Origin: Phycisphaeraceae bacterium
GTDB taxonomy: Bacteria; Planctomycetota; Phycisphaerae; Phycisphaerales; UBA1924
NCBI GenBank assembly: GCA_019636515.1
Contig: JAHBXI010000001.1
Coordinates: 558,001 to 622,000 of the forward strand
Length of the DNA: 64,000 bases
Direction of reading: 5' to 3'
Part shown: piece by piece, positions 1 through 64,000 of the stretch
Position numbering within the stretch: position 1 is the first letter of the stretch
Layout: each line of letters opens with the position of its first letter
Translations under genes and position numbers: made by a program
The notes under the pieces: model-generated
Told to the model about the DNA's origin: nothing
Databases searched by the model: none
The model's input: only the letters and a program-made list of their open reading frames with translations

Positions 1-465
1 GCCTCGCCCCTGACCTACCCGCTCATGGGCAACGCGGCGTGCTTCGATGCCCTGGTTGACCAACTTTCGGCGGACTACGCGATAGACCCAGGCCGGATCC
101 ACATCCTGGGACACTCGATGGGGGGTGCGGCGGCGGGGATGCTCGCCGCGGAACGTGCCGAGCGGCTCGCCTCGGCCGCCCTGCTGTGCGGAGGGGTGGG
201 TTTTCGTCGAGACCGCCCGCCGTGCCCGACGTTGATCGTGGCGGGAGAGATCGACCCGATCACCCCGGCGGCGGGGCTTCGAGCGATGCACGATCGCGCG
301 GTAAGAGCCGGTCTGCCGGTGGAGTACCGGCCGTACGACGGCTACGGACACACCCTCGCGGTCAACGCCGCCCTGCCCGACACCGTGCGGTGGCTTCTCG
401 GGCATCGCCGCGGTGGGCACGACGTTCCGGCTCGCTCGGAGTCGGGCGATCGGTCGTCGCCATGA
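1..465 (+). CDS. alpha/beta hydrolase (C-terminal part; 5' end outside window)
   Basis: The reading frame is open from base 1, so the gene begins upstream; 154 residues are visible. The fragment shows the core of an alpha/beta-hydrolase fold: a nucleophile elbow GHSMGG with Ser at about fragment residue 39, an acidic residue in GEIDPI (about 85), and a His in GYGHTL (about 117). Order and spacing fit a Ser-Asp-His triad. This is typical of small esterase, dienelactone-hydrolase or phospholipase/carboxylesterase-like enzymes; the substrate cannot be told. The last 20 or so residues are Arg/Gly/Ser rich and look like a disordered tail. The next gene on the same strand starts 97 bases downstream. 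The fold is clear; any named enzyme activity would be a guess. Confidence 0.85.
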   Translation, partial: ASPLTYPLMGNAACFDALVDQLSADYAIDPGRIHILGHSMGGAAAGMLAAERAERLASAALLCGGVGFRRDRPPCPTLIVAGEIDPITPAAGLRAMHDRAVRAGLPVEYRPYDGYGHTLAVNAALPDTVRWLLGHRRGGHDVPARSESGDRSSP

Positions 466-562
466 TGGCTCCCGACCTGGATCCGGTGTACAAGCCCCGG
501 GGTCGTGATCGGAGCGGGGCCGGTTGAACCCTATAGTCGGTGGAACTCAACGCGGAGGCACG

Positions 563-2272
563 ATGGCATCGGGACGGGGAACAGGCATGGCGTCGGGGAC
601 GTCGGCCGGCGGGGCGGGCGCGGCCAAGCCATCTCCAAAGGCCAATGGCGCCACGCGCGCCGGCGGCGACTTGAAGGATGCGAGCCGCATCGCGGTGGAT
701 GCGCGTGCCTTTGCGTCGGGAGTCGGCGGTTCGTGGGACTACGCCCCCGCCCCGGAGACGGTCAAGGTCGAGATCCGCCCTCGGTATGGGCACTTCATCG
801 GCGGCCGCTGGGTGAATCCTTCCGGGGAGAATCGCGATGGGCGCGGTTTGGCCTCCGGGGCTTACATGGAGACGATCAACCCGTCCACGGAGGATCCCAT
901 CGCGGCGGTGGCGCACGGGTCGGAGCGGGATGTGGACGCGGCGGTACGAGCGGCCCGGGGCGCGCTGGCGAACTGGTCGGGGCTCGACCCGGTCGAGCGC
1001 GGCAAGTACCTGTTCCGGATCGCGCGACGGATCCAGGAACGAGCCAGGGAACTGGCGGTTCTGGAGACGCTTGATTCAGGCAAGCCGATCAAGGAAAGCC
1101 GTGATGTGGATATCCCGCTCGCGGCGGCACACTTTTTCCACCATGCGGGGTGGGCGGACAAACTCTCCTACGCCTTCCCGGGGTCGGTGCCCCGGCCGGT
1201 GGGCGTGTGCGGACAGATCATCCCGTGGAACTTCCCGTTCCTGATGGCGGCGTGGAAAATCGCGCCCGCGCTGGCGTGCGGGAACACGGTGGTCCTCAAG
1301 CCGGCGGAGACAACGCCCCTGACGGCGCTGCGTCTGGCCGAGATCATCGAGGAGGTCGGTCTGCCCGCGGGCGTGGTGAACATCGTCACCGGCGACGGTC
1401 GAACCGGGGCGGCGCTGGCCTCGCACGACGGGCTGGACAAGATCGCGTTCACGGGATCAACGGAGGTTGGGAAGAAAATCGCCCTGTCGGCGGCGGCACG
1501 CGGGACTCGCCTGACGCTGGAACTGGGCGGCAAGAGCGCCAACATCATCTTCGAGGACGCGAGCCTCGACCAGGCGATCGAGGGGATCGTCGGCGGGATC
1601 TTCTTCAACCAGGGGGAAGTCTGCTGCGCCGGCTCTCGGCTGCTGGTCCAGGAATCGATCCTCGGGGCGGTGACGGCCAGGCTTCGCCTGCGGATGGCTT
1701 CGCTGCGCGTCGGGGATCCGATGGACAAGAACACGGACGTGGGCGCGATCAACAGCCGGGATCAACTCGACCGAATCCGGTCGTACCTGCGGATCGGCCC
1801 GGAAGAAGGGGCGACCCTGCACGTCGGAGGCGACGGCGAGCACTCGCCTGGCGACGGGGCTGGCGACGGGGCTGGCACGGGCGCTGACGGGATCGACGCG
1901 GCGACCCGGCGGGGCCTGCCATCTCGTGGCTACTACTGCCGCCCGTGCTTTTTCACGGGGGTGCAGCCGGCGCACACGGTGGCCCGGGAGGAGATCTTCG
2001 GGCCGGTTCTGAGCGTGATGACGTTCCGTACGCCCGAGGAAGCGATCTCGCGCGCGAACAACACGCCCTACGGCCTCGCGGCGGGCGTGTGGACGGACAA
2101 GGGTTCGAAGATCTTTGAGGTGGCGAACAAACTGCGGGCGGGGGTCGTGTGGTGCAACACGTACAACAAGTTCGACCCCGCCTCCCCATTCGGGGGGTAC
2201 AAGGAGTCGGGCTTTGGCCGCGAGGGAGGGATGCAGGGGCTTCGTTCGTACGTGCGGCTCGACCCGCGGTGA
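563..2272 (+). CDS. NAD(P)-dependent aldehyde dehydrogenase
   Basis: A 569-residue aldehyde dehydrogenase, expected to oxidise an aldehyde to its carboxylate in the cytoplasm. Visible hallmarks are the PWNFP cofactor-site motif, ELGGKS with the general-base Glu (about E320), NQGEVCCAGSR with the nucleophilic Cys (about C354), EEIFGPV, and a C-terminal FGGYKESGFGREGG signature shared with betaine-aldehyde and broad-specificity dehydrogenases. It is longer than the usual 490-500 residues because of an N-terminal extension of about 75 residues and a Gly/Asp-rich insertion (DNA about 1828-1920). The ATG at 563 is preferred because GGAGG lies just upstream at 553-557; an in-frame TTG at 524 would add 13 residues without a comparable site. 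It stands alone between a hydrolase and the convergent aroB, so the substrate is unknown. Confidence 0.93.
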   Translation: MASGRGTGMASGTSAGGAGAAKPSPKANGATRAGGDLKDASRIAVDARAFASGVGGSWDYAPAPETVKVEIRPRYGHFIGGRWVNPSGENRDGRGLASGAYMETINPSTEDPIAAVAHGSERDVDAAVRAARGALANWSGLDPVERGKYLFRIARRIQERARELAVLETLDSGKPIKESRDVDIPLAAAHFFHHAGWADKLSYAFPGSVPRPVGVCGQIIPWNFPFLMAAWKIAPALACGNTVVLKPAETTPLTALRLAEIIEEVGLPAGVVNIVTGDGRTGAALASHDGLDKIAFTGSTEVGKKIALSAAARGTRLTLELGGKSANIIFEDASLDQAIEGIVGGIFFNQGEVCCAGSRLLVQESILGAVTARLRLRMASLRVGDPMDKNTDVGAINSRDQLDRIRSYLRIGPEEGATLHVGGDGEHSPGDGAGDGAGTGADGIDAATRRGLPSRGYYCRPCFFTGVQPAHTVAREEIFGPVLSVMTFRTPEEAISRANNTPYGLAAGVWTDKGSKIFEVANKLRAGVVWCNTYNKFDPASPFGGYKESGFGREGGMQGLRSYVRLDPR

Positions 2273-2387
2273 TGCGTCGTCACGGCTTTTCGTACGCATA
2301 CCGTGAAGAGCACATGGGCCAGGTTGTGTGACACTCGGCCGGAAGCCGTGGCATCCCGTTGCGTTCCAATCCGATGGCGCAGCCCGA

Positions 2388-3590
2388 TCAGGTTCCTCGG
2401 ATCGCGTCCCACGCCTGGTCAATCCGATCGCGGGCGATGTCCTCGCGGACGACCGCCGAGCCCGGCGTGTGGCCGACGGGAAGCACGAGCCTGACCTTTC
2501 CGCCAACGACCTTCTTGTCGTGCGTCATGATCGTGTGAAGCACGTCGTTTGACGGCAGGTTTTTCAGGCGTGTCGGCAGACCGGCGCGGCCCACGGCGGA
2601 TTCGACCGTGCGCACAAGGCCCGCCGAGCACATCCCCGCGGCCAGGGAGCAATGACACGCGGCAACAAGCCCTATGGCGATGGCCTCGCCGTGGTGCAGC
2701 GGGGCGTGTGATGGGTCACCGTCGGGAGCAAGACCGGGGATCGTCTCGATCGCGTGTCCGAACGTGTGACCGAGGTTCAGCAAGGCCCGGCCACCCTGTT
2801 CGGAAGGGAGTTCCTCCCGCTCGTCGCCGCCGACGACCGCGGCCTTGATCGCGACGTTGCGGGCCACGAGTTCGACGAGCGCCTCCTGATCCTTGGCCAG
2901 CAGAGCCGGGATCGAGGCGGTGGTCCATTCGAACAGGCCGGGGTCATCCTGGTCGCACCCGGTCGCGCCCGCGATCATGCCGTGCTTGAGGCATTCGGCG
3001 AGCCCCGCCCTGATCTGCCGGTCGGGGAGCGAATCGAGGGCCGCGACGTCCGCGATCACGGCCGAGGGCTGGTGGAAGGCCCCGACGAGGTTCTTTCGGA
3101 TGGAGGCCCCGTACCCGTCGGCGGTGTCGTTTCCGGCCAGGAGGTTGACGCCGGTTTTCCCACCGACCGAGGCATCGACCATGGAAAGGAGCGTGGTCGG
3201 GCACTGGACGATGGGAACACCCCGACGGTATACGGAGGCGGCAAATCCGGCCACGTCGCCGACGATCCCGCCGCCCAGGGCGATGATCGGCTCGAATCGC
3301 TCGTGCCGCGAGGCCGCGACCTGCATGAGCAGCGCCTCGGCGTCGTGCATGGTCTTTCGAGATTCGGAGGCGACGACGGGGTATATGGTGGCCTTCATTC
3401 CCGCGGTGCTGACCGAGATCGCCACGCGGGCCACGAGCGTTGAAGCAAGCCCCGCATCGTGGGCGATGAACGCGCGGCGTGCCGGCCTGGCAAGCCGGGC
3501 CGCGCACAGTTCTCCCAGGCGGTCGAGCAAGCCAACGCCGATGAGCACGTCGTAGGCCGCCGATGGCGTTCCGACACGGATGGACTTCAT
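2388..3590 (-). CDS. aroB: 3-dehydroquinate synthase
   Basis: A 400-residue AroB. It converts 3-deoxy-D-arabino-heptulosonate 7-phosphate to 3-dehydroquinate, the second step of the shikimate pathway, using NAD and a divalent metal in the cytoplasm. Diagnostic sequence includes GGGIVGDVAGFAAS, the segment running through PTTLLSMVDASVGGKTGVN, and the metal-site stretches LGHTFGHAIE and HHGEAIAIGL. The ATG at 3590 gives the normal family N-terminus (MKSIRVG...) with GGAAG upstream. A GTG at 3644 overlaps the rsfS stop as GTGA and would add 18 basic residues; that overlap suggests translational coupling, so the longer form cannot be excluded. The gene lies downstream of rsfS on the same strand and converges on the aldehyde dehydrogenase. 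Confidence 0.96.
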   Translation of the reverse strand: MKSIRVGTPSAAYDVLIGVGLLDRLGELCAARLARPARRAFIAHDAGLASTLVARVAISVSTAGMKATIYPVVASESRKTMHDAEALLMQVAASRHERFEPIIALGGGIVGDVAGFAASVYRRGVPIVQCPTTLLSMVDASVGGKTGVNLLAGNDTADGYGASIRKNLVGAFHQPSAVIADVAALDSLPDRQIRAGLAECLKHGMIAGATGCDQDDPGLFEWTTASIPALLAKDQEALVELVARNVAIKAAVVGGDEREELPSEQGGRALLNLGHTFGHAIETIPGLAPDGDPSHAPLHHGEAIAIGLVAACHCSLAAGMCSAGLVRTVESAVGRAGLPTRLKNLPSNDVLHTIMTHDKKVVGGKVRLVLPVGHTPGSAVVREDIARDRIDQAWDAIRGT

Positions 3591-3640
3591 GCGATGCTTC
3601 CGATGCGAAGGGAGGTTGATGCGGGGCGAGCGGCGGGGAA

Positions 3641-4084
3641 TCACAGCCCGGCGCGGTTGCGCTGGACCTGGTCCGGCCGCTCCCAGGCGACTCGCGGAGA
3701 ATCGGCGTTGATGGATTCGATGTCGTAATGGAGGCGCGTGGCCGGCTCGAACAGGTGTACGATCACGTCAACGAAATCCACCACGCCCCAGGTGGCCCGG
3801 GTGTCGACCGAGACGCGAAAGGCGGGAAAGCCGCGGGTTTCACCCAACGCGGAGGCATCGTCCATCGCGGACTTCATCTGACGGTCGGAGGTGCCCGAAG
3901 CGATCACGAGATAGTCGCACAGCGGTGAACGACCGCGAACGTCGATCACGGCGACGTCGGAACACTTGTCATCGTGCAGCAAGCGGGCCAGGTCCACGAC
4001 AAAGTCATGGGCGCTCTGGGGGCTGGTCTGGCGGCGAGGCGGGCGGTCCTCTTCCTGGACACCTGGGAGTGGCGTTCTCGGCAT
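3641..4084 (-). CDS. rsfS: ribosomal silencing factor RsfS
   Basis: A 147-residue RsfS/Iojap-family protein. The family binds ribosomal protein L14 on the large subunit and blocks subunit joining when nutrients are scarce. The core is recognisable: the start of the fold at DFVVDLARLLHDDKCSDV, then CDYLVIASGTSDRQMKS, a GVVDFVDVIVHLFEPATRLHYDIE stretch (matched in two parts), and a short C-terminal tail. The first 25 or so residues (Pro/Arg rich) are not typical, so translation may begin slightly further in than the ATG at 4084. The divergent glycosyltransferase starts only 27 bases away, leaving little room for two promoters. It is upstream of and probably co-transcribed with aroB; the usual partners nadD and proA are not in this window. 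Confidence 0.93.
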   Translation of the reverse strand: MPRTPLPGVQEEDRPPRRQTSPQSAHDFVVDLARLLHDDKCSDVAVIDVRGRSPLCDYLVIASGTSDRQMKSAMDDASALGETRGFPAFRVSVDTRATWGVVDFVDVIVHLFEPATRLHYDIESINADSPRVAWERPDQVQRNRAGL

Positions 4085-4111
4085 GTTCGCGGCAAGGATA
4101 GCCTTCCCGTC

Positions 4112-5011
4112 ATGGCGACGAGCCCTGATTCACCGAGGATCGACCGAGCCGGCCTCCACCGTTTCGACGCGGTGGTGGCCACGTACAACGCCCCCCCCGA
4201 GCGCCTGGCCAGGACCGTCCGATCCGCGCTGGCGTCGGGGGCATCGAGGGTGCTGATCATCGACGACGGATCCGTCGTTCCGGCCGACGCCACCACGCTG
4301 GAGTCCGGCCGGGGCCGCGTGGAAATCGCTCGCCAGGAGAACGCCGGGCCGGCATCGGCTCGAAACAAGGGGATCGATCGCGTGGAGGCCTCCCTGGTGG
4401 TCTTTGTCGATGATGATGACGAACTTGTCCCCGACGGCGTGCAGGAGATGGCCGGACTGCTCTCCCGGCTGGGCACGGGCGGGGCCGTCGGTGCTCGCAT
4501 CCACGCCTGGCCCAATGGACGCGTGGAGAGCCGGCCCGTCCCGCCGGAGTGGGCGAACGCCGCGTTGCCGCATCCTTCGCATGTCCTGCGACCGATCGGC
4601 CTGTTCGGGGCGTCGGGGTGCATGGTGCGTCGAGACGTGCTCACGGCGGGCATCCGGTTCGACCCTGGCCTGCGCCTCGGGGAGGACCGCGATTTTCTTC
4701 GGCGTGTGGCGGCCCAGGGCGGTCTGGCGGTGTGCTCGTCGGTGGTTGTGCGTGTATCGATGCACGAGGGAGGCGCCAACCTGAGTTCTCCATCGCACTA
4801 CGCTCGGCGGATCCGTGACCACCTGGTGCTGCTCGACCGCTGGTCGGACGACGTGGCGATGGCCCACCATCGCGAGGCGACCCGCTGGCTGATCAATGCC
4901 TCGGCGAAGGCGGGCGTGGACCGTGCGTCGTGGGAGGCGCTGATCGGAGCGTCGCGGGCGCGGGGGTGGCCGGTGCCGCTCAAGGCCCGGGTGCGGTACG
5001 CGCTGGGGTGA
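4112..5011 (+). CDS. family 2 (GT-A) glycosyltransferase
   Basis: A 299-residue cytoplasmic glycosyltransferase. The N-terminus VVATYNAPPERLARTV is the nucleotide-sugar-binding start of GT2 enzymes. LIIDDGS follows, and NAGPASARNKG precedes the metal-binding acidic run in VVFVDDDDELVPDG. GEDRDFLRRVA supplies the probable catalytic Asp of the acceptor half. ATG 4112 is chosen because it directly precedes the domain; in-frame codons back to 3974 lie antisense to rsfS and are not needed. The gene opens the polysaccharide locus but is oriented against the rest, ending 7 bases from the convergent HAD-type gene. It probably adds one sugar to a lipid-linked surface glycan; donor and acceptor are unknown. 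Confidence 0.88.
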   Translation: MATSPDSPRIDRAGLHRFDAVVATYNAPPERLARTVRSALASGASRVLIIDDGSVVPADATTLESGRGRVEIARQENAGPASARNKGIDRVEASLVVFVDDDDELVPDGVQEMAGLLSRLGTGGAVGARIHAWPNGRVESRPVPPEWANAALPHPSHVLRPIGLFGASGCMVRRDVLTAGIRFDPGLRLGEDRDFLRRVAAQGGLAVCSSVVVRVSMHEGGANLSSPSHYARRIRDHLVLLDRWSDDVAMAHHREATRWLINASAKAGVDRASWEALIGASRARGWPVPLKARVRYALG

Positions 5012-5018
5012 GGGCGTC

Positions 5019-7340
5019 TCACCAGCGGTCGAGCGCGTCGATGCCGTATCGGCGGATGGCCACGGCCCTGGCCATTGGCGAATGCCGCAGGGCACGGACG
5101 ACCCTGAACGTGCGCGAGCGTGTGAGCGCGGCGAGCCGCGCGGGAGCGTCGGCATCGGAAGGGGCATCGAACCCGTGCCCGAACCGAAGCCGGTTCATGA
5201 CGCGGACGGGCCACAGGTTCTTGATCGAGCGTATGACGTGGTAGGATCGCGAGCCTTCGATCTCTCGCAGCGACGCGAGGGCATGCCCGGGATCGACCGT
5301 GGCGAAATCGACGGGCGGCACGTATCCGTATCGAGCCCTGGCGATCCAGAGTCGCTCACGCTCAAGACCGTGCAGCCGGAGGAAGGCGCACGGCCAGCGG
5401 CTTGACCCCGCCAGGCTCCACAACTCCTGGTAGGCGGCCGGATCGTGCGCCACCCTGCGGAGGATCGACCGTGGAGACGGGGTCTCCATGTCGACAAAGC
5501 CGCCCAGGCCGAAGGTTTCGTTGTGGCTGAGATTGAAAAACGCCCTGGCCAGCGACCGCGGGGGCGCGGCGATGATGCCCCGGACGGCGTTGGTGGCCAT
5601 CGGGCGCAGGTCCTCGGACGAACAGGCATAGTCGCGTATCCACCGGACCATCGCGGGCACGGCCGCGATCACGCCGTTCTGGAAGAAGCGGGTGGCTTCG
5701 TGCCAGACCGCCGACTCGCCTTCGTCCTCCGCCCGCCGAGGCTCGACGCGTCCATCCACGAATTCGTATCCGGTCACGCTGCCATCGGGGCTGTTGGCCA
5801 GGAATTCAAGCGGCTGGACATGCTCAAGAAGCGGGCCGTGCCCTGCCTCGTCGGCGGCCACATCGCACGCGTAGGCGATCTTGGTGGCGTTGCCCGGCTG
5901 CTCGTTGAGCGTCCGGTGCATCCCGAGGTACACGCCGACGATCTCGCACGAGGGAAAGACGTGCGCGAGATTGTCCTGGATCGTCCCGCGCCATCCTATG
6001 TCGACGACGACCTTGATGGACCGGTCGTCGCGGAAGTTCCGGGATTCAAGGTACCGGCACAGCCGTTCGCGTCGCCGGCGACGCGCTCGATCGATCGTCC
6101 CCGAGAATCGCCGGTCCTCCAGCAGCGAAACGACCCGCGGGTCGGTCCAGGGGTATCGAATCACCTCACCAGGATCCAGTCCGTGAAGGCGAAGCACGGG
6201 ACGAACGGAGATCTGGGGGATATCGAGCGTGGCGAGCAGGCCCCCGATGGACTGCGAGGAGTACAGATTCCACACCCGCATGAACTCGGCGGTCGAAACA
6301 TCACGGATGGACGGGCCGAAGGTGGAAAGGCGGCTGACCTCGAGGAGTTCGGCGGCGGGAAGTGGGACACCCAGCAGGGCATCGCCCGGGGCCGCGGCCT
6401 GCATGGCCTCGTGTACGCGCCGGAAGAAGACGCCCTCTCTGGTGAAATAGTGGACCGCCGGGACTCCGCGCCGGACGGCCTCCTCCATGGCCCGAAGGAC
6501 CAGCCCGACGTAGAGCGGGGCGCACCGTGCGCCGAACAGGAACGCCTCTCGCTGGTCGGTTGAGCCGTGGCCCGGAGGGACAACCTCGGCGGCGATTGAC
6601 CGTCGCAGCAGGGGAGCCAGCGCGGCGGGATCATGGCGACGCGACCAGCGGTCGGCGTGGTCCGCCCGGGCGGACTCGGCCCGGGCGGGCGCGTAGCGTA
6701 TCGAGTGAATCCCAAGCGCGGCCGGCGTGGCGGCATCCGTGATCGGGTGGTCGCCGACGTGTACGTGCTGGCCAGGGGTGACCCGCGAGCGACTGTGGAC
6801 ATGCCTGAACAACCGTCCCGACCGCTTGTTGAGACCGACATCGCACGATACGACCACCTCGTCGAGGCGCAGCCAGGGGGCCTTTGCCGAGATCAGTTTG
6901 CCCAGGGCATCGCCGGACCAATAGAAATCGGACAGGGCGACGCGGCGGGCGCCGTTGCCCGGCGACAGGATCGGAGCGATCCCGTCGTCCGCGAAGGTCA
7001 CCCGGTGCTCCTGCGACACCTCGACGGACCGCGCCCAGTTCGCGACGCAGCGGGCTTCGTCCGGGCGCGGTGAATCGAATACCGAGCCGATCCATCGCTC
7101 CAGCACGTCGTCGAGGCGGTATTCATCATCCATTCCCAGGGCCAGGGCGCGAAGCCCGATGTCGTGCTCGGCCCTCTGGCGGGCGTGCAGCAGCCCGATG
7201 GGTCCACGCATGCCCGGTTTCAGCCGCCCCGGGAACGCGAGCCACAGCGCCCTGGCGGTGAAGAGTTTGACTTCATCGGGGTGACACCGCCTGCGGAGGA
7301 TCGTGTCCCAGACATCGATGGTGTACAGGGTGTGTGCCAT
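5019..7340 (-). CDS. HAD-superfamily protein of polysaccharide loci (COG5610-like)
   Basis: A 773-residue protein with an N-terminal HAD-like domain (about residues 1-230) that keeps all four motifs: the nucleophile region IDVWDTILRR, motif II VALSDFYWSG, a motif III Lys in LNKRSGRL, and motif IV VGDHPITD. The following 400 residues form an uncharacterised domain with HYFTREGVFFRRV and VVDIGWRGTIQDNLAH. This arrangement matches predicted HAD hydrolases found among rhamnan and O-antigen genes; the reaction is not known. The C-terminus has two copies of a short SR-aromatic motif (see findings). ATG 7340 is used because it begins the HAD domain 11 bases after the upstream gene's stop; the longer frame to 7649 would overlap that gene. 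It is the last gene of the minus-strand polysaccharide operon. Confidence 0.82.
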   Translation of the reverse strand: MAHTLYTIDVWDTILRRRCHPDEVKLFTARALWLAFPGRLKPGMRGPIGLLHARQRAEHDIGLRALALGMDDEYRLDDVLERWIGSVFDSPRPDEARCVANWARSVEVSQEHRVTFADDGIAPILSPGNGARRVALSDFYWSGDALGKLISAKAPWLRLDEVVVSCDVGLNKRSGRLFRHVHSRSRVTPGQHVHVGDHPITDAATPAALGIHSIRYAPARAESARADHADRWSRRHDPAALAPLLRRSIAAEVVPPGHGSTDQREAFLFGARCAPLYVGLVLRAMEEAVRRGVPAVHYFTREGVFFRRVHEAMQAAAPGDALLGVPLPAAELLEVSRLSTFGPSIRDVSTAEFMRVWNLYSSQSIGGLLATLDIPQISVRPVLRLHGLDPGEVIRYPWTDPRVVSLLEDRRFSGTIDRARRRRRERLCRYLESRNFRDDRSIKVVVDIGWRGTIQDNLAHVFPSCEIVGVYLGMHRTLNEQPGNATKIAYACDVAADEAGHGPLLEHVQPLEFLANSPDGSVTGYEFVDGRVEPRRAEDEGESAVWHEATRFFQNGVIAAVPAMVRWIRDYACSSEDLRPMATNAVRGIIAAPPRSLARAFFNLSHNETFGLGGFVDMETPSPRSILRRVAHDPAAYQELWSLAGSSRWPCAFLRLHGLERERLWIARARYGYVPPVDFATVDPGHALASLREIEGSRSYHVIRSIKNLWPVRVMNRLRFGHGFDAPSDADAPARLAALTRSRTFRVVRALRHSPMARAVAIRRYGIDALDRW

Positions 7341-7351
7341 CGTCGGAGCGG

Positions 7352-8878
7352 TCAGGGCGAGGTTCGATCGGCGTGCCTGCGGGCGGAGTACCAGCGGTAA
7401 AGAGGGGTGGCCTTTGAGGCGGCGATGAAGCGGTAGGTCCGGCTCGTGCGAACGCGGTGCAGGCGTGACCGCGGATCCTCGTGCGGGTCGGCGCGTTGCC
7501 AGTCCGGGCCCCATCGCATCCTTGCCAGGATCGAGAACGGCGGCATTCGCTTGAGTCCATCGAACAGCCGCCAGGTGCGTGAGTTCAGGATGGAATCGAG
7601 TTCGATGGAGGCGGCAAGTACCTGGCGGGCCTCCAGGGCGGCCAGCCACGCGGCCCGGGCGCCATCTTCCACGATCGAGCGGGGCTGAGCCGGGCCCGGC
7701 CCACCGATGATCGCGGCGCGGTGGTACGAGGGTCGCAGGCCGCGCGAAACGGCGACAAACTCCGATTCCCGGCCTTCCAGGAGCGTCTCGACCGCCTCGA
7801 TGAACTGCGTGTACCCGTATTCCAGGGATCGCCGCGCCATGAACGACAAGCCGTTCGCCGACATCGCCCCGCGGCGAGGCTCGTCATCGAGCAGTTCAAT
7901 GATCGCCGCGGCGATATCCTCCGGCCTCGGGCCCGCGAGCAGGACCGCCGCGTCCGGCTGGTCGTAGAGGTTGTTCTCGCGGTGGATGTCCACCACCGGG
8001 AGTCCCGACGACATCATCTCGAACGGGATCCGGGAGGGGTTCGAGGAACTGATGCACAGGCCGACGCTCGATCGGTTGTAGACCTCGTTGCACCCACGGA
8101 CGTCGAGCAGGCCGTGCCATTCGTGGTCGTACCAGACGTCGGGACGCTCCTTCGATCCGTACAGCAGGATCTTCACGTCCGGCCGGTGGTGCTTGACGAT
8201 TCCCAGCGCCTCGATGCCGATCCGGGAGCAGCGGCGCGGCTTTTCCGGCTGACAGATCATGCAGACCGCTCGCTCACGCGGGATCGACCCGAGCGGCCGG
8301 TACACGTCATGGTCGGCGCAAAAATCGAAGTACGAGCCAAACGCCGAGAACTCGGCCGAGAGTTTGTGCGTGAGCCATCGACCGATGGTGATGGGCGTGA
8401 GCCCCAGCCGGTAGGAGTTCTCGGCCATGAGATACCCGTCACCCATGGGCATGAACATCGCCTCGAAGTCCTGCACGAAATACGCCTTGCACGCGACGGG
8501 AGACCAGGCCGCGTACGGGGCGGTGTACCACGCCGTGGCGAACACCAGGTTGAACGTGCCGGGAACCTCGAACCCCAGGTGGATGTTCGGATCGTCGTAC
8601 CCGAAATACATCAGCAGTTGCTCGCGAGCGCGGGCGAGTTCCTCCTGGGTCGTCGCGTGATCCGGCGCGGACGCCTGCTCAATGAACAGGTGGCACTCGT
8701 GGCCCCGGTCGATCAGCGCCCGGGCGTTCTGCAGGATCGTCCGATGACCCCCGGATCCCTCGATCAGGGAAGGCATGAGCCACGCGATCTTCGCGGGGCG
8801 ATTCGTCGGCGCGGGGGGCCATGGGACGTCATGGTCGTGCGATGGCAGGAGTGACTCGGGCATCGTCGGATCATTCAC
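7352..8878 (-). CDS. WsaF-like (rhamnosyl)transferase
   Basis: A 508-residue GT-B type glycosyltransferase resembling WsaF, an L-rhamnosyltransferase of S-layer glycan assembly. Recognisable stretches are LMPSLIEGSGGHRTI at the N-terminus, YFVQDFEAMFMPMG in the middle, and the donor-site region NPSRIPFEMMSSGLPVVDI, which corresponds to the E-x7-E region of GT4-like enzymes. About 150 C-terminal residues lie beyond the catalytic fold and carry two SR-aromatic repeats like those of the downstream protein. The start is a GTG at 8878; an ATG five codons later (8863) is an alternative. It sits in the minus-strand operon between the methyltransferase/coiled-coil gene and the HAD gene. Rhamnose as donor is inferred from the family and is not shown by the sequence. 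Confidence 0.8.
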   Translation of the reverse strand: MNDPTMPESLLPSHDHDVPWPPAPTNRPAKIAWLMPSLIEGSGGHRTILQNARALIDRGHECHLFIEQASAPDHATTQEELARAREQLLMYFGYDDPNIHLGFEVPGTFNLVFATAWYTAPYAAWSPVACKAYFVQDFEAMFMPMGDGYLMAENSYRLGLTPITIGRWLTHKLSAEFSAFGSYFDFCADHDVYRPLGSIPRERAVCMICQPEKPRRCSRIGIEALGIVKHHRPDVKILLYGSKERPDVWYDHEWHGLLDVRGCNEVYNRSSVGLCISSSNPSRIPFEMMSSGLPVVDIHRENNLYDQPDAAVLLAGPRPEDIAAAIIELLDDEPRRGAMSANGLSFMARRSLEYGYTQFIEAVETLLEGRESEFVAVSRGLRPSYHRAAIIGGPGPAQPRSIVEDGARAAWLAALEARQVLAASIELDSILNSRTWRLFDGLKRMPPFSILARMRWGPDWQRADPHEDPRSRLHRVRTSRTYRFIAASKATPLYRWYSARRHADRTSP

Positions 8879-8985
8879 TCGCGTCGGTTCGCGTCCAGGG
8901 GATTACGATCATACGCCCTTCGTCCGGCACGATCGTCGGAAACGGGCATGTCGGCGGGCCGTCCGTGGGCCGCGGGTTGGTCGGA

Positions 8986-10638
8986 TCACGACCGAGTCGC
9001 CCGGGGGCGTTGTTCTCGCTCCGGACGGGCGACCCGTGCGGCCGATCCCCGCGGGTTTGCGAGAGACTCCCGCTCGATCTCGATTCTCTCGAGTTGCTCG
9101 ACACGCAGGGCGATCATTTCCACGTCCGCGGCAAGCCGGCTCACGTCACCTTGAAGTTGGCTATTCATACGTTCGTACTCCCCGAGGCGCCGTCGGAGAT
9201 CCCGGGTCTCCTGGCGCTGGCCTTCGATGTAGACGGTCATCGCGTTCAGATCAGCCGAAAGAACATCGCCCCGTCGTTCGAGTCCGGCGACGCGGGCAAG
9301 CGCGTTGGCATGCTCGGCCGAAAGGACTGCCAGGTCCTGTTGCAGGCGGCCGACCTGCGAGTCCAGTTGGCCGAGGCGATCCTGTGCCTGGGCGAGGGCC
9401 TGCGCCGCGTCGCGTCGAGATGCCTCCGAACTGGAGAGTTCCTCAGTCAGCGTCTGGGCACGCCGGCGAAGGCCGGCGACCTGGGCGTCGGACTCGTCGG
9501 CTCGCCTCGCGGCACGATCAAGCAGGTCCATGACCTCCGGCAGCCGGCGGGCGGTCTCGCGGGCCGATCGGATGCAGTCGATCGCCCGCGCCGCGATCTC
9601 CGCGATCGCGGGGGCATCGGGCGAGCCATCCGACCTCGGGACCTGGTCCGATCCGATGGCGTCGAGGCAGATGGCCTCGACCAGGCGTGCCCGCTCGGCG
9701 ACGGCCTGCTTGAGGAACACGATCTCGTTGTCGCGATCCCTGATCATTTCATCCATGGACCGGATGGCGGCGAGGCGCTCCACCGCCATCAGGCCGGTGT
9801 CTCGCAGTTCGGTCGCCGCGCGTTCGTGCATGGCGCGGTGCGTGTAAATCTGGATCTTGTCCGACAGGTTCCGCCGCCGCATCGCCCTGAGCCATCGATC
9901 CCCCTTGGGGAACACGACGCCAAGCCCCCACGAGTGCTCGAACGAGAACGAGGGATACCTCGCCGAGAGTTCTCGCCAGTACCGTGCCGACCCGTACCCG
10001 GTATTCTCGGCGACATCGTGCAGGAGCACCACGCCGTCGGGGGCGAGTTTCGCAAGCCACGATTCAAAGTCGTGATTCACCGCGTCGTACTCGTGGAATC
10101 CATCGATGTGCAGGAGGTCGATCGATGCATCCTCGACAAGGCATAATGCCTCGTCGAACGTCGTGGGATGAAGATCGATCCTCAGGCCCGAGAACCGCTC
10201 GGCGATGATCCGGCGAACCATCGCCAGCACCTCCGATCCGTACGGCCCCGTGTGGTCATCCCCCCGCCACGTATCCACGCCGATGAGCCGCGACGGGATC
10301 CCCGCATCCTTGACCGCCTGCGCGAACGCGAACAGCGACGTCCCCCAGTGTACGCCGATCTCCGCGATCACCCTCGGCCGCATGAATCGGACCAGGTCGT
10401 ACGCCCAGTGGCGATGCCCCCCCCAGGGCCAGACGGGCATGAGAGGGCAGAACTCATCGGCCTCGAACACGTGCTGGCTGATGACCCACGTGGGGGTGCT
10501 TGTGGACACCTGGGCGCGAGGGGCTCGCCCGCTCCGGGGCTTGGGAACGACCTTGCCCGGTCTCGACACTTCGGGCGTCGGAACAGGCTCTTTGCCCGGC
10601 GGCTTCGAACGCCCACGCCTGGGCCGCGGTGTCGTCAC
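8986..10638 (-). CDS. SAM-dependent methyltransferase fused to a long coiled coil
   Basis: A 550-residue protein in two parts. Residues about 75-270 are a class I SAM methyltransferase of the Methyltransf_24 type: RVIAEIGVHWGTSLFAFAQA is the SAM-binding loop, IGVDTWRGD carries the acidic residue at the end of strand 2, and LLHIDGFHEYDAVNHDFE with VVLLHDV completes the fold. From about residue 300 onward the chain is Ala/Arg/Glu/Gln/Leu rich with long heptad-like stretches (LRRRAQTLTEELSSSEASRR and similar), a predicted coiled coil of roughly 200 residues. The GTG start overlaps the stop of the Wzt-like gene as GTGA, so the two are translationally coupled. The architecture resembles WbdD, which caps O-antigen chains by methylation and measures length with a coiled coil, but no kinase domain is seen. 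Probable role: chain capping and length control (inference). Confidence 0.82.
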   Translation of the reverse strand: MTTPRPRRGRSKPPGKEPVPTPEVSRPGKVVPKPRSGRAPRAQVSTSTPTWVISQHVFEADEFCPLMPVWPWGGHRHWAYDLVRFMRPRVIAEIGVHWGTSLFAFAQAVKDAGIPSRLIGVDTWRGDDHTGPYGSEVLAMVRRIIAERFSGLRIDLHPTTFDEALCLVEDASIDLLHIDGFHEYDAVNHDFESWLAKLAPDGVVLLHDVAENTGYGSARYWRELSARYPSFSFEHSWGLGVVFPKGDRWLRAMRRRNLSDKIQIYTHRAMHERAATELRDTGLMAVERLAAIRSMDEMIRDRDNEIVFLKQAVAERARLVEAICLDAIGSDQVPRSDGSPDAPAIAEIAARAIDCIRSARETARRLPEVMDLLDRAARRADESDAQVAGLRRRAQTLTEELSSSEASRRDAAQALAQAQDRLGQLDSQVGRLQQDLAVLSAEHANALARVAGLERRGDVLSADLNAMTVYIEGQRQETRDLRRRLGEYERMNSQLQGDVSRLAADVEMIALRVEQLERIEIERESLANPRGSAARVARPEREQRPRATRS

Positions 10639-12095
10639 GGCTCACCTCCCACGCCACCCTTGATCGGGGCAAAGTCGAACGCCCGCAGCGGATTGGTGAA
10701 CAGCCCATGGATCGGGAGGTCCGGGCTGATGCCCGCCACCGCCACCACGCTGTGCGCCCAGCACTGGATCACGTGGCTCAGGGCATCGTCTCCCTCGCCG
10801 CATCCGAACGTCACGGTGTACGTCGCGGGCTGCAACCGCGGCCACTCGTACTCCATGCGAACCACGTACTCGCCCGGTCCGGGCAGGTCGACCAGCCGCC
10901 CCGGGGGGCTGAGTGAATTATCGCCGCACACATGCGTCCCCGTCCGATCCACCAGCGCGGTCCCGAAGATGAGATGTCGCTTGGCGGCCGCCGAACGGAC
11001 CATCATCCACGCGACGCATCGGTCGCCGGGACGGGCGGTTGCAAGCCGCTCCCCGCGAGCGTTGGTCAGCGCCACCCGGGTGATCACGACCTCGCCCGCC
11101 CCTCCGATCGACTCGCCATCAACCACAACCCACGCCCCCGGCTCGACCGACGCGGCCAGTCTTGCTCCCTCCGACTCGACGGGCGCCGGCGCGGACGCCT
11201 CCGAGAGAACCGGCGGGACGACGCCCCCGGCGAGGCGGCCCCGGTCACGGCGGAACTCCTCCGAGTGGACGGTCCTGGTGTAGTACTCGATCGCCTCGGC
11301 GGGAGAGCCATCAAAGACCAGTGCTCCCTCGTGCATCACCAGGCAACGCTCGCAGAGCGAGGCGATCGACGCCATGTCGTGCGTCACCAGGATCTTGGTC
11401 ACCCCCGCCAGTTCCTCGCGCATGTGCCGCATGCATCGTTGCTGGAAGAATATATCCCCGACGGACAACGCCTCGTCCACGACCAGCACGTCGGGCGTCA
11501 TCATCACCGCCGCCGCGAACGCGACCCGGACGTACATCCCGCTGGAATACGTCTTCATCGGCTGGTCGAAGAAATCGCCCACTTCGGCGAACGCCGCGAC
11601 TCGCTGGGTGATGGACTCCATCGCGGCGGGCGAGAACCCCTGCACCGCTCCCGACATCATGACGTTCTCTCGTCCCGTGAACTCCGGATTGAACCCGGCC
11701 CCCAGTTCGAGCAGCGCGTTGACCTTCCCCAGGATCGTGACCGACCCGGTCGTGGGCGCAAGGACCCCCGCCAGGACCCGCAGGATCGTGCTTTTTCCCG
11801 AGCCGTTGCGGCCGATGATCCCCACCGCCTGCCCGGCCGGAATCGTGAAGTTCACACCGCGGATCGCCCAGAAGTCCTTGAAATACTGCCGGTGCCACCG
11901 CAGCAGCGCCTGCTTGAGGCGGTCCGCCGGTTTCTCGTACACGTGGTAGCACTTGCCCAGGTCCACCGCGCGAACCACGGTCTTTGCGACACCGGCCAGG
12001 CGGGCGTTATCAACCGGCAGGGGAGCGCTCCTGGTTGGTGCGGAGAGCGTCGTCATCTCGTCGGGGAAGTGTACGCGTGCGGCGACACGGTTCAC
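10635..12095 (-). CDS. wzt: Wzt-type polysaccharide ABC transporter ATPase with C-terminal sugar-binding domain
   Basis: A 486-residue nucleotide-binding subunit for export of a lipid-linked polysaccharide across the inner membrane. The ABC domain has Walker A GRNGSGKST, signature YSSGMYVRVA, Walker B VLVVDEAL and the switch His in VTHD. ALLELGAGFNPEFTGREN is characteristic of the polysaccharide-export subfamily. Residues about 320-486 form a beta-rich C-terminal region as in Wzt proteins that recognise the modified end of an O-antigen chain. The GTG at 12095 is preferred over ATG 12056 because GGAGGAGG lies a few bases upstream; the stop of a possible 63-codon ORF overlaps it as GTGA. The permease gene is divergent 300 bases away, and the methyltransferase gene follows with a 4-base overlap. 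Confidence 0.92.
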   Translation of the reverse strand: MNRVAARVHFPDEMTTLSAPTRSAPLPVDNARLAGVAKTVVRAVDLGKCYHVYEKPADRLKQALLRWHRQYFKDFWAIRGVNFTIPAGQAVGIIGRNGSGKSTILRVLAGVLAPTTGSVTILGKVNALLELGAGFNPEFTGRENVMMSGAVQGFSPAAMESITQRVAAFAEVGDFFDQPMKTYSSGMYVRVAFAAAVMMTPDVLVVDEALSVGDIFFQQRCMRHMREELAGVTKILVTHDMASIASLCERCLVMHEGALVFDGSPAEAIEYYTRTVHSEEFRRDRGRLAGGVVPPVLSEASAPAPVESEGARLAASVEPGAWVVVDGESIGGAGEVVITRVALTNARGERLATARPGDRCVAWMMVRSAAAKRHLIFGTALVDRTGTHVCGDNSLSPPGRLVDLPGPGEYVVRMEYEWPRLQPATYTVTFGCGEGDDALSHVIQCWAHSVVAVAGISPDLPIHGLFTNPLRAFDFAPIKGGVGGEP

Positions 12096-12283
12096 CGGCC
12101 CTCCTCCCGGGGCCGCCGGGGCATCCGGGCGATGTACGCCCCGCCGCCGTCCTGGTCCACACCGTCACGATGGTTGATCCCGGTCGTCCCGGTTCGGTTG
12201 ATCGCCGAGACGTCCGCGTACTCCGCCCGCCGCTCCACAAGCAACCCGCCGACGCCACGCTGGCCCGTCGAGTCGAAGGACAC
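12092..12283 (-). CDS. possible small ORF upstream of wzt
   Basis: A 63-codon frame with a GTG start at 12283, ending in TGA that overlaps the wzt GTG as GTGA. Its codons favour C or G in the third position (GAC, TAC, AAC, ATC), like real genes nearby, and its end contains the wzt Shine-Dalgarno. The product is hydrophilic and Gly/Arg rich with no signal peptide or known motif. No ribosome-binding site is visible before its start. It may be a leader peptide coupled to wzt, or chance coding-like composition in the wzt/wzm intergenic region. Confidence 0.3.
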   Translation of the reverse strand: MSFDSTGQRGVGGLLVERRAEYADVSAINRTGTTGINHRDGVDQDGGGAYIARMPRRPREEGR

Positions 12284-12396
12284 GGCTCGCTCGACCCGGC
12301 CCGGCGGGGAGAGCCGTAGACGCCGGTCCCGCGTCTACACTCCTCAGCATTGAACGTTTCGTACCAGCCGCGCGCCAAGGCACGATCCTCCGAAAC
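12096..12396. promoter_or_regulatory. divergent intergenic region between wzt and wzm
   Basis: A 300-base stretch between the divergent export ATPase and permease genes. It must hold the promoters for both sides unless the small ORF at 12092-12283 is part of the wzt transcript. No convincing -10/-35 pair or operator palindrome could be picked out by eye. Confidence 0.4.
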
Positions 12397-13257
12397 ATGC
12401 ACGACGCCGTCACGTACAGCGCCAGCCCACCCGGCCTCCGGGAGTATCTGAGCCCATCGAGCATGCTCGCCTCGATATGGACGCACCGGCGGGTTTCGTC
12501 GGCGATCGCCCGCCGAGAGGTCGAAGGGCGATACCGCACCCACCGCCTGGGCCTGTTCTGGGTTCTCATGCACCCGCTGGTCATGCTGGGGGTCTACACC
12601 TTTGTCTTCGGGATCGTCTTCAAGACCAAACTGACACTCCGCGACGATGAGCCGCTGGGTGTCTACGCCCTGGCGATCTTCACCGGCCTGCTGACCTTCG
12701 GGATCTTCCGGGAGATGGCGACGCGGGCTCCGACGCTCATCGTGGCCCACCGCCACTTTGTCACCAAGATGATCTTCCCGCTTGAGTCGCTCGCGCTGAG
12801 CGAACTGCTCGCCGCGCTCTTCAATTTCGCGGTCGGGATGATCGTCTGGGTCGTCGGCTACGTGGCCTTCATCGGGGAGATGCCGACCTGGCACGCCCTG
12901 CTCACTCCCCTGCTGCTGGTCCCCATCTGCCTGGCGGGATTGGGCATGTCGTGGCTCCTGTCCGCCCTGGGAACGTTCCTGCGTGACCTGGCGAGCGTGG
13001 TGGAACTCGCGGTCATCGTCCTGTTCCACATGACCCCCATTTTCTACAGCATCGACCGCATCCCCGAGCCGTGGAAGTCCATCCTCATGTGGAACCCGCT
13101 GGCCCACGTGGTCCAGTCCGTCCGGGCCGTGCTGCTTGAGCACCGGCAGCCCGACTGGCCCTGGTTCCTCGGCTCGCTTGCGACCTCGTTCCTGTTCGCC
13201 GTCGTCGGGTACGCCGTGTTCATGAAAAGCCGCCGAGCCTTCGCGGACGTTCTGTAA
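12397..13257 (+). CDS. wzm: polysaccharide ABC transporter permease (Wzm-type)
   Basis: A 286-residue ABC-2 family inner-membrane permease, the expected partner of the divergent Wzt ATPase. The cytoplasmic N-terminus reads AIARREVEGRYRTHRLG and leads into the first membrane helix at FWVLMHPLVMLGVYTFVFG; this is the normal start of O-antigen and teichoic-acid exporters. About six hydrophobic segments follow, with the conserved LRDLASVVELAVIVLFHMTPIFY stretch (read in two halves) and WNPLAHVVQSVRAVLL near the end. Length is normal. ATG 12397 is used. It is transcribed alone, away from the rest of the locus, and converges on the M14 peptidase gene. Together with Wzt it should form the channel for the finished, capped polysaccharide. 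Confidence 0.92.
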   Translation: MHDAVTYSASPPGLREYLSPSSMLASIWTHRRVSSAIARREVEGRYRTHRLGLFWVLMHPLVMLGVYTFVFGIVFKTKLTLRDDEPLGVYALAIFTGLLTFGIFREMATRAPTLIVAHRHFVTKMIFPLESLALSELLAALFNFAVGMIVWVVGYVAFIGEMPTWHALLTPLLLVPICLAGLGMSWLLSALGTFLRDLASVVELAVIVLFHMTPIFYSIDRIPEPWKSILMWNPLAHVVQSVRAVLLEHRQPDWPWFLGSLATSFLFAVVGYAVFMKSRRAFADVL

Positions 13258-13397
13258 CTCACGCCTGCGGTCGCGGAAGCCCCGGCGGAGCGCACCGACT
13301 CCCGGACGGATTCACGCCGCGGGCTCCTTTGCATCGCGAGGCGCTCGGCACGACCCGCCGCGCCGCGGCCATGATCTGGTCGCACGGCCGGCCGGGC

Positions 13398-15722
13398 TCA
13401 ACCTTCCTCGAACGCACGGACGAAGGCGTCGAAATCGTCCGTATCCACGAAACCCGAACCGTCAAAATCGGCGGCGTCGTCTCCGGCTTCGAAGGCCGCG
13501 ACAAAGCCGATGAAGTCCTCCAGGTCGATGAAGCCGTCGCCGTTGAAATCGGCGGGCCGACGCGGGCACCCCAGGAGGGTGACCGACACGTCGTCGATGG
13601 CGGCCTCGACAATCGACCCTCCACCCAGGTCCCTTGCCTGGAACCGCAGTTTCATGCGGTCGGTCGGGGTCACGAAGTCGGCGATTCGGAAGGTCTTGAC
13701 CACCCAGGCGTTGGCGTTCTGGGTGACGTCCTCGAGCAGGGTCCAGTTCGCCCCGTCATCATTGGAAATCCAGACGGGCATCGAGTCGTTGTTGGGGTTG
13801 CTTCCCTTGTCGTTGGAGTACCAGCGCGCGTACGAGAGAACGGCATCAAACCCGACGAAATCGGGCTCGTCGTCGGTGGCGTCAAAGGCCGGACTGGTGA
13901 GCGTGGTCGTGCCGCCGTCGACGTCGTACGCGCCGATGGACGAGCCGGCGCGGCCGTCGGTGACCCAGCACTTGGTGCCGTCGGGGGTGTGGTCCGCGCC
14001 CGGCTGCGCCGCGGTGGCCTGGGGCTCCATCAGGCCCCAGATGCCCGAGGTGGCATTATCGGACGCAAGCCCGACGACCCAGCCGCCGGGAACCTCGCAG
14101 GGATCGAAGTAGGTCAGGAGCGACCCGTACGCCACGGCTTGATGAACCGAGAGCGGAGCGTCAACGGGTGAAGAGCGGGTCAGGCCGTCGGTGCTCACGG
14201 CCTCGAAATAGAACTGCACGAGATCGTTGCAATCCGACGCGGGCAGGGTGGCCCGGTACGAGTCTCCCCCGATGGGGACGATTGGATGATCCGTGAACGG
14301 CCCGGAGGTGCCGACCCGGGCCTTGAGGCGGGGTGAACCCGCCGCGACCTGCCCGGTACGCGGCTTGATCTCCACCACGGCGTCGGTGGTCTGCCCGGCG
14401 ATCACCGTCGCCGGCAGCGGGGCCGGGAACGAGTACACGAACGGGTACGCGACGTACTCGGCCAGCAGGAGGATGCACTCGATCGTCTCCTGGCCGGTCG
14501 GGATGATCTGCTCGGGCGGGAGGATGAAACCGAACTGGCCCTTGTCTCGCAGTTCCCATGCCCAGCCCAGGATGCCTCGCGCGCCGTAGGTCCAATCGGC
14601 GGACCCTCCGCTGGCGGGATAGATCGTGGTGTACGTCGGCCCGGCGACGTAGGGAGTCCCGTACAAGCGCTCGACCGCGGCCTTGAGTTCCGCGTTGAGC
14701 ATGTTGAATGTGGAAGCGTCCGGGGGCGGGTCGGAGGTGTAGCCCCACGGGGAGAGGATCAACTGCGAATAACTGTGGAAGTCGATATGCACCCTGATCC
14801 GCGGGTTGGCGGTGATGAAGTCGCGCATGACCTGGGTTTCTGGCTCGGAGAACGGGGATGGCCCGCGGTAGGTCTCGCTTGAAGGGGACGTGCTGGCGCC
14901 CTCTCCTCCCCACTGGTATCCCCAGTTGCGGTTGAGATCAACGCCCCACGTGCCGTTGCCGTTGTCTCGGCGATTCTTGCGCCACAGGCGCTGGTTGGTC
15001 CATGAAAAGGAGTAGCCGTCGGGGTTCATCACCGGGACGAGGATGATCTCGACGTTGTTGAGCAAGTCCGTCACCCTGGCGTCGGATCCGTACGACCCGA
15101 CAAGCCGGTCGGCGAAGTACATGATCGTCATCGGCGTGATCCACTCCCGGGCGTGCTGCCCGCCGTGGTAGAACACCGCCGGTCGGTTTCCCGGACCACC
15201 CGGGCCGGTGATCCGGATCGCCTTGATCGGGCGGCTCTCAAGGCTCTGCCCGATCGTCTCGACGACGGTGATCTGCGGCTTTGAGGCCGCGACGGCGTCG
15301 AGTTGAGCCAGGATCGCGTCGAGGTCCTTGTAGTCATCGAACCATGACCTCCCGCCGCGCGGCTCGACGAGCCCGCCTTGCTCCCGATCGCGTTGCTCGC
15401 GCAGACGCCTCGATTCGGCGTCGATCGAAGTCTGGATGTCCGGGTCGAGAACCTCGTAGTCGATGCCGAGTTGATCCAGCGCCTCGATCTTTCCCGGGGC
15501 CAGCAGCACGTCAAAGGTCCCGACGCCCGAGGATTCCGACATGAGCATGTCCATGAGGGACGTGACGGCGAGCATCTGGCCGGGGGTCGTGACCGAAACC
15601 CGTACGGAGGCGTACCCGTCGTACCGGACGACGCCCGGGTCGCCCGGTACGGCGTACGGCTGGCCTGACGCGGGAACGACCAGGAACACGATGGACGCCA
15701 GCACGGCGGCGGTTCGACGCAT
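13398..15722 (-). CDS. secreted M14 zinc carboxypeptidase with dockerin-like C-terminus
   Basis: A 774-residue exported peptidase. It has a signal peptide (hydrophobic run ending ASG-QP), a propeptide-like region to about residue 120, and an M14 catalytic domain with zinc ligands H190 and E193 in GGQHAREW and H316 in HIDFHSY, plus catalytic E390 in GWAWELRDKG. MNPDGY and VDLNRNW are also standard M14 stretches, so removal of C-terminal amino acids from peptides is well supported. Residues about 530-710 form a beta-sandwich-like domain. The last 60 residues, after CPRRPADFNGDGF, contain two EF-hand-like DxDxDG loops as in dockerins and planctomycete surface proteins. It is divergent from the gamma-glutamyltransferase gene, so both may serve extracytoplasmic peptide use. 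Confidence 0.93.
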   Translation of the reverse strand: MRRTAAVLASIVFLVVPASGQPYAVPGDPGVVRYDGYASVRVSVTTPGQMLAVTSLMDMLMSESSGVGTFDVLLAPGKIEALDQLGIDYEVLDPDIQTSIDAESRRLREQRDREQGGLVEPRGGRSWFDDYKDLDAILAQLDAVAASKPQITVVETIGQSLESRPIKAIRITGPGGPGNRPAVFYHGGQHAREWITPMTIMYFADRLVGSYGSDARVTDLLNNVEIILVPVMNPDGYSFSWTNQRLWRKNRRDNGNGTWGVDLNRNWGYQWGGEGASTSPSSETYRGPSPFSEPETQVMRDFITANPRIRVHIDFHSYSQLILSPWGYTSDPPPDASTFNMLNAELKAAVERLYGTPYVAGPTYTTIYPASGGSADWTYGARGILGWAWELRDKGQFGFILPPEQIIPTGQETIECILLLAEYVAYPFVYSFPAPLPATVIAGQTTDAVVEIKPRTGQVAAGSPRLKARVGTSGPFTDHPIVPIGGDSYRATLPASDCNDLVQFYFEAVSTDGLTRSSPVDAPLSVHQAVAYGSLLTYFDPCEVPGGWVVGLASDNATSGIWGLMEPQATAAQPGADHTPDGTKCWVTDGRAGSSIGAYDVDGGTTTLTSPAFDATDDEPDFVGFDAVLSYARWYSNDKGSNPNNDSMPVWISNDDGANWTLLEDVTQNANAWVVKTFRIADFVTPTDRMKLRFQARDLGGGSIVEAAIDDVSVTLLGCPRRPADFNGDGFIDLEDFIGFVAAFEAGDDAADFDGSGFVDTDDFDAFVRAFEEG

Positions 15723-15954
15723 AACGGAAACTCCAATCGAATACCTGAAGGGGCGAGATCCAACGTGGAGGACCCCGCGACCGGGCGGGCGTTATTGTGC
15801 CACGAATCGCCCCCCGGCACCACGGGAATCCGTCCGATTCGCTGATAGACTGGCGCAATCAATCCCCCACGTTCGTCGCGTGTGCGACGGCGGGAGTTCG
15901 CGCCGCGGGTGATCGGACGGCCTCGCTGATTCGCCCCACTCACTCAGCCCACCC

Positions 15955-17757
15955 ATGCAAAACATCACGAAGCGGATCTTCAGGCCCGTGGCGGCCGTGG
16001 CGTTCCTCCTGGCGGCATGTCACTCGCCCGGCGGCACGCACCGGTCGCTCCCATGCGCCGGGGGGCGGCTCGCGGGGGATCCCCCACTCCACGCGCAGGT
16101 ATTCCGTCACGCGGCGGTCGCGGCGGACCACGTGATCGCTTCCGAGGCGGGGGCGGAGATCCTTCGCCGGGGTGGAAACGCGGTCGATGCGGCCGTCGCC
16201 GTGAGTTTCGCGCTGGCCGTGGTTCGCCCCGAGTCGTGCGGGATCGGCGGGGGCGGGTTCATGATCGTTCATCTGAAAGATGACCCGCGGCACGGGACCA
16301 TGACGACGGCGATCAATTACCGGGAGACCTGCCCGGGAGGGATCGACGGCGAGTTCTACACGCGGCCGGGAAATGACCATCCCGATGCCCCGACGCACGG
16401 CGGAATGGCGGTCGCCACGCCCGGCACGGTCGCGGGCCTTGTGTACGCGCTTGAGAAGTACGGCACGATGGACCTGGGGGCGGTGATGGCCCCGGCGATC
16501 CGCGCGGCCAGGGATGGCTTCCCCGCCGATCGGCACATGGTCGCCGCGGCTCGCGACACGGCACGCTGGATTGAGAAGGACCCCGCCCGCCGGGCGGCAC
16601 GCTTCGGGTTTGTGTGGAATCGCCTGTGCGGTGGTGGAAAACTGGCGGAAGGGGATCGCATCGCGCTTCCCGAACTGGCCGAGACGCTCGAATTGATCTC
16701 GCGGCGCGGTTCGGGCGCGTTCTACTTCGGGGCCATTGCCCAGGCCATCGCGGCCTCGGTGCGGGCCGACGGGGGACCGCTGAGCATGGCCGACCTGGCC
16801 TCGTATCGCGTGACCGAGACCGAACCACTGACCGCGATGTTCGCGGGGCGACGGTTTCATCTCATGCCCCCGCCGTCATCGGGCGGGCTGGCGATCGCGC
16901 AGACGCTGGGCATCCTCGAGCGAGCCGCCCCGGACCTTGCAGCCACTTCTCCGCGTGATCCGGGAGCGATCCACACGACGGTGGAAGCGCTCAAGCACGC
17001 CTTTGCCGACCGAGCCATGTGGCTCGGTGACCCGGTGTTTGTCCCGATCCCGATGGAAAGACTCCTTTCAGAGGGTTCCCTGTCCCGGGCGGCCGCGAGG
17101 ATCGACCCCGCGGGCACGCTCCCGCTGGATCGGTACGGGACATCGCCAAACGCCCCCCCCGAAGCGAGCGAAGACGGCGGGACGAGTCACTTTTCGGTGA
17201 TCGACGCCCGCGGCAACGCGGTCGCATGCACGGAAACCGTCAACCTCGGATTCGGCTCGATGCTCGCCGTCGAGGGAATGGGATTCGTGCTCAACAACCA
17301 GATGGACGACTTCCTGACCCGTCCCGGCGAGCCAAACGCCTTCGGCCTGACGCAGTCCGCCAGGAACCTGCCCTCGCCGGGGAAGCGACCTCTCTCCAGC
17401 ATGTCCCCGACCGTGGTGATCGACGGGTCAACGGGCGAAGTGGTCCTTGTGGCGGGCGCCTCCGGCGGGCCTCGCATCATCACGGCCACGCTGCAGGCGG
17501 CGTTGAACACGCTGTCACGCGGGATGTCCGCCGAAGAGGCCTCCCGCGAACCGCGGTTCCACACACAATGGTCCCCGGACGTGCTGTGGCTTGAGCCATC
17601 GCTGGCAACTCCGGAGGTCGCGGAGGAACTGGCCCGCCGCCGGCACGTGCTCTCGGATAAAGCCCCCTCGGCCGCGTGCCAGGTGATTCTCCGTCGCTCT
17701 GGATTGCTCGAGGCCGCGTGCGACCCTCGCAAGGGAGGCTCCCCCGCCGGATACTGA
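15955..17757 (+). CDS. ggt: gamma-glutamyltransferase (lipoprotein)
   Basis: A 600-residue gamma-glutamyltranspeptidase precursor. The enzyme cleaves gamma-glutamyl bonds, for example in glutathione, and transfers the glutamyl group to water or an amino acid. The N-terminus has a lipobox-like LLAAC, so it is probably a lipid-anchored envelope protein. Family landmarks are EILRRGGNAVDAAVA, CGIGGGGFM, the autoprocessing and nucleophile Thr (about T410) in GTSHFSVID, NNQMDDF, and the C-terminal SGGPRIITATLQ. The Thr implies self-cleavage into large and small chains. ATG 15955 gives a normal signal sequence. The small zinc-ribbon gene follows 31 bases downstream on the same strand. Confidence 0.94.
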   Translation: MQNITKRIFRPVAAVAFLLAACHSPGGTHRSLPCAGGRLAGDPPLHAQVFRHAAVAADHVIASEAGAEILRRGGNAVDAAVAVSFALAVVRPESCGIGGGGFMIVHLKDDPRHGTMTTAINYRETCPGGIDGEFYTRPGNDHPDAPTHGGMAVATPGTVAGLVYALEKYGTMDLGAVMAPAIRAARDGFPADRHMVAAARDTARWIEKDPARRAARFGFVWNRLCGGGKLAEGDRIALPELAETLELISRRGSGAFYFGAIAQAIAASVRADGGPLSMADLASYRVTETEPLTAMFAGRRFHLMPPPSSGGLAIAQTLGILERAAPDLAATSPRDPGAIHTTVEALKHAFADRAMWLGDPVFVPIPMERLLSEGSLSRAAARIDPAGTLPLDRYGTSPNAPPEASEDGGTSHFSVIDARGNAVACTETVNLGFGSMLAVEGMGFVLNNQMDDFLTRPGEPNAFGLTQSARNLPSPGKRPLSSMSPTVVIDGSTGEVVLVAGASGGPRIITATLQAALNTLSRGMSAEEASREPRFHTQWSPDVLWLEPSLATPEVAEELARRRHVLSDKAPSAACQVILRRSGLLEAACDPRKGGSPAGY

Positions 17758-17788
17758 TGGACCGCCAACGATCGCCCGGACACCCCCG

Positions 17789-18427
17789 ATGCACACGCTT
17801 CGCCGGCACCTTGATCCCGTCCACGCCCAGCGGCTTGCCGCGCACCTTCGATCCGAGGGCGTCGTCGCGGGCGTGCTTCACGACATCACGTCGATGGGAG
17901 GGCTTGATTTCCGGGCGCCGGGCAGCAGCCTGGTCCTGCTCGACCGGCGCGATGCCGAACTGGCCGAGGCCCTGATCCGCGAGTACGAGGCCGATCCCCC
18001 GACCGCCCCGATCGACGAGTCCATGGAGGATGCCGACGTGACGAGGCTTGACCCAGCGATCGAAGTCGCCTGCCCGGATTGCGGCGGGACGATCGTCGCC
18101 TCCCTCGACCCGCGGACCTGCCCGGCGTGCCGGGGAACGATCGAGGTTCTCCGGCTGGTCGTTGAACAGCACGGTCCCGAAGCACTCGCCACTCTGTACG
18201 AGGACGACAGCCCGGGAGCCTTCGACGACGCCGCGGGGGTGGCCTGCCCGGCGTGCGGGTATTGGCTCGGCGGACTGGGACGAACCGGGGCATGCCCCGA
18301 GTGCGCGACGCCCTACGACAAGGACATCCTGGTCACCACGTTTTTGAATGACCTGTCCGCCCGACGGTACATGAAAGATCCGCCAACGGGCTCCGGGGAC
18401 GACCCGGGCGCCCGCGATGCACGCTGA
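17789..18427 (+). CDS. DUF2007-like protein with two zinc ribbons
   Basis: A 212-residue cytoplasmic protein. Residues 1-65 resemble the DUF2007 putative signal-transducing fold (AAHLRSEGVVAGVLHD..., then SLVLLDRRDAELAEAL). The rest carries four CxxC pairs arranged as two probable zinc ribbons: CPDCGG with CPACRG, and CPACGYWLGGL with CPECATPYD. The second ribbon matches a C..C.Y.L.G..CPEC motif that recurs in the membrane protein at 25847-27010. No enzyme residues are evident, so a binding or regulatory role is more likely than catalysis. It probably shares a transcript with the upstream gamma-glutamyltransferase. The domain similarity is by eye and moderate. Confidence 0.72.
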   Translation: MHTLRRHLDPVHAQRLAAHLRSEGVVAGVLHDITSMGGLDFRAPGSSLVLLDRRDAELAEALIREYEADPPTAPIDESMEDADVTRLDPAIEVACPDCGGTIVASLDPRTCPACRGTIEVLRLVVEQHGPEALATLYEDDSPGAFDDAAGVACPACGYWLGGLGRTGACPECATPYDKDILVTTFLNDLSARRYMKDPPTGSGDDPGARDAR

Positions 18428-18505
18428 ACACGTGAACGCAAACACGTGAAAGTGAGCACGCGATCGGGCAACCGCGGTTCGTCGACCGTCACACACGCCG
18501 GTTCA

Positions 18506-20572
18506 TCATCGAGCCGGCGTCAGCACCACGCCATCAAGCCCGAAGAAAGACCGGTTTCCTCCCGATTCGGGGTTCCCGCCGACGACCTGTGCTCGGATGA
18601 CAAACGCCCCATCGATCGGCTGGAACTCTCCCAGGTCGATCGGTCCGGTCGGCGCCACCAGGCCCGCCCGTCCGCTGAAAAAGTCAATCCCCGTGCCCGC
18701 CTGGCCGGCGGCGGGCCGGCCGTTGATGGTGAACCGGACGATTCCGTAGTCCCAACTCCTCGTGGCGTGGAGCGTGAGGCGGTGGGGTCCATCTCCCTGG
18801 GCGGGAACCACGATCTCCACGGCCGATCCGATCCCCTCGCCGCGTACCCAGAGTTGACGGTCACCACTCCAGGCATCACGGCCAAATCCACGCATCTCCT
18901 GCGGCGCGGCCGTCGCCCGGCTGGTCGATCGGACTGGCAATTCTTCGAACTCGACCGCTCCGTCGATGCGGAAGGGCGGGGGCGGAGGGGGGACCGGCGG
19001 CACGCCAAGGGCGGCCTGCGCCGGGTCGGGTGGGCGGTTGTTCGTCGCGCCGGGCATCGTGTAAAAGAACGTCGCGGCCGCCAGGCCCACCTCGCAGTCG
19101 GCCCAGTGCCAGAGTTCCATGTCCGTCCTGATGCTCTGGAGGAAGGGGATCGCGTCGAGTGAACGCGTCCGGAAAACGGTCGAGTAGCCTCGCGTGTTTC
19201 CGTCCTTTTCACCGTCGCATCTCGTCTGCCCGTGGAACGCGTGCTGGAACCGCTCCGGGCTGCACCAGGCATAGCCGTAATAATCCTCCGTGCCGGTCCC
19301 AAAGTGCGACGGGAACGCCTCCGCGTCAACGGTGATCTTCTCGTCGCCCTCTCCCCACCACTCGGGGACGGGATTCATGACGCTGAGCACATCGCCCACG
19401 TAGACACCCTTGCCCGACACCTCGACGAAGTTCCAGTCGGACATCGGACGCGTCGGGATCGGCCGCTGGTGCCGCCACCTCGCCGAAAAATGCATCGAGT
19501 CATCGTCCCAGTCCCAGGCCGCCGTGCGGTGCGCCAGCGTCACCGTGACGGGGCTGGTCCCGAGGTTGGCAAGCGTAACCGTGGCCCGCTGGCGGTACGG
19601 CATGGTCCAGCGGCTGATGAGCAGGTTGTTGGGCGGCTTGGCGGCCGTGTACCACGAATCGAACGCGTTGAACCCCACGCCCGAGCAGAAAAAATCGCCC
19701 ACCGGGCACCAGACCGTTTCCACCCCGTCGAAGGTCATGCGCAGGACCAGCGTTCGCAGCGCGTGTTCCAGGTCGGGAGCCTCGGCGGCGATCCAAAGCC
19801 TTCGAACGGCCAACGGGCCGAACGGGAATCCCCTGCTCATCGTCCCGCCCGCGGGGATCTCCCCCTGGAAGAGCACCGTTGCCTCGGCGGCCTCTCGTGG
19901 CGGCGTCAGCAGTTCCGACTGGACCACCTTGATCGAAGGGGCGAACTCGTCGAGGTCCGATTCCTTGAACGACCGCACCGGCGTGCCCGGCTCGTAAGCC
20001 CGGTGGTTCACGTGGTAGTAGAACCCGTCCGCGTCGGAGGTGATCACGCATCGCCTGGCAAACGCGATCGGGAAATAAAGGTTCGCCCCGCGCGAACGTA
20101 CCCCCGCCAGGGGCGGGGCGATCTTCCACGCCCCCGAGAGAACATCCCGCATCGGCGCCTCGATGACCGGCCTGGGAGCATCGTCGAGATACACCCGCAG
20201 CGTGCCCGCCGGGTTGGCCGACCAGATCCGCACGACCGCGCCCGGGCCGGGAGCGTCCATCATTACCCGTTCCTGGCGGCCCTCTCGCTCCTCCACGCGA
20301 AGGAACTGGCCGAAATCCTGGTTGGCAAACCAGCCGCGAGGGTCCTCCGGCGTGCGGGAAGCCCGGTCGTAACTGGAAAACTGCCCGGCGGTGTACAAGG
20401 GCCTTGGATACCTCGCCACGGCATCGCGATCGATCATTTCATCGAGCAGGGTCCTGGTCGTCACCACGTCGGGCGGCGCCGCCCCCTCCCGGCCCGACGC
20501 CTGGACCACGAACGCAACGAACATCGGGATCAGCGCGGCCCACGCCGAGATTCGGATGGCACGAGAGTTCAT
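18506..20572 (-). CDS. secreted GH172 (DUF2961) family protein
   Basis: A 688-residue exported protein of the DUF2961 family, now glycoside hydrolase family 172, whose characterised members act on fructofuranosides or on D-arabinofuranose linkages in arabinan. The signal peptide is MNSRAIRISAWAALIPMFVA onward. GH172-like stretches include YTAGQFSSYDRAS near the N-terminus, EIPAGGTMSRGFPFGP, CPVGDFFCSGVGFNAF, and the acidic FGTGTEDYYGYAW. About 150 C-terminal residues form an additional beta-rich domain, probably for carbohydrate binding. ATG 20572 has AGGAG seven bases upstream; the frame remains open to 21607 only as antisense of the neighbour. It is divergent from the membrane-protein gene. 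The precise sugar specificity is not readable. Confidence 0.86.
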   Translation of the reverse strand: MNSRAIRISAWAALIPMFVAFVVQASGREGAAPPDVVTTRTLLDEMIDRDAVARYPRPLYTAGQFSSYDRASRTPEDPRGWFANQDFGQFLRVEEREGRQERVMMDAPGPGAVVRIWSANPAGTLRVYLDDAPRPVIEAPMRDVLSGAWKIAPPLAGVRSRGANLYFPIAFARRCVITSDADGFYYHVNHRAYEPGTPVRSFKESDLDEFAPSIKVVQSELLTPPREAAEATVLFQGEIPAGGTMSRGFPFGPLAVRRLWIAAEAPDLEHALRTLVLRMTFDGVETVWCPVGDFFCSGVGFNAFDSWYTAAKPPNNLLISRWTMPYRQRATVTLANLGTSPVTVTLAHRTAAWDWDDDSMHFSARWRHQRPIPTRPMSDWNFVEVSGKGVYVGDVLSVMNPVPEWWGEGDEKITVDAEAFPSHFGTGTEDYYGYAWCSPERFQHAFHGQTRCDGEKDGNTRGYSTVFRTRSLDAIPFLQSIRTDMELWHWADCEVGLAAATFFYTMPGATNNRPPDPAQAALGVPPVPPPPPPFRIDGAVEFEELPVRSTSRATAAPQEMRGFGRDAWSGDRQLWVRGEGIGSAVEIVVPAQGDGPHRLTLHATRSWDYGIVRFTINGRPAAGQAGTGIDFFSGRAGLVAPTGPIDLGEFQPIDGAFVIRAQVVGGNPESGGNRSFFGLDGVVLTPAR

Positions 20573-20681
20573 GGCTTGCTCCTGAGCATCACCGACGAGT
20601 CTACCGCGCCACCCGGGGCGCGGCGGACACGGGTTGCTCGCAAGGCTCGCACCTCGCCACGGCCGTGTACACTGGCTCCCC

Positions 20682-21944
20682 GTGATACCGCACCCCGAAC
20701 CCGGAAATTCAGCGAGAGCGGACCCCGGCCGAGAGGTCCTGGGCGTGGGCGCGTTTCTGGCTTCGTCGTGGACCTGGTGCATCGGGATGTTCCTGCCGGT
20801 GATCCTGCTGCGCGACTTTGGAACGTGGTCGTTCCTGGTGTTCGCCGTTCCAAACTGCGTCGGGGCGGCCCTGATGGGATGGGCGCTTCGGTCTGCCGGC
20901 GACAGCGAGGCCATGGTCGGCGCCCACCGGACCGCCTGCGTCTGGTTCTCCAGGGTTACGATCGGGTTCCACGCGTTCTTTCTCATGTGGATGGTGCAGA
21001 TCGAATCGCTCGGGGCGGCGATCGTCGTCGGGCTGGTCGTCAACCTGGCGGTGAACCTGGTCGCGTCGCGCGGCTCATGGCCGGGCTGGTCGCCGGCGGC
21101 GATGACATTCGCGGCCTCGGTGGCGTGCGCGGCCGTGATGGCCTGGAATGGCGCGCTGGGGGCCACGGTGTCGGCGGATCCGGCTCTGCCGATCGCCGAC
21201 CTGGCATGGCTGGCCCCGGTCTGCTTCTTCGGGTTCTTGTTCTGCCCGTATCTTGACTTGTCGTTCCACGCGGCACGCCAGTCGCTGCCGGGGCCGGCGG
21301 GCACGCGGGCGTTCGTGGCCGGGTTTGGGGGCCTGTTCCTGGTGATGATCGTTCTCACGCTCGCGTACGCGGGGATGTTCCTGAAGACCGACGCGTCGCT
21401 GGGACTTGGCGGGCCTTCACCGGGGGGTGGGATGGTCCGGTCGCTGGGACTTGCGGCCGTGGCGGCGCTCATGATCCATATGGCGTCGCAGTGCGCCTTT
21501 ACGATGCACCTGCACCTGGGCATGATTTCGAGGACCCGCCATGGAGCGGCCTGGAAAGTGGACCTCCCCACCGCCCTGATCATCATGCTGGCGATGGTGA
21601 TGGGCATTGCCTCTCCCTGGATTCCACCGATGGGCGGGCGGTGGTCGCCCGCGGGAGCGATCTCGGGCGGGGAGGCCGTCTACCGGGCCTTCATGGCGTT
21701 TTACGGGCTGGTCTTCCCGGCCTATGTCTGGATCTGCGTGCTCCCCGGATGGAACCGACGCCCTCGCCGTGAGCGGATCCTGACCTTCGCGGCGGTCGTG
21801 GGACTCGCCGCGCCGATGTTCCACATGGGATTCATCGAGCGGTGGACCTTCTGGCTCGCCCCCGGCCTGTGCGTCGTGATCGCCGGGAGGTGGCTTGCCG
21901 ACTGGTGGTCGCGCCCGCGGCCGACCGGGACGGGTTACGCTTGA
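20682..21944 (+). CDS. polytopic membrane protein of unknown function
   Basis: A protein of about 420 residues with roughly eleven hydrophobic segments, beginning VLGVGAFLASSWTWCIGMFL and ending near WTFWLAPGLCVVIAG. It has no recognised transporter signature; a His/Met-rich stretch (IHMASQCAFTMHLHLGM) and several Trp/Phe-rich helices are visible. The start is uncertain: GTG 20682 is chosen as the first start close to the membrane region, while a TTG at 20634 would add 16 residues. The ArnT-like glycosyltransferase starts 4 bases after its stop, so the two are almost certainly one operon and may act together in lipid or glycan handling. Function is not assigned. Confidence 0.75.
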   Translation: MIPHPEPGNSARADPGREVLGVGAFLASSWTWCIGMFLPVILLRDFGTWSFLVFAVPNCVGAALMGWALRSAGDSEAMVGAHRTACVWFSRVTIGFHAFFLMWMVQIESLGAAIVVGLVVNLAVNLVASRGSWPGWSPAAMTFAASVACAAVMAWNGALGATVSADPALPIADLAWLAPVCFFGFLFCPYLDLSFHAARQSLPGPAGTRAFVAGFGGLFLVMIVLTLAYAGMFLKTDASLGLGGPSPGGGMVRSLGLAAVAALMIHMASQCAFTMHLHLGMISRTRHGAAWKVDLPTALIIMLAMVMGIASPWIPPMGGRWSPAGAISGGEAVYRAFMAFYGLVFPAYVWICVLPGWNRRPRRERILTFAAVVGLAAPMFHMGFIERWTFWLAPGLCVVIAGRWLADWWSRPRPTGTGYA

Positions 21945-21947
21945 TCC

Positions 21948-23789
21948 GTGGCGCGGAACGACTCCATACTGGAGAGGCCCGCCGTGGCGCTGACCATGTG
22001 CGTCGCGTTATGGGCGGCGTCGGTGATTCCGGGCTTGAATGCCGTCGGCCTGGTCAACTGGCAGGAATCGGCTCGCGCGCTGGCCTCTTCCGAGATGCAC
22101 GCCCGGGGTGACTGGGTCGTCCCGACGATCGCCGGAGAGCCTTACCTGGCCAAGCCGCCGATGCTGTACTGGTGCCACATGGGCCTCTCGGCCGCGATCG
22201 GCCGCCCGCCCGGTGAACACGAGCTCCGCTGGACGGTCGCGCTGGCGGGCCTGGCCGGGGTCTTGCTCACCTACGCCGCCGCGCGATCGGTCCTGGCTCA
22301 CGGGGTTGAACACGCGGAGATCCAGCCCGATGGGGGCAACCGCGCGAGCCGCGCCGCCGCGCTCTGGGCCGCGGCCTTCCTGGCGACGGGGGTGCTGCAC
22401 GTGCGGTCCTCTCGCATCGGGGAACTGGACATCCTGCTCACCCCGTTCACGCTCGCCGCGGTCTGGGGCGCGGGATGGTCCTGGATCAAAGGGCAAGCGC
22501 CGGCGTGGAGAAGGTCCCTCGCGATCGCGGGCGCCACCGCCGCGTGCGCCGGGGCCGCGCTGACCAAGGGACCGCCCGCCCTCGCCGTCGTCGCGCTGGC
22601 GGTCGGTGGCGGGATCGCGGCGTGGTCCGCGGTTGAACACGGCCGACGACTCTCGCGCCGCACCGTGGCGGCTTGCGCTGCGCTCGGGGCTTGCCTGGTC
22701 ATCACCGCTTCGCTGGCCATCGGGCCTGGAAGCCACGCGTCGGTCTCAACGTGGCTCGCCGCCGGCCTGGTCGGGATGGGTGGCGCCGCGCTCGGGGTGC
22801 TGGTCGCCACGTGGGCATGCACCGCCGCCATCAAGGCGACCCTTGCCGGGTGGTGGCGTTCCGGGCTTCCGATCTCCATCGTGGGAGGGCTTGTCCCCCT
22901 CTGGGCATGGACGCTCGCCGTCGAAAGCCGTCTCGGGGCCGGGACGATGGGAAACGCCGCGGCCCGCGAGGCAACCGACAATCTCCGCCTGTTCGACCCC
23001 GCCGCTCCGATCCAGAACCTCGAGGCCTTTGTGTACGCCGCGGGGGTGGGATCCGCCGCGTGCCTCGCGGCCGTTGCCTGGCTGATGTCAAAGCCCATCA
23101 GCCTCTCTCGCGGGTTGTGGATCGTGATCGCGTGGATCGGGCTGGGGATGCTTTTTTTCAGCGTAGCCGGGCGCGGTTCAGGACGCTACCTCACGCCGCT
23201 GTGGCCCGCCGTCTGCATCCTCGGCGGGGTCTGGATCGCGCGTGCCGTCCATGACTCCCGGCGCGGGGGGATGCTCGCGGTCGCGGCCACCATCGCCACG
23301 GTCGTGCTGGCCGCGGCGCAGGCGTGGTGGTACGCATCAAGCCGCGCCGCCGCCGAAGGCACTCGCTCGCCCCGCGAATTCATGTCCGAACTGCTCTCGA
23401 AGCCGGGCATCGACCCGCGCCGGCTGGCCGTGGTTGATTTCTGGGTCGGGTCGCTGAACTACTACGCCGGCTCGACCGTCGAGCCGGTCTTCGATCAGGG
23501 GCCATGGATCGATTACCCGCATCGGGTATTACCCGTCGATGAGTTCGTCGAACGCCTGCGCGCCGACGGTGGTGAGTGGGTCGTTCTGGTTCGCGGCGCC
23601 CCCTCCGACGACGCGAATCGACCGGCACGACAGGCCGTTCTCTCGCCCAGGGAACACCTCTCGTCCCGGGGCCTGACACTGGAAGAAATCGCCATCGGCT
23701 CGGTCTTCCGGATCGACCGCAACCGCACGCCGGTCAAGGCCTACCGAGTCCACGCGACGTCCGGCGGCGACGATCCTTCGCCGGGCGAG

Positions 23790-23795
<6 letters not shown>
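21948..23795 (+). CDS. ArnT/PMT-like membrane glycosyltransferase (GT39/GT83 type)
   Basis: A 615-residue integral membrane glycosyltransferase of the C-type fold, which uses a polyprenyl-phosphate sugar as donor on the outer side of the inner membrane. The first periplasmic loop carries NWQESARALASSEMHARGDW, with the acidic residue position typical of catalysis, followed by GEPYLAKPPMLYW, a hallmark of the family. SRIGELDILLTPFTLA and about ten further hydrophobic segments follow, then a soluble C-terminal region of about 150 residues. The start is GTG 21948, 4 bases after the upstream membrane gene. Its stop overlaps the convergent mutL stop region by 6 bases. The acceptor (lipid A, protein or glycan) cannot be told. 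Confidence 0.87.
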
Positions 23796-25757
<1,962 letters not shown>

Positions 25758-25846
25758 CCGGCGGCATGGTACGCTCGGGATGCCGGGGCACATCCGCCCG
25801 GCGGGGGGCGACGCCCATCGAGGCCGCCGGGAGGTATGCTGCTCTC

Positions 25847-27010
25847 ATGTCCCTTCAACGCCTTCTGCTGAGACTGATGCTTGTGGCGCTGGCGATCTCG
25901 GCGGCCGTGGGCGTGGTGGCCGTGTTCTTCTCGACGTCGATGCTCGGACGTATCGCCGGGACAGCCCTGGTTTCGTCCATCTGCATCGGACTGGCGATCC
26001 CATCGTCGAAGATGCTTGATGATGAGAAGGGCCGGCCGGGCGGGTTCGTGAATCTCGGGTCGATCGTTGCCGCGTTCATGCTCTTGGCGGGGGGGATCTG
26101 GGCCGACGCGATCCCGTTCGTGTCCTTTCAGACCCGATTGATCGGAACCGGGGTGGTCGTCCTGGTCGGGGGCATGCTCTGCGGAACCGTCCTGAACCAG
26201 CGTACCCGCCAGGGTCTTGGCGTCGCGAGCGCGACGGCGTTCTGGTCCGCGATCATCGCCATGGGGCTTTTCATCGCCGCGATCTGGACCGAATACGAGG
26301 TCGCCGACCGGCTCGCCCAGACCGGCGGGCACCTGCTGGGGGCCGGCGTGGCCGCCTCGCTTTGCCTGGTCGGCGTCGGGCACATCACGCGCGCGTGGCA
26401 ATGGATCGGCCTTGTGTGCGGCGTCGCCCAGGCGGCGCTTGGGTTCTGGCTGGCGTGGCAATCCGACGCGGGAGACTATCGCTGGTACACCGCGCTGGCC
26501 TGTGCCTCGGGGGTCATTGGCCACGCCAACATCGTGACCCGCGTTCGAATGGGAGAACACGGCATCTGGGTGGCCCTGGTGGCCATCGGGGGAACGGCGT
26601 GCGCGGGGGCCTGCCTGGCCACCCTTGCCTTCCTGACCGACGGGTTTTATGGTCCCGGTCCGGAGATGATCGAGCGACTCCTGGCCGCCTCGTCCCTGGT
26701 CGCCGCGTGCGGGACGCTGGCGGTGGTCATCATGTTCGTGCTTCATCGGCGAGGTTCACCCACGGCCAACCCCTCGGAGCGCCTGTCGGCCCTCTGGATC
26801 GCGTGCCCGCACTGCTCGAAGAAGCAGTGGATCGCGTCGGGACGAACTTCGTGCGCCGGATGCGGCCTTGTGTTTGACGTGTCGATCCGAGAGCCTCACT
26901 GCGAAAAATGCGAGTATCCGCTGCTGGGCGTGGCCGGGGATCGATGCCCTGAATGCGGGACGCCGCGCGGCGCCGCCGTCTCGCCGATACACCAGGCCGC
27001 GTCCGAGTGA
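25847..27010 (+). CDS. membrane protein with C-terminal zinc ribbons
   Basis: A 387-residue protein with about nine to ten hydrophobic segments (first LLLRLMLVALAISAAVGVVA) and a cytoplasmic C-terminal tail rich in CxxC pairs: CPHCSKKQW, CAGCGLVFD, CEKCEYPLLGV and CPECGTP. The last two form the same C..C.Y.L.G..CPEC motif as in the protein at 17789-18427. No transporter or enzyme signature was recognised. ATG 25847 is preferred, with GGGAGG at 25829-25834 upstream, although the spacing is somewhat long. It is divergent from mutL and convergent with the coiled-coil gene, so it appears monocistronic. A membrane-bound sensor or scaffold with metal-binding tail is plausible but unproven. Confidence 0.78.
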   Translation: MSLQRLLLRLMLVALAISAAVGVVAVFFSTSMLGRIAGTALVSSICIGLAIPSSKMLDDEKGRPGGFVNLGSIVAAFMLLAGGIWADAIPFVSFQTRLIGTGVVVLVGGMLCGTVLNQRTRQGLGVASATAFWSAIIAMGLFIAAIWTEYEVADRLAQTGGHLLGAGVAASLCLVGVGHITRAWQWIGLVCGVAQAALGFWLAWQSDAGDYRWYTALACASGVIGHANIVTRVRMGEHGIWVALVAIGGTACAGACLATLAFLTDGFYGPGPEMIERLLAASSLVAACGTLAVVIMFVLHRRGSPTANPSERLSALWIACPHCSKKQWIASGRTSCAGCGLVFDVSIREPHCEKCEYPLLGVAGDRCPECGTPRGAAVSPIHQAASE

Positions 27011-27026
27011 CTTGCCAAAATGGCGA

Positions 27027-27048
27027 CCGGCCCCCGTGTAGGGGCCGG
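27027..27048. terminator. palindromic hairpin between convergent genes
   Basis: CCGGCCCC (27027-27034) pairs perfectly with GGGGCCGG (27041-27048) around a 6-base loop. It lies between the convergent membrane zinc-ribbon and coiled-coil genes, where a bidirectional terminator is expected. No T-run follows on either strand, so Rho-independent action is uncertain. Confidence 0.5.
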
Positions 27049-27085
27049 CGCGAATCGGTCGGCATCTCACGCCGAGCAAGACCAC

Positions 27086-28042
27086 TCAATGGGTCCGGCT
27101 CGCCACGCCTCCGGTGACGGGCTTGGGACCGATCGACTCAACTTCACGGGGGCTGAAGGCGGCGTCGTCGGGGCGGATCTCGATGACCGGGGGCTTGACC
27201 AGCACCTGTGTCGGCGCACGGCCGCCGAGGTTGCGGGCGTCGAGTTCGATCCTCGCCCGGTCCTCGTAGTTGGTCATCACGCGGCCGGAGGTGAGGCCCT
27301 GAAGCCTGGCTTCCTGGCGGGAACGGATCTCGGCGAACCTCGCCGACAACTGGTCGAGGCTCTCGGCCCGGTAGCGGCTGTGGCGGTCGATGGTCTCCTG
27401 CCGCTTCTCGAGGGTGGCGATCATGCGGTCGTTGCGGCCGATGGCGTCGATCTGACGGTCGAGTTGCCATAACTGCGTCTGGAAGCCGGCGTGTTCGGTC
27501 TCGAGTTGGCCGAGCAGTTCGGTCAGGCGTTCCTCCTGCTGGCCCAGGTAACCCAGGTCGCGGTCGATGTCCGCCAGGCGGACCGCGTGGGTCTCTCGGA
27601 CCTGCTGCATGCGGGTGGCCTTGGCGTAGGCATCGTCGAGGTTCACCGGCTGGTTGTTGAAGACGACGCGGACAATCGCCCCTTCGGACTGGGCATCCTG
27701 GGCGCGGGCGATCAGGGTCTTCATCTGGTCGAAGTCACGCTCGGCCAGCGCCACGACGCGATCGGAGAGTTCCCGCTCCCTGCGGAGTTGCTCGCCCTGC
27801 TGGCGGAGTTCCGCCAGGTCGGAGCGGACCTCGGCGATGCGCCGGGGGTACTGCTCCTCGAGCGATCGGATCTGGGACCGCAGGGCGATCGGGTCGTCGA
27901 TGGCCTTGTCGATCTGGTTGTTGATGGCCCCGCGGGTCTGGTTGACGAGGCAGCCGACCCGCTCGGGACCGGCGATGATGACCGCCGCGCCTCCGACCAG
28001 GCCGGTGATGACCGCGGTGCGAACGATGGTCTTGACAAACAT
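27086..28042 (-). CDS. membrane-anchored coiled-coil protein
   Basis: A 318-residue protein with one N-terminal hydrophobic segment (VKTIVRTAVITGLVGGAAVII) that acts as signal or anchor, followed by long, strongly charged helices with heptad-like patterning from about residue 55 to 260 (SLEEQYPRRIAEVRSDLAEL and ERLTELLGQLETEHAGFQ are examples). The C-terminal 50 residues are not helical and Pro rich. There is no enzymatic motif. AAGGAG upstream of ATG 28042 supports the start. It is divergent from the ECF sigma factor gene, so the two may share a control region. A structural or scaffolding role at the membrane is the most that can be said. Confidence 0.78.
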   Translation of the reverse strand: MFVKTIVRTAVITGLVGGAAVIIAGPERVGCLVNQTRGAINNQIDKAIDDPIALRSQIRSLEEQYPRRIAEVRSDLAELRQQGEQLRRERELSDRVVALAERDFDQMKTLIARAQDAQSEGAIVRVVFNNQPVNLDDAYAKATRMQQVRETHAVRLADIDRDLGYLGQQEERLTELLGQLETEHAGFQTQLWQLDRQIDAIGRNDRMIATLEKRQETIDRHSRYRAESLDQLSARFAEIRSRQEARLQGLTSGRVMTNYEDRARIELDARNLGGRAPTQVLVKPPVIEIRPDDAAFSPREVESIGPKPVTGGVASRTH

Positions 28043-28415
28043 GGCTGATGCTCCTTGCGCCGCAATTCCGGGCGTCTTCCTGCCGGGTCGTTTGACATCG
28101 GCCCGATGGGTGCTTGACGAGTGATTGGGAGACGCTTCCCGCGGATTTCAGCACTCCCCGCCAAAACGGCCCAACGGCAGACCCGTGACCCTCAACCCGC
28201 ATCCGCGGGAGATCCCCGCCACGGGCGCCGGCATGCCTGGGGTTCACCGCACGCGGGACAAGGGGCGGTTCTCGGGCGTGAGAGCCCCGAGACCGGGGCG
28301 GTTCGGCCCCAAACGCGGTCTTATCATTGAAAGCCGCCCGGCCAGGGTCCCAAGAAGGCGGGAACGGCGACACGCGGGGGTATCGCGCGCCCGCGGCGCG
28401 GAGAGGAACGCGGCG
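28043..28415. promoter_or_regulatory. divergent intergenic region upstream of the ECF sigma factor
   Basis: 373 bases without a convincing gene between two divergent starts. It contains a G/C hairpin, GGGGC (28295-28299) with GCCCC (28306-28310), followed by TATCAT at 28322-28327, which resembles a -10 element but lacks a recognisable -35. The in-frame extension of the sigma-factor frame back to 28125 is Arg/Pro rich and not counted as coding. Confidence 0.4.
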
Positions 28416-29180
28416 ATGCTCAGCAGCCTGACCACCAATTTCATCGGACGGCTCAAGGCAAGCGACCAGGCGGCATGGTTCGAGTTGTGGGAGACCTTTG
28501 GTCCGGTGGTGAGGGCTCAACTGACCCGGTGGGGCAAGGGACGCATCGGAAGCGAGACCGTCCGCGACCTCTCGCAGGAGACACTGGCCGCTCTTTCCGA
28601 ATCGATTGATCGCTTCGATCCGACGCGAGGGGCACGATTCTCGACCTGGCTGCTCGCCATCGCCAAGCACGTCCTGGGTGATGAAATGGACCGCCGCATG
28701 GCCCTCAAGCGCGGAGGCCGGCGGACATTCGCCGAACTCGACGAGAGTTGGATGGCCGTGTCACCCAACGCCCAGGCCGACGCCGCCTACGAGGCCGCGG
28801 TCTTCCGCGCCAAGGTGGAGGCCGCGATCCGGCTGGTCCAGAAAGAATCGGATTTCCTGGATTTCTCGATCTTCGGCATGCGAGTGCTGGAAGGCAAGAG
28901 CGGAAAGGACGTCGCCGCGGCCATCGGAACAAGCGAACCGACCGTCTCCCGCCGGCTGGCCAAGGTCCGTGACGCCCTTCGTCAGCGGCTGGCCGAGGTC
29001 ATCGCCACGTACAGTTTCACGGAGGAGGAACGCGAGGAGGCCGCGCGAAACGGTTTGCTCATCACTCCCAAACAAGATCCCGGAGTCGCCGACGACGCCA
29101 TGTTCGACGAGGCGATCGGCGAGATTTATCACCGGCAGATGGAACTCCGCCGGCAGGATCAGGCGGCTCGGCTGGTGTGA
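28416..29180 (+). CDS. ECF-type RNA polymerase sigma factor
   Basis: A 254-residue sigma-70-family factor. Region 2 is visible as DLSQETLAALSESIDRFDP and FSTWLLAIAKHVLGDEM (core binding and -10 recognition). Region 4 is GKDVAAAIGTSEPTVSRRLA, a helix-turn-helix for -35 recognition. A 60-residue C-terminal extension beyond region 4 (from about EEEREEAARNG) is longer than in simple ECF factors. ATG 28416 has GAGAGG upstream. The Ser/Thr kinase gene follows 69 bases downstream on the same strand. Planctomycetes are known to contain ECF groups linked to Ser/Thr kinases, so phosphorylation may replace an anti-sigma factor here; none is encoded nearby. Confidence 0.88.
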   Translation: MLSSLTTNFIGRLKASDQAAWFELWETFGPVVRAQLTRWGKGRIGSETVRDLSQETLAALSESIDRFDPTRGARFSTWLLAIAKHVLGDEMDRRMALKRGGRRTFAELDESWMAVSPNAQADAAYEAAVFRAKVEAAIRLVQKESDFLDFSIFGMRVLEGKSGKDVAAAIGTSEPTVSRRLAKVRDALRQRLAEVIATYSFTEEEREEAARNGLLITPKQDPGVADDAMFDEAIGEIYHRQMELRRQDQAARLV

Positions 29181-29249
29181 AACGCTCCGCGGGGTTCGGG
29201 CCGGTGACCTCCGGCGAAGACCTCTCGGGCACAACCACGCGAGGGATCC

Positions 29250-31766
29250 ATGGTGCTCGGCGCTCCCATTGTCATCCTGCTGCTCGCCGTCCTGGGAATC
29301 GCCATCGGGGTCTTCCTGATCGTGTTCCTGATCGTCCCGATCTTCAAGGGCGTGGGCTGGCTCGTGCGCCATGTCTTCCGCTTCGTGACCGGCATGATCC
29401 TTGACCTCCTGAGGATCATCGGGGCCGTGGTCACGTCGGTGGTGCTCGTGCCGATCATCCTCGCGAACGTGGTGATCGGCCGCTGGTCCGCCTCGGTCCA
29501 CTTCGGACGGTCTTTGCAATCGGAGGTGTCCAGCGGGGCTCTCTCCCTGTACCGGGTGGTCATCGGCCATCCGGCACGGTTCCTGCTTCTCTCGGCGCTG
29601 ACCGAGGGGCTGGAAAAACGCCTGCCCGCGGCGGTCGCCGCCGCGCCGCAGGTTGACCGGCCATCGGGTCGGAACCACCAGTTTTCCGGGTACACCATCG
29701 TCGGATCGCTTCAGGCGGGCGGATCGGGAGGCAAACTCTTCGTCGCCAACCCCGACGCCGCCAAGCGGGCCGCCTTCGAGCGTGCCGGTCACGTTGATGT
29801 CCGCCAGGTTGTCATCAAGACGTTCAGCCTCGACGACGGGAGCGAACTTCCCCAGATCGTCCGCGAGAGCCGCTCGCTGGATGCCGCCAAGAAACTCGGC
29901 CTGGTACTCGATCACGAGTTGTCTTCAAACCGATTCCACTACGTCATGCGGTATGTTCCGGGGCAGCCGCTGGGGCTGGTGACGCCGCAACTCCACGCCG
30001 CCAGCGGCGGCCACGGGCTGGACCCGCGGCACCTGCGGGCCGCGCTTGGGTACATCGCCGACTTGCTCGAGACGCTCGAGAACTACCACCGCGGCGGTCT
30101 GTGGCACAAGGACGTCAAGCCCGACAACATCATTGTTGACGGGGAGCGCGCCCACCTGGTCGATTTCGGGCTTGTCACGCCGCTCCGGTCGTCGATGACC
30201 CTGACCACGCACGGCACCGAGTACTTCCGGGATCCCGAACTCGTGCGGCTGGCGCTCAAGGGCGTCAAGGTCTCCGAGGTTGACGGAGCACGCTTCGACG
30301 TCTACGCCACCGGGGCCGTCCTGTACGCCATGATCGAGAATTCCTTCCCCGCCCACGGCGTGCTCTCCCAGGTCACCCGAACATGCCCAGAATCGCTCAA
30401 GTGGGTCATCCGTCGGGCCATGGCCGACTACGACAAGCGATATCCATCCGCCGCCGCCATGCTTGTGGACCTGCGGCATGTCCTCCAAGCCGCCGATCCC
30501 TTCGCGGTCAAGCCGTTTGAACTCCCGAGCATGAACGGCCAAGTGCCCGCCTCCCCGCGCCCCTTCGACGAAGCGGGATTCCGCCCCGCGTACGTTTCCA
30601 TGCCGCCGATCGACCCGTCCGCGTGGCACGATCGTCCCGCCCAGCCGGCCGGCGCCCCCTCCCCGCGAGCCGCCTCCTCGATTCCGCCCGCGGACACGAA
30701 CCCGCCGGGTCATGGATCGGGCCGTTCAAAGTCAAGGAACCCGCTGATCTCCGTGAAAAACTGGTGGACGGGTGAATTCTCGGTGGAGGGAAACCCGCCC
30801 GCACGATCCGCAACGCCGACTCCCTGGAACCAGGGCACGGTTCCGCCGTCGGTCGCCGTCCCCGGATCCCCCTTCTCTCCCGCCACTCCCGTCGCCGCCG
30901 TGGCCGCACCTCGCCGTTCCGCCGCCGAACAACTCCGCTCAGCCCGGGCCAGGGCCGCCGATGCCCGGCGGCGTGCCGCCTCGCGCCTGGCCTCTCGCCG
31001 GGCTCCATCGTTCTCAACCGAGCCCAACGCGGGCGTCTTCATGGCGTTGTTCTTTTTCCTGGGCGTTTGCGTGCTGATTGTCGGCGCCATCGTCGCGTTC
31101 AGCCTCAACGCCTCTCGCAAGGCCGTCTTTACGTCCGCCCGGGTCGATGCCGACGGCGGCTGGGCCACGATGACCTACCCGGTCACCCCGAGTCCCCGGG
31201 TCGCGGCCTCGACTCCGTTCGCTCCCCCGGTTCCCGCCGCGCCGATCGCGGCGATCGCCGAGGCGCCGGTCGAGTTCCCCGCCCCCGCTCTTGCCGAGGG
31301 CGAAGATCCGCGATGGGTCGCGTCGAACAACGGCTCGATCTTCGTGTGGGTGGACATGCAGCGCCCCCTTTCGCCTGCCTACGAAGCCGCGATCCAGGAT
31401 CTTCGTGATCGACTCCGCTCCCGGGGCTTCCTGGTGATGGGGGATACCGATGCACCCGACAAGAGCGAGCACGAGCAGGCCGTCCTGGTGGATCAGACGG
31501 CCGCCCTGGTATCCCAGGCCTCCGGCCTTCCGTGGGAATCGCCGACCGCTCGGGACGCCATGTCGATGTGGGCGAAGGACCAGCCGGGAGTCGACCTGGT
31601 CCTTCGCGTCAACGCTTCGCCGAAAGGACGGGTCAGCAGGGCCGCCGAAGGTACGCTCTCGCTTTCACTGGTGACCCGCCACAGCCAAGACCCGACGGAA
31701 GGTGAGCGGCTCGGCCGCCTGCTGAACTCCGCTCAGCGCTCTCTGTGGCGCGGCTCGGACCGCTGA
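29250..31766 (+). CDS. membrane Ser/Thr protein kinase
   Basis: An 838-residue eukaryotic-type protein kinase with an unusual layout. Two or three N-terminal hydrophobic segments (residues 1-75) precede a kinase domain at about 145-415 with a Gly loop (QAGGSGGKLF), ATP-binding Lys in VVIKTF, catalytic loop HKDVKPDNIIV (about 285), DFG in LVDFGLVT (about 304) and GTEYFRDPE in the activation segment. A Pro/Ser-rich linker of about 180 residues follows, then a second membrane segment (about 598-620, FFFLGVCVLIVGAIVAFSL) and a C-terminal domain of about 200 residues presumably on the other side of the membrane. The last could sense a signal. The gene directly follows the ECF sigma factor, its likely regulatory partner. 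Confidence 0.88.
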   Translation: MVLGAPIVILLLAVLGIAIGVFLIVFLIVPIFKGVGWLVRHVFRFVTGMILDLLRIIGAVVTSVVLVPIILANVVIGRWSASVHFGRSLQSEVSSGALSLYRVVIGHPARFLLLSALTEGLEKRLPAAVAAAPQVDRPSGRNHQFSGYTIVGSLQAGGSGGKLFVANPDAAKRAAFERAGHVDVRQVVIKTFSLDDGSELPQIVRESRSLDAAKKLGLVLDHELSSNRFHYVMRYVPGQPLGLVTPQLHAASGGHGLDPRHLRAALGYIADLLETLENYHRGGLWHKDVKPDNIIVDGERAHLVDFGLVTPLRSSMTLTTHGTEYFRDPELVRLALKGVKVSEVDGARFDVYATGAVLYAMIENSFPAHGVLSQVTRTCPESLKWVIRRAMADYDKRYPSAAAMLVDLRHVLQAADPFAVKPFELPSMNGQVPASPRPFDEAGFRPAYVSMPPIDPSAWHDRPAQPAGAPSPRAASSIPPADTNPPGHGSGRSKSRNPLISVKNWWTGEFSVEGNPPARSATPTPWNQGTVPPSVAVPGSPFSPATPVAAVAAPRRSAAEQLRSARARAADARRRAASRLASRRAPSFSTEPNAGVFMALFFFLGVCVLIVGAIVAFSLNASRKAVFTSARVDADGGWATMTYPVTPSPRVAASTPFAPPVPAAPIAAIAEAPVEFPAPALAEGEDPRWVASNNGSIFVWVDMQRPLSPAYEAAIQDLRDRLRSRGFLVMGDTDAPDKSEHEQAVLVDQTAALVSQASGLPWESPTARDAMSMWAKDQPGVDLVLRVNASPKGRVSRAAEGTLSLSLVTRHSQDPTEGERLGRLLNSAQRSLWRGSDR

Positions 31767-31832
31767 GAAAAGCGATTTCGCACCCGGCCCGGCCCGCCGC
31801 TATCCTCCGATCCCACGCCACGGAGGTGCCGC

Positions 31833-33284
31833 ATGTCGGTTGAGAGCGTTCTGCGATGGATTGAGGACAACCAGGAAGCGTCGATCGGGCGTCTGGTCGA
31901 GTGGCTTGGGATACCGAGCATCAGCACCGACCCCGCGTACCGGGACGCCTGCGTCAAGGCCGCCGCCTGGTCCGCCACCGCGCTCGAGGAGTGCGGCTTT
32001 GCCGCTCGGGTCATCCCGACGGGAGATCCAAGGCACCCCGGCGATCTCTCCCAGGGAGGAGGGCACCCGATCGTGCTGGCTCACTCTCCGGGTGACCCCT
32101 CGTACAAGGGTCCGCACGTGCTCTTCTATGGGCACTACGACGTCCAGCCCGTCGATCCCATCGACCTGTGGGAAAGCGATCCATTCGACCCGGTTGTCCG
32201 CGACGCCCGACCGGGCGAATCCGGGGGGCGCCGCGTCGTCGCCCGCGGAGCCGTGGACGACAAGGGGCAGGTGACCACGTTCCTCGAAGCCATGCGGGCG
32301 TGGAAGCACGCCGCCGGCTCCCCCGCCGCGGGGGTCAAGATGACCGTCCTGCTTGAAGGGGAAGAAGAGACCGGCAGCGTCAACCTCGAATCGTTCGTCA
32401 AGAAGCACCGCGGGGAACTGTCCGGCTGCGACGTCTGCCTGATCAGCGACACGGGGATGCTCGGCCGGGGCAAGCCGGCGATCACCTACGGCGTCCGGGG
32501 CCTTGCCTACACGGAAGTCTCGCTGCACGCGGCGAACCAGGACCTGCATTCGGGCCTGTGGGGTGGTCGCTGCCCAAACCCGATCACGGAACTGACCCGG
32601 GTGCTCGCGCAACTGCACGATTCCAAGAGACGCGTCACGCTCCCGGGCTTCTACGCCCACGTCAAGCCGCTCTCGAAGCAGGAGCGAGCCAACTGGAAAT
32701 CGCTGAAGTTCAACGCCCGGGCCGCTCTGCGCAAGATCGGAATCCCCCCCGCCGGGGATGTCGGCGAGGCCGGGTTCACGGCGCTGGAGCGCGAATGGGG
32801 GCGGCCCACCGCCGAGATCAACGGCATCGTGGGCGGGTACACCGGCAAGGGCGCCAAGACCGTGATCCCGAGCCACGCGTCCGCAAAGGTCAGTTTCCGT
32901 CTCGTGGCCGATCAGGACCCCGGGAAGATCACACGCCTGTTCTTCAAGTGGTGCAAGGACCGCACCCCCCCGGGATGCCGGTGGGAATTCACCGATCACC
33001 ACGGCGGACCGGGGGTCACCACGCCCATCGATTCACCGTCGATGCGGGCGGCCGCCAGGGCCCTCACCGGGGCCTCGCGAAAGAAGCCGGCGCTGATCAA
33101 GTCCGGCGGGTCGATCCCGGTCGCCGGGATGCTCAAGGCGGTCCTGGGCATCGACACCATTTTCATGGGGTTCGGGCTTGACGACGACCGGGTCCACTCG
33201 CCCAACGAGAAGTTCGAGATTGAATGCCTGGCGATGGGAACCCGCAGCCACGCGCGTTTCGTACACGAACTGCGTGCCCTGTAA
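31833..33284 (+). CDS. M20-family dipeptidase/metallopeptidase
   Basis: A 483-residue cytoplasmic M20 peptidase, predicted to hydrolyse dipeptides or related small amides with two zinc ions. The metal-site motifs are present: LFYGHYDVQPVDP (His and the adjacent Asp), ARGAVDDKGQ (bridging Asp), and LLEGEEETGS with the catalytic Glu pair. The lid domain includes HAANQDLHSGLWGG, and a late His is in DDRVHSPNEKFE. Length and order match the carnosinase/CNDP-like dipeptidase subfamily. GGAGGTG lies just upstream of ATG 31833. It follows the kinase gene by 66 bases on the same strand but has no evident functional link with it. Confidence 0.93.
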   Translation: MSVESVLRWIEDNQEASIGRLVEWLGIPSISTDPAYRDACVKAAAWSATALEECGFAARVIPTGDPRHPGDLSQGGGHPIVLAHSPGDPSYKGPHVLFYGHYDVQPVDPIDLWESDPFDPVVRDARPGESGGRRVVARGAVDDKGQVTTFLEAMRAWKHAAGSPAAGVKMTVLLEGEEETGSVNLESFVKKHRGELSGCDVCLISDTGMLGRGKPAITYGVRGLAYTEVSLHAANQDLHSGLWGGRCPNPITELTRVLAQLHDSKRRVTLPGFYAHVKPLSKQERANWKSLKFNARAALRKIGIPPAGDVGEAGFTALEREWGRPTAEINGIVGGYTGKGAKTVIPSHASAKVSFRLVADQDPGKITRLFFKWCKDRTPPGCRWEFTDHHGGPGVTTPIDSPSMRAAARALTGASRKKPALIKSGGSIPVAGMLKAVLGIDTIFMGFGLDDDRVHSPNEKFEIECLAMGTRSHARFVHELRAL

Positions 33285-33294
33285 CCCTCACCCA

Positions 33295-33528
33295 TCAGGC
33301 GGCCAGGTCGGAGACGTCGTCCTCGATCACCCCGACAAACATCTCCCGTTCCTTCTGGTCGCGTTCTCGGCTGGCGACTTCCGATTGAAGTTCGGTCACG
33401 CGTCGCCTGAGTTCGTGCATCGAGACTTCGTGGCGGATGCGAGAGCAGACCACGTGCATCACGGCGATCACCCCCCCCGCCGCAAGGCCTCCCAGGACGG
33501 TCAGGATGATCACCGGATGGTCCGCCAC
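33295..33528 (-). CDS. small PspB-like membrane protein
   Basis: A 77-residue protein starting from GTG 33528 with one N-terminal membrane segment (VIILTVLGGLAAGGVIAVM) followed by a charged, helical cytoplasmic tail (SMHELRRRVTELQSEVASRE). This topology and size are those of phage-shock protein B, but residue-level similarity is weak and no pspA or pspC is nearby, so it is described rather than named. A longer frame to 33633 would run into the divergent gene start. It converges with the M20 peptidase gene, ending 10 bases beyond that gene's stop. Confidence 0.6.
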   Translation of the reverse strand: MADHPVIILTVLGGLAAGGVIAVMHVVCSRIRHEVSMHELRRRVTELQSEVASRERDQKEREMFVGVIEDDVSDLAA

Positions 33529-33623
33529 GGGTGATCCATCGGATCGTGAACCCCGACCGTTGATCGCCAGTACACTACCGCGGGGCTTTTCTGGGCCGGT
33601 CACACCGTCGGAGACTGGATGGG

Positions 33624-36194
33624 ATGGCGACACCTCATGGGCATGTGCTTGTCGGCGGCGTGCATCGGTTGATTTCGCGAGTTATCGGTCGGTCCCTGTT
33701 CTTCGCCCTGGTGCTCGCGGCGGCGATCATGCTGCCTGACGCCACGGCCGCCGGCCAGGGATCCGCCTCCACGCCCGGCGGGGCTTTGGCCGTGGGCACT
33801 GGGGAAGTCGTTCTGGAACTTGAGCGATTCGGGCTGGGCGACCTCGCACGCCCCGGGGAGATCGCCGGCGTCCGCATCGTTGCGATGGACCTGAGCATCC
33901 GCCCTCGGGAAGTGCTGATCCGCCTGGAAGGCCGCGACCCTGACGGTGACACCCCGCTGTTTGAGCGTCAGGTGGTCCTGAACCCCAACATCCGCCAGGG
34001 CGTCTGGCTGTACCCGCTCGTCCCCCGAAACTTCGACACCTCGGACGCGATGCGGCTGTCGGCGTACGAGGTCCAGTCGGCGGGAGATGCGGGCGGAGGT
34101 GAGGGCGCCAGGGCCGAGGACCAGGCTTCCGAACGCGGCGCTGGGCGGCTGCCGGGAAGACTGCTCGGGCAGGCGACAATCCGCATGAAGAGCCGCCTGC
34201 CCCCCTTTGATTCGGCGATGGCCGTGATCGGGGCCAGCAACCTGAGTTACAGCCTCAGTGACTACTCCATCACCGATGGGCAGGGAAACACCTCCGCCCA
34301 CGGTCACGAAGTCGCCCGCATCATCACGGGGCTGAGGCCAGCCGACCTGCCCGACCGCTGGATGGGGTACACCGGACTCGACGCGGTGGTGTGGGGCTCG
34401 GGCGATCCGGCGGAGGTTCGTGGGGACCGCGCGGCCGCCCTTCGAGAGTGGGTACACCGCGGAGGGCACTTCATCGTCATCATGCCCGTCGCCGGGCAGG
34501 CCTGGACCAACGCCACCTCGAATGAACTCCATGACCTGCTCCCGGCGGTCACGATCACCCGCCACGAGGGGGTGAATATGGCGGCCTTCGCGCCCCTGCT
34601 GAACCGGCGGCCGATGGCCGCGCTGCCTCGTGATGCGGTGGTGTACACCTTCGATCCCTCTCCCTCGGCCAAGCCCGGGGAAGCGGTGCGGGTGCTCGCC
34701 GGTCCTGACGGGCGTTGCGTCGTGGCTCGCCGCCTGGTCGGAACCGGAACGGTGACACTCATCGGCCTTGATCTGAACCACCGCCAGGTTGCCTCACAAG
34801 ACGCCCTCAACGCCGACATGTTCTGGAACCGGGTGCTGGGAAAGCGTGGCACCACGCGATCACCGGCGGAGATCGCACAGATTCAGAATCGCGGGTTCAT
34901 CGGCCGTGAGGACCGCCTCTTCGAATCGGACATCGCGCCGGCGATCGCCAAGAGCGGGCGTTCGGCGGCCGGACTGCTGCTGGCGCTGACCGTCTTTGCC
35001 ACCTACTGGCTCGTCGCCGGCCCCGGCGGATTTGCGTTGCTCCGCCGGCTCGGGATGGTCCGCCACGCCTGGGTCGGGTTCTTTGCCGCCGCCGGGGTGT
35101 TCACCGCCGTCGCCTGGGGCGGCGCGCTGCTGCTGCGTCCGTCGAAGGTCGATATCACGCACCTGACCATCCTCGACCATGTCTACGGGCAACCGGTTCA
35201 GCGGGCCCGCTCGTGGATGAGCGTCCTGATCCCCTGGTACGGGCAGGCCCGGATCGAGGTGGGCGAACCGCCCCGGGCCGGGGAATCCTCCTCTCGCGGC
35301 GGGGGCGACGTCATACTCCCCTGGACAAGCCCCGAGCAGGCGCAGTCGAGCCAGGACATGTTCCCCGACGCCCGCGGCTACGAGATCCAGACCCGATCCC
35401 CGCGAGCCATGACCGTGCCGACTCGCTCGACCGTGAAACAGGTCCGGGCCGACTGGATGGGCGGCCCCGCCTGGCCGATGCCCGCGCCCGTCGGCGGCGG
35501 AGAGGACCCCTCCGACGGGTACCCGCGCCTTGGCGAGGGGCGTCGCGCGTACGGCCGCCTGGCTCACTCGATGCCCGGCCCGCTCCGGGACGTGGTGATC
35601 GTGACCGTGCTGCCGCAGAGGCCCGTGGGCTCACCTCTCGGAACGGCGATGATCTGCCCGGCGTACGCCTACGGCCTGGCTTCCGACGACCCGTGGGAGC
35701 CCGGAGAGATCCTTGACCTCTCGCAGGTCACGGACGTCCCGTTGAGCGCGGACGTCAGCGCGATCACGTATTTCTCGTCCCTTCTCTCGCGAGGGTCCGT
35801 GATCGACATCACGCGGCCGGAGGCCACCCGAACGGACGTGGGCGCCTCGCAGAGGCTGGCCGCGATCGCCTTTTTCTCACAGTTCGAGCCGCCGACGTTC
35901 TCCGACGCTTTCTCGACGCAGCGCGAGCCGGTGGCCCGGCGAACCGAGACCCACGGGTGGGACATGGGACGATGGTTCACCCAGCCCTGCGTCATCATCA
36001 TCGGCCACCTGGGATCCGCCAAGGATCCCCGTCCCTCGCCGGTCCCGATCCGCATCGACGGTGAGCCGGTCACCGCCACCGGGCGTACCGTCGTCCGCTG
36101 GGTCTACCCGCTCGGGGACAGTCCTCCCGCGTTTCGGACCACGGGGTTCTCCGACACCGACCCGCCCGAGGCCGCCGCCCGGCCTGGCGGATAA
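33624..36194 (+). CDS. large membrane protein with gatase-like domain
   Basis: An 856-residue exported, membrane-anchored protein. A signal-like hydrophobic run (LFFALVLAAAIMLP) begins it. Residues about 200-400 resemble the class I gatase-like fold seen in DUF4350/GldG-type proteins: AVIGASNLSYSLSDYSI, LDAVVWGSGDP, WVHRGGHFIVIMP and a late GTVTLIGLDLNH. Two hydrophobic segments follow at about 450-515 (LLLALTVFATYWLVAG and FFAAAGVFTAVAWGGALLL), then a soluble C-terminal domain of about 340 residues. Catalytic Cys-His residues are not apparent. The ABC ATPase gene follows 57 bases later, so it is likely the membrane partner of that ATPase in an uncharacterised transporter. ATG 33624 is used; a nearby GTG is possible. 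Confidence 0.72.
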   Translation: MATPHGHVLVGGVHRLISRVIGRSLFFALVLAAAIMLPDATAAGQGSASTPGGALAVGTGEVVLELERFGLGDLARPGEIAGVRIVAMDLSIRPREVLIRLEGRDPDGDTPLFERQVVLNPNIRQGVWLYPLVPRNFDTSDAMRLSAYEVQSAGDAGGGEGARAEDQASERGAGRLPGRLLGQATIRMKSRLPPFDSAMAVIGASNLSYSLSDYSITDGQGNTSAHGHEVARIITGLRPADLPDRWMGYTGLDAVVWGSGDPAEVRGDRAAALREWVHRGGHFIVIMPVAGQAWTNATSNELHDLLPAVTITRHEGVNMAAFAPLLNRRPMAALPRDAVVYTFDPSPSAKPGEAVRVLAGPDGRCVVARRLVGTGTVTLIGLDLNHRQVASQDALNADMFWNRVLGKRGTTRSPAEIAQIQNRGFIGREDRLFESDIAPAIAKSGRSAAGLLLALTVFATYWLVAGPGGFALLRRLGMVRHAWVGFFAAAGVFTAVAWGGALLLRPSKVDITHLTILDHVYGQPVQRARSWMSVLIPWYGQARIEVGEPPRAGESSSRGGGDVILPWTSPEQAQSSQDMFPDARGYEIQTRSPRAMTVPTRSTVKQVRADWMGGPAWPMPAPVGGGEDPSDGYPRLGEGRRAYGRLAHSMPGPLRDVVIVTVLPQRPVGSPLGTAMICPAYAYGLASDDPWEPGEILDLSQVTDVPLSADVSAITYFSSLLSRGSVIDITRPEATRTDVGASQRLAAIAFFSQFEPPTFSDAFSTQREPVARRTETHGWDMGRWFTQPCVIIIGHLGSAKDPRPSPVPIRIDGEPVTATGRTVVRWVYPLGDSPPAFRTTGFSDTDPPEAAARPGG

Positions 36195-36251
36195 CCCGGA
36201 CGGCCGGGGAGAGCACCCGCGCCTTGACAACCAGTTCGAGGGAACACGACC

Positions 36252-37253
36252 GTGCCGATGATCGAGACGATCAACCTGACCAAACGCTACGGCGACCTGG
36301 TGGCGCTCAACAACCTCAATCTCACCATCAACGAGGGGGATTGCTTCGGTTTCATAGGGCCCAACGGGGCGGGCAAGACCACCACCATCAAGATCCTGGC
36401 GACCCTGCTCAAGCCGTCGAGCGGTCAGGCCAACGTCGCCGGCCTGACCATCGGCTACCAGAATCGGCAGATCCGTCCCATGATCGGCTACGTCCCCGAT
36501 TTCATGGGCGCGTACGAGGACATGGTCGTCACGGAGTACCTGGAGTTTTTCGCCGCTTCGTACGCGATCCACGGGGACCAGCGAAAGAAGGTCATCCGAG
36601 ACGTGCTCGAACTCACCGACCTTTCCTACAAAGCGACCGCCGAGGTCAACAGCCTCTCGCGCGGGATGCAGCAGCGGCTGAGCGTCGCCCGTGTCCTGCT
36701 GCACGACCCCCGGGTGCTGCTCATGGACGAGCCGGCATCGGGGCTGGACCCCAGGGCCAGGATCGAGATGCGGGAACTCCTCAAGGAGTTGCGCCGCATG
36801 GGCAAGACCATCCTGATTTCCTCTCACATCCTTCCCGAACTGGCCGAGTTGTGCAACGTCGTGGGGATCATCGAACGCGGGCAACTCCTCTTCAGCGGCA
36901 CCGTCGACGAGATCGTCCGCCGCGCGAAACTGGGCCACGTCCTCCACGTCGGCGTCGTCGACCGCCACGAGCAGGCCGTCGAGGCGCTGGGCCACATCCC
37001 CGGCGTCACGAGGGCCGCCTTGCTGCAGGACGGCGAAGGCCCCGGTCAGCCCGTCAACGGCGGCGCGAAGGGGAGAGCCGGCCACGCCGCCGGCCGGATC
37101 ATCCAGGTCAGTTACGACGACCAGGCCGGCCACAGTTTTTCCGACATCCCCAACATCCTCATCAACCAGGGGTTCCGGCTCACCAAGTTCACCGAGGAAC
37201 CCATCAACCTCGAGACCGCGTTCATGCGCCTGACCAAGGGCATGGTGCAGTAA
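36252..37253 (+). CDS. ABC-2 type transporter ATP-binding protein
   Basis: A 333-residue ABC ATPase. Walker A is GPNGAGKTT, the signature LSRGMQQRLSVAR, Walker B VLLMDEPASGLDP, and the switch His is in ISSHILPEL. The class is that of ABC-2 exporters such as the drug/gliding-motility (GldA) type. A C-terminal domain of about 110 residues (RIIQVSYDDQ, QGFRLTKFTEEPINLETAFM) follows the ABC core, as in that subgroup. The start is GTG 36252; an ATG two codons later is equally possible. It follows the gatase-like membrane protein, but no clear ABC-2 permease is adjacent, so the channel subunit may be encoded elsewhere, for example by the solitary permease at 56714-58072. Confidence 0.9.
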   Translation: MPMIETINLTKRYGDLVALNNLNLTINEGDCFGFIGPNGAGKTTTIKILATLLKPSSGQANVAGLTIGYQNRQIRPMIGYVPDFMGAYEDMVVTEYLEFFAASYAIHGDQRKKVIRDVLELTDLSYKATAEVNSLSRGMQQRLSVARVLLHDPRVLLMDEPASGLDPRARIEMRELLKELRRMGKTILISSHILPELAELCNVVGIIERGQLLFSGTVDEIVRRAKLGHVLHVGVVDRHEQAVEALGHIPGVTRAALLQDGEGPGQPVNGGAKGRAGHAAGRIIQVSYDDQAGHSFSDIPNILINQGFRLTKFTEEPINLETAFMRLTKGMVQ

Positions 37254-37315
37254 TCACGATCGCGGCGGGAATCCTGACCGCCCGCTTTCGCGGACGGGTC
37301 CGGGCTTGGTCCAGT

Positions 37316-37441
37316 TCAGAAAATGTGGACCAGGCCGACCACCACGACCATGATTTCCACCCCGAGCACGACAAACAGCATCGTGTCTCGGGGAAGATCC
37401 AGCGTGAACCCGAACTTGTATCGACGGTTCCGTGAATTCAT
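37316..37441 (-). CDS. 41-residue single-pass membrane protein
   Basis: A very small gene: ATG at 37441, TGA at 37318-37316, 41 residues. A basic N-terminus (MNSRNRRYKFGF) is followed by a short linker and one hydrophobic helix at the C-terminus (MLFVVLGVEIMVVVVGLVHIF). AAAGGA sits six bases before the ATG, a good Shine-Dalgarno. The upstream gene on the same strand ends 29 bases earlier and has an almost identical ribosome-binding site, so they form a two-gene unit. There is no named homologue that I recognise. Confidence 0.68.
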   Translation of the reverse strand: MNSRNRRYKFGFTLDLPRDTMLFVVLGVEIMVVVVGLVHIF

Positions 37442-37470
37442 ACTGTTCCTTTCTTGTGAGTGGGCACGCA

Positions 37471-37758
37471 CTACCGATTGCTGCCTTCTCGCCAGCCGAC
37501 CAGGGTGAGCGTTCCGGGCTCGGCGCTCCGGTCAAGTACGAAGATGGCCCGGATCCCATCGGTCACCGGGAGTTCGAGCGTCACGGTCGTCTCCCGCGAG
37601 TTGCCGATTCTCATGGGGCCGGGCACACGCACCCGCTCGATGTGCTGGAGGCTATCGAGGAAGATTTCCTGTTCCTCGCTGGCGAGGTTCTCTCGGAACC
37701 AGGCCCACGGCTCGTCGGGCAACCTGACGTTGACCTTGTTACTACGGGGTTCATTCAT
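37471..37758 (-). CDS. small hypothetical protein
   Basis: A 95-residue soluble protein starting at ATG 37758 with AAAGGAT upstream. The first half is charged (VNVRLPDEPWAWFRENLASE), the second a run of beta-like segments (TTVTLELPVTDGIRAIFVLD and GTLTLVGWREG). The end faintly recalls small RelE/ParE-like toxins, but the catalytic pattern is not there and no antitoxin gene was found, so no function is assigned. It is the first gene of a unit with the 41-residue membrane protein. Confidence 0.65.
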   Translation of the reverse strand: MNEPRSNKVNVRLPDEPWAWFRENLASEEQEIFLDSLQHIERVRVPGPMRIGNSRETTVTLELPVTDGIRAIFVLDRSAEPGTLTLVGWREGSNR

Positions 37759-38392
37759 GGGGCATCCTTTCCGTACCGCCACGCACTCCCGTCATCCGTG
37801 CCACGGGAACGGGCGCTGCGACCGCGCGGAGCGTGACGCTCATCGCGCGTGACACGTTGTCCGGATGGGGGTGCCGCCGCCCGGCGGCGCACCCGTAGCG
37901 CGGGATCCGCACCCCTGCCCCGGCATCCGCGGGATCCGATTCCCCGATGCCGACGCACTCTTGGATGCCGCCCGCCAGGAAAACCGCTGCCCGCGCTTCC
38001 GCGTCGGCCGCAGACTCCCGACCCCGCCCGACCTGGCTGGCGGCACCTGTGGTTCGTCGCAAGGTCGCGACGAGGGGATGGATCAGCGAACCATCCGAGC
38101 CAGGCCCAACGGCGAGCCCGACCGATGAAGTATGGCCGGCTCGAATGGCGGGCTCAACGGCAACTCGGCTTGCGCCGCGTGAAACTTGCGTTCAGGCCGA
38201 TCCCCGATCATCCCGCAGCGCGTTGCGGATCCCCATTCGAGGCCTCCTCAATCGTGAACATGGTCCAGGGACGCGACCGGGGACGCGAGTGGGGGGCGAC
38301 TGGGGGCGCGACTGGGGGCGCGACCGGGGGGAAGTTCCTACCATTTGCCAAGCGGGCGGTCCGTGGGACCAGCCCGCGTGGAGAATTCTCGA
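37759..38392. other. intergenic region with G-rich tandem repeat
   Basis: About 630 bases between the divergent small-gene unit and the prolyl oligopeptidase gene. Several short frames on both strands are Arg/Pro/Ala rich and show no domain or ribosome-binding site. The only distinctive feature is the G-rich repeat near 38270-38330, listed separately. Promoters for both flanking units must lie here, but none could be identified. Confidence 0.5.
38290..38330 (+). repeat. 12-base G-rich tandem repeat
   Basis: The unit TGGGGGCGCGAC occurs at 38301-38312 and 38313-38324, preceded by an 11-base variant (38290-38300) and followed by a degenerate CGGGGGG. The four G-runs could form a quadruplex on the plus strand, about 60 bases upstream of the prolyl oligopeptidase start. 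Confidence 0.8.
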
Positions 38393-40777
<2,385 letters not shown>

Positions 40778-40814
40778 TCGGCGTTCGACCTCGGAACTCG
40801 GCCGCCACGACCAG

Positions 40815-40840
40815 GCCCCCGCTCACGGCGGGGGCTTTTT
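40815..40840 (+). terminator. Rho-independent terminator after the prolyl oligopeptidase gene
   Basis: GCCCCCGC (40815-40822) pairs perfectly with GCGGGGGC (40828-40835) around a TCACG loop, followed directly by five T residues (40836-40840). It is 37 bases beyond the peptidase stop and separates it from the convergent dehydrogenase gene. Confidence 0.9.
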
Positions 40841-40863
40841 CATCACGTCGCCGCGTGGTTTTT

Positions 40864-42450
40864 TCAGCCGCGCGACTTCAGCCACGACGGGTCGATCGTC
40901 ATGCCGGGGACGGGAGGCGCCTCGGACCCCGATTCGAACAGCCCCGCGACGGGGTACGCGCACGAATCGAGGCTGAACGCTCCCGCCGGGCGGTGGTTCC
41001 CCGAAAGCCCGAGGCCGCCGAAGGGAAGCCGGCTCGACGCCCCCGCCGTCCCGCAGTTGACATTGACGCACCCGGCCCGGCATTCCAATGCAAACCGCTC
41101 GGCCGCGGAGGAATCCCCGGTGAAGATCGCCGCGGCGAGCCCGAAGTTGGTCGCGTTGGCCTGCCGGATCGCCTCGTCCAGCGACCGAACCACACAGACC
41201 CTCACGACCGGACCGAAGACCTCCATGTCGCACCCGGCGTCAAATTCCGGGCTGCCCGGGCCTCGCACCGGGGACCCGTTGTGGAATCCGTTCACGCGGA
41301 TCACCCCCGGCGTGACGTACCACCCCATCCCCGGCAGGTCTTTGCCTCGGGACTCAAGAAGCACTTCCGCCCCGGCCCTTCGCAGCCCGGACTGGTACTC
41401 CAGGACGTTGCGGCGCGCTTCGTCGGAGATGATGGGCCCCATGAACACCGGCCCGTCGGAGCGAGGATCCCCGATCACCAGGGCCTCGGCCGCCCGGCAG
41501 ACCGCGCCGATGAACCGGTCCGCGATCCTCTCGTGGACGATAATCCGCCGCGTACACGTACACCGCTGACCCGTCGTGATGAACGCCGACCTGACGCACT
41601 CGGCCAGCGCCAGGACCAGGTCCGCGTCGTCCATCACCACCGCCGGGTTGTTCCCCCCCATCTCCAACGCGATCAGCCGGCTCGGCCGGTCAAGGTTCGC
41701 CTCCAGAATCCGCCTCCCGACCGGCCAGGAGCCCGTGAACAGGATCCCGTCGAGTCCGGGATGCGCGGCCATCGCCGACGCGACGTCGGGACCTCCCTGG
41801 ACCAGGTTGAACACGCCCGACGGCGCGCCCGCGTGGTCCAATGCCTCCTGGAACAACTCGGCCAGCATCTGCCCGCACCCGGGGGCCTTGTCGCTGGGCT
41901 TGAAGACGATGGTGTTGCCCATGAGCAGCGCGGGCACGATGTGCCCGTTGGGCAGGTGCATCGGGAAGTTGTACGGGCCGATCACCGCCATGACGCCGTG
42001 CGGGCGGAACCACGCCCGCCCCTGGCGCGTCGCCGACACCGAGACCCCAAACGGCAAAACCCGCCGCCGCGGCGATTCCGGAGAGTCGTCAAGGGTAATC
42101 TCGACCTTGGAAACCAGCAGGGCGGCTTCCTGCCGGGCATCCCACGGGACTTTCCCGGTTTCGTCCCGGATCAGGTCGGCGATCACCCCCTGACGCTCGG
42201 TACACAACGCCTGGAATCGCCTCAGAACCGACTCCCTATCATGGACCGGCATCGACGCCCAGGCAGGCGCCGCCCCGCGAGCCGCCTGCACCGCGTCCCC
42301 GACCGCGCAAACCGTCGGGGAGCCGCTCCAGACGACCTCGTCGGGCCTCGCGGGGTTGATCGATCGAACGGTCCCGCCCGGGATGGCGGACCAGGTCCCC
42401 CCGATCAGGTTCGAAGGCTCCTGGGCGAGCGACGGGTGATGCGTTGCCAC
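40864..42450 (-). CDS. astD: succinylglutamate-semialdehyde dehydrogenase-like protein
   Basis: A 528-residue aldehyde dehydrogenase closest to AstD, which oxidises succinylglutamate semialdehyde in arginine catabolism. The AstD-like stretches are GPYNFPMHLPNGHIVPALL, LNLVQGG-type (VFNLVQGGPDVA), IALEMGGNNP with the general-base Glu, FITTGQRCTCTRR with the nucleophilic Cys, and FGGLGLSGNHRPAGAF near the end. It is about 35 residues longer than typical AstD. GTG 42450 is used since the family N-terminus begins there; the frame stays open to 42681 but overlaps the mreB start. Other ast genes are absent from the window, so the pathway assignment rests on sequence alone. Confidence 0.85.
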   Translation of the reverse strand: MATHHPSLAQEPSNLIGGTWSAIPGGTVRSINPARPDEVVWSGSPTVCAVGDAVQAARGAAPAWASMPVHDRESVLRRFQALCTERQGVIADLIRDETGKVPWDARQEAALLVSKVEITLDDSPESPRRRVLPFGVSVSATRQGRAWFRPHGVMAVIGPYNFPMHLPNGHIVPALLMGNTIVFKPSDKAPGCGQMLAELFQEALDHAGAPSGVFNLVQGGPDVASAMAAHPGLDGILFTGSWPVGRRILEANLDRPSRLIALEMGGNNPAVVMDDADLVLALAECVRSAFITTGQRCTCTRRIIVHERIADRFIGAVCRAAEALVIGDPRSDGPVFMGPIISDEARRNVLEYQSGLRRAGAEVLLESRGKDLPGMGWYVTPGVIRVNGFHNGSPVRGPGSPEFDAGCDMEVFGPVVRVCVVRSLDEAIRQANATNFGLAAAIFTGDSSAAERFALECRAGCVNVNCGTAGASSRLPFGGLGLSGNHRPAGAFSLDSCAYPVAGLFESGSEAPPVPGMTIDPSWLKSRG

Positions 42451-42613
42451 GCGAAAGGATAGTTCCCCGGGAACCGTTCGGACGCGTACGAAAGCAAGGG
42501 GCGGCGGACACGGCCAATGGCAATCGGCCCGGACTGCCGATAACCTCTCGCATGACGGTGGGATTCCCCCCGTCCTTTTCCCCGGCCCGGCCGGGAGCAG
42601 GAGCGCCGAGCGA

Positions 42614-43666
42614 GTGTTCTTTGAACGGATTCTGGGTTTATTCAGCGTCGATATGGGGATCGACCTTGGCACCTGCAACACCCTGGTGTCGGTGCGCGGT
42701 CAGGGGATCGTCCTGAACGAGCCGAGCGTGGTCGCCGTGAAGAAGGGCACCAACCAGGTGCTCAAGAACGGGGAGGCCGTCGGCTGGGTCGCCAAGGAAA
42801 TGCTCGGCAAGACGCCCGGTTCGATCTCGGCCATCCGCCCCCTCAAGGACGGGGTGATCTCGGACTTTGAGATCACCGAGGCGATGCTCAAGTACTTCAT
42901 CAACAAGGTCAACGGCCGATCCCGCATCTTCGGGCCGCGCGTGGTCATCTCGATCCCCTCGGGGATCACCGCGGTCGAGAAACGCGCCGTCTTTGACTCG
43001 GCCGAGCGAGCCGGCGCCCGCCGGACCTACCTCATCGAGGAGCCGATCGCCGCCGCCATCGGGGCGGGGCTTCCCTTCGCCGAGGCCACCGCCTCCATGA
43101 TCGTCGACATCGGCGGCGGCACCACCGAAGTCGCGATCATGTCCCTGGCCGACATCGCCACCTGCGAATCCGTCCGGGTCGCCGGCGACGACATGGACGA
43201 AGCGATCATCAACCACATGAAACGCACCTACAACATGATGATCGGGGAGCAGACCGCCGAGCGCATCAAGATCGAGATCGGATCCGCCGCGCCCGTCGGA
43301 CCCGAGAGCACCATGGAAGTCCGCGGACGCGACATGATCTCCGGACTCCCCCGAAAGACCGCGATCACCAGCGAGGAAATCCGCGAAGCCCTCCAGGAGC
43401 CCGCCACCGCGATCGTCGAGGCCGTCACCCGCACCCTCGAGCGAGCCGAGCCCGAACTGGCCGCCGACCTGGTCGAGAACGGCATCGTCATGGCGGGTGG
43501 GGGATCGCTGCTCCGGGGGCTTACCGTCGTCGTCCAAAAAGCCACCGGGCTGGACACCAAACTCGCCGACGACCCGCTCACCTGCGTCGCCCGGGGGACC
43601 AGCATCTACCTCGAGCACATCGAGGAGTGGAAGCAGACGCTCGAAAACGACATGGAAAGCGCGTGA
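42614..43666 (+). CDS. mreB: rod-shape-determining protein MreB
   Basis: A 350-residue bacterial actin homologue that polymerises under the inner membrane and organises lateral peptidoglycan synthesis. The N-terminal stretch FFERILGLFSVDMG is an amphipathic membrane-binding segment; the phosphate loops GIDLGTCNTL, DIGGGTTEVAI and AGGGSLLRG of the actin ATPase fold are intact, as is VISIPSGITAVEKRAV. The start is GTG 42614, with an AGGAG-type site upstream. mreC follows 84 bases later. The divergent astD-like gene lies 163 bases upstream. Confidence 0.97.
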   Translation: MFFERILGLFSVDMGIDLGTCNTLVSVRGQGIVLNEPSVVAVKKGTNQVLKNGEAVGWVAKEMLGKTPGSISAIRPLKDGVISDFEITEAMLKYFINKVNGRSRIFGPRVVISIPSGITAVEKRAVFDSAERAGARRTYLIEEPIAAAIGAGLPFAEATASMIVDIGGGTTEVAIMSLADIATCESVRVAGDDMDEAIINHMKRTYNMMIGEQTAERIKIEIGSAAPVGPESTMEVRGRDMISGLPRKTAITSEEIREALQEPATAIVEAVTRTLERAEPELAADLVENGIVMAGGGSLLRGLTVVVQKATGLDTKLADDPLTCVARGTSIYLEHIEEWKQTLENDMESA

Positions 43667-43750
43667 CCCAGGAACCCGGCGGGCACCCGTCTCTCGGCCG
43701 GGACCAACGCGACCTCTCCCGCGCGGCCTCCCTCGGGAACCTCAACCCGC

Positions 43751-44677
43751 ATGGCCCGACTCTCGCACCCATCCCCTCTCGCCAAACGCCTCCTGCCGAT
43801 TGCCATCGCGGCGATGGCGGTCACGGCGTTTCTTCCGCCCGCCGCCGGTGAATGGCCGCGGTGGTTCGGAGGGGTGATCCAGTTCTTTGTCGCGCCCATC
43901 TCGCAACCCGTCCGCGGTCTCTCGGGATGGCTCGCCCCGCCGGAGGACGAGCAAGTCGGCGGTGAAGGTGTCCGTGCCCTGCAACAGCAGGCCGAGGGGT
44001 ACCGACAGCAGTTGCTCAGAGCCCAACTCGACATCGACCACCTCCGCGGGCAGATCGCCGAATTGCAGAGGGGTCGTCAACTCAACCCCGAACTGCCCGT
44101 CCGCCAGATGCACGCGGCCGTCATCGGCACCGCCAGCGACCTCTCCAGCGGCCTGCTGTGGATCAAGGCGGGCCGCTCCGACGGCGTCGAGCCGAATTCC
44201 GTCGCGGCCGTGCGCGGGCAGCAACTCCTGGGACGAGTCGTCCGATCCGACGAGCGAACCTGCCACGTCCAGCCGATCACCACGCGATCCGCCGGGCAGA
44301 TCCGCGGCGTGGTCATGCTTTCGGACCTGGTCCGCGGGCCCGAGTGCCTCCTTGAGCCTCGCGGCAACGGGACCCTCGTCGGGCCTGTCGAAGACATGCG
44401 CGAATGGCCACCCGGGGCCGTCAAGCCTGACGACGCCGTGGCGGGCGAGCCGGTCAGGCCGATCGTCGGGCAGACCGTCCGGCTCATGGACCCCAGTTGG
44501 CCGCGCAGTTCGCAGATGCTCCTCATCGGCGTTGTTGAGCGGGTCGAGCCCGCCGGGAACCAGCCGCTCAGGCAGGTGATCACCGTACGGCCGACCGTAC
44601 GGCTCGAGCGGGTCAGCGAGGTCCTGCTGCGATTTGCCTCGACGGACACGCCGGCGGCGGGGAGGGATCTGCCGTGA
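43751..44677 (+). CDS. mreC: rod-shape-determining protein MreC
   Basis: A 308-residue membrane-anchored MreC that links MreB to the cell-wall elongation enzymes. One N-terminal hydrophobic segment (LLPIAIAAMAVTAFLPPAAG) is followed by a coiled-coil stretch (RQQLLRAQLDIDHLRGQIAE) and the periplasmic beta-domain, which shows GLLWIKAGRSDGVEPNSVAA and LGRVVRSDERTCHVQPI. Its stop overlaps the mreD GTG as GTGA. Length and topology are normal for the family. Confidence 0.93.
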   Translation: MARLSHPSPLAKRLLPIAIAAMAVTAFLPPAAGEWPRWFGGVIQFFVAPISQPVRGLSGWLAPPEDEQVGGEGVRALQQQAEGYRQQLLRAQLDIDHLRGQIAELQRGRQLNPELPVRQMHAAVIGTASDLSSGLLWIKAGRSDGVEPNSVAAVRGQQLLGRVVRSDERTCHVQPITTRSAGQIRGVVMLSDLVRGPECLLEPRGNGTLVGPVEDMREWPPGAVKPDDAVAGEPVRPIVGQTVRLMDPSWPRSSQMLLIGVVERVEPAGNQPLRQVITVRPTVRLERVSEVLLRFASTDTPAAGRDLP

Positions 44678-45246
44678 ACTGGGTCGTCTTCTCGTTGATC
44701 CTGTGGGGGCTGATGGGGCTGGAACTGGGGCTCAAGGACGCCCTGCGGCTCGGGGAGACGCCCGTGGCCCCGTCGTTTGTCATGGCGCTGGCCGTGGTGG
44801 TGTCGCTCGCCGCGCCGCCGAACGCGGCGCTGTGGGCCTGCCTGGCCATCGGGGTGACGCTCGACCTGACCAACCCGATCGAGGTGATCGCGGGGGGACC
44901 GGACCGGACCGTGCTTGGCCCCTACGCCCTGGGATACGTCCTGGCCTGTCAACTGGTGCTGACGATGCGCGGCCTGATGATGCGAAAGAACATCCTGACC
45001 GTCGGGTTTCTCGCCCTGTTCTGCTCGCTCGTGAGCCACGTGGTCGTGACGGCCATCTTCGCGATCCGGATGCGCTACGACGCCGGGGTCCTGTTCCTGC
45101 CCACGCAGGAACTGATGTGGCGGTTCGGCAGCGCGTTGTACTCGGGGGTTGCCGGCGTGGTCCTTGGCGCGGCCCTGCTTCCGCTGCTGGGTTCCATGGG
45201 GCTCAGCATCGGCCCGGCTCGCCGGTTCGCACGGCGGGCTTCATGA
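44674..45246 (+). CDS. mreD: rod-shape-determining protein MreD
   Basis: A 190-residue membrane protein with about five hydrophobic segments, matching MreD in length, topology and position directly after mreC. MreD proteins are poorly conserved in sequence; here the assignment rests on GTG 44674 overlapping the mreC stop and on the short polytopic pattern (WVVFSLILWGLMGLELGLK, then four further helices). It is the last gene of the mre unit; rodA and a class B PBP, often next in other bacteria, are not present downstream. Confidence 0.85.
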   Translation: MNWVVFSLILWGLMGLELGLKDALRLGETPVAPSFVMALAVVVSLAAPPNAALWACLAIGVTLDLTNPIEVIAGGPDRTVLGPYALGYVLACQLVLTMRGLMMRKNILTVGFLALFCSLVSHVVVTAIFAIRMRYDAGVLFLPTQELMWRFGSALYSGVAGVVLGAALLPLLGSMGLSIGPARRFARRAS

Positions 45247-45293
45247 AAGGTCGGCGGGCGTACCCCGATTGGCCCTTCACGCGAGGGAGCCTC

Positions 45294-45890
45294 TCAGGCC
45301 CGTCCAAGCCCCATGCACCGACGCCACACGCTCACCTGCCCCATGTGCATCATGATGTGGCTGTTGAGCATGAACACCCCCGCCGTCCCCACGGTGGACA
45401 CGAACGCTCGTGCCTTTGAATCGGGTGTCGGCACGGCGAGAGACTCGTCGGGTGCCGACGCCACCATCCCGATCAGGCGGTCAAACGTCGTGAAAAACAC
45501 GTCCGTGATCTCCTTCATCGGGGGATAGATCGATCCCTCCGGATCGTCCCGGCATTCGACGCCGTCCTTGAAGAGAGCCTCGTACCCGGCGGGCACCGAC
45601 ACCACGGCACCCCCACCCCCGCCCCCGGACACCCCGGACACCCCGGACACCCCGGAACCGCCTGAAACCACGGACAATCCCGCTTCATCGACCCGCATCA
45701 GCGTGGCCATCCACGCGTTGGTGACCGCGAGATGCCCGTAGACGAACGCCGCGTGGTTCGTTTCGACCTCCCGCCCGCCGACAATCGGCCTTCGTGCGAA
45801 CTGCTCCGGGCGCACATCCTTCAAAAGCCGGTCCGCGTACCGACGCCCGATCTTCGCGGACTCAACGATGGAATCGGCCAGAGCACCCAT
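45294..45890 (-). CDS. DinB-fold protein
   Basis: A 198-residue helical-bundle protein of the DinB/YfiT type, whose members are metal-dependent or thiol-transferase-like. The potential metal-ligand His residues lie in FVYGHLAV and in HIMMHMGQVSVWRR near the C-terminus. A Gly/Ser/Val-rich insertion (VSGVSGVSGGG) in the middle arises from a 9-base tandem repeat. ATG 45890 has AAGGA upstream. It is the last gene of the minus-strand SPFH/ABC cluster, starting 38 bases after the preceding stop. The actual substrate is unknown. Confidence 0.8.
   Translation of the reverse strand: MGALADSIVESAKIGRRYADRLLKDVRPEQFARRPIVGGREVETNHAAFVYGHLAVTNAWMATLMRVDEAGLSVVSGGSGVSGVSGVSGGGGGGAVVSVPAGYEALFKDGVECRDDPEGSIYPPMKEITDVFFTTFDRLIGMVASAPDESLAVPTPDSKARAFVSTVGTAGVFMLNSHIMMHMGQVSVWRRCMGLGRA
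45627..45653 (+). repeat. 9-base tandem repeat within DinB-fold gene
   Basis: GGACACCCC occurs three times perfectly at 45627-45635, 45636-45644 and 45645-45653. Read on the minus strand it encodes Gly-Val-Ser units. It is in frame, so copy-number changes would alter loop length without frameshift. Confidence 0.9.
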
Positions 45891-45928
45891 GGTCCTTCTT
45901 CCCTTCCAGCGGGCCTTTGCCGCGCCTC

Positions 45929-47893
45929 TCACTTCAACTGGTTCCTCAGGTCGCGGCGGCGGTCTTCCTCAACGAGCCTGGCCATCTTGGCCCGGTGAGC
46001 CGCGAGGCCCGGCGGCTCGGGAAACATGAGGTCAAACGCTTTTCCACCGCGGGACTCCTGGGCCGCGACCTCGTCGCGGTACCGATCGGAGATGACATCG
46101 TACGCGTGGACGCGCAGGTCATCGGGAGCGCGGCCGTACATGACCTGGGCCTCGTCGAACCCGACCAGCGAGACCAGCGCGGCGAAGACCTGTCCCTCGA
46201 GCACGTTGAAGTCACGCGGGATCAGTTCCATGCGCCCGATCTCGGGGGTCACCTGGTTGATCCGGTACTGCTCCTCGAAGTAGTAGCGGTGCTGCTGCTT
46301 GGCGTACTCCCGCTCGCGGCGGAAGACCTCGTTGTTCCCCACCAGCAGCCCGGAGACAAACGACTGCTGCAAAGACCCGACAATCTCCGACCTCGCCACG
46401 TCGGGAGAGGTCTGGCGATCAAACAACTGCGCCACCACGAACTCCTCGATCGGCCGCGACAGGTTGAAATCGCGGTCGGGGTCGTTCATGTTCTGGCCCG
46501 GGTAAGTCCGGAGTTTTCGGTAAAGATCCTCGGCCTCCGCCCGCTGGCCTCGGCGGAAATAGTAACGGATCTGGTCCGCCAGGAAGTTCTCATACCCGGC
46601 GGAATAGAAACTCCATGCCCGCTTGTCCGTGTCCGCCCACGATCGCGAGGTCAGTTCCTCGAGGATCCGCCCGTAGGTCTCGATGAAATGAGGGTTGGGG
46701 ATCGCGATGTACGTCGAGTTGCGCGTGACGGACTGCTCAAGGAAATTGAAGTACACCTCCCCGGTTCTGGCCAGTTCCTGGACGGCCTGGATGGTCATGC
46801 GGTCGGTGTTCACGAAGTCGAAGTTGTTCTTGTTCTCCTCGGTGAACCGCGGCAGCGAGAGTTCCACGCCGCGCGACGACCAGTAGACCGCGTGCGACGC
46901 CGCGTGACGCCAATCCATGGGGCCGTACTTCTCCGTCACGCGGATCATCCGCTCGAGGTCGTAGTGGTAGTCGTCCTCGAGCACGCGCTTGCGCATATGG
47001 CGGACGAAGGCATCCCACGCCCCCGCGTACCGCGCATCGGTCACCAGGCTCATCAACTGCGCGTGCTTGGTGCCGAACATCTTTTCAAAGTACTCTCGCC
47101 GCCCCGACCGCCGCACCGCCGAGAGCACCTCCCAGCGCTGCAGGATCGACATGTACGACTCTTCGCCCAGAACCTGCCCCACCCGGGCGATCAGGTCCCT
47201 GGCCATCGGGTCCGCGGCGTGTACTTCCTCGATCGACGCCGGGGCGTCGGCGATCGCGCGGAGCCAATCCACGTACCGCTTCACCGCCGTCTCGCGGTCG
47301 GCCATGGCGGGGTCCGCCTGCGGGGGCTCGCCCATGACCACCGTAAACTCCTCGGCGACCTTGCGCTTGTATACCCCGTTGGCGTCGTCGGCGTAGGCCT
47401 GGACCTTGTGCAGGTAGAGCCACGCCAGTTCACGGTGCAAAATGAGATCCGTCGGGTTCGCCGGGATGGCCTCGTCCCGCAGCAACCGGATACCGGCCTG
47501 CACCCAGGTCCATCGCTCCTCGGGCGTTGAGGTCTTGACCGAGATGTTGTACGCCATGTTCCAGGCGTGGAAGACCCACACCCGCGGGAACCGGGGCTGC
47601 AGCCGCGTGATGGCCTTGGAAAGTTCGATCGCCTCCCAGTACTTGCCTTCCTCCTTCAGGTCGTTGGCACGCATCCACAGGTAATTGACGAAGATCCCGC
47701 GGAACGCCCCCATGGCGATGCCCATCGCCACCTCCGGAGGATCACCCTTCTCCGCCACCTCCGTGTACACGAGCCGGTTGATCCCCGCCGAGGTGTTCAG
47801 GCCGACGGCCAGCACGCCGCCGAGCGTCAACGCGACGACCATGACGCCCGCCGCCAACACCTGGATGATCCGGTCCTTCTTCAACGACGACAA
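45929..47893 (-). CDS. membrane-anchored helical protein of unknown function
   Basis: A protein of about 650 residues with one N-terminal membrane segment (VLAAGVMVVALTLGGVLAVG) and a long helical, tetratricopeptide-like body (KYWEAIELSKAITRLQPRFP, VFHAWNMAYNISVKT). I do not recognise the family. The start is uncertain: TTG 47893 is the first plausible codon after the permease stop, and another TTG at 47884 is better placed behind AGGGGA. It sits between the ABC permease and the DinB-fold gene in one co-directional cluster, so it is likely an accessory subunit of that transporter system. Confidence 0.72.
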   Translation of the reverse strand: MSSLKKDRIIQVLAAGVMVVALTLGGVLAVGLNTSAGINRLVYTEVAEKGDPPEVAMGIAMGAFRGIFVNYLWMRANDLKEEGKYWEAIELSKAITRLQPRFPRVWVFHAWNMAYNISVKTSTPEERWTWVQAGIRLLRDEAIPANPTDLILHRELAWLYLHKVQAYADDANGVYKRKVAEEFTVVMGEPPQADPAMADRETAVKRYVDWLRAIADAPASIEEVHAADPMARDLIARVGQVLGEESYMSILQRWEVLSAVRRSGRREYFEKMFGTKHAQLMSLVTDARYAGAWDAFVRHMRKRVLEDDYHYDLERMIRVTEKYGPMDWRHAASHAVYWSSRGVELSLPRFTEENKNNFDFVNTDRMTIQAVQELARTGEVYFNFLEQSVTRNSTYIAIPNPHFIETYGRILEELTSRSWADTDKRAWSFYSAGYENFLADQIRYYFRRGQRAEAEDLYRKLRTYPGQNMNDPDRDFNLSRPIEEFVVAQLFDRQTSPDVARSEIVGSLQQSFVSGLLVGNNEVFRREREYAKQQHRYYFEEQYRINQVTPEIGRMELIPRDFNVLEGQVFAALVSLVGFDEAQVMYGRAPDDLRVHAYDVISDRYRDEVAAQESRGGKAFDLMFPEPPGLAAHRAKMARLVEEDRRRDLRNQLK

Positions 47894-47918
47894 TCCCCTG
47901 CCATGCCCCCGCTCACCG

Positions 47919-49883
47919 TCACTGTCCCGAATACACCGCCAGTTCGCGCCGCCGCAGCGTGAACACCGCCAGGCCGTACAACGCCGCCGTCGTCGCCAGC
48001 AGCACAACGGTCCCGGTCGCCACGTCCGACCACGGCAGACGGAGCCCTTCCACCAGTTTCTCCGTCGGCTTCAGGTCCGAGTAGATCCGGAATGTCCACG
48101 AGATCGCCGTCGCCACCGCGTGGATCACCTTCGCCGGAATGTTGACGTTCCCCAACTCGTCCGTCGTCGCGTAGTAATCCAGCGACTTGGCCAGAAAACT
48201 CGCGCCCTCGGCCGAGATGAACGTCCCGAACGAGACCAGGCACGCCACCGGGAAACTCAGGAACGTGCCAGCCCAGATGGCGAGCATCGCCAGGAAGGAC
48301 AGTTTCAGCCACAGGACACCCATGACTCGCAGATAATTCCAGCGGTAACTCCCCGAGGAATACGACAACTCCAGCCCGCGTTCGGGGAACGAGATGGCCG
48401 CCGGATTCATCTGCCCGGTGTACGGGTCGCCGTTGATCACGTCGACCACGACCGTGCCGTCCTCCTCCACCGCCGAGGGAAGCAACTGGATCGACTGCAC
48501 GATCCCCAGCGCCACCTCCTTGACGATCGGCATGCCGCCGACGGCAAAGGCCACCCGGTACAGTTCGTCCGGGCGGTTGGAACCCGAGTCCACCTGGTAC
48601 CGGAAGTCAAACGGCTTGCCGACCCGCTTGGCTTGCGCCATCCCCCCGAAGACGTACGTGCGACTTTCCCCCACTCCGACCGACCGGTACGCCGACAGCA
48701 CCGATTTGAAGATCTCCGACTCGACGCGTCGCTCCCAGCCCGGCACGTTCCGCAGCGTCGGGTCGCGGCGCAATTCCTCGTCGATCCGAGACTGAACGTT
48801 GCGCCGGAAGATCTCCGCGTTGATGTCCGGCGGCGCTGGATACACCCGCACCCGGGAGGCCAGGATCTGCGTCTCAAGCACGTAGCGATCCTCGGAGACC
48901 AGCCGGTTGTCCGCCGCCACGTACGGCGAGATCTCCCCGATCGCCCGCCGGCCCCGCAGGTCCTCGGTGAAGAGGAACACCGACGACGCGCTCACCGCCA
49001 GCAGCACCGTCCCCAGAGTCACCAGGCCCAGCCACTTCCCGAGTATGTACTGCCACGCGGCGACCGGCTTGGTCATCGTCTGCCAGATCACCTTCTCACG
49101 CTGCTCGTACGCCATCGACGCGCACGCGAACAGCAGCGTCAGCATCGCGATCATCCAGAAACTGCCCGCCGTCCCGTATTGCAGGAACGACTGGACCCGG
49201 TACCGCAGGGGCGATTCCTCCGACAACGTCCCCGGCAGCGCCGCCAGACCGATGATCAGCGCCACGATGAACACCAGGGAGACCTTCATCCGAACCGCCT
49301 CGATCAGCATGTTCCTCGCCACCGCCACCACCGGACCGGTCCCCGACAGCGCCATCCGGGCCGCCTCCAAGAGCGCGATGAACGCCCCCGTCAACGCCAC
49401 CACCCCCGTCGCCAGTCGGGCCGTATCCCGCATCCCCATCAGGTGCAGCGGGACCACCACCGCCCCCACCACCACCGCCAGGCCCAGGTACGTCATCCCC
49501 AGGCCAAGCCAGATCACCACCAGACACATCCCCGCCACCACCGCCACGCCCAGGGAGACGCTCGTCGGATCCGAACGGACGGCGAGCATCTCCCCCACCG
49601 CCCTCCGAGTCGCCTCGAACGCGTTGCGTTGCGATTCTTCCCACGCCTTGAGCCGGGCGATCTCCTGCGCTTGCTCGGGGGTTGTCGCCTCGGGCAGGGA
49701 CAGGCCGGACGCTTCCCGGGGCGGCGTCGGTGACTCGGGCGAATCCGGAGGCGCGTTCATGGCCACCAGGTACCCGACCATGACCGCCAGCGCCGCGACC
49801 ACCACCACGCACGAGGCGATGATCTTGAACAGCCGCGTGCGCTGAAGCCGGTTGATCGAATCAAAGGTGGCGCGAATCCTCAC
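47919..49883 (-). CDS. ABC-2 type transporter permease (large)
   Basis: A 654-residue integral membrane subunit. An N-terminal membrane helix (IIASCVVVVAALAVMVGYL) precedes several helices around residues 110-190, then the ABC-2 core with EAVRMKVSLVFIVALIIGLA, a helix that ends in YEQREKVIWQTMTKPVAAW (the cytoplasmic coupling stretch) and a further cluster near the C-terminus. Between helices lies a soluble domain of about 220 residues, which is unusually large. The GTG start overlaps the ATPase stop as GTGA, so it is translationally coupled to the ATPase gene and must be its partner. The substrate is unknown. Confidence 0.85.
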   Translation of the reverse strand: MRIRATFDSINRLQRTRLFKIIASCVVVVAALAVMVGYLVAMNAPPDSPESPTPPREASGLSLPEATTPEQAQEIARLKAWEESQRNAFEATRRAVGEMLAVRSDPTSVSLGVAVVAGMCLVVIWLGLGMTYLGLAVVVGAVVVPLHLMGMRDTARLATGVVALTGAFIALLEAARMALSGTGPVVAVARNMLIEAVRMKVSLVFIVALIIGLAALPGTLSEESPLRYRVQSFLQYGTAGSFWMIAMLTLLFACASMAYEQREKVIWQTMTKPVAAWQYILGKWLGLVTLGTVLLAVSASSVFLFTEDLRGRRAIGEISPYVAADNRLVSEDRYVLETQILASRVRVYPAPPDINAEIFRRNVQSRIDEELRRDPTLRNVPGWERRVESEIFKSVLSAYRSVGVGESRTYVFGGMAQAKRVGKPFDFRYQVDSGSNRPDELYRVAFAVGGMPIVKEVALGIVQSIQLLPSAVEEDGTVVVDVINGDPYTGQMNPAAISFPERGLELSYSSGSYRWNYLRVMGVLWLKLSFLAMLAIWAGTFLSFPVACLVSFGTFISAEGASFLAKSLDYYATTDELGNVNIPAKVIHAVATAISWTFRIYSDLKPTEKLVEGLRLPWSDVATGTVVLLATTAALYGLAVFTLRRRELAVYSGQ

Positions 49884-51247
49884 CGCGGACGCTCCGATTC
49901 ATCGCCCGCGGCGGCTTCGCCATCCGGACGCGCCAGGAGCGAATCGATCAGCGAGCGATCGACCGCGGAGTCGGGGGGCGGGGCCGGCGCCACCGCGGAG
50001 GGTTCGGTCACCACACGCTCGGACACACTCCTGGGGGCGGGATCGCCCTCCCCTCGGACCAGAGAATCGATGACCGACGACCCGACCCCAGGCTGATAAG
50101 CCGCCTCGGTTCGCGGAACGGAGCCGTCCGCCGCATCGGTGTCCGCCGATGGCCCCGCCCCCGAAGTGGCCGGAGACAAGGCCGACAGGCTCGCCACGAT
50201 CGCCGCGTTGGCGGATGCCGCCGCGACCGGATCACCGGGAGCGTCCTGCGCCCCGGCCAGCAGACGGTCGATCAACTCGCGGCCGGAATCCGGCTCGCCG
50301 CGAAGGAACGACGCGGTCTGGCCCCCGTGCGTCGCCCCGGACGTGGCGACCTGCTCGGCTCGGGCCTGCTCAACGATCCGCAGAAACAGCGCTTCAAGCG
50401 TCTGGCGAGGCCGGGTCACCCGCAGCACCGAATTGCCGCCCGAGGAGCGTCGCCGGATGACTTCGTCAATCTCCGCCACGGTCTGGTCGTCGAGCGTGTC
50501 GGTCTCGATGGTCGTGCGGTTCTGGCTCTCCAGCAGCGATTCGCACGTCCCCTCGGCCCTCTTCATGCCGCCGTACAGGACGACCATCCGGTCGACGCAG
50601 TCCTCAACGTCGGCGAGCAGGTGACTCGACAGAAGAACCGTCTTTCCGCGTCGTCCCAGTTCGATGATCAGGTCCTTGACCTGGCGCGTGCCGATCGGAT
50701 CCAGCCCCGTCGTCGGCTCATCCAGAATCAGGAAGTCCGGATCGTTGATGAGAGCCTGGGCGATCCCGATCCGCCGCTGCATGCCCTTGGAATACTCCCG
50801 GACCTGGCGGAACTGCGCGCTGGTCAGCCCGATCATGTCGAGGAGTTCATCGATCCGCTTCTCGCGCGTCCGGCGCTCGAGCCCGAAGAGTTTTCCGTAG
50901 TACTCGAGCGTCTCCCGGGCGTCGAGGAACGGGTACAGGTACGACTCCTCGGGGAGGTACCCGATCCGCTTCTTCACCGCGACGTCCGTGGGGGACTTGC
51001 CGAAGACCGCCACCCGCCCCGACGTCGCCGACAGCAGGCCCAGGATGATCTTGATGGTGGTGCTCTTGCCCGACCCGTTGGGACCCAGAAGCCCGAATAC
51101 CTCGCGCGGACGGATCTCGAAGGAAAGCCCGTCAACCGCCCTCGCCCGGCCACGAAGCCAGAAGTCCTTGAATACCTTGGTCAGGTGCTGGACCACCACC
51201 ACGGGGGATCCGAGAGCCGCCGTCGATGGATGTGCCGCATTCACCAC
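49880..51247 (-). CDS. ABC-2 type transporter ATPase with repeat-bearing C-terminal tail
   Basis: A 455-residue ABC ATPase. Walker A is GPNGSGKST, the signature YSKGMQRRIGIAQAL, Walker B LILDEPTTGLDP and the switch His LLSSHLL. ABC-2 exporters of the CcmA/NatA kind are similar. The ABC domain ends at about residue 230; a further 60 residues belong to the usual C-terminal subdomain. The last 150 residues are Ala/Ser/Pro/Asp rich, apparently disordered, and contain three copies of a short motif: LIDRLLAG, VIDSLVRG and LIDSLLAR. The stop overlaps the permease start. It follows the third SPFH gene by 43 bases. Confidence 0.9.
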   Translation of the reverse strand: MVNAAHPSTAALGSPVVVVQHLTKVFKDFWLRGRARAVDGLSFEIRPREVFGLLGPNGSGKSTTIKIILGLLSATSGRVAVFGKSPTDVAVKKRIGYLPEESYLYPFLDARETLEYYGKLFGLERRTREKRIDELLDMIGLTSAQFRQVREYSKGMQRRIGIAQALINDPDFLILDEPTTGLDPIGTRQVKDLIIELGRRGKTVLLSSHLLADVEDCVDRMVVLYGGMKRAEGTCESLLESQNRTTIETDTLDDQTVAEIDEVIRRRSSGGNSVLRVTRPRQTLEALFLRIVEQARAEQVATSGATHGGQTASFLRGEPDSGRELIDRLLAGAQDAPGDPVAAASANAAIVASLSALSPATSGAGPSADTDAADGSVPRTEAAYQPGVGSSVIDSLVRGEGDPAPRSVSERVVTEPSAVAPAPPPDSAVDRSLIDSLLARPDGEAAAGDESERPR

Positions 51248-51290
51248 GCGATGGAACCTCTCTGTCGAACGCCCGCAACGACGCCTGACT

Positions 51291-52694
51291 TCACGTGCCG
51301 GGCGTGGACTTCAAGCCTTCGTCGGTCCTGAACCTGGCGTCGCGCTGGCGACGCTCCCGCTCGGTCCGGGAAGTCTCTGCTTCCGCCTCTCGGATCTTGG
51401 TCTCGATCCGACGGGCGATCTCCGGATCACGGTTGATCACCATCGTGAGCGTGGTCGTCCCTCGCGGGATCAGCATCGTCTCGACCGTCTCACGCTCGCT
51501 GAACGCCCGCAGCGCGTCGGACCATTCCCGATGCACCGTTACCAGCGGGTTCGAGGCGAACTGCTCCATCTTCGCCATGAACGAAGAAAGGTCCGAGCGA
51601 CGCTCGTTGGCGATCGCGGATCGGTACCGGTTCGCCTCGCTCAAAACCCTCGTCACCTCGCCCGCCACTCGCAGCGAAGACTCTTCCGCGCGGCCTTCCA
51701 GGATCACGTCGATCCTCGCCAGCAACGACTCACGCATCGGTTCATCGCCACGCTCGATCGAGGCCTCGTACTCGTCGATCAGCGCGACCAGCGTGGCGGC
51801 CGCTCCGCCCGCCGTCTCGCTCATACGGCGCTGCGCGTCCGACACCGCCTTTTCCTGCAACTGCTGCGCCCTTTGTTGCGCCGTCTGCACCATCGCGAAC
51901 TTGTCCTTCAGAAACAGCGGGGGCATCTTCTCCAGCAGCGACAGACGCTCGATCGTGATCCCCGATCCCGCCCGGTCGAGCGTCGCCTGCGCCACCTCCC
52001 TTGCCCGGGATGCCAGCGAACCGACGTCGTCGTTCGACTGCTTCAAAAGGTCGTCCACCCGGACCTGGGAAGCCGCCTGCACCACCCCGCGCTGCACCGC
52101 CGAGCGAACCAGTCGCTCCTCGATCTCCGGCCGGAGGTTCTCGCTGAACAGGCCGGGGTTGGTTCGGCCGTACCGCACACGCCACTGCATATGCACCAGG
52201 CCGCCGTCGGCGGTGATCGCCGAGCCGTCGTTCTCGGGCTTGAGGCTCTCACGCCCGTACAACTGCGTGATCGGCTTGGCCTTGTCCTCGGACGAGAGGA
52301 ACGGCCAGAACTCCGTCGAAAGATCGACCTGCTCCACGCCCGTGCGCACGCGGATCAGTTCACCAAGCGGGAACGGGGCGCTGAACCGGAACCCCGGCTG
52401 CAGCAGTTCGGGGTCACGCTTGCCGAACAGCAGGCGGATCCCCTGCTCACCCTCGTTCACGCCCTGGAACCCGCTCACAAGGAACAGGCCGCCCAGAACC
52501 ACCATCGCCAGTTGCACCAGGCGGTACGTGATCCGCAGCGCCTCGTGCAGCGACTGGTTCGCCGGGTCCATCGCGTCCGACGGATCCGTCGAGTCCGCCG
52601 TCGCGCGCAGCGACACCGACACCCCGCGACGGGCCAGGTCGGCCGGATCGGAAGTCGATCGCCCGGAAGGGCCCATCGGGCCGGCGCTGCTCAT
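51291..52694 (-). CDS. SPFH-domain (HflK/HflC-like) protein, third of three
   Basis: A 467-residue membrane-anchored SPFH/prohibitin-type protein. A disordered 50-residue N-terminus precedes a single membrane helix (YRLVQLAMVVLGGLFLVSGF), directly followed by the SPFH start VNEGEQGIRLLFGKRDPELL and LQPGFRFSAPFPLGEL. Long charged helices occur from about residue 250 to 370, as expected for the ring-forming coiled-coil part. Such proteins assemble into large cages in the membrane and modulate partners such as FtsH. ATG 52694 overlaps the previous gene's stop as ATGA. It lies between the HflC-like protein and the ABC ATPase. Confidence 0.84.
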   Translation of the reverse strand: MSSAGPMGPSGRSTSDPADLARRGVSVSLRATADSTDPSDAMDPANQSLHEALRITYRLVQLAMVVLGGLFLVSGFQGVNEGEQGIRLLFGKRDPELLQPGFRFSAPFPLGELIRVRTGVEQVDLSTEFWPFLSSEDKAKPITQLYGRESLKPENDGSAITADGGLVHMQWRVRYGRTNPGLFSENLRPEIEERLVRSAVQRGVVQAASQVRVDDLLKQSNDDVGSLASRAREVAQATLDRAGSGITIERLSLLEKMPPLFLKDKFAMVQTAQQRAQQLQEKAVSDAQRRMSETAGGAAATLVALIDEYEASIERGDEPMRESLLARIDVILEGRAEESSLRVAGEVTRVLSEANRYRSAIANERRSDLSSFMAKMEQFASNPLVTVHREWSDALRAFSERETVETMLIPRGTTTLTMVINRDPEIARRIETKIREAEAETSRTERERRQRDARFRTDEGLKSTPGT

Positions 52695-53767
52695 CGGGAT
52701 CCCTCCGATGAGGAAACCGGGCGACCACCCGGCCCCGACGCTTGGCCGTCATCTTCTCCACGCGAGGCGGGGGTTGGGGGGGCCTGGGCCCCGCCGAGCC
52801 ATTCCGTGGGAAACTTCGAGTCGGGGATCTGCCCGGCACGAAGCCCGTTCATCGCGTCGGGGTTGACAAACGACATGCCCGGCATTGAAGACGGCAGCAC
52901 CAGCGTGGTCTTGCGGGCCAGAACCTCTCGCATGAACTCCATGTTCTTCAGGAACACCGCCAATTCCGGGTTGGAGTTCATCACCTGGAGGTACTGCGCC
53001 GCCTCCTTGTCGCCCGCCGATCGGATCTCCTGCGCCCGACGCTCCGCAAAGGCACGGATGCGCTGCGCGTCGGACTCGGCCTGGGCACGGATCGCCGCCG
53101 CCTCGGCCTCGGCCCTGGCTTCGATGTCCTTCGCCAGGCGGTCGCGGTTGGCGCCCATCGCGTCGAAGACCGCTTTCGAAGTCTCTTCCGGCAGGCGGAT
53201 CCGGTTGATCCCCACGTCCAGCACGCGCACCCCCAGGTCGGCGATCCCCTGCCCGCCGGGGCTGGCCGCCACGACCTGCTCGAGGATCCGCCGCTCGAGT
53301 TCGGGCAACAGCGTCCCATCCGCCCGAGACGAGAAGAGTTGGTCCATCCGGTACTGGCTGACCGCGCCGAGAGAACTTCGCAGCAGCCCTCGCAGCGATT
53401 CCTCGGCGAGGCGGTAATGCTCGTCCGCACGCTCCCCCGCCCCCGAGAATCGCTTGAAAAACCGCAGCGGATCCTCGACCCGCCACGTGCAGAAGGCCTC
53501 GACGATGATCTGGCGGCTGTCGGCCGTCTGCTGCGTCTCGCTCACGGTCTGCAGGAAACGCTGCCGCGAGTCGTACTTGGTCACCGACTGCACCGGGTAG
53601 GGCCACTTGAAGTTCAGGCCGGGGTCTTTCTTCACGTCCGACTCGGTCGCTCCGCCGAACGTCGTCACGACCGCCGTCTCGGTGTACTTGACCGTGAACG
53701 TCGCCGTGTAGGCGATCAACGCGAGAAGCACCAGTGCGGTGAGAATCAGAACCACCATTCGATTCAC
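52691..53767 (-). CDS. HflC-like SPFH protein
   Basis: A 358-residue SPFH protein close to HflC. The N-terminal helix (MVVLILTALVLLALIAYTAT) leads into KYTETAVVTTFGGATESDV, DPGLNFKWPYPVQSV and YDSRQRFLQ; the helical region AEAEAAAIRAQAESDAQRI is the classical HflC/HflK coiled coil. The C-terminal 60 residues (Pro/Gly/Ser rich) are extra. HflC normally pairs with HflK around the FtsH protease in the inner membrane; the gene upstream is the HflK-like partner, but no ftsH is nearby. ATG 53767 is used. The stop overlaps the start of the third SPFH gene. Confidence 0.88.
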   Translation of the reverse strand: MNRMVVLILTALVLLALIAYTATFTVKYTETAVVTTFGGATESDVKKDPGLNFKWPYPVQSVTKYDSRQRFLQTVSETQQTADSRQIIVEAFCTWRVEDPLRFFKRFSGAGERADEHYRLAEESLRGLLRSSLGAVSQYRMDQLFSSRADGTLLPELERRILEQVVAASPGGQGIADLGVRVLDVGINRIRLPEETSKAVFDAMGANRDRLAKDIEARAEAEAAAIRAQAESDAQRIRAFAERRAQEIRSAGDKEAAQYLQVMNSNPELAVFLKNMEFMREVLARKTTLVLPSSMPGMSFVNPDAMNGLRAGQIPDSKFPTEWLGGAQAPPTPASRGEDDGQASGPGGRPVSSSEGSR

Positions 53768-53856
53768 GGGCAGTCTCCTGTCGGCGGGTCCTCATGCCCT
53801 CAAGGGCATCAGGCCCCGGCGCCTGGCGGGATTCGCCGCGGCGCCGCGTGGCCGTG

Positions 53857-55983
53857 TCAATAGTCCCTCGGTGAGTCGCCCCTGGGCATGAACGTGCTCA
53901 CCCCGGTGTCGACGTCCTGGAGTTCGGCCTGCAGCCGCAGGTCCGACACGGCATCACTGACGATGAACACCCGCGATCCGGCCATCGCGGCCCGCAGCGC
54001 GTCGAAGTACTCACCGGCCCGGAACACGGCCGGGGATGCTTCGAACGCCACGATCTGGCCCAGGTACCTCGAGGCCCGGCCGCGCTCGCCCATGTGACGG
54101 GTCCACCGTTCGGCCTTGGCCCTGGCCACCAACTCCGAGGCGCTCCCCCCCGCACGCTCCAGGAGCGACTGGATCTTCAGTTCCTGTTCCGTGATCGCCC
54201 CCGCCGCGGCCTTCTCCAACTGCATCCGCTCGAGGGTGACGATCTCCTCGGATAGGCGTCTGGCCAGGTCGGTGCTCCCGACAACCTTGGTCAGGATCTC
54301 GACTTCTTCCTTCCGGGCCGATTCGATCTTTGCCTCCATCTTCCTGTCGGCCTGGACGACCTTCTCGAAACTCTGAGAGACCGCCTTGTTCGGGTGGGCG
54401 TTGGTGATCCCCACGAAGAGCACTTCGATCCCCGCCCCGCGCCCAACCCCGTCAGGCCCGGGGTTCAATCGCTCAAACGCCGACCGAAGAGAACGCGCCA
54501 ACTCCTCGTTGAGCGAAGCGCGGTCGCCACCGACCACCTCATCGACCGTCCGGTGCGACAGGAATCGCATGATCTCCCGCCGGGCCACCGCCTCCAGGAG
54601 GCCGTCACGCATCTCCGGCGGCGCGAAAGAATCAAACTGCCGGACGTCACGCACCGCGTAATACATGGGGATCTCGACCGACACCAGCGCCACGCCGCTC
54701 TCACCCCGCCGGGTGGCGGGCTCGACCATGCGCAAGGATTCCAGCCGAGACGGCTGCACCACCTGGTAGACCTCTTCTCCGACGTGGTCGTTGGTCCACA
54801 GGATCGCCGTCATCGTGTTGGCCGGGGGCGGCGAACCAAGGTCGAGCACCCGGACGCCCGTGGTCGTGTACCCCAGCACCTCGCGCGGACGATCCGGCAA
54901 CTTCCTCGAGTAATCCGGGATCTCGACACGCTCCATCGGCCACGGCAGTTTCACGTTCAGGCCAGGCTCGATCACGCGGGAGAATGAACCCCACCGGAGC
55001 ACCATCCCCTGCTGGTGCGGCTGGATGACCGTGAACGACGACAGGCCCCACACCACCAGGACCGCCACCGCCGCCAGCGCCCCGATCCGACGAGAGATCA
55101 ACTGGTAGAACCAACTCGACGAGACATCGAATCCCAACTGGTAATTAATCGCCTCGCTCACCGACTTGGCGATCCGATCCGGGGCCGCGACAAAGGAAAG
55201 CACCCGGGAATCAAACGCCGGGCGAGGGTTCTCGCCCGCCTTGCGCGGCCGGTACAGATCGAGCACGAAATTCAGGAACACCTCCGCGCCCAGCAGCACC
55301 ATCAGCAGCGCCAGGGCGATCGGGAGGTGACGCCGCACCGCGTCCGTGCCGGCGTAGTCGACAAAGTGCCCGACGGTGATCGCCAGGCCGATCAGCGACG
55401 ACGCCACCGCGTACGCCGCGCCGCCACGAAGGTTCGCCCAGGCCGGGTGCTTCGCCATCCCCGACACGAAACGCGCGAAGATAAAACCCGTCACCGCCAT
55501 TCCAAGCCCCACCGCGATCGCCCAACCATCCGGATCGCTCAGCGAAGCCGGTATCTGTCCCTCCTGAGCCTTGATCTGGCTGCCGATCACCCGGATGCGC
55601 AGGATCCCCGCCAGCAAGAGCCCCCCGCCCACCAGCAGGCTCACCGCGGGGATGAAATACCGATACAGCGACGCCAGCCGCCGCGACGCCACGCGAAACT
55701 CGTCACCCGACGAATCGAACACCGATCCGCTCGCCCCGGATGTCTGAGCCAGCGCCTCGGCCTCCAGCGCCTCGATCCGCTCCCGGCGGTGCTGGTCGAA
55801 CACGATCGACAACCCGAGCCACACCGGCACCCCGAACCCGACGATGAGCGCCCCCGACAGCGTGACCGTGTCGCGGTGCAGAACCCCGTAAATCAGCAGG
55901 ATCAGCGCCTGGGCCGTCTGGATCACCAGCCCGAGCACCGAGACACTGGTCGCCTTCCGATACGTGAGATAGTCGGCCTTCAT
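53857..55983 (-). CDS. HflK-like SPFH protein with six extra N-terminal membrane segments
   Basis: A 708-residue protein. The first 260 residues contain six hydrophobic segments (for example SVSVLGLVIQTAQALILLIY, YFIPAVSLLVGGGLLLAGIL and LPIALALLMVLLGAEVFLNF). A seventh (IGALAAVAVLVVWGLSSFTV) precedes the SPFH domain, which begins QPHQQGMVLRWGSFSRVIEP and GLNVKLPWPMERVEI. It ends in a long charged coiled-coil region (RKMEAKIESARKEEVEILTK). Ordinary HflK has one membrane helix, so this is a clear fusion. ATG 55983 is preferred to 56028. It is the first gene of the minus-strand SPFH/ABC operon; the HflC-like gene follows after 89 bases. Confidence 0.86.
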   Translation of the reverse strand: MKADYLTYRKATSVSVLGLVIQTAQALILLIYGVLHRDTVTLSGALIVGFGVPVWLGLSIVFDQHRRERIEALEAEALAQTSGASGSVFDSSGDEFRVASRRLASLYRYFIPAVSLLVGGGLLLAGILRIRVIGSQIKAQEGQIPASLSDPDGWAIAVGLGMAVTGFIFARFVSGMAKHPAWANLRGGAAYAVASSLIGLAITVGHFVDYAGTDAVRRHLPIALALLMVLLGAEVFLNFVLDLYRPRKAGENPRPAFDSRVLSFVAAPDRIAKSVSEAINYQLGFDVSSSWFYQLISRRIGALAAVAVLVVWGLSSFTVIQPHQQGMVLRWGSFSRVIEPGLNVKLPWPMERVEIPDYSRKLPDRPREVLGYTTTGVRVLDLGSPPPANTMTAILWTNDHVGEEVYQVVQPSRLESLRMVEPATRRGESGVALVSVEIPMYYAVRDVRQFDSFAPPEMRDGLLEAVARREIMRFLSHRTVDEVVGGDRASLNEELARSLRSAFERLNPGPDGVGRGAGIEVLFVGITNAHPNKAVSQSFEKVVQADRKMEAKIESARKEEVEILTKVVGSTDLARRLSEEIVTLERMQLEKAAAGAITEQELKIQSLLERAGGSASELVARAKAERWTRHMGERGRASRYLGQIVAFEASPAVFRAGEYFDALRAAMAGSRVFIVSDAVSDLRLQAELQDVDTGVSTFMPRGDSPRDY

Positions 55984-56100
55984 CCGCTGACCCGCCCGTG
56001 GCGGCTCCACTTCGACATACCCGACCAACCGACTTGCTCTTCCACGGGACCATGGCGGTCCTTGAAACGCCGGAAGACTCCCACGCTCGATCCCACCCTA

Positions 56101-56128
56101 AACCTCAGGCCCCGAACCTCAGGCCCCG
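56101..56128 (+). repeat. 14-base tandem duplication
   Basis: AACCTCAGGCCCCG occurs twice in direct succession at 56101-56114 and 56115-56128 without mismatch, in the intergenic region near the start of the HflK-like gene. It could be an operator-like direct repeat or simple slippage. Confidence 0.9.
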
Positions 56129-56445
56129 CGAGCCCGACACCCGCTCCATACGCGACGCCGCAGTCCGCGACCAACAATACCAGCCAAGCGTGGATGCGGC
56201 ACCGCATCGACCGCCCGATCGGCCTCCATTCTCCCACTTCTCTGCCCGCCTGTCCACCGGACCGGAGAACCCGGCCCTGTCTGAGGCGTCAGTCTTGCGC
56301 CTCCATCTCCCCGTGTCAAACCCGTCACCCGCGGACACCCAAGCAAGAGAGTGCCTCGCGAGACTCAACCGACGACCTCGCCGTCAACTCCCACCCGCCC
56401 TCGACTGTCCCGGCTTGCCCGCATGCGGAATGACTCAACAACGGG

Positions 56446-56474
56446 GCAAGGCACCGGGTTCGCCGGTGCCTTGC
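56446..56474. other. perfect 12-bp stem-loop in intergenic region
   Basis: GCAAGGCACCGG (56446-56457) pairs without mismatch with CCGGTGCCTTGC (56463-56474) around a GTTCG loop. No T-run follows on either strand. It is not flanked by gene ends, so a terminator for a known gene is unlikely; it may be an RNA structure or the end of an unseen transcript. Confidence 0.7.
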
Positions 56475-56713
56475 GTCAGAATGGGGAGATGGCTGTTCGT
56501 CCCGCGTGCTACGATCCGCGGCGGGATGGGTTCGCCCGGGATCGAAAAAAATTTACGACCACAAGCCGCTCTCGCTCGTGCCGGAGTCCTTCCCCCACAT
56601 CTCGCGCCCGCGGGGTTGTCCCGACGACCGACGACGCGAACACTCCTGTCCGGGCGGCCGCTCGCTCCGTACACCGGCCGGGCTCGCTCCGATCCCGAGT
56701 CCATTCGCCAGTC

Positions 56714-58072
56714 ATGCCCCAGCAAATCCTCTCCATCGCCCGCAACGCGTTTGTCGAAAGCCTCCGGCAACCGATCTTCCTTCTCCTGGTGCTCCTGTCG
56801 GGCGTCCTTCAGGTCTTCAACACCTGGAACACCGGGTACTCCATGAGTTACTCGGAAACCGGTGAGGTCTCGGGCGACAACAAACTCCTGCTCGACATCG
56901 GCATGTCGACGGTCTTCGTCGCCGCGACGATCCTGGCCGCCTTCATCGCCACCAGCGTCTTGTCTCGCGAGATCGAGAACAAGACCGTCCTGACCGTCGT
57001 TTCCAAGCCCGTCGCCAGGCCGCTGCTCATCATCGGGAAGTACCTCGGGGTCGCCGCCGCCATCGTCGTCGCCACCATCACCATGCTCATCTACCTCCTG
57101 TTTGCCATCAGGCACGAGGTGATGAGCACCGCCGCCGACGACCTCGACGGTCCGGTCCTGCTCTTCAGCCTGACCGCCACGTTCGCCGCCCTGGCCCTGG
57201 CCGCCTGGACCAATTACTTCTACGGGTGGAACTTCCCGCAGACCGCCGTCTCGCTCCTGCTTCCTTTCTGCGCCGTCGCCTACTTTCTCACGCTCTGCGT
57301 CGGGAAGCAGTGGAACCTCCAATCTCCCGCCACCGATTTCAAGCCCCAGATCACCATCGCCTGCTTCTGCCTGACCATGGCCATCCTCGTGCTCACCAGC
57401 ATCGCCACCGCCGCGTCCTCGCGCCTGGGCCAGGTTGCCACGATCGGCGTATGCCTCACCGTCTTTGTGCTCTCCCTGCTGACGAACCACCTGATCGGTC
57501 GCCACGTCTACCACAACGCCTTCATCGGCATCGTCCGGCAAGCCAACTCCCTCGACATCACCCGTTCAGAACTCGCCCGGCCAGGTGATGCCTTCGTCGT
57601 CGAACTCCAGCAGGACCCCACCTCCTCCGTACGGCCGGGCACGTCCATCTACTACGGGCCAAGCCCGAATGGTTCGGCGCTGATGGTCGCTCGCCACGAG
57701 CCGTTCTCCGGCGACCCCGCCGACGGCGGCCGATTCGTCGATCCTTCCACCCCGTTCGCCCTGGTCGCCACGCAGGTCAAGGGACGGATGATCACCGTCC
57801 GCGTCGCCGGCTCGGGAGCCGCCCACTCGGTCGTTCGCCCGCCGCGAGAGGGCGACTACGTCTTTACCTCCCCCACCCGGGTCGCCTGGGCCGCCTTGCT
57901 CCCCTGGGCGGGACTCCCAAACCTCCAGCACTTCTGGCTCATCGATGCCGTCTCCCAGAACCACGCGATCCCGTTCTTCCACGCCTTTATGATCGCCGCT
58001 TACGCCCTCTGCCATATCACCGTTTTCCTGTCGCTCGGTGTCATCGCTTTCCAGACCCGAGACGTCGGATAA
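56714..58072 (+). CDS. ABC-2 type transporter permease
   Basis: A 452-residue membrane protein of the ABC-2 permease type. It starts MPQQILSIARNAFVESLRQP before the first helix (IFLLLVLLSGVLQVF). The ABC-2 pattern continues with FVAATILAAFIATSVLSREIE, a coupling stretch NKTVLTVVSKPVARPLLIIGK, four to five helices to about residue 270, a soluble domain of about 130 residues, and a last helix at FFHAFMIAAYALCHITVFLS. ATG 56714 fits the family; the frame is open further upstream but without coding character. No ATPase is next to it on this strand. It is divergent from the SPFH/ABC operon, whose ATPase (or the one at 36252) could power it. Confidence 0.85.
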   Translation: MPQQILSIARNAFVESLRQPIFLLLVLLSGVLQVFNTWNTGYSMSYSETGEVSGDNKLLLDIGMSTVFVAATILAAFIATSVLSREIENKTVLTVVSKPVARPLLIIGKYLGVAAAIVVATITMLIYLLFAIRHEVMSTAADDLDGPVLLFSLTATFAALALAAWTNYFYGWNFPQTAVSLLLPFCAVAYFLTLCVGKQWNLQSPATDFKPQITIACFCLTMAILVLTSIATAASSRLGQVATIGVCLTVFVLSLLTNHLIGRHVYHNAFIGIVRQANSLDITRSELARPGDAFVVELQQDPTSSVRPGTSIYYGPSPNGSALMVARHEPFSGDPADGGRFVDPSTPFALVATQVKGRMITVRVAGSGAAHSVVRPPREGDYVFTSPTRVAWAALLPWAGLPNLQHFWLIDAVSQNHAIPFFHAFMIAAYALCHITVFLSLGVIAFQTRDVG

Positions 58073-58381
58073 GGGGTTTTCCCTACGGCCGGCGGCGGGG
58101 CTTCCCTGGCCTTTCAACCGCGAATCACCCCCCGGCCCCGAAAGTGGCCCCGATCACGCATCCCGGTTAGAATTACCACGTTCCTCATCCTTTGCCTCAC
58201 GGAGATGAGCCCGGAAGCGGATGAGAGCGAGAAACGAGATTTGCTTCTCGCGGATCGGATTTTCAATGGCGGCGAGTCAGCCGCAAGGGTCGCTGATCGA
58301 TCGCCAGCCCGTGACCACACCGATCTCCCGGACCACACCCCGCGGGGGTGCTTTGTCGCATCCCGAATCGGAAGGATTGCC
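58073..58381. other. intergenic region with leader hairpin
   Basis: 309 bases between the ABC permease and the 81-residue gene. GCGAGAA (58227-58233) pairs with TTCTCGC (58245-58251) around an 11-base loop, about 130 bases before the small gene's start. An in-frame ATG at 58205 would add 59 hydrophilic residues to that gene but lacks a well-spaced ribosome-binding site. Nothing else stands out. Confidence 0.4.
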
Positions 58382-58627
58382 ATGAAATTTTCTTCGCTCG
58401 ACAAGCCGCAGAAGATCAAGATTATTGTCGCCGGCGCCGGCCTCCTGGTTGGCGCGGGGCTGATCGTAAACGCCGCGACCGACGGCGCGATCAAGGAAAC
58501 CATCGCCCCCACCGAGAAGCCCGCTCCCCCGCCGATCGAAACCAAGCAGGCGGAAGAGTACAAAAGGCAGATGCGCCAGATCGAGCAGACCGAGCAGGCG
58601 GGAACCTCTTATTCCGCCGGCGGCTGA
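58382..58627 (+). CDS. small membrane-anchored protein
   Basis: An 81-residue protein with one N-terminal hydrophobic segment (IIVAGAGLLVGAGLIVNAAT) and a charged, helical C-terminal tail (PPIETKQAEEYKRQMRQIEQ). GGAAGGA lies just before ATG 58382. The short basic start (MKFSSLDKPQKIK) is that of a membrane anchor with the tail probably in the periplasm. I do not recognise a family. It is monocistronic between the ABC permease and rplI on the opposite strand. Confidence 0.7.
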   Translation: MKFSSLDKPQKIKIIVAGAGLLVGAGLIVNAATDGAIKETIAPTEKPAPPPIETKQAEEYKRQMRQIEQTEQAGTSYSAGG

Positions 58628-59039
58628 TGGATCGCCGATCCGCGACGGGACCGCCGGCACGGGCGGCGCTTGGCACTCCGGTGGCCCACGCCGCCCCGGA
58701 GTACGCCGCGATCTTGGTTGGACGCCCCGGGTGGGACGCCCGCCATCGTGACTGACCAGTGGATGATGCGACCCGCTCTGGGACCGCATCCCGTGAACGC
58801 GTTGAGTGTTCCGGTTCGGATTGTCCCGGTGAGGATGGAATTCGCCAGGGCCGCTTGCGGCACTCTCGCTCTCTTCGTTTGCGTGAGATCGTCAGTCCGC
58901 GGCCGCGCGTGAAATCCCCCGCTCATGTCGAGCGGGAGGTCGGCGAACTTACGGTTCAAAGGTGAGGGAACATCCGGCGGCCCGGCGGGCCGAAAGCGTC
59001 CCGGCGTGCCGACGCGCCAAGCCACCAAAGAGCCAGACA
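58628..59039. other. intergenic region between small protein gene and rplI
   Basis: 412 bases between two convergent genes. Two hairpins are visible: an imperfect one at 58765-58790 (GATGCG with CGCATC, plus an inner CCC/GGG) and CCCGCTC (58918-58924) with GAGCGGG (58930-58936). The second is about 100 bases past the rplI stop on the minus strand and could terminate rplI, though without a clean T-run. No coding frame was convincing. Confidence 0.45.
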
Positions 59040-59873
59040 TCAGCGGCGGCGGTCGCCCTTCTCGCGAGCGGGTCGCAGCCCGAAGTCAAACGACTGCTCG
59101 CTGGGCCTGGACCACTTGCTGCCGCCCTTGTCGGATCCCTTCTCGGAAGATTTCTCCGTGGACTTGCCCTCGGCGGTCCTGTCCTTGGGAGCCTTCTTTT
59201 CCTTCTTCTCGGCCTTCCGGGCAACCTCGGGCTTCGATTCGCCGGCCGCGAGTTCGCCCGGGGAATCGGATTTCCGGTCGGGCTTCCTGTCCGCGGACCT
59301 GGCCTTGCCCTCGGGGCGAGCCTCTCCGATCGCTTCAACCTTCTCCCCGACCGCCGGCTCCACGGCCGCCGCGACGGCATCGTCATGGCTGTCCCCGCCT
59401 CGCGAGAACTCGAGTTTCCGATCCGCCACCACCCACAACTTGATCGTCGCGTCAAGATCGCTGTCGAGTTTGATGTGGATGTCGTACGTGTCGACTCGCT
59501 TGATGACCTGGCTGAGCCTCACGTCCCGCGGCTTGACCGCGTGCCCAATCGCGACCAGAGCGTCGGCGATTTCGTGCTGCGTCACCGCGGCGTACAGGAT
59601 CCCCTGGTCGTTGCACGAGCGAGTCAGGTGGACTTCCACACCGACCAGTTTTTCGCTCAGCGCCTCGCGGAGTTTGCGCTGCTCGGCAAGCATCCGCTCC
59701 GCCTCGGCCCGCTTGACCGCCAGAGCCTTGATTCGATCCTCGCTCGGCTCGGTCGCCAGGTTCCGCGGCAGCAGGTAGTTCCTCGCATACCCCGTGCGCA
59801 CGTTGACCACGTCCCCGACGATCCCCAGGGCCTCGACGTTCTCGGTCAACAGGAGTTTCAGGTTCCGTGCCAT
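59040..59873 (-). CDS. rplI: 50S ribosomal protein L9 with charged C-terminal extension
   Basis: A 277-residue L9. It binds 23S rRNA near the L1 stalk and helps keep reading frame. The N-terminal domain is typical: KLLLTENVEALGIVGDVVNV, RTGYARNYLLPRNLA. The connecting helix (AEAERMLAEQRKLREALSEK) and the C-terminal rRNA-binding domain (GILYAAVTQHEIADAL, IKRVDTYDIHIKLD) follow to about residue 150. Usual L9 ends there; this one continues for 120 residues rich in Lys, Glu, Ser and Asp (for example KAEKKEKKAPKDRTAEGKST). ATG 59873 is used. The neighbours rpsF and rpsR, often adjacent elsewhere, are not in this window; ssb is about 2 kb upstream. Confidence 0.96.
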   Translation of the reverse strand: MARNLKLLLTENVEALGIVGDVVNVRTGYARNYLLPRNLATEPSEDRIKALAVKRAEAERMLAEQRKLREALSEKLVGVEVHLTRSCNDQGILYAAVTQHEIADALVAIGHAVKPRDVRLSQVIKRVDTYDIHIKLDSDLDATIKLWVVADRKLEFSRGGDSHDDAVAAAVEPAVGEKVEAIGEARPEGKARSADRKPDRKSDSPGELAAGESKPEVARKAEKKEKKAPKDRTAEGKSTEKSSEKGSDKGGSKWSRPSEQSFDFGLRPAREKGDRRR

Positions 59874-60081
59874 ATCGACGCTGTCCTTTCCGCCCGGAGG
59901 CGTTCACCTCGGGCAAGAGAGTTAGGAGCCGCACGCCGCCAGAAAGCCAAGTGGCATACGCGGGAAACGGCCCCAACTGGTTTTGTGCCCGCGCCGCGAC
60001 CGGCGCGGCGGGTCCGAAGGATAGACCGGCGCCACGCCGCGGTCGACCCTCGGCAAGCCCGCCCCCACGCCGCGGATCCGC

Positions 60082-61794
60082 TCAGCAACCGGCCTCGAAG
60101 GCCGTTATGAACATCGAGAAATCATCGGTATCGACAAAGCCGGACCGGTCGAAATCGGCCCGCAGGTCCCCGGCCATGTACAGTTCGAAGAACACCGTGA
60201 AATCCAGCGCGTCCGCGAAGCCAGACCCGTCCACGTCAACCGGGCAGCACACCCGCGACTCCTCCAGCGAGGCCCCGGGAAGGAGCACGCCGTGATTGGC
60301 GTTGCCGCTGGAGTCTCTCACGGGGTTGCTCGTGTCGTTGAACACATAGGCCGCCGCCGACCCCAGGGTCGTCGCCGCATGTCCCGAAGCAAAACTCGCC
60401 GCCACCTGCGCGGCCGTCCGCGCCTTGTTCCAGATCACCACGTCGTCGATGCGGCCGTTGAACGGCTCGGCCACCGGCACCCCGTTCTGCGTCACCCGCC
60501 CGATCGACAGCGGCCAGTCCGTCGGGGCGATCGTCCGGCCCTTGATCGGCGTCCCGTCCGACAACTTCGTGGTCGATGACTTCAGGACCCCGTCCACGTA
60601 CAACTTCAGTTCGCCGATATCCGTCGTCTCTACCGTCATCGCCACGTGCGTCCAGCGCTCCGGCTGCCCCGTCCCGGTGACCACGAACGCGTACTTGCAC
60701 CCCGCCGACGACGAGAACGTCACCTGCGCGATGCAGAACGGCACCGGGAAGATCGCCTGCCCGTCGTACTCGATCAGCCACGAGTGGTTCGTACACCAGT
60801 CCCTGGCTCCCTTGGCGATCAGGACCGGGTTCGTGTTGTTCTTCGAAGGATTGAACCACATCTCGACCGTCAGCGCGGTGGTCGGCCGCAGCGTCGCGCT
60901 GTCGGGCACCACCGCGACGCCACCCTCCACCGCCAACTCAAACCCCTCCGCGGGGCGGCACACCGGATCGATCCGCACCGGGACTTCCTCGGTGACCACC
61001 GTTGCGCAAGGGCCGGTCGCCCGCACGCTGTAGTACCCGGTATCCTCGTACGAGGCGTTCATGATCCGAAGCAGGCGAGTCGAGGAACCGCTGATCCGCT
61101 CGGTATCCCCAATCGCCACCCCGTCACGATACCACCGATACCCGGTGACGTAACCCGTCGTCACCACCGACAGCGTCACGCTATTGCCCGCCACCGCGGT
61201 CACGGGCTGGGGCTGGGTGAGGATCGTCGCGCACCCCCCGCGATCGCCCGCCACGATCGGCTTTCCCGGCGTCAGTTCGAGGCCGCACTCGAGCACGCGG
61301 AAACTCTCGTGCGAACCCGTCTGGTTCTCCACCAGGATCCAGCCATACCGCGGGCCGTCGGCACCTTCGACCCGGACCGCGAGATACTTCGCGCCCGGCT
61401 GCTTCCAATCGCCGTGCGTGTACGTGACCACGCCGTCGCACAGGAAATCCATGCCGTAGAGAAGGCACCCCGTCGGCTTGTACATGAACGCCGGGCCTAC
61501 CACGTCGCCCGCGACAAGCCCACGCACGTAGTTGTTGGAGTACGTCGCGATGAACGCCATGTCCACCGCCGTCCCGAAGTACACCGACGCGTACTCCTGG
61601 ACGGGCATGATCTCGCACTCGGCGTAGTACCGCGCGAAGACCTCCGCGATCCCGTCCAGGTCCATGTCGATCGAGACCTTGGTGAAATCCTTCGTGACCA
61701 CCAGGCCGCCAAGATCCTGAAACATCACCTGGCCACCGGCCGCGCCGCTGACCAAGGCCGCGCACGCCGCGACAACTGTCCGAACATATCGCAT
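60082..61794 (-). CDS. secreted protein with Ig-like, LamG-like and dockerin-like domains
   Basis: A 570-residue exported protein. A signal peptide (VVAACAALVSGAAGGQ) starts from ATG 61794. The first 170 residues are a domain I do not recognise. An Ig-like domain follows (TQPQPVTAVAGNSVTLSV ... ASYEDTGYYSVRATG). Then comes a concanavalin-like LamG domain, with LTVEMWFNPSKN, RWTHVAMTVET, LKLYVDGVLKSS and NGRIDDVVIWNKA. The last 60 residues carry two DxDxSG loops (DVDGSGFADALDF and DFDRSGFVDTDDF), the dockerin-like module shared with the M14 peptidase. No catalytic residues are evident; a surface binding or adhesive role is likely. Confidence 0.88.
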   Translation of the reverse strand: MRYVRTVVAACAALVSGAAGGQVMFQDLGGLVVTKDFTKVSIDMDLDGIAEVFARYYAECEIMPVQEYASVYFGTAVDMAFIATYSNNYVRGLVAGDVVGPAFMYKPTGCLLYGMDFLCDGVVTYTHGDWKQPGAKYLAVRVEGADGPRYGWILVENQTGSHESFRVLECGLELTPGKPIVAGDRGGCATILTQPQPVTAVAGNSVTLSVVTTGYVTGYRWYRDGVAIGDTERISGSSTRLLRIMNASYEDTGYYSVRATGPCATVVTEEVPVRIDPVCRPAEGFELAVEGGVAVVPDSATLRPTTALTVEMWFNPSKNNTNPVLIAKGARDWCTNHSWLIEYDGQAIFPVPFCIAQVTFSSSAGCKYAFVVTGTGQPERWTHVAMTVETTDIGELKLYVDGVLKSSTTKLSDGTPIKGRTIAPTDWPLSIGRVTQNGVPVAEPFNGRIDDVVIWNKARTAAQVAASFASGHAATTLGSAAAYVFNDTSNPVRDSSGNANHGVLLPGASLEESRVCCPVDVDGSGFADALDFTVFFELYMAGDLRADFDRSGFVDTDDFSMFITAFEAGC

Positions 61795-61993
61795 GCTCTT
61801 TGTTTTCCCTTGACCGTCGAAACAGGGGCCGCGCCTGCTCCGCCACGAGCGAAGCCTCACCCTCCCCGACGCGGGAAGCGGGATTCTAATCGAAATGCCT
61901 ACGAAGGAATATAGAGTGAGAGGATATTTTCGGACCGGATCAATAAGCGACCAACGAGTCCTATTCGCCCTCCCGCCCGGGGAAGCCCCTCAC

Positions 61994-62485
61994 TCAGAAC
62001 GGGATGTCATCCTCCCCGATCGGTGAGCCGCCATCCGTTCCAGGGCCGACCGGCGCCGATGGTGGGCGAGCGCCGCCCCCGCCGCTCCCTCGGGAGTACG
62101 GCCGGCTGGAGCCCCCTTCGCCCTCTCCACCACCCCCACCACCCCCGCGACCCTGGCCGGAATCGACAAACTGGAAGTTCTCCACCACCACACGCAGTTT
62201 GGAGAACTTCTGGCCCTCTTTTTCCCACTGGTCCAGTTTCAAACGCCCCTCGATGAACACCGGGCGCCCCTTCGACAGATACTGGCACATCAACTCGGCC
62301 GTCTTCCCCCACGCCTCGCAGTCCACGAACGTCGTCTCCTCCCGCTGCTCACCATCGGGGGAACGCCACCGACGGTTCACCGCCAGGCCGATGCTCGCCA
62401 CCGCCTGATTCCCAGATGTGTGCCGCAGTTCAGGATCCCGCGTGAGGTTGCCGAGCAAAATGACCTTGTTGAAATTACCCGCCAT
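61994..62485 (-). CDS. ssb: single-stranded DNA-binding protein
   Basis: A 163-residue SSB that coats single-stranded DNA in replication, repair and recombination. The OB fold starts AGNFNKVILLGNLTRDPELR and includes WGKTAELMCQYLSKGRPVFI and FIEGRLKLDQWEK. A Gly-rich linker follows, and the C-terminus is the acidic tip GEDDIPF used to bind partner proteins. ATG 62485 is chosen because it opens the OB fold; the frame upstream to 62650 lacks coding character. It lies downstream of atpG on the same strand with a 171-base gap. Confidence 0.96.
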   Translation of the reverse strand: MAGNFNKVILLGNLTRDPELRHTSGNQAVASIGLAVNRRWRSPDGEQREETTFVDCEAWGKTAELMCQYLSKGRPVFIEGRLKLDQWEKEGQKFSKLRVVVENFQFVDSGQGRGGGGGGGEGEGGSSRPYSRGSGGGGARPPSAPVGPGTDGGSPIGEDDIPF

Positions 62486-62656
62486 GGGCGTGACTCCGGA
62501 GTGAGAATGACCCCGCCGACTGGACGCGCGCGCGGCCACGCCGGTCGCGCCACCATAGCACGGGAGTTCGAAAAATTCCTGACGAACACCAACCGACAGG
62601 CACGCCCTTCGTGAGGGAGGAAGCCCTCCCCGTGATCCAGGCGGAAACACCGGACG

Positions 62657-63535
62657 CTACGCCAGCGCCGCCGCCCCGGAGATGATCTCCGTCAGTTCCG
62701 TGGTGATCTGCGCCTGGCGAGCACGGTTGTAGATCCGCGTGTACCGCTTGCCGGCCTTGCCCGCGTTGTCCGTGGCCGACTTCATCGCCACCATGCGCGC
62801 CACGTGCTCGGACACCACCGCGTCGTTGAACGACTGGAACAGCGTGGCCTTCACCGCCGCCGGGAGCAGGTGATTGAGCAGTTCCCCGGCGTCAGGGCTG
62901 AACTCGTAGACCGGGTCATACCCCTTCTCCGGCGAATCCACCTGCCGAGCGGGGGGCTTGAACGGGAGCAACTGCAGCGTCTCGGGCATCTGCCGGGCCG
63001 CCGACAGATACTTCATGAACACCACCCGCACCGACTTGATCTGCCCCGCGGAGAAACGGTCGATGTATTCCTGCGCCAGCGCCTCGACTTTTTCGTACGT
63101 CACCTTGTCGCCAAACTGCGAGTGCTGCCTGGAGACCGGGATTCTGTTGAACTTCAGGAACCCGGCCCCCTTCTTTCCCACCAGTTCGATCTCGCCGTCA
63201 CGCAAACCCGGGTTGCCGCGAAGCAGAGCCATCGACGCTCGCAGCACCGACCCGTTGTACGGGCCGCACAACCCACGGTCGCTGGTTATGATCAGCGTCA
63301 GGTCCCTGGCTCCCTCGGCCTGCGTCCCATTCACCAGAGGGTGCGAGACGTCGCCGGTACCCGACGACAACTCCCCCACCAGGGAGAACAGCGCCGCGCT
63401 GTACGGCTTGCTCGCCATCGCCGCCTGCTGCGAGCGGGCGAACTTGCTCGTGGCGATCATCTGCATCGTCTTGGTGATCCGGCGGATGTTGCCGACCGCC
63501 TTGATGCGCTTCTTGATCTCGCGGGTCTTGGCCAT
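62657..63535 (-). CDS. atpG: F-type ATP synthase gamma subunit
   Basis: A 292-residue gamma subunit, the central rotor shaft of F1. The N-terminal helix TREIKKRIKAVGNIRRITKT and MQMIATSKFARSQQA are diagnostic, and TSDRGLCGPYNGSVLRAS is the conserved middle motif. The C-terminal helix ARMVAMKSATDNAGKAG and RARQAQITTELTEIISGA is intact. ATG 63535 matches the family start; the frame upstream to 63892 is antisense to the next gene. Normally atpG lies between atpA and atpD, but here ssb is downstream and a divergent secreted-protein gene upstream, so the gene is separated from the other subunits. Confidence 0.96.
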   Translation of the reverse strand: MAKTREIKKRIKAVGNIRRITKTMQMIATSKFARSQQAAMASKPYSAALFSLVGELSSGTGDVSHPLVNGTQAEGARDLTLIITSDRGLCGPYNGSVLRASMALLRGNPGLRDGEIELVGKKGAGFLKFNRIPVSRQHSQFGDKVTYEKVEALAQEYIDRFSAGQIKSVRVVFMKYLSAARQMPETLQLLPFKPPARQVDSPEKGYDPVYEFSPDAGELLNHLLPAAVKATLFQSFNDAVVSEHVARMVAMKSATDNAGKAGKRYTRIYNRARQAQITTELTEIISGAAALA

Positions 63536-63780
63536 AGGGTCGGAACAATAGGCTTTCCCGGGCGTCAAATCCCCGCCCGGAACCCCGTGCCCGTTCGCTC
63601 CCACGCCCGCCACACGATGAAAAACGACCGATGACTCTCGCCGGGCCCCCCTCCGCGATTCCATCGCCGGGGCTCGCACGCCACCGGTACCACCACGCTT
63701 CCTCCAACCGCCCACCGAACCACCGGGCATACCCTCGCTCGATCTCCCCGACCACCGACCACCAATCCACCCGGATCGCC

Positions 63781-64000
63781 ATGAAAAGCAGCCCACGCCG
63801 CCACTTCCCCTTTGCCGCGCTTCTCGTCGTGGCCGTCGCCATCCTCCATCACGGCGCCCACGCGGCCGCCTCTGAACCACCACCGTTCTCACCCACCCAC
63901 GGCGTCCAGACCGACAACCCCGCCCTGGCCGAGAGACTCGCCCGACTGTGCGAGGATCTCGAACGCAAGCGCCTCGATCAGCACATCCCCTCGATGGCCC
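63781..64000 (+). CDS. secreted protein, 5' part (runs off window end)
   Basis: A gene starting at ATG 63781 and still open at base 64000; about 73 residues are visible. The N-terminus is a signal peptide (basic start, then FAALLVVAVAILHHGAHA). The mature start contains LAERLARLCEDLERKRLDQH followed by IPSMA. That last stretch resembles the N-terminus of serine-hydrolase/beta-lactamase-like proteins (class C fold), which usually continue with a short strand after IPSMA. The catalytic SxxK motif is beyond the window, so the family is an inference. It is divergent from atpG. Confidence 0.55.
   Translation, partial: MKSSPRRHFPFAALLVVAVAILHHGAHAAASEPPPFSPTHGVQTDNPALAERLARLCEDLERKRLDQHIPSMA

Follow-up and report, generated by a model that had tools for sequence, protein, structure and literature searches.

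The gene at 8986..10638 on the minus strand of the window, by which we mean the whole 64,000-nucleotide stretch analysed here from a 3.39 Mb Phycisphaeraceae genome, probably encodes a chain-terminating methyltransferase that carries its own coiled-coil ruler and serves an ABC-transporter-dependent system for a capped polysaccharide. The open reading frame, called mt-coil below, is intact (550 codons), and its assignment as a candidate terminator draws on a Methyltransf_24 domain, an AlphaFold2 (AF2) model, a COILS prediction and hydrophobic periodicity. It stands second in a head-to-tail series on the minus strand, which runs from wzt (10635..12095), the ATP-binding subunit of a polysaccharide ABC exporter, through mt-coil to the gene of a WsaF-like GT4 glycosyltransferase (7352..8878, WsaF_C E 7.8e-16) and a ribofuranosyltransferase gene (5019..7340, with the start corrected to 7340). 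The exporter permease gene wzm (12397..13257, plus strand, ABC2_membrane 1.4e-20) is divergent. As the original prediction had it, wzt and mt-coil overlap by four bases, GTGA being common to the Wzt stop and the methyltransferase start. The two downstream genes belong to the same module and were absent from that reading.

When 84,980 species genomes were scanned, eleven named relatives were found, all of them in metagenome-assembled genomes (MAGs) of Planctomycetota and mostly in Phycisphaerales, and the order divergent Wzm, Wzt with a cap-binding domain, MT-coil, WsaF-like glycosyltransferase and HAD-like gene was kept in 11 of 11. No Pfam family was assigned to the HAD-like gene of the window (5019-7340); its profile matched 7shg, the ribofuranosyltransferase of Thermobacillus composti, over positions 7-624 (E 8e-55), and the model of its product matched the same structure in Foldseek (5.4e-21). 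Judged from profile and model, the product is a PRPP-dependent ribofuranosyltransferase, predicted to combine a HAD phosphatase with a phosphoribosyl-transfer domain as 7shg does, and a candidate second polymerase module beside the WsaF-like GT4. Given this identity and the conserved gene order, the operon is therefore read from its sequence as encoding two putative polymerase components, an exporter whose Wzt would read the cap, and a candidate terminator, as in Klebsiella O4 and O7, where two-domain ribofuranosyltransferases form a separate polymerase module (PMC11231755). An L-rhamnan glycan, considered by analogy to WsaF, is unsupported because RmlC of the dTDP-L-rhamnose pathway was not found in the genome (94.6% complete). 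The genome has LpxC and two Wzy_C-type proteins, and an LPS-type outer membrane is therefore plausible in the host. The C-termini of both the glycosyltransferase and the ribofuranosyltransferase form helical tails with repeated SR(S/T)(Y/F/W)-type motifs, and a similar segment, SSSWRITAPLR or SRSWRITRPMR, joins coil and glycosyltransferase in two other loci (L049 and L070); the tails may be a common helix for docking or membrane contact.

In the AF2 model the MT-coil protein consists of a methyltransferase domain (about residues 51-246), a helix (258-328), a break (329-342), a long helix (343-527) and a basic disordered tail (528-550). The catalytic core, placed by alignment and by the nearest PDB structure, covers residues 51-208 (10015..10488, minus strand), and the Pfam-type match to Methyltransf_24 (PF13578) covers residues 93-209 (E 3.2e-23). 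The SAM loop ELGVHWGTS and the HIDGxH/HD motifs are kept across ten aligned family members, as in Methyltransf_24/COMT-like enzymes. Both by Foldseek fold and by profile, the best PDB match to the domain is MeT1 of Mycobacterium hassiacum. WbdD, the terminator of E. coli O9a with which the protein had been compared, did not appear in PDB sequence searches at E<=1, whether a single sequence or the methyltransferase profile was used, or among the best 50 Foldseek matches to the methyltransferase model. The claim that this methyltransferase differs from that of WbdD thus holds, and without detectable homology the MT-coil protein is not a WbdD. Domain searches detected no kinase domain in the protein, and the AF2 model has a single globular domain.

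Three lines of evidence agree that the helical tail is a coiled coil. COILS (window length 28, run with our own implementation and hand-entered weights) placed coil at residues 368-456 and 471-508, with 127 residues at P>0.5, while shuffles of the tail composition gave a mean of 9 coil residues and 0 of 100 reached 127. The hydrophobic periodicity of residues 343-527 (9058..9612, minus strand) peaks at 3.49 residues, and none of 500 shuffles was as strong; the earlier helix, 258-328, showed no heptad periodicity. With ten family members as input, AF2 predicted both helices in a monomer model, the second of them mostly at pLDDT 80-92 and unbroken over 185 residues, the first being 71 residues long. 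The coil comes to about 150-185 residues in total, close to the 200 or so of the original prediction. With a rise of 0.1485 nm for each residue, the long helix would measure about 27 nm and the whole spacer about 33 nm. No clear amphipathic membrane-binding helix was seen at the C-terminus, where the tail after residue 527 is predicted by AF2 to be disordered and basic.

Conservation is distributed unevenly along the protein. Pairwise identity in the family is 65% in the methyltransferase domain, 22% in the coil (306-500) and 52% in the distal tip (501-521; 9076..9138, minus strand), where the consensus is DxE(L/M)xx(L/M/I)RxExxE and D505, E507, R512, E514 and E517 are invariant in all ten sequences. 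Spacer length, measured from A285 to D505, both of them conserved, ranges from 220 to 268 residues. Members of the window subgroup have one copy of an (L/M)AxxR...I..Q motif and most others two copies, spaced 35-67 residues apart, and coil length may therefore have changed partly through internal duplication. Two conserved ends with a divergent, length-variable middle would be the pattern expected of a spacer, and the polymerase may dock at the tip.

In the mechanism that we propose, the WsaF-like GT4 and the ribofuranosyltransferase would, going by their homologies, extend a lipid-linked, ribofuranose-containing polymer, and the MT-coil protein would dock near this polymerase by its conserved tip and hold the methyltransferase about 27 nm to 33 nm off. 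A chain would have to grow until it reached the methyltransferase before its non-reducing end received an O-methyl group, which would stop its growth. By analogy with the Aquifex, E. coli and Klebsiella systems, Wzt would recognise the methylated end with its C-terminal domain, and Wzm/Wzt would export capped chains only. It is also conceivable, if rather unlikely, that the methyltransferase does cap the chain end while the coil serves only to hold the glycosyltransferase, the ribofuranosyltransferase and Wzt together as a scaffold; chain length would then follow from the relative rates of the enzymes or from export. A conserved tip suits docking as well as a ruler, and the 220-268 residues of the relatives are a modest difference in coil length; against this, an unbroken heptad helix of 185 residues exceeds what docking needs, and in the characterised O9a and O12 systems chain length is set by coil length (PMC11231755).

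The Wzt partner bears on the reading of a coiled-coil ruler with a methyl cap. The original prediction had noted an additional beta-rich domain, and this is borne out: besides ABC_tran (E 1.1e-21), Wzt has a Wzt_C match at residues 332-454 (E 1.5e-16). Its start may be a downstream ATG at position 12056. The closest solved Wzt is that of Aquifex aeolicus (8dku), matched over the full length, and the C-terminal domain (10635..11120, minus strand) matches by profile the isolated A. aeolicus carbohydrate-binding domain 6o14 (E 1.6e-16) and 5hno (E 5e-7). The Aquifex domain binds a 3-O-methyl cap (PMC9445017), but its cap-contact residues H350 and W362 align ambiguously with the window Wzt around the trap loop and show no clear conservation; the cap may therefore differ from that of Aquifex in its methyl position or its sugar. 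Clusters of the cap-binding domain agreed with clusters of the terminator at an adjusted Rand index of 0.69, against 0.24 for clusters of the nucleotide-binding domain (NBD). A partial Mantel comparison of cap-binding domain and terminator with NBD similarity controlled gave a weak correlation of about 0.12 (95 of 2000 permutations), and co-variation of the two is only suggestive.

Whether the methyl group goes to the polymer end or to a precursor depends on what the methyltransferase accepts. Methylation of a nucleotide-sugar or lipid-linked precursor, with the methyl groups as internal decorations and a coil of unrelated function, seems to us distinctly improbable. Methyltransf_24 and related families do include small-molecule and sugar-pathway enzymes. 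On the other side, the position of MT-coil is fixed after a cap-reading Wzt, and in L049, a more distant locus from the same order as the window organism, a related Methyltransf_24 methyltransferase is joined to two GT2 domains via a coil in one protein adjoining Wzt, here a Wzt without the cap-binding domain. Among the methyltransferase homologues examined away from Wzt, the coil was absent in L047, L048, L119 and L120 and short in L117, where the homologue is a 1327-aa multidomain protein. The nearest structure, MeT1, acts on oligosaccharides (PMC9883506) and not on nucleotide sugars. Taken together, the MeT1 match, the L049 fusion and the missing or short coil away from Wzt favour action on the polymer end, as far as sequence and analogy allow, over action on a nucleotide sugar. 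An apparent natural fusion of MT-coil and glycosyltransferase (L111, 1033 aa) was set aside as a likely frameshift artefact, since its linker and C-terminus seem to be read in the wrong frame and the following gene has a disturbed start.

The association of coil and Wzt extends beyond this methyltransferase family. Wzt_C is carried by 76 of 150 related genomes, and the census counted the 44 loci that have a same-strand gene immediately downstream of Wzt. In 20 of the 44 loci the gene directly after Wzt_C reaches 50 or more coil residues, against 10 of 702 other genes at the same loci (Fisher 4e-20), and without the window methyltransferase family the figures are 15 of 39 against 10 of 702 (8e-15); these P values overstate the enrichment because the loci are related and not independent samples. 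The enrichment outside the family, with different catalytic domains, makes it very improbable that these are merely co-transcribed envelope genes in a lineage-specific association, with a structural or cytoskeletal coil and no role in capping, even though the scan found the closest family in Planctomycetota MAGs only.

Of the coil-bearing proteins after Wzt that were scanned, most were methyltransferases of other Pfam families, and one was weakly pyruvyl-transferase-like. In L099 (7233-9608, after Wzt_C) a Methyltransf_11 protein has a 370-residue coil in which a unit of about 22 residues, of the LQNAxxELxxLRERVExGExAxV type, recurs many times almost unchanged. The order is reversed in L054 (1401-3023, after Wzt_C), where the coil (37-300) comes first and the methyltransferase (347-440) last. 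Directly after a Wzt with Wzt_C, a single protein of L070 (4549-8019) combines Sulfotransfer_2, more than 250 coil residues and a GT4, and from this make-up it is a candidate sulfate-capping ruler. Proteins of 653 aa without predicted coil overlap the Wzt_C gene by four bases in L076 (7581-9542) and L079 (10478-12439); the former has Sulfotransfer_3 and a methyltransferase, and the latter clusters with it. The gene after Wzt_C encodes the NADH dehydrogenase subunit NADHdh in L050 (10471-11811) and L055 (8369-9829), so that adjacency to wzt alone is insufficient to define a terminator. In L101 a Methyltransf_11 protein (7801-9552) for which little coil is predicted lies beside the same pair of WsaF-like glycosyltransferase and ribofuranosyltransferase, and this pair with a different terminator suggests that the terminator module can be exchanged.

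The WbdD-like logic of the original prediction, that is, terminal methylation, spacing by a coil and reading of the cap, agrees with the operon structure, the relatives, the conservation and the predicted structure, and by analogy the MT-coil protein most likely works like WbdD; the arguments for novelty fared less well. Like the WbdD/Wzt pairs of E. coli O9a and O8 (Klebsiella O3 and O5), it has an N-terminal methyltransferase, a C-terminal coil and a Wzt partner with a cap-reading domain. Unlike WbdD, it has a methyltransferase of another family and no evident C-terminal amphipathic membrane helix, and the polymerase of the WbdD systems is the mannosyltransferase WbdA instead of a GT4 with a ribofuranosyltransferase. 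Coiled-coil terminators and cap-reading Wzt proteins are reportedly treated as hallmarks in the 2019 census of Mann, Kimber and Whitfield in Glycobiology, which is said to predict further chemistries. The missing kinase, found in the O9a type, is not new, because E. coli O8 WbdD is also methyltransferase-only (PMC3482155). As for an independent solution to the same problem, the methyltransferase does come from another family than that of WbdD, but non-homologous terminators on coiled coils are already established in Klebsiella O12, O4 and O7; in published work the coil is regarded as a characteristic marker of terminators and the strategy as widespread (PMC11231755).

In overall module make-up the best match to the window is Klebsiella pneumoniae O7 (ORF6/ORF7) and O4 (ORF5/ORF6/ORF7), in which an ABC exporter, a coil terminator and a separate two-domain ribofuranosyltransferase are clustered (PMC11231755). 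In O7 the cap is methyl phosphate and its terminator is joined to GT2 modules, whereas the window methyltransferase is kinase-less and stands alone; the O4 cap is Kdo (GT137), and the window partner glycosyltransferase is WsaF-like. The Geobacillus WsaE/WsaF system for an S-layer glycan shares an N-terminal methyltransferase for a terminal O-methyl cap, a WsaF-type glycosyltransferase and a wzt that overlaps the terminator gene (PMC2943079); it differs in that the window methyltransferase is not fused to GT2, a ribofuranosyltransferase is present and RmlC was not found. WsaE and ORF6 of Klebsiella O7 resemble L049 in the MT-coil-GT2-GT2 layout of a single protein. MeT1, the mycobacterial methylmannose polysaccharide 1-O-methyltransferase, has the closest solved structure and an oligosaccharide acceptor but methylates the 1-OH, at the reducing end, of oligomannosides, has no coil and lies in a four-gene cluster without an ABC exporter.

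The finding would add Planctomycetota to the bacteria that terminate glycan chains with a coiled-coil ruler, and its methyltransferase family is not one used in the characterised systems considered, those of Klebsiella O3, O4, O5, O7 and O12 and E. coli O8 and O9a. Since the family is a natural series with the same methyltransferase, exporter and polymerase and differing coil lengths, a comparison of glycan lengths can test the ruler hypothesis. Also in the wider set is the candidate sulfate-capping ruler of L070. It is possible, though we hold this only tentatively, that in this planctomycete class a common chassis of coil ruler and cap-reading Wzt has been combined with several unrelated capping enzymes (the COMT/MeT1-type methyltransferase, several Methyltransf_11/25 enzymes and the sulfotransferase of L070), and that chain length would evolve by change of the coil while the cap enzyme and the docking tip stay fixed.
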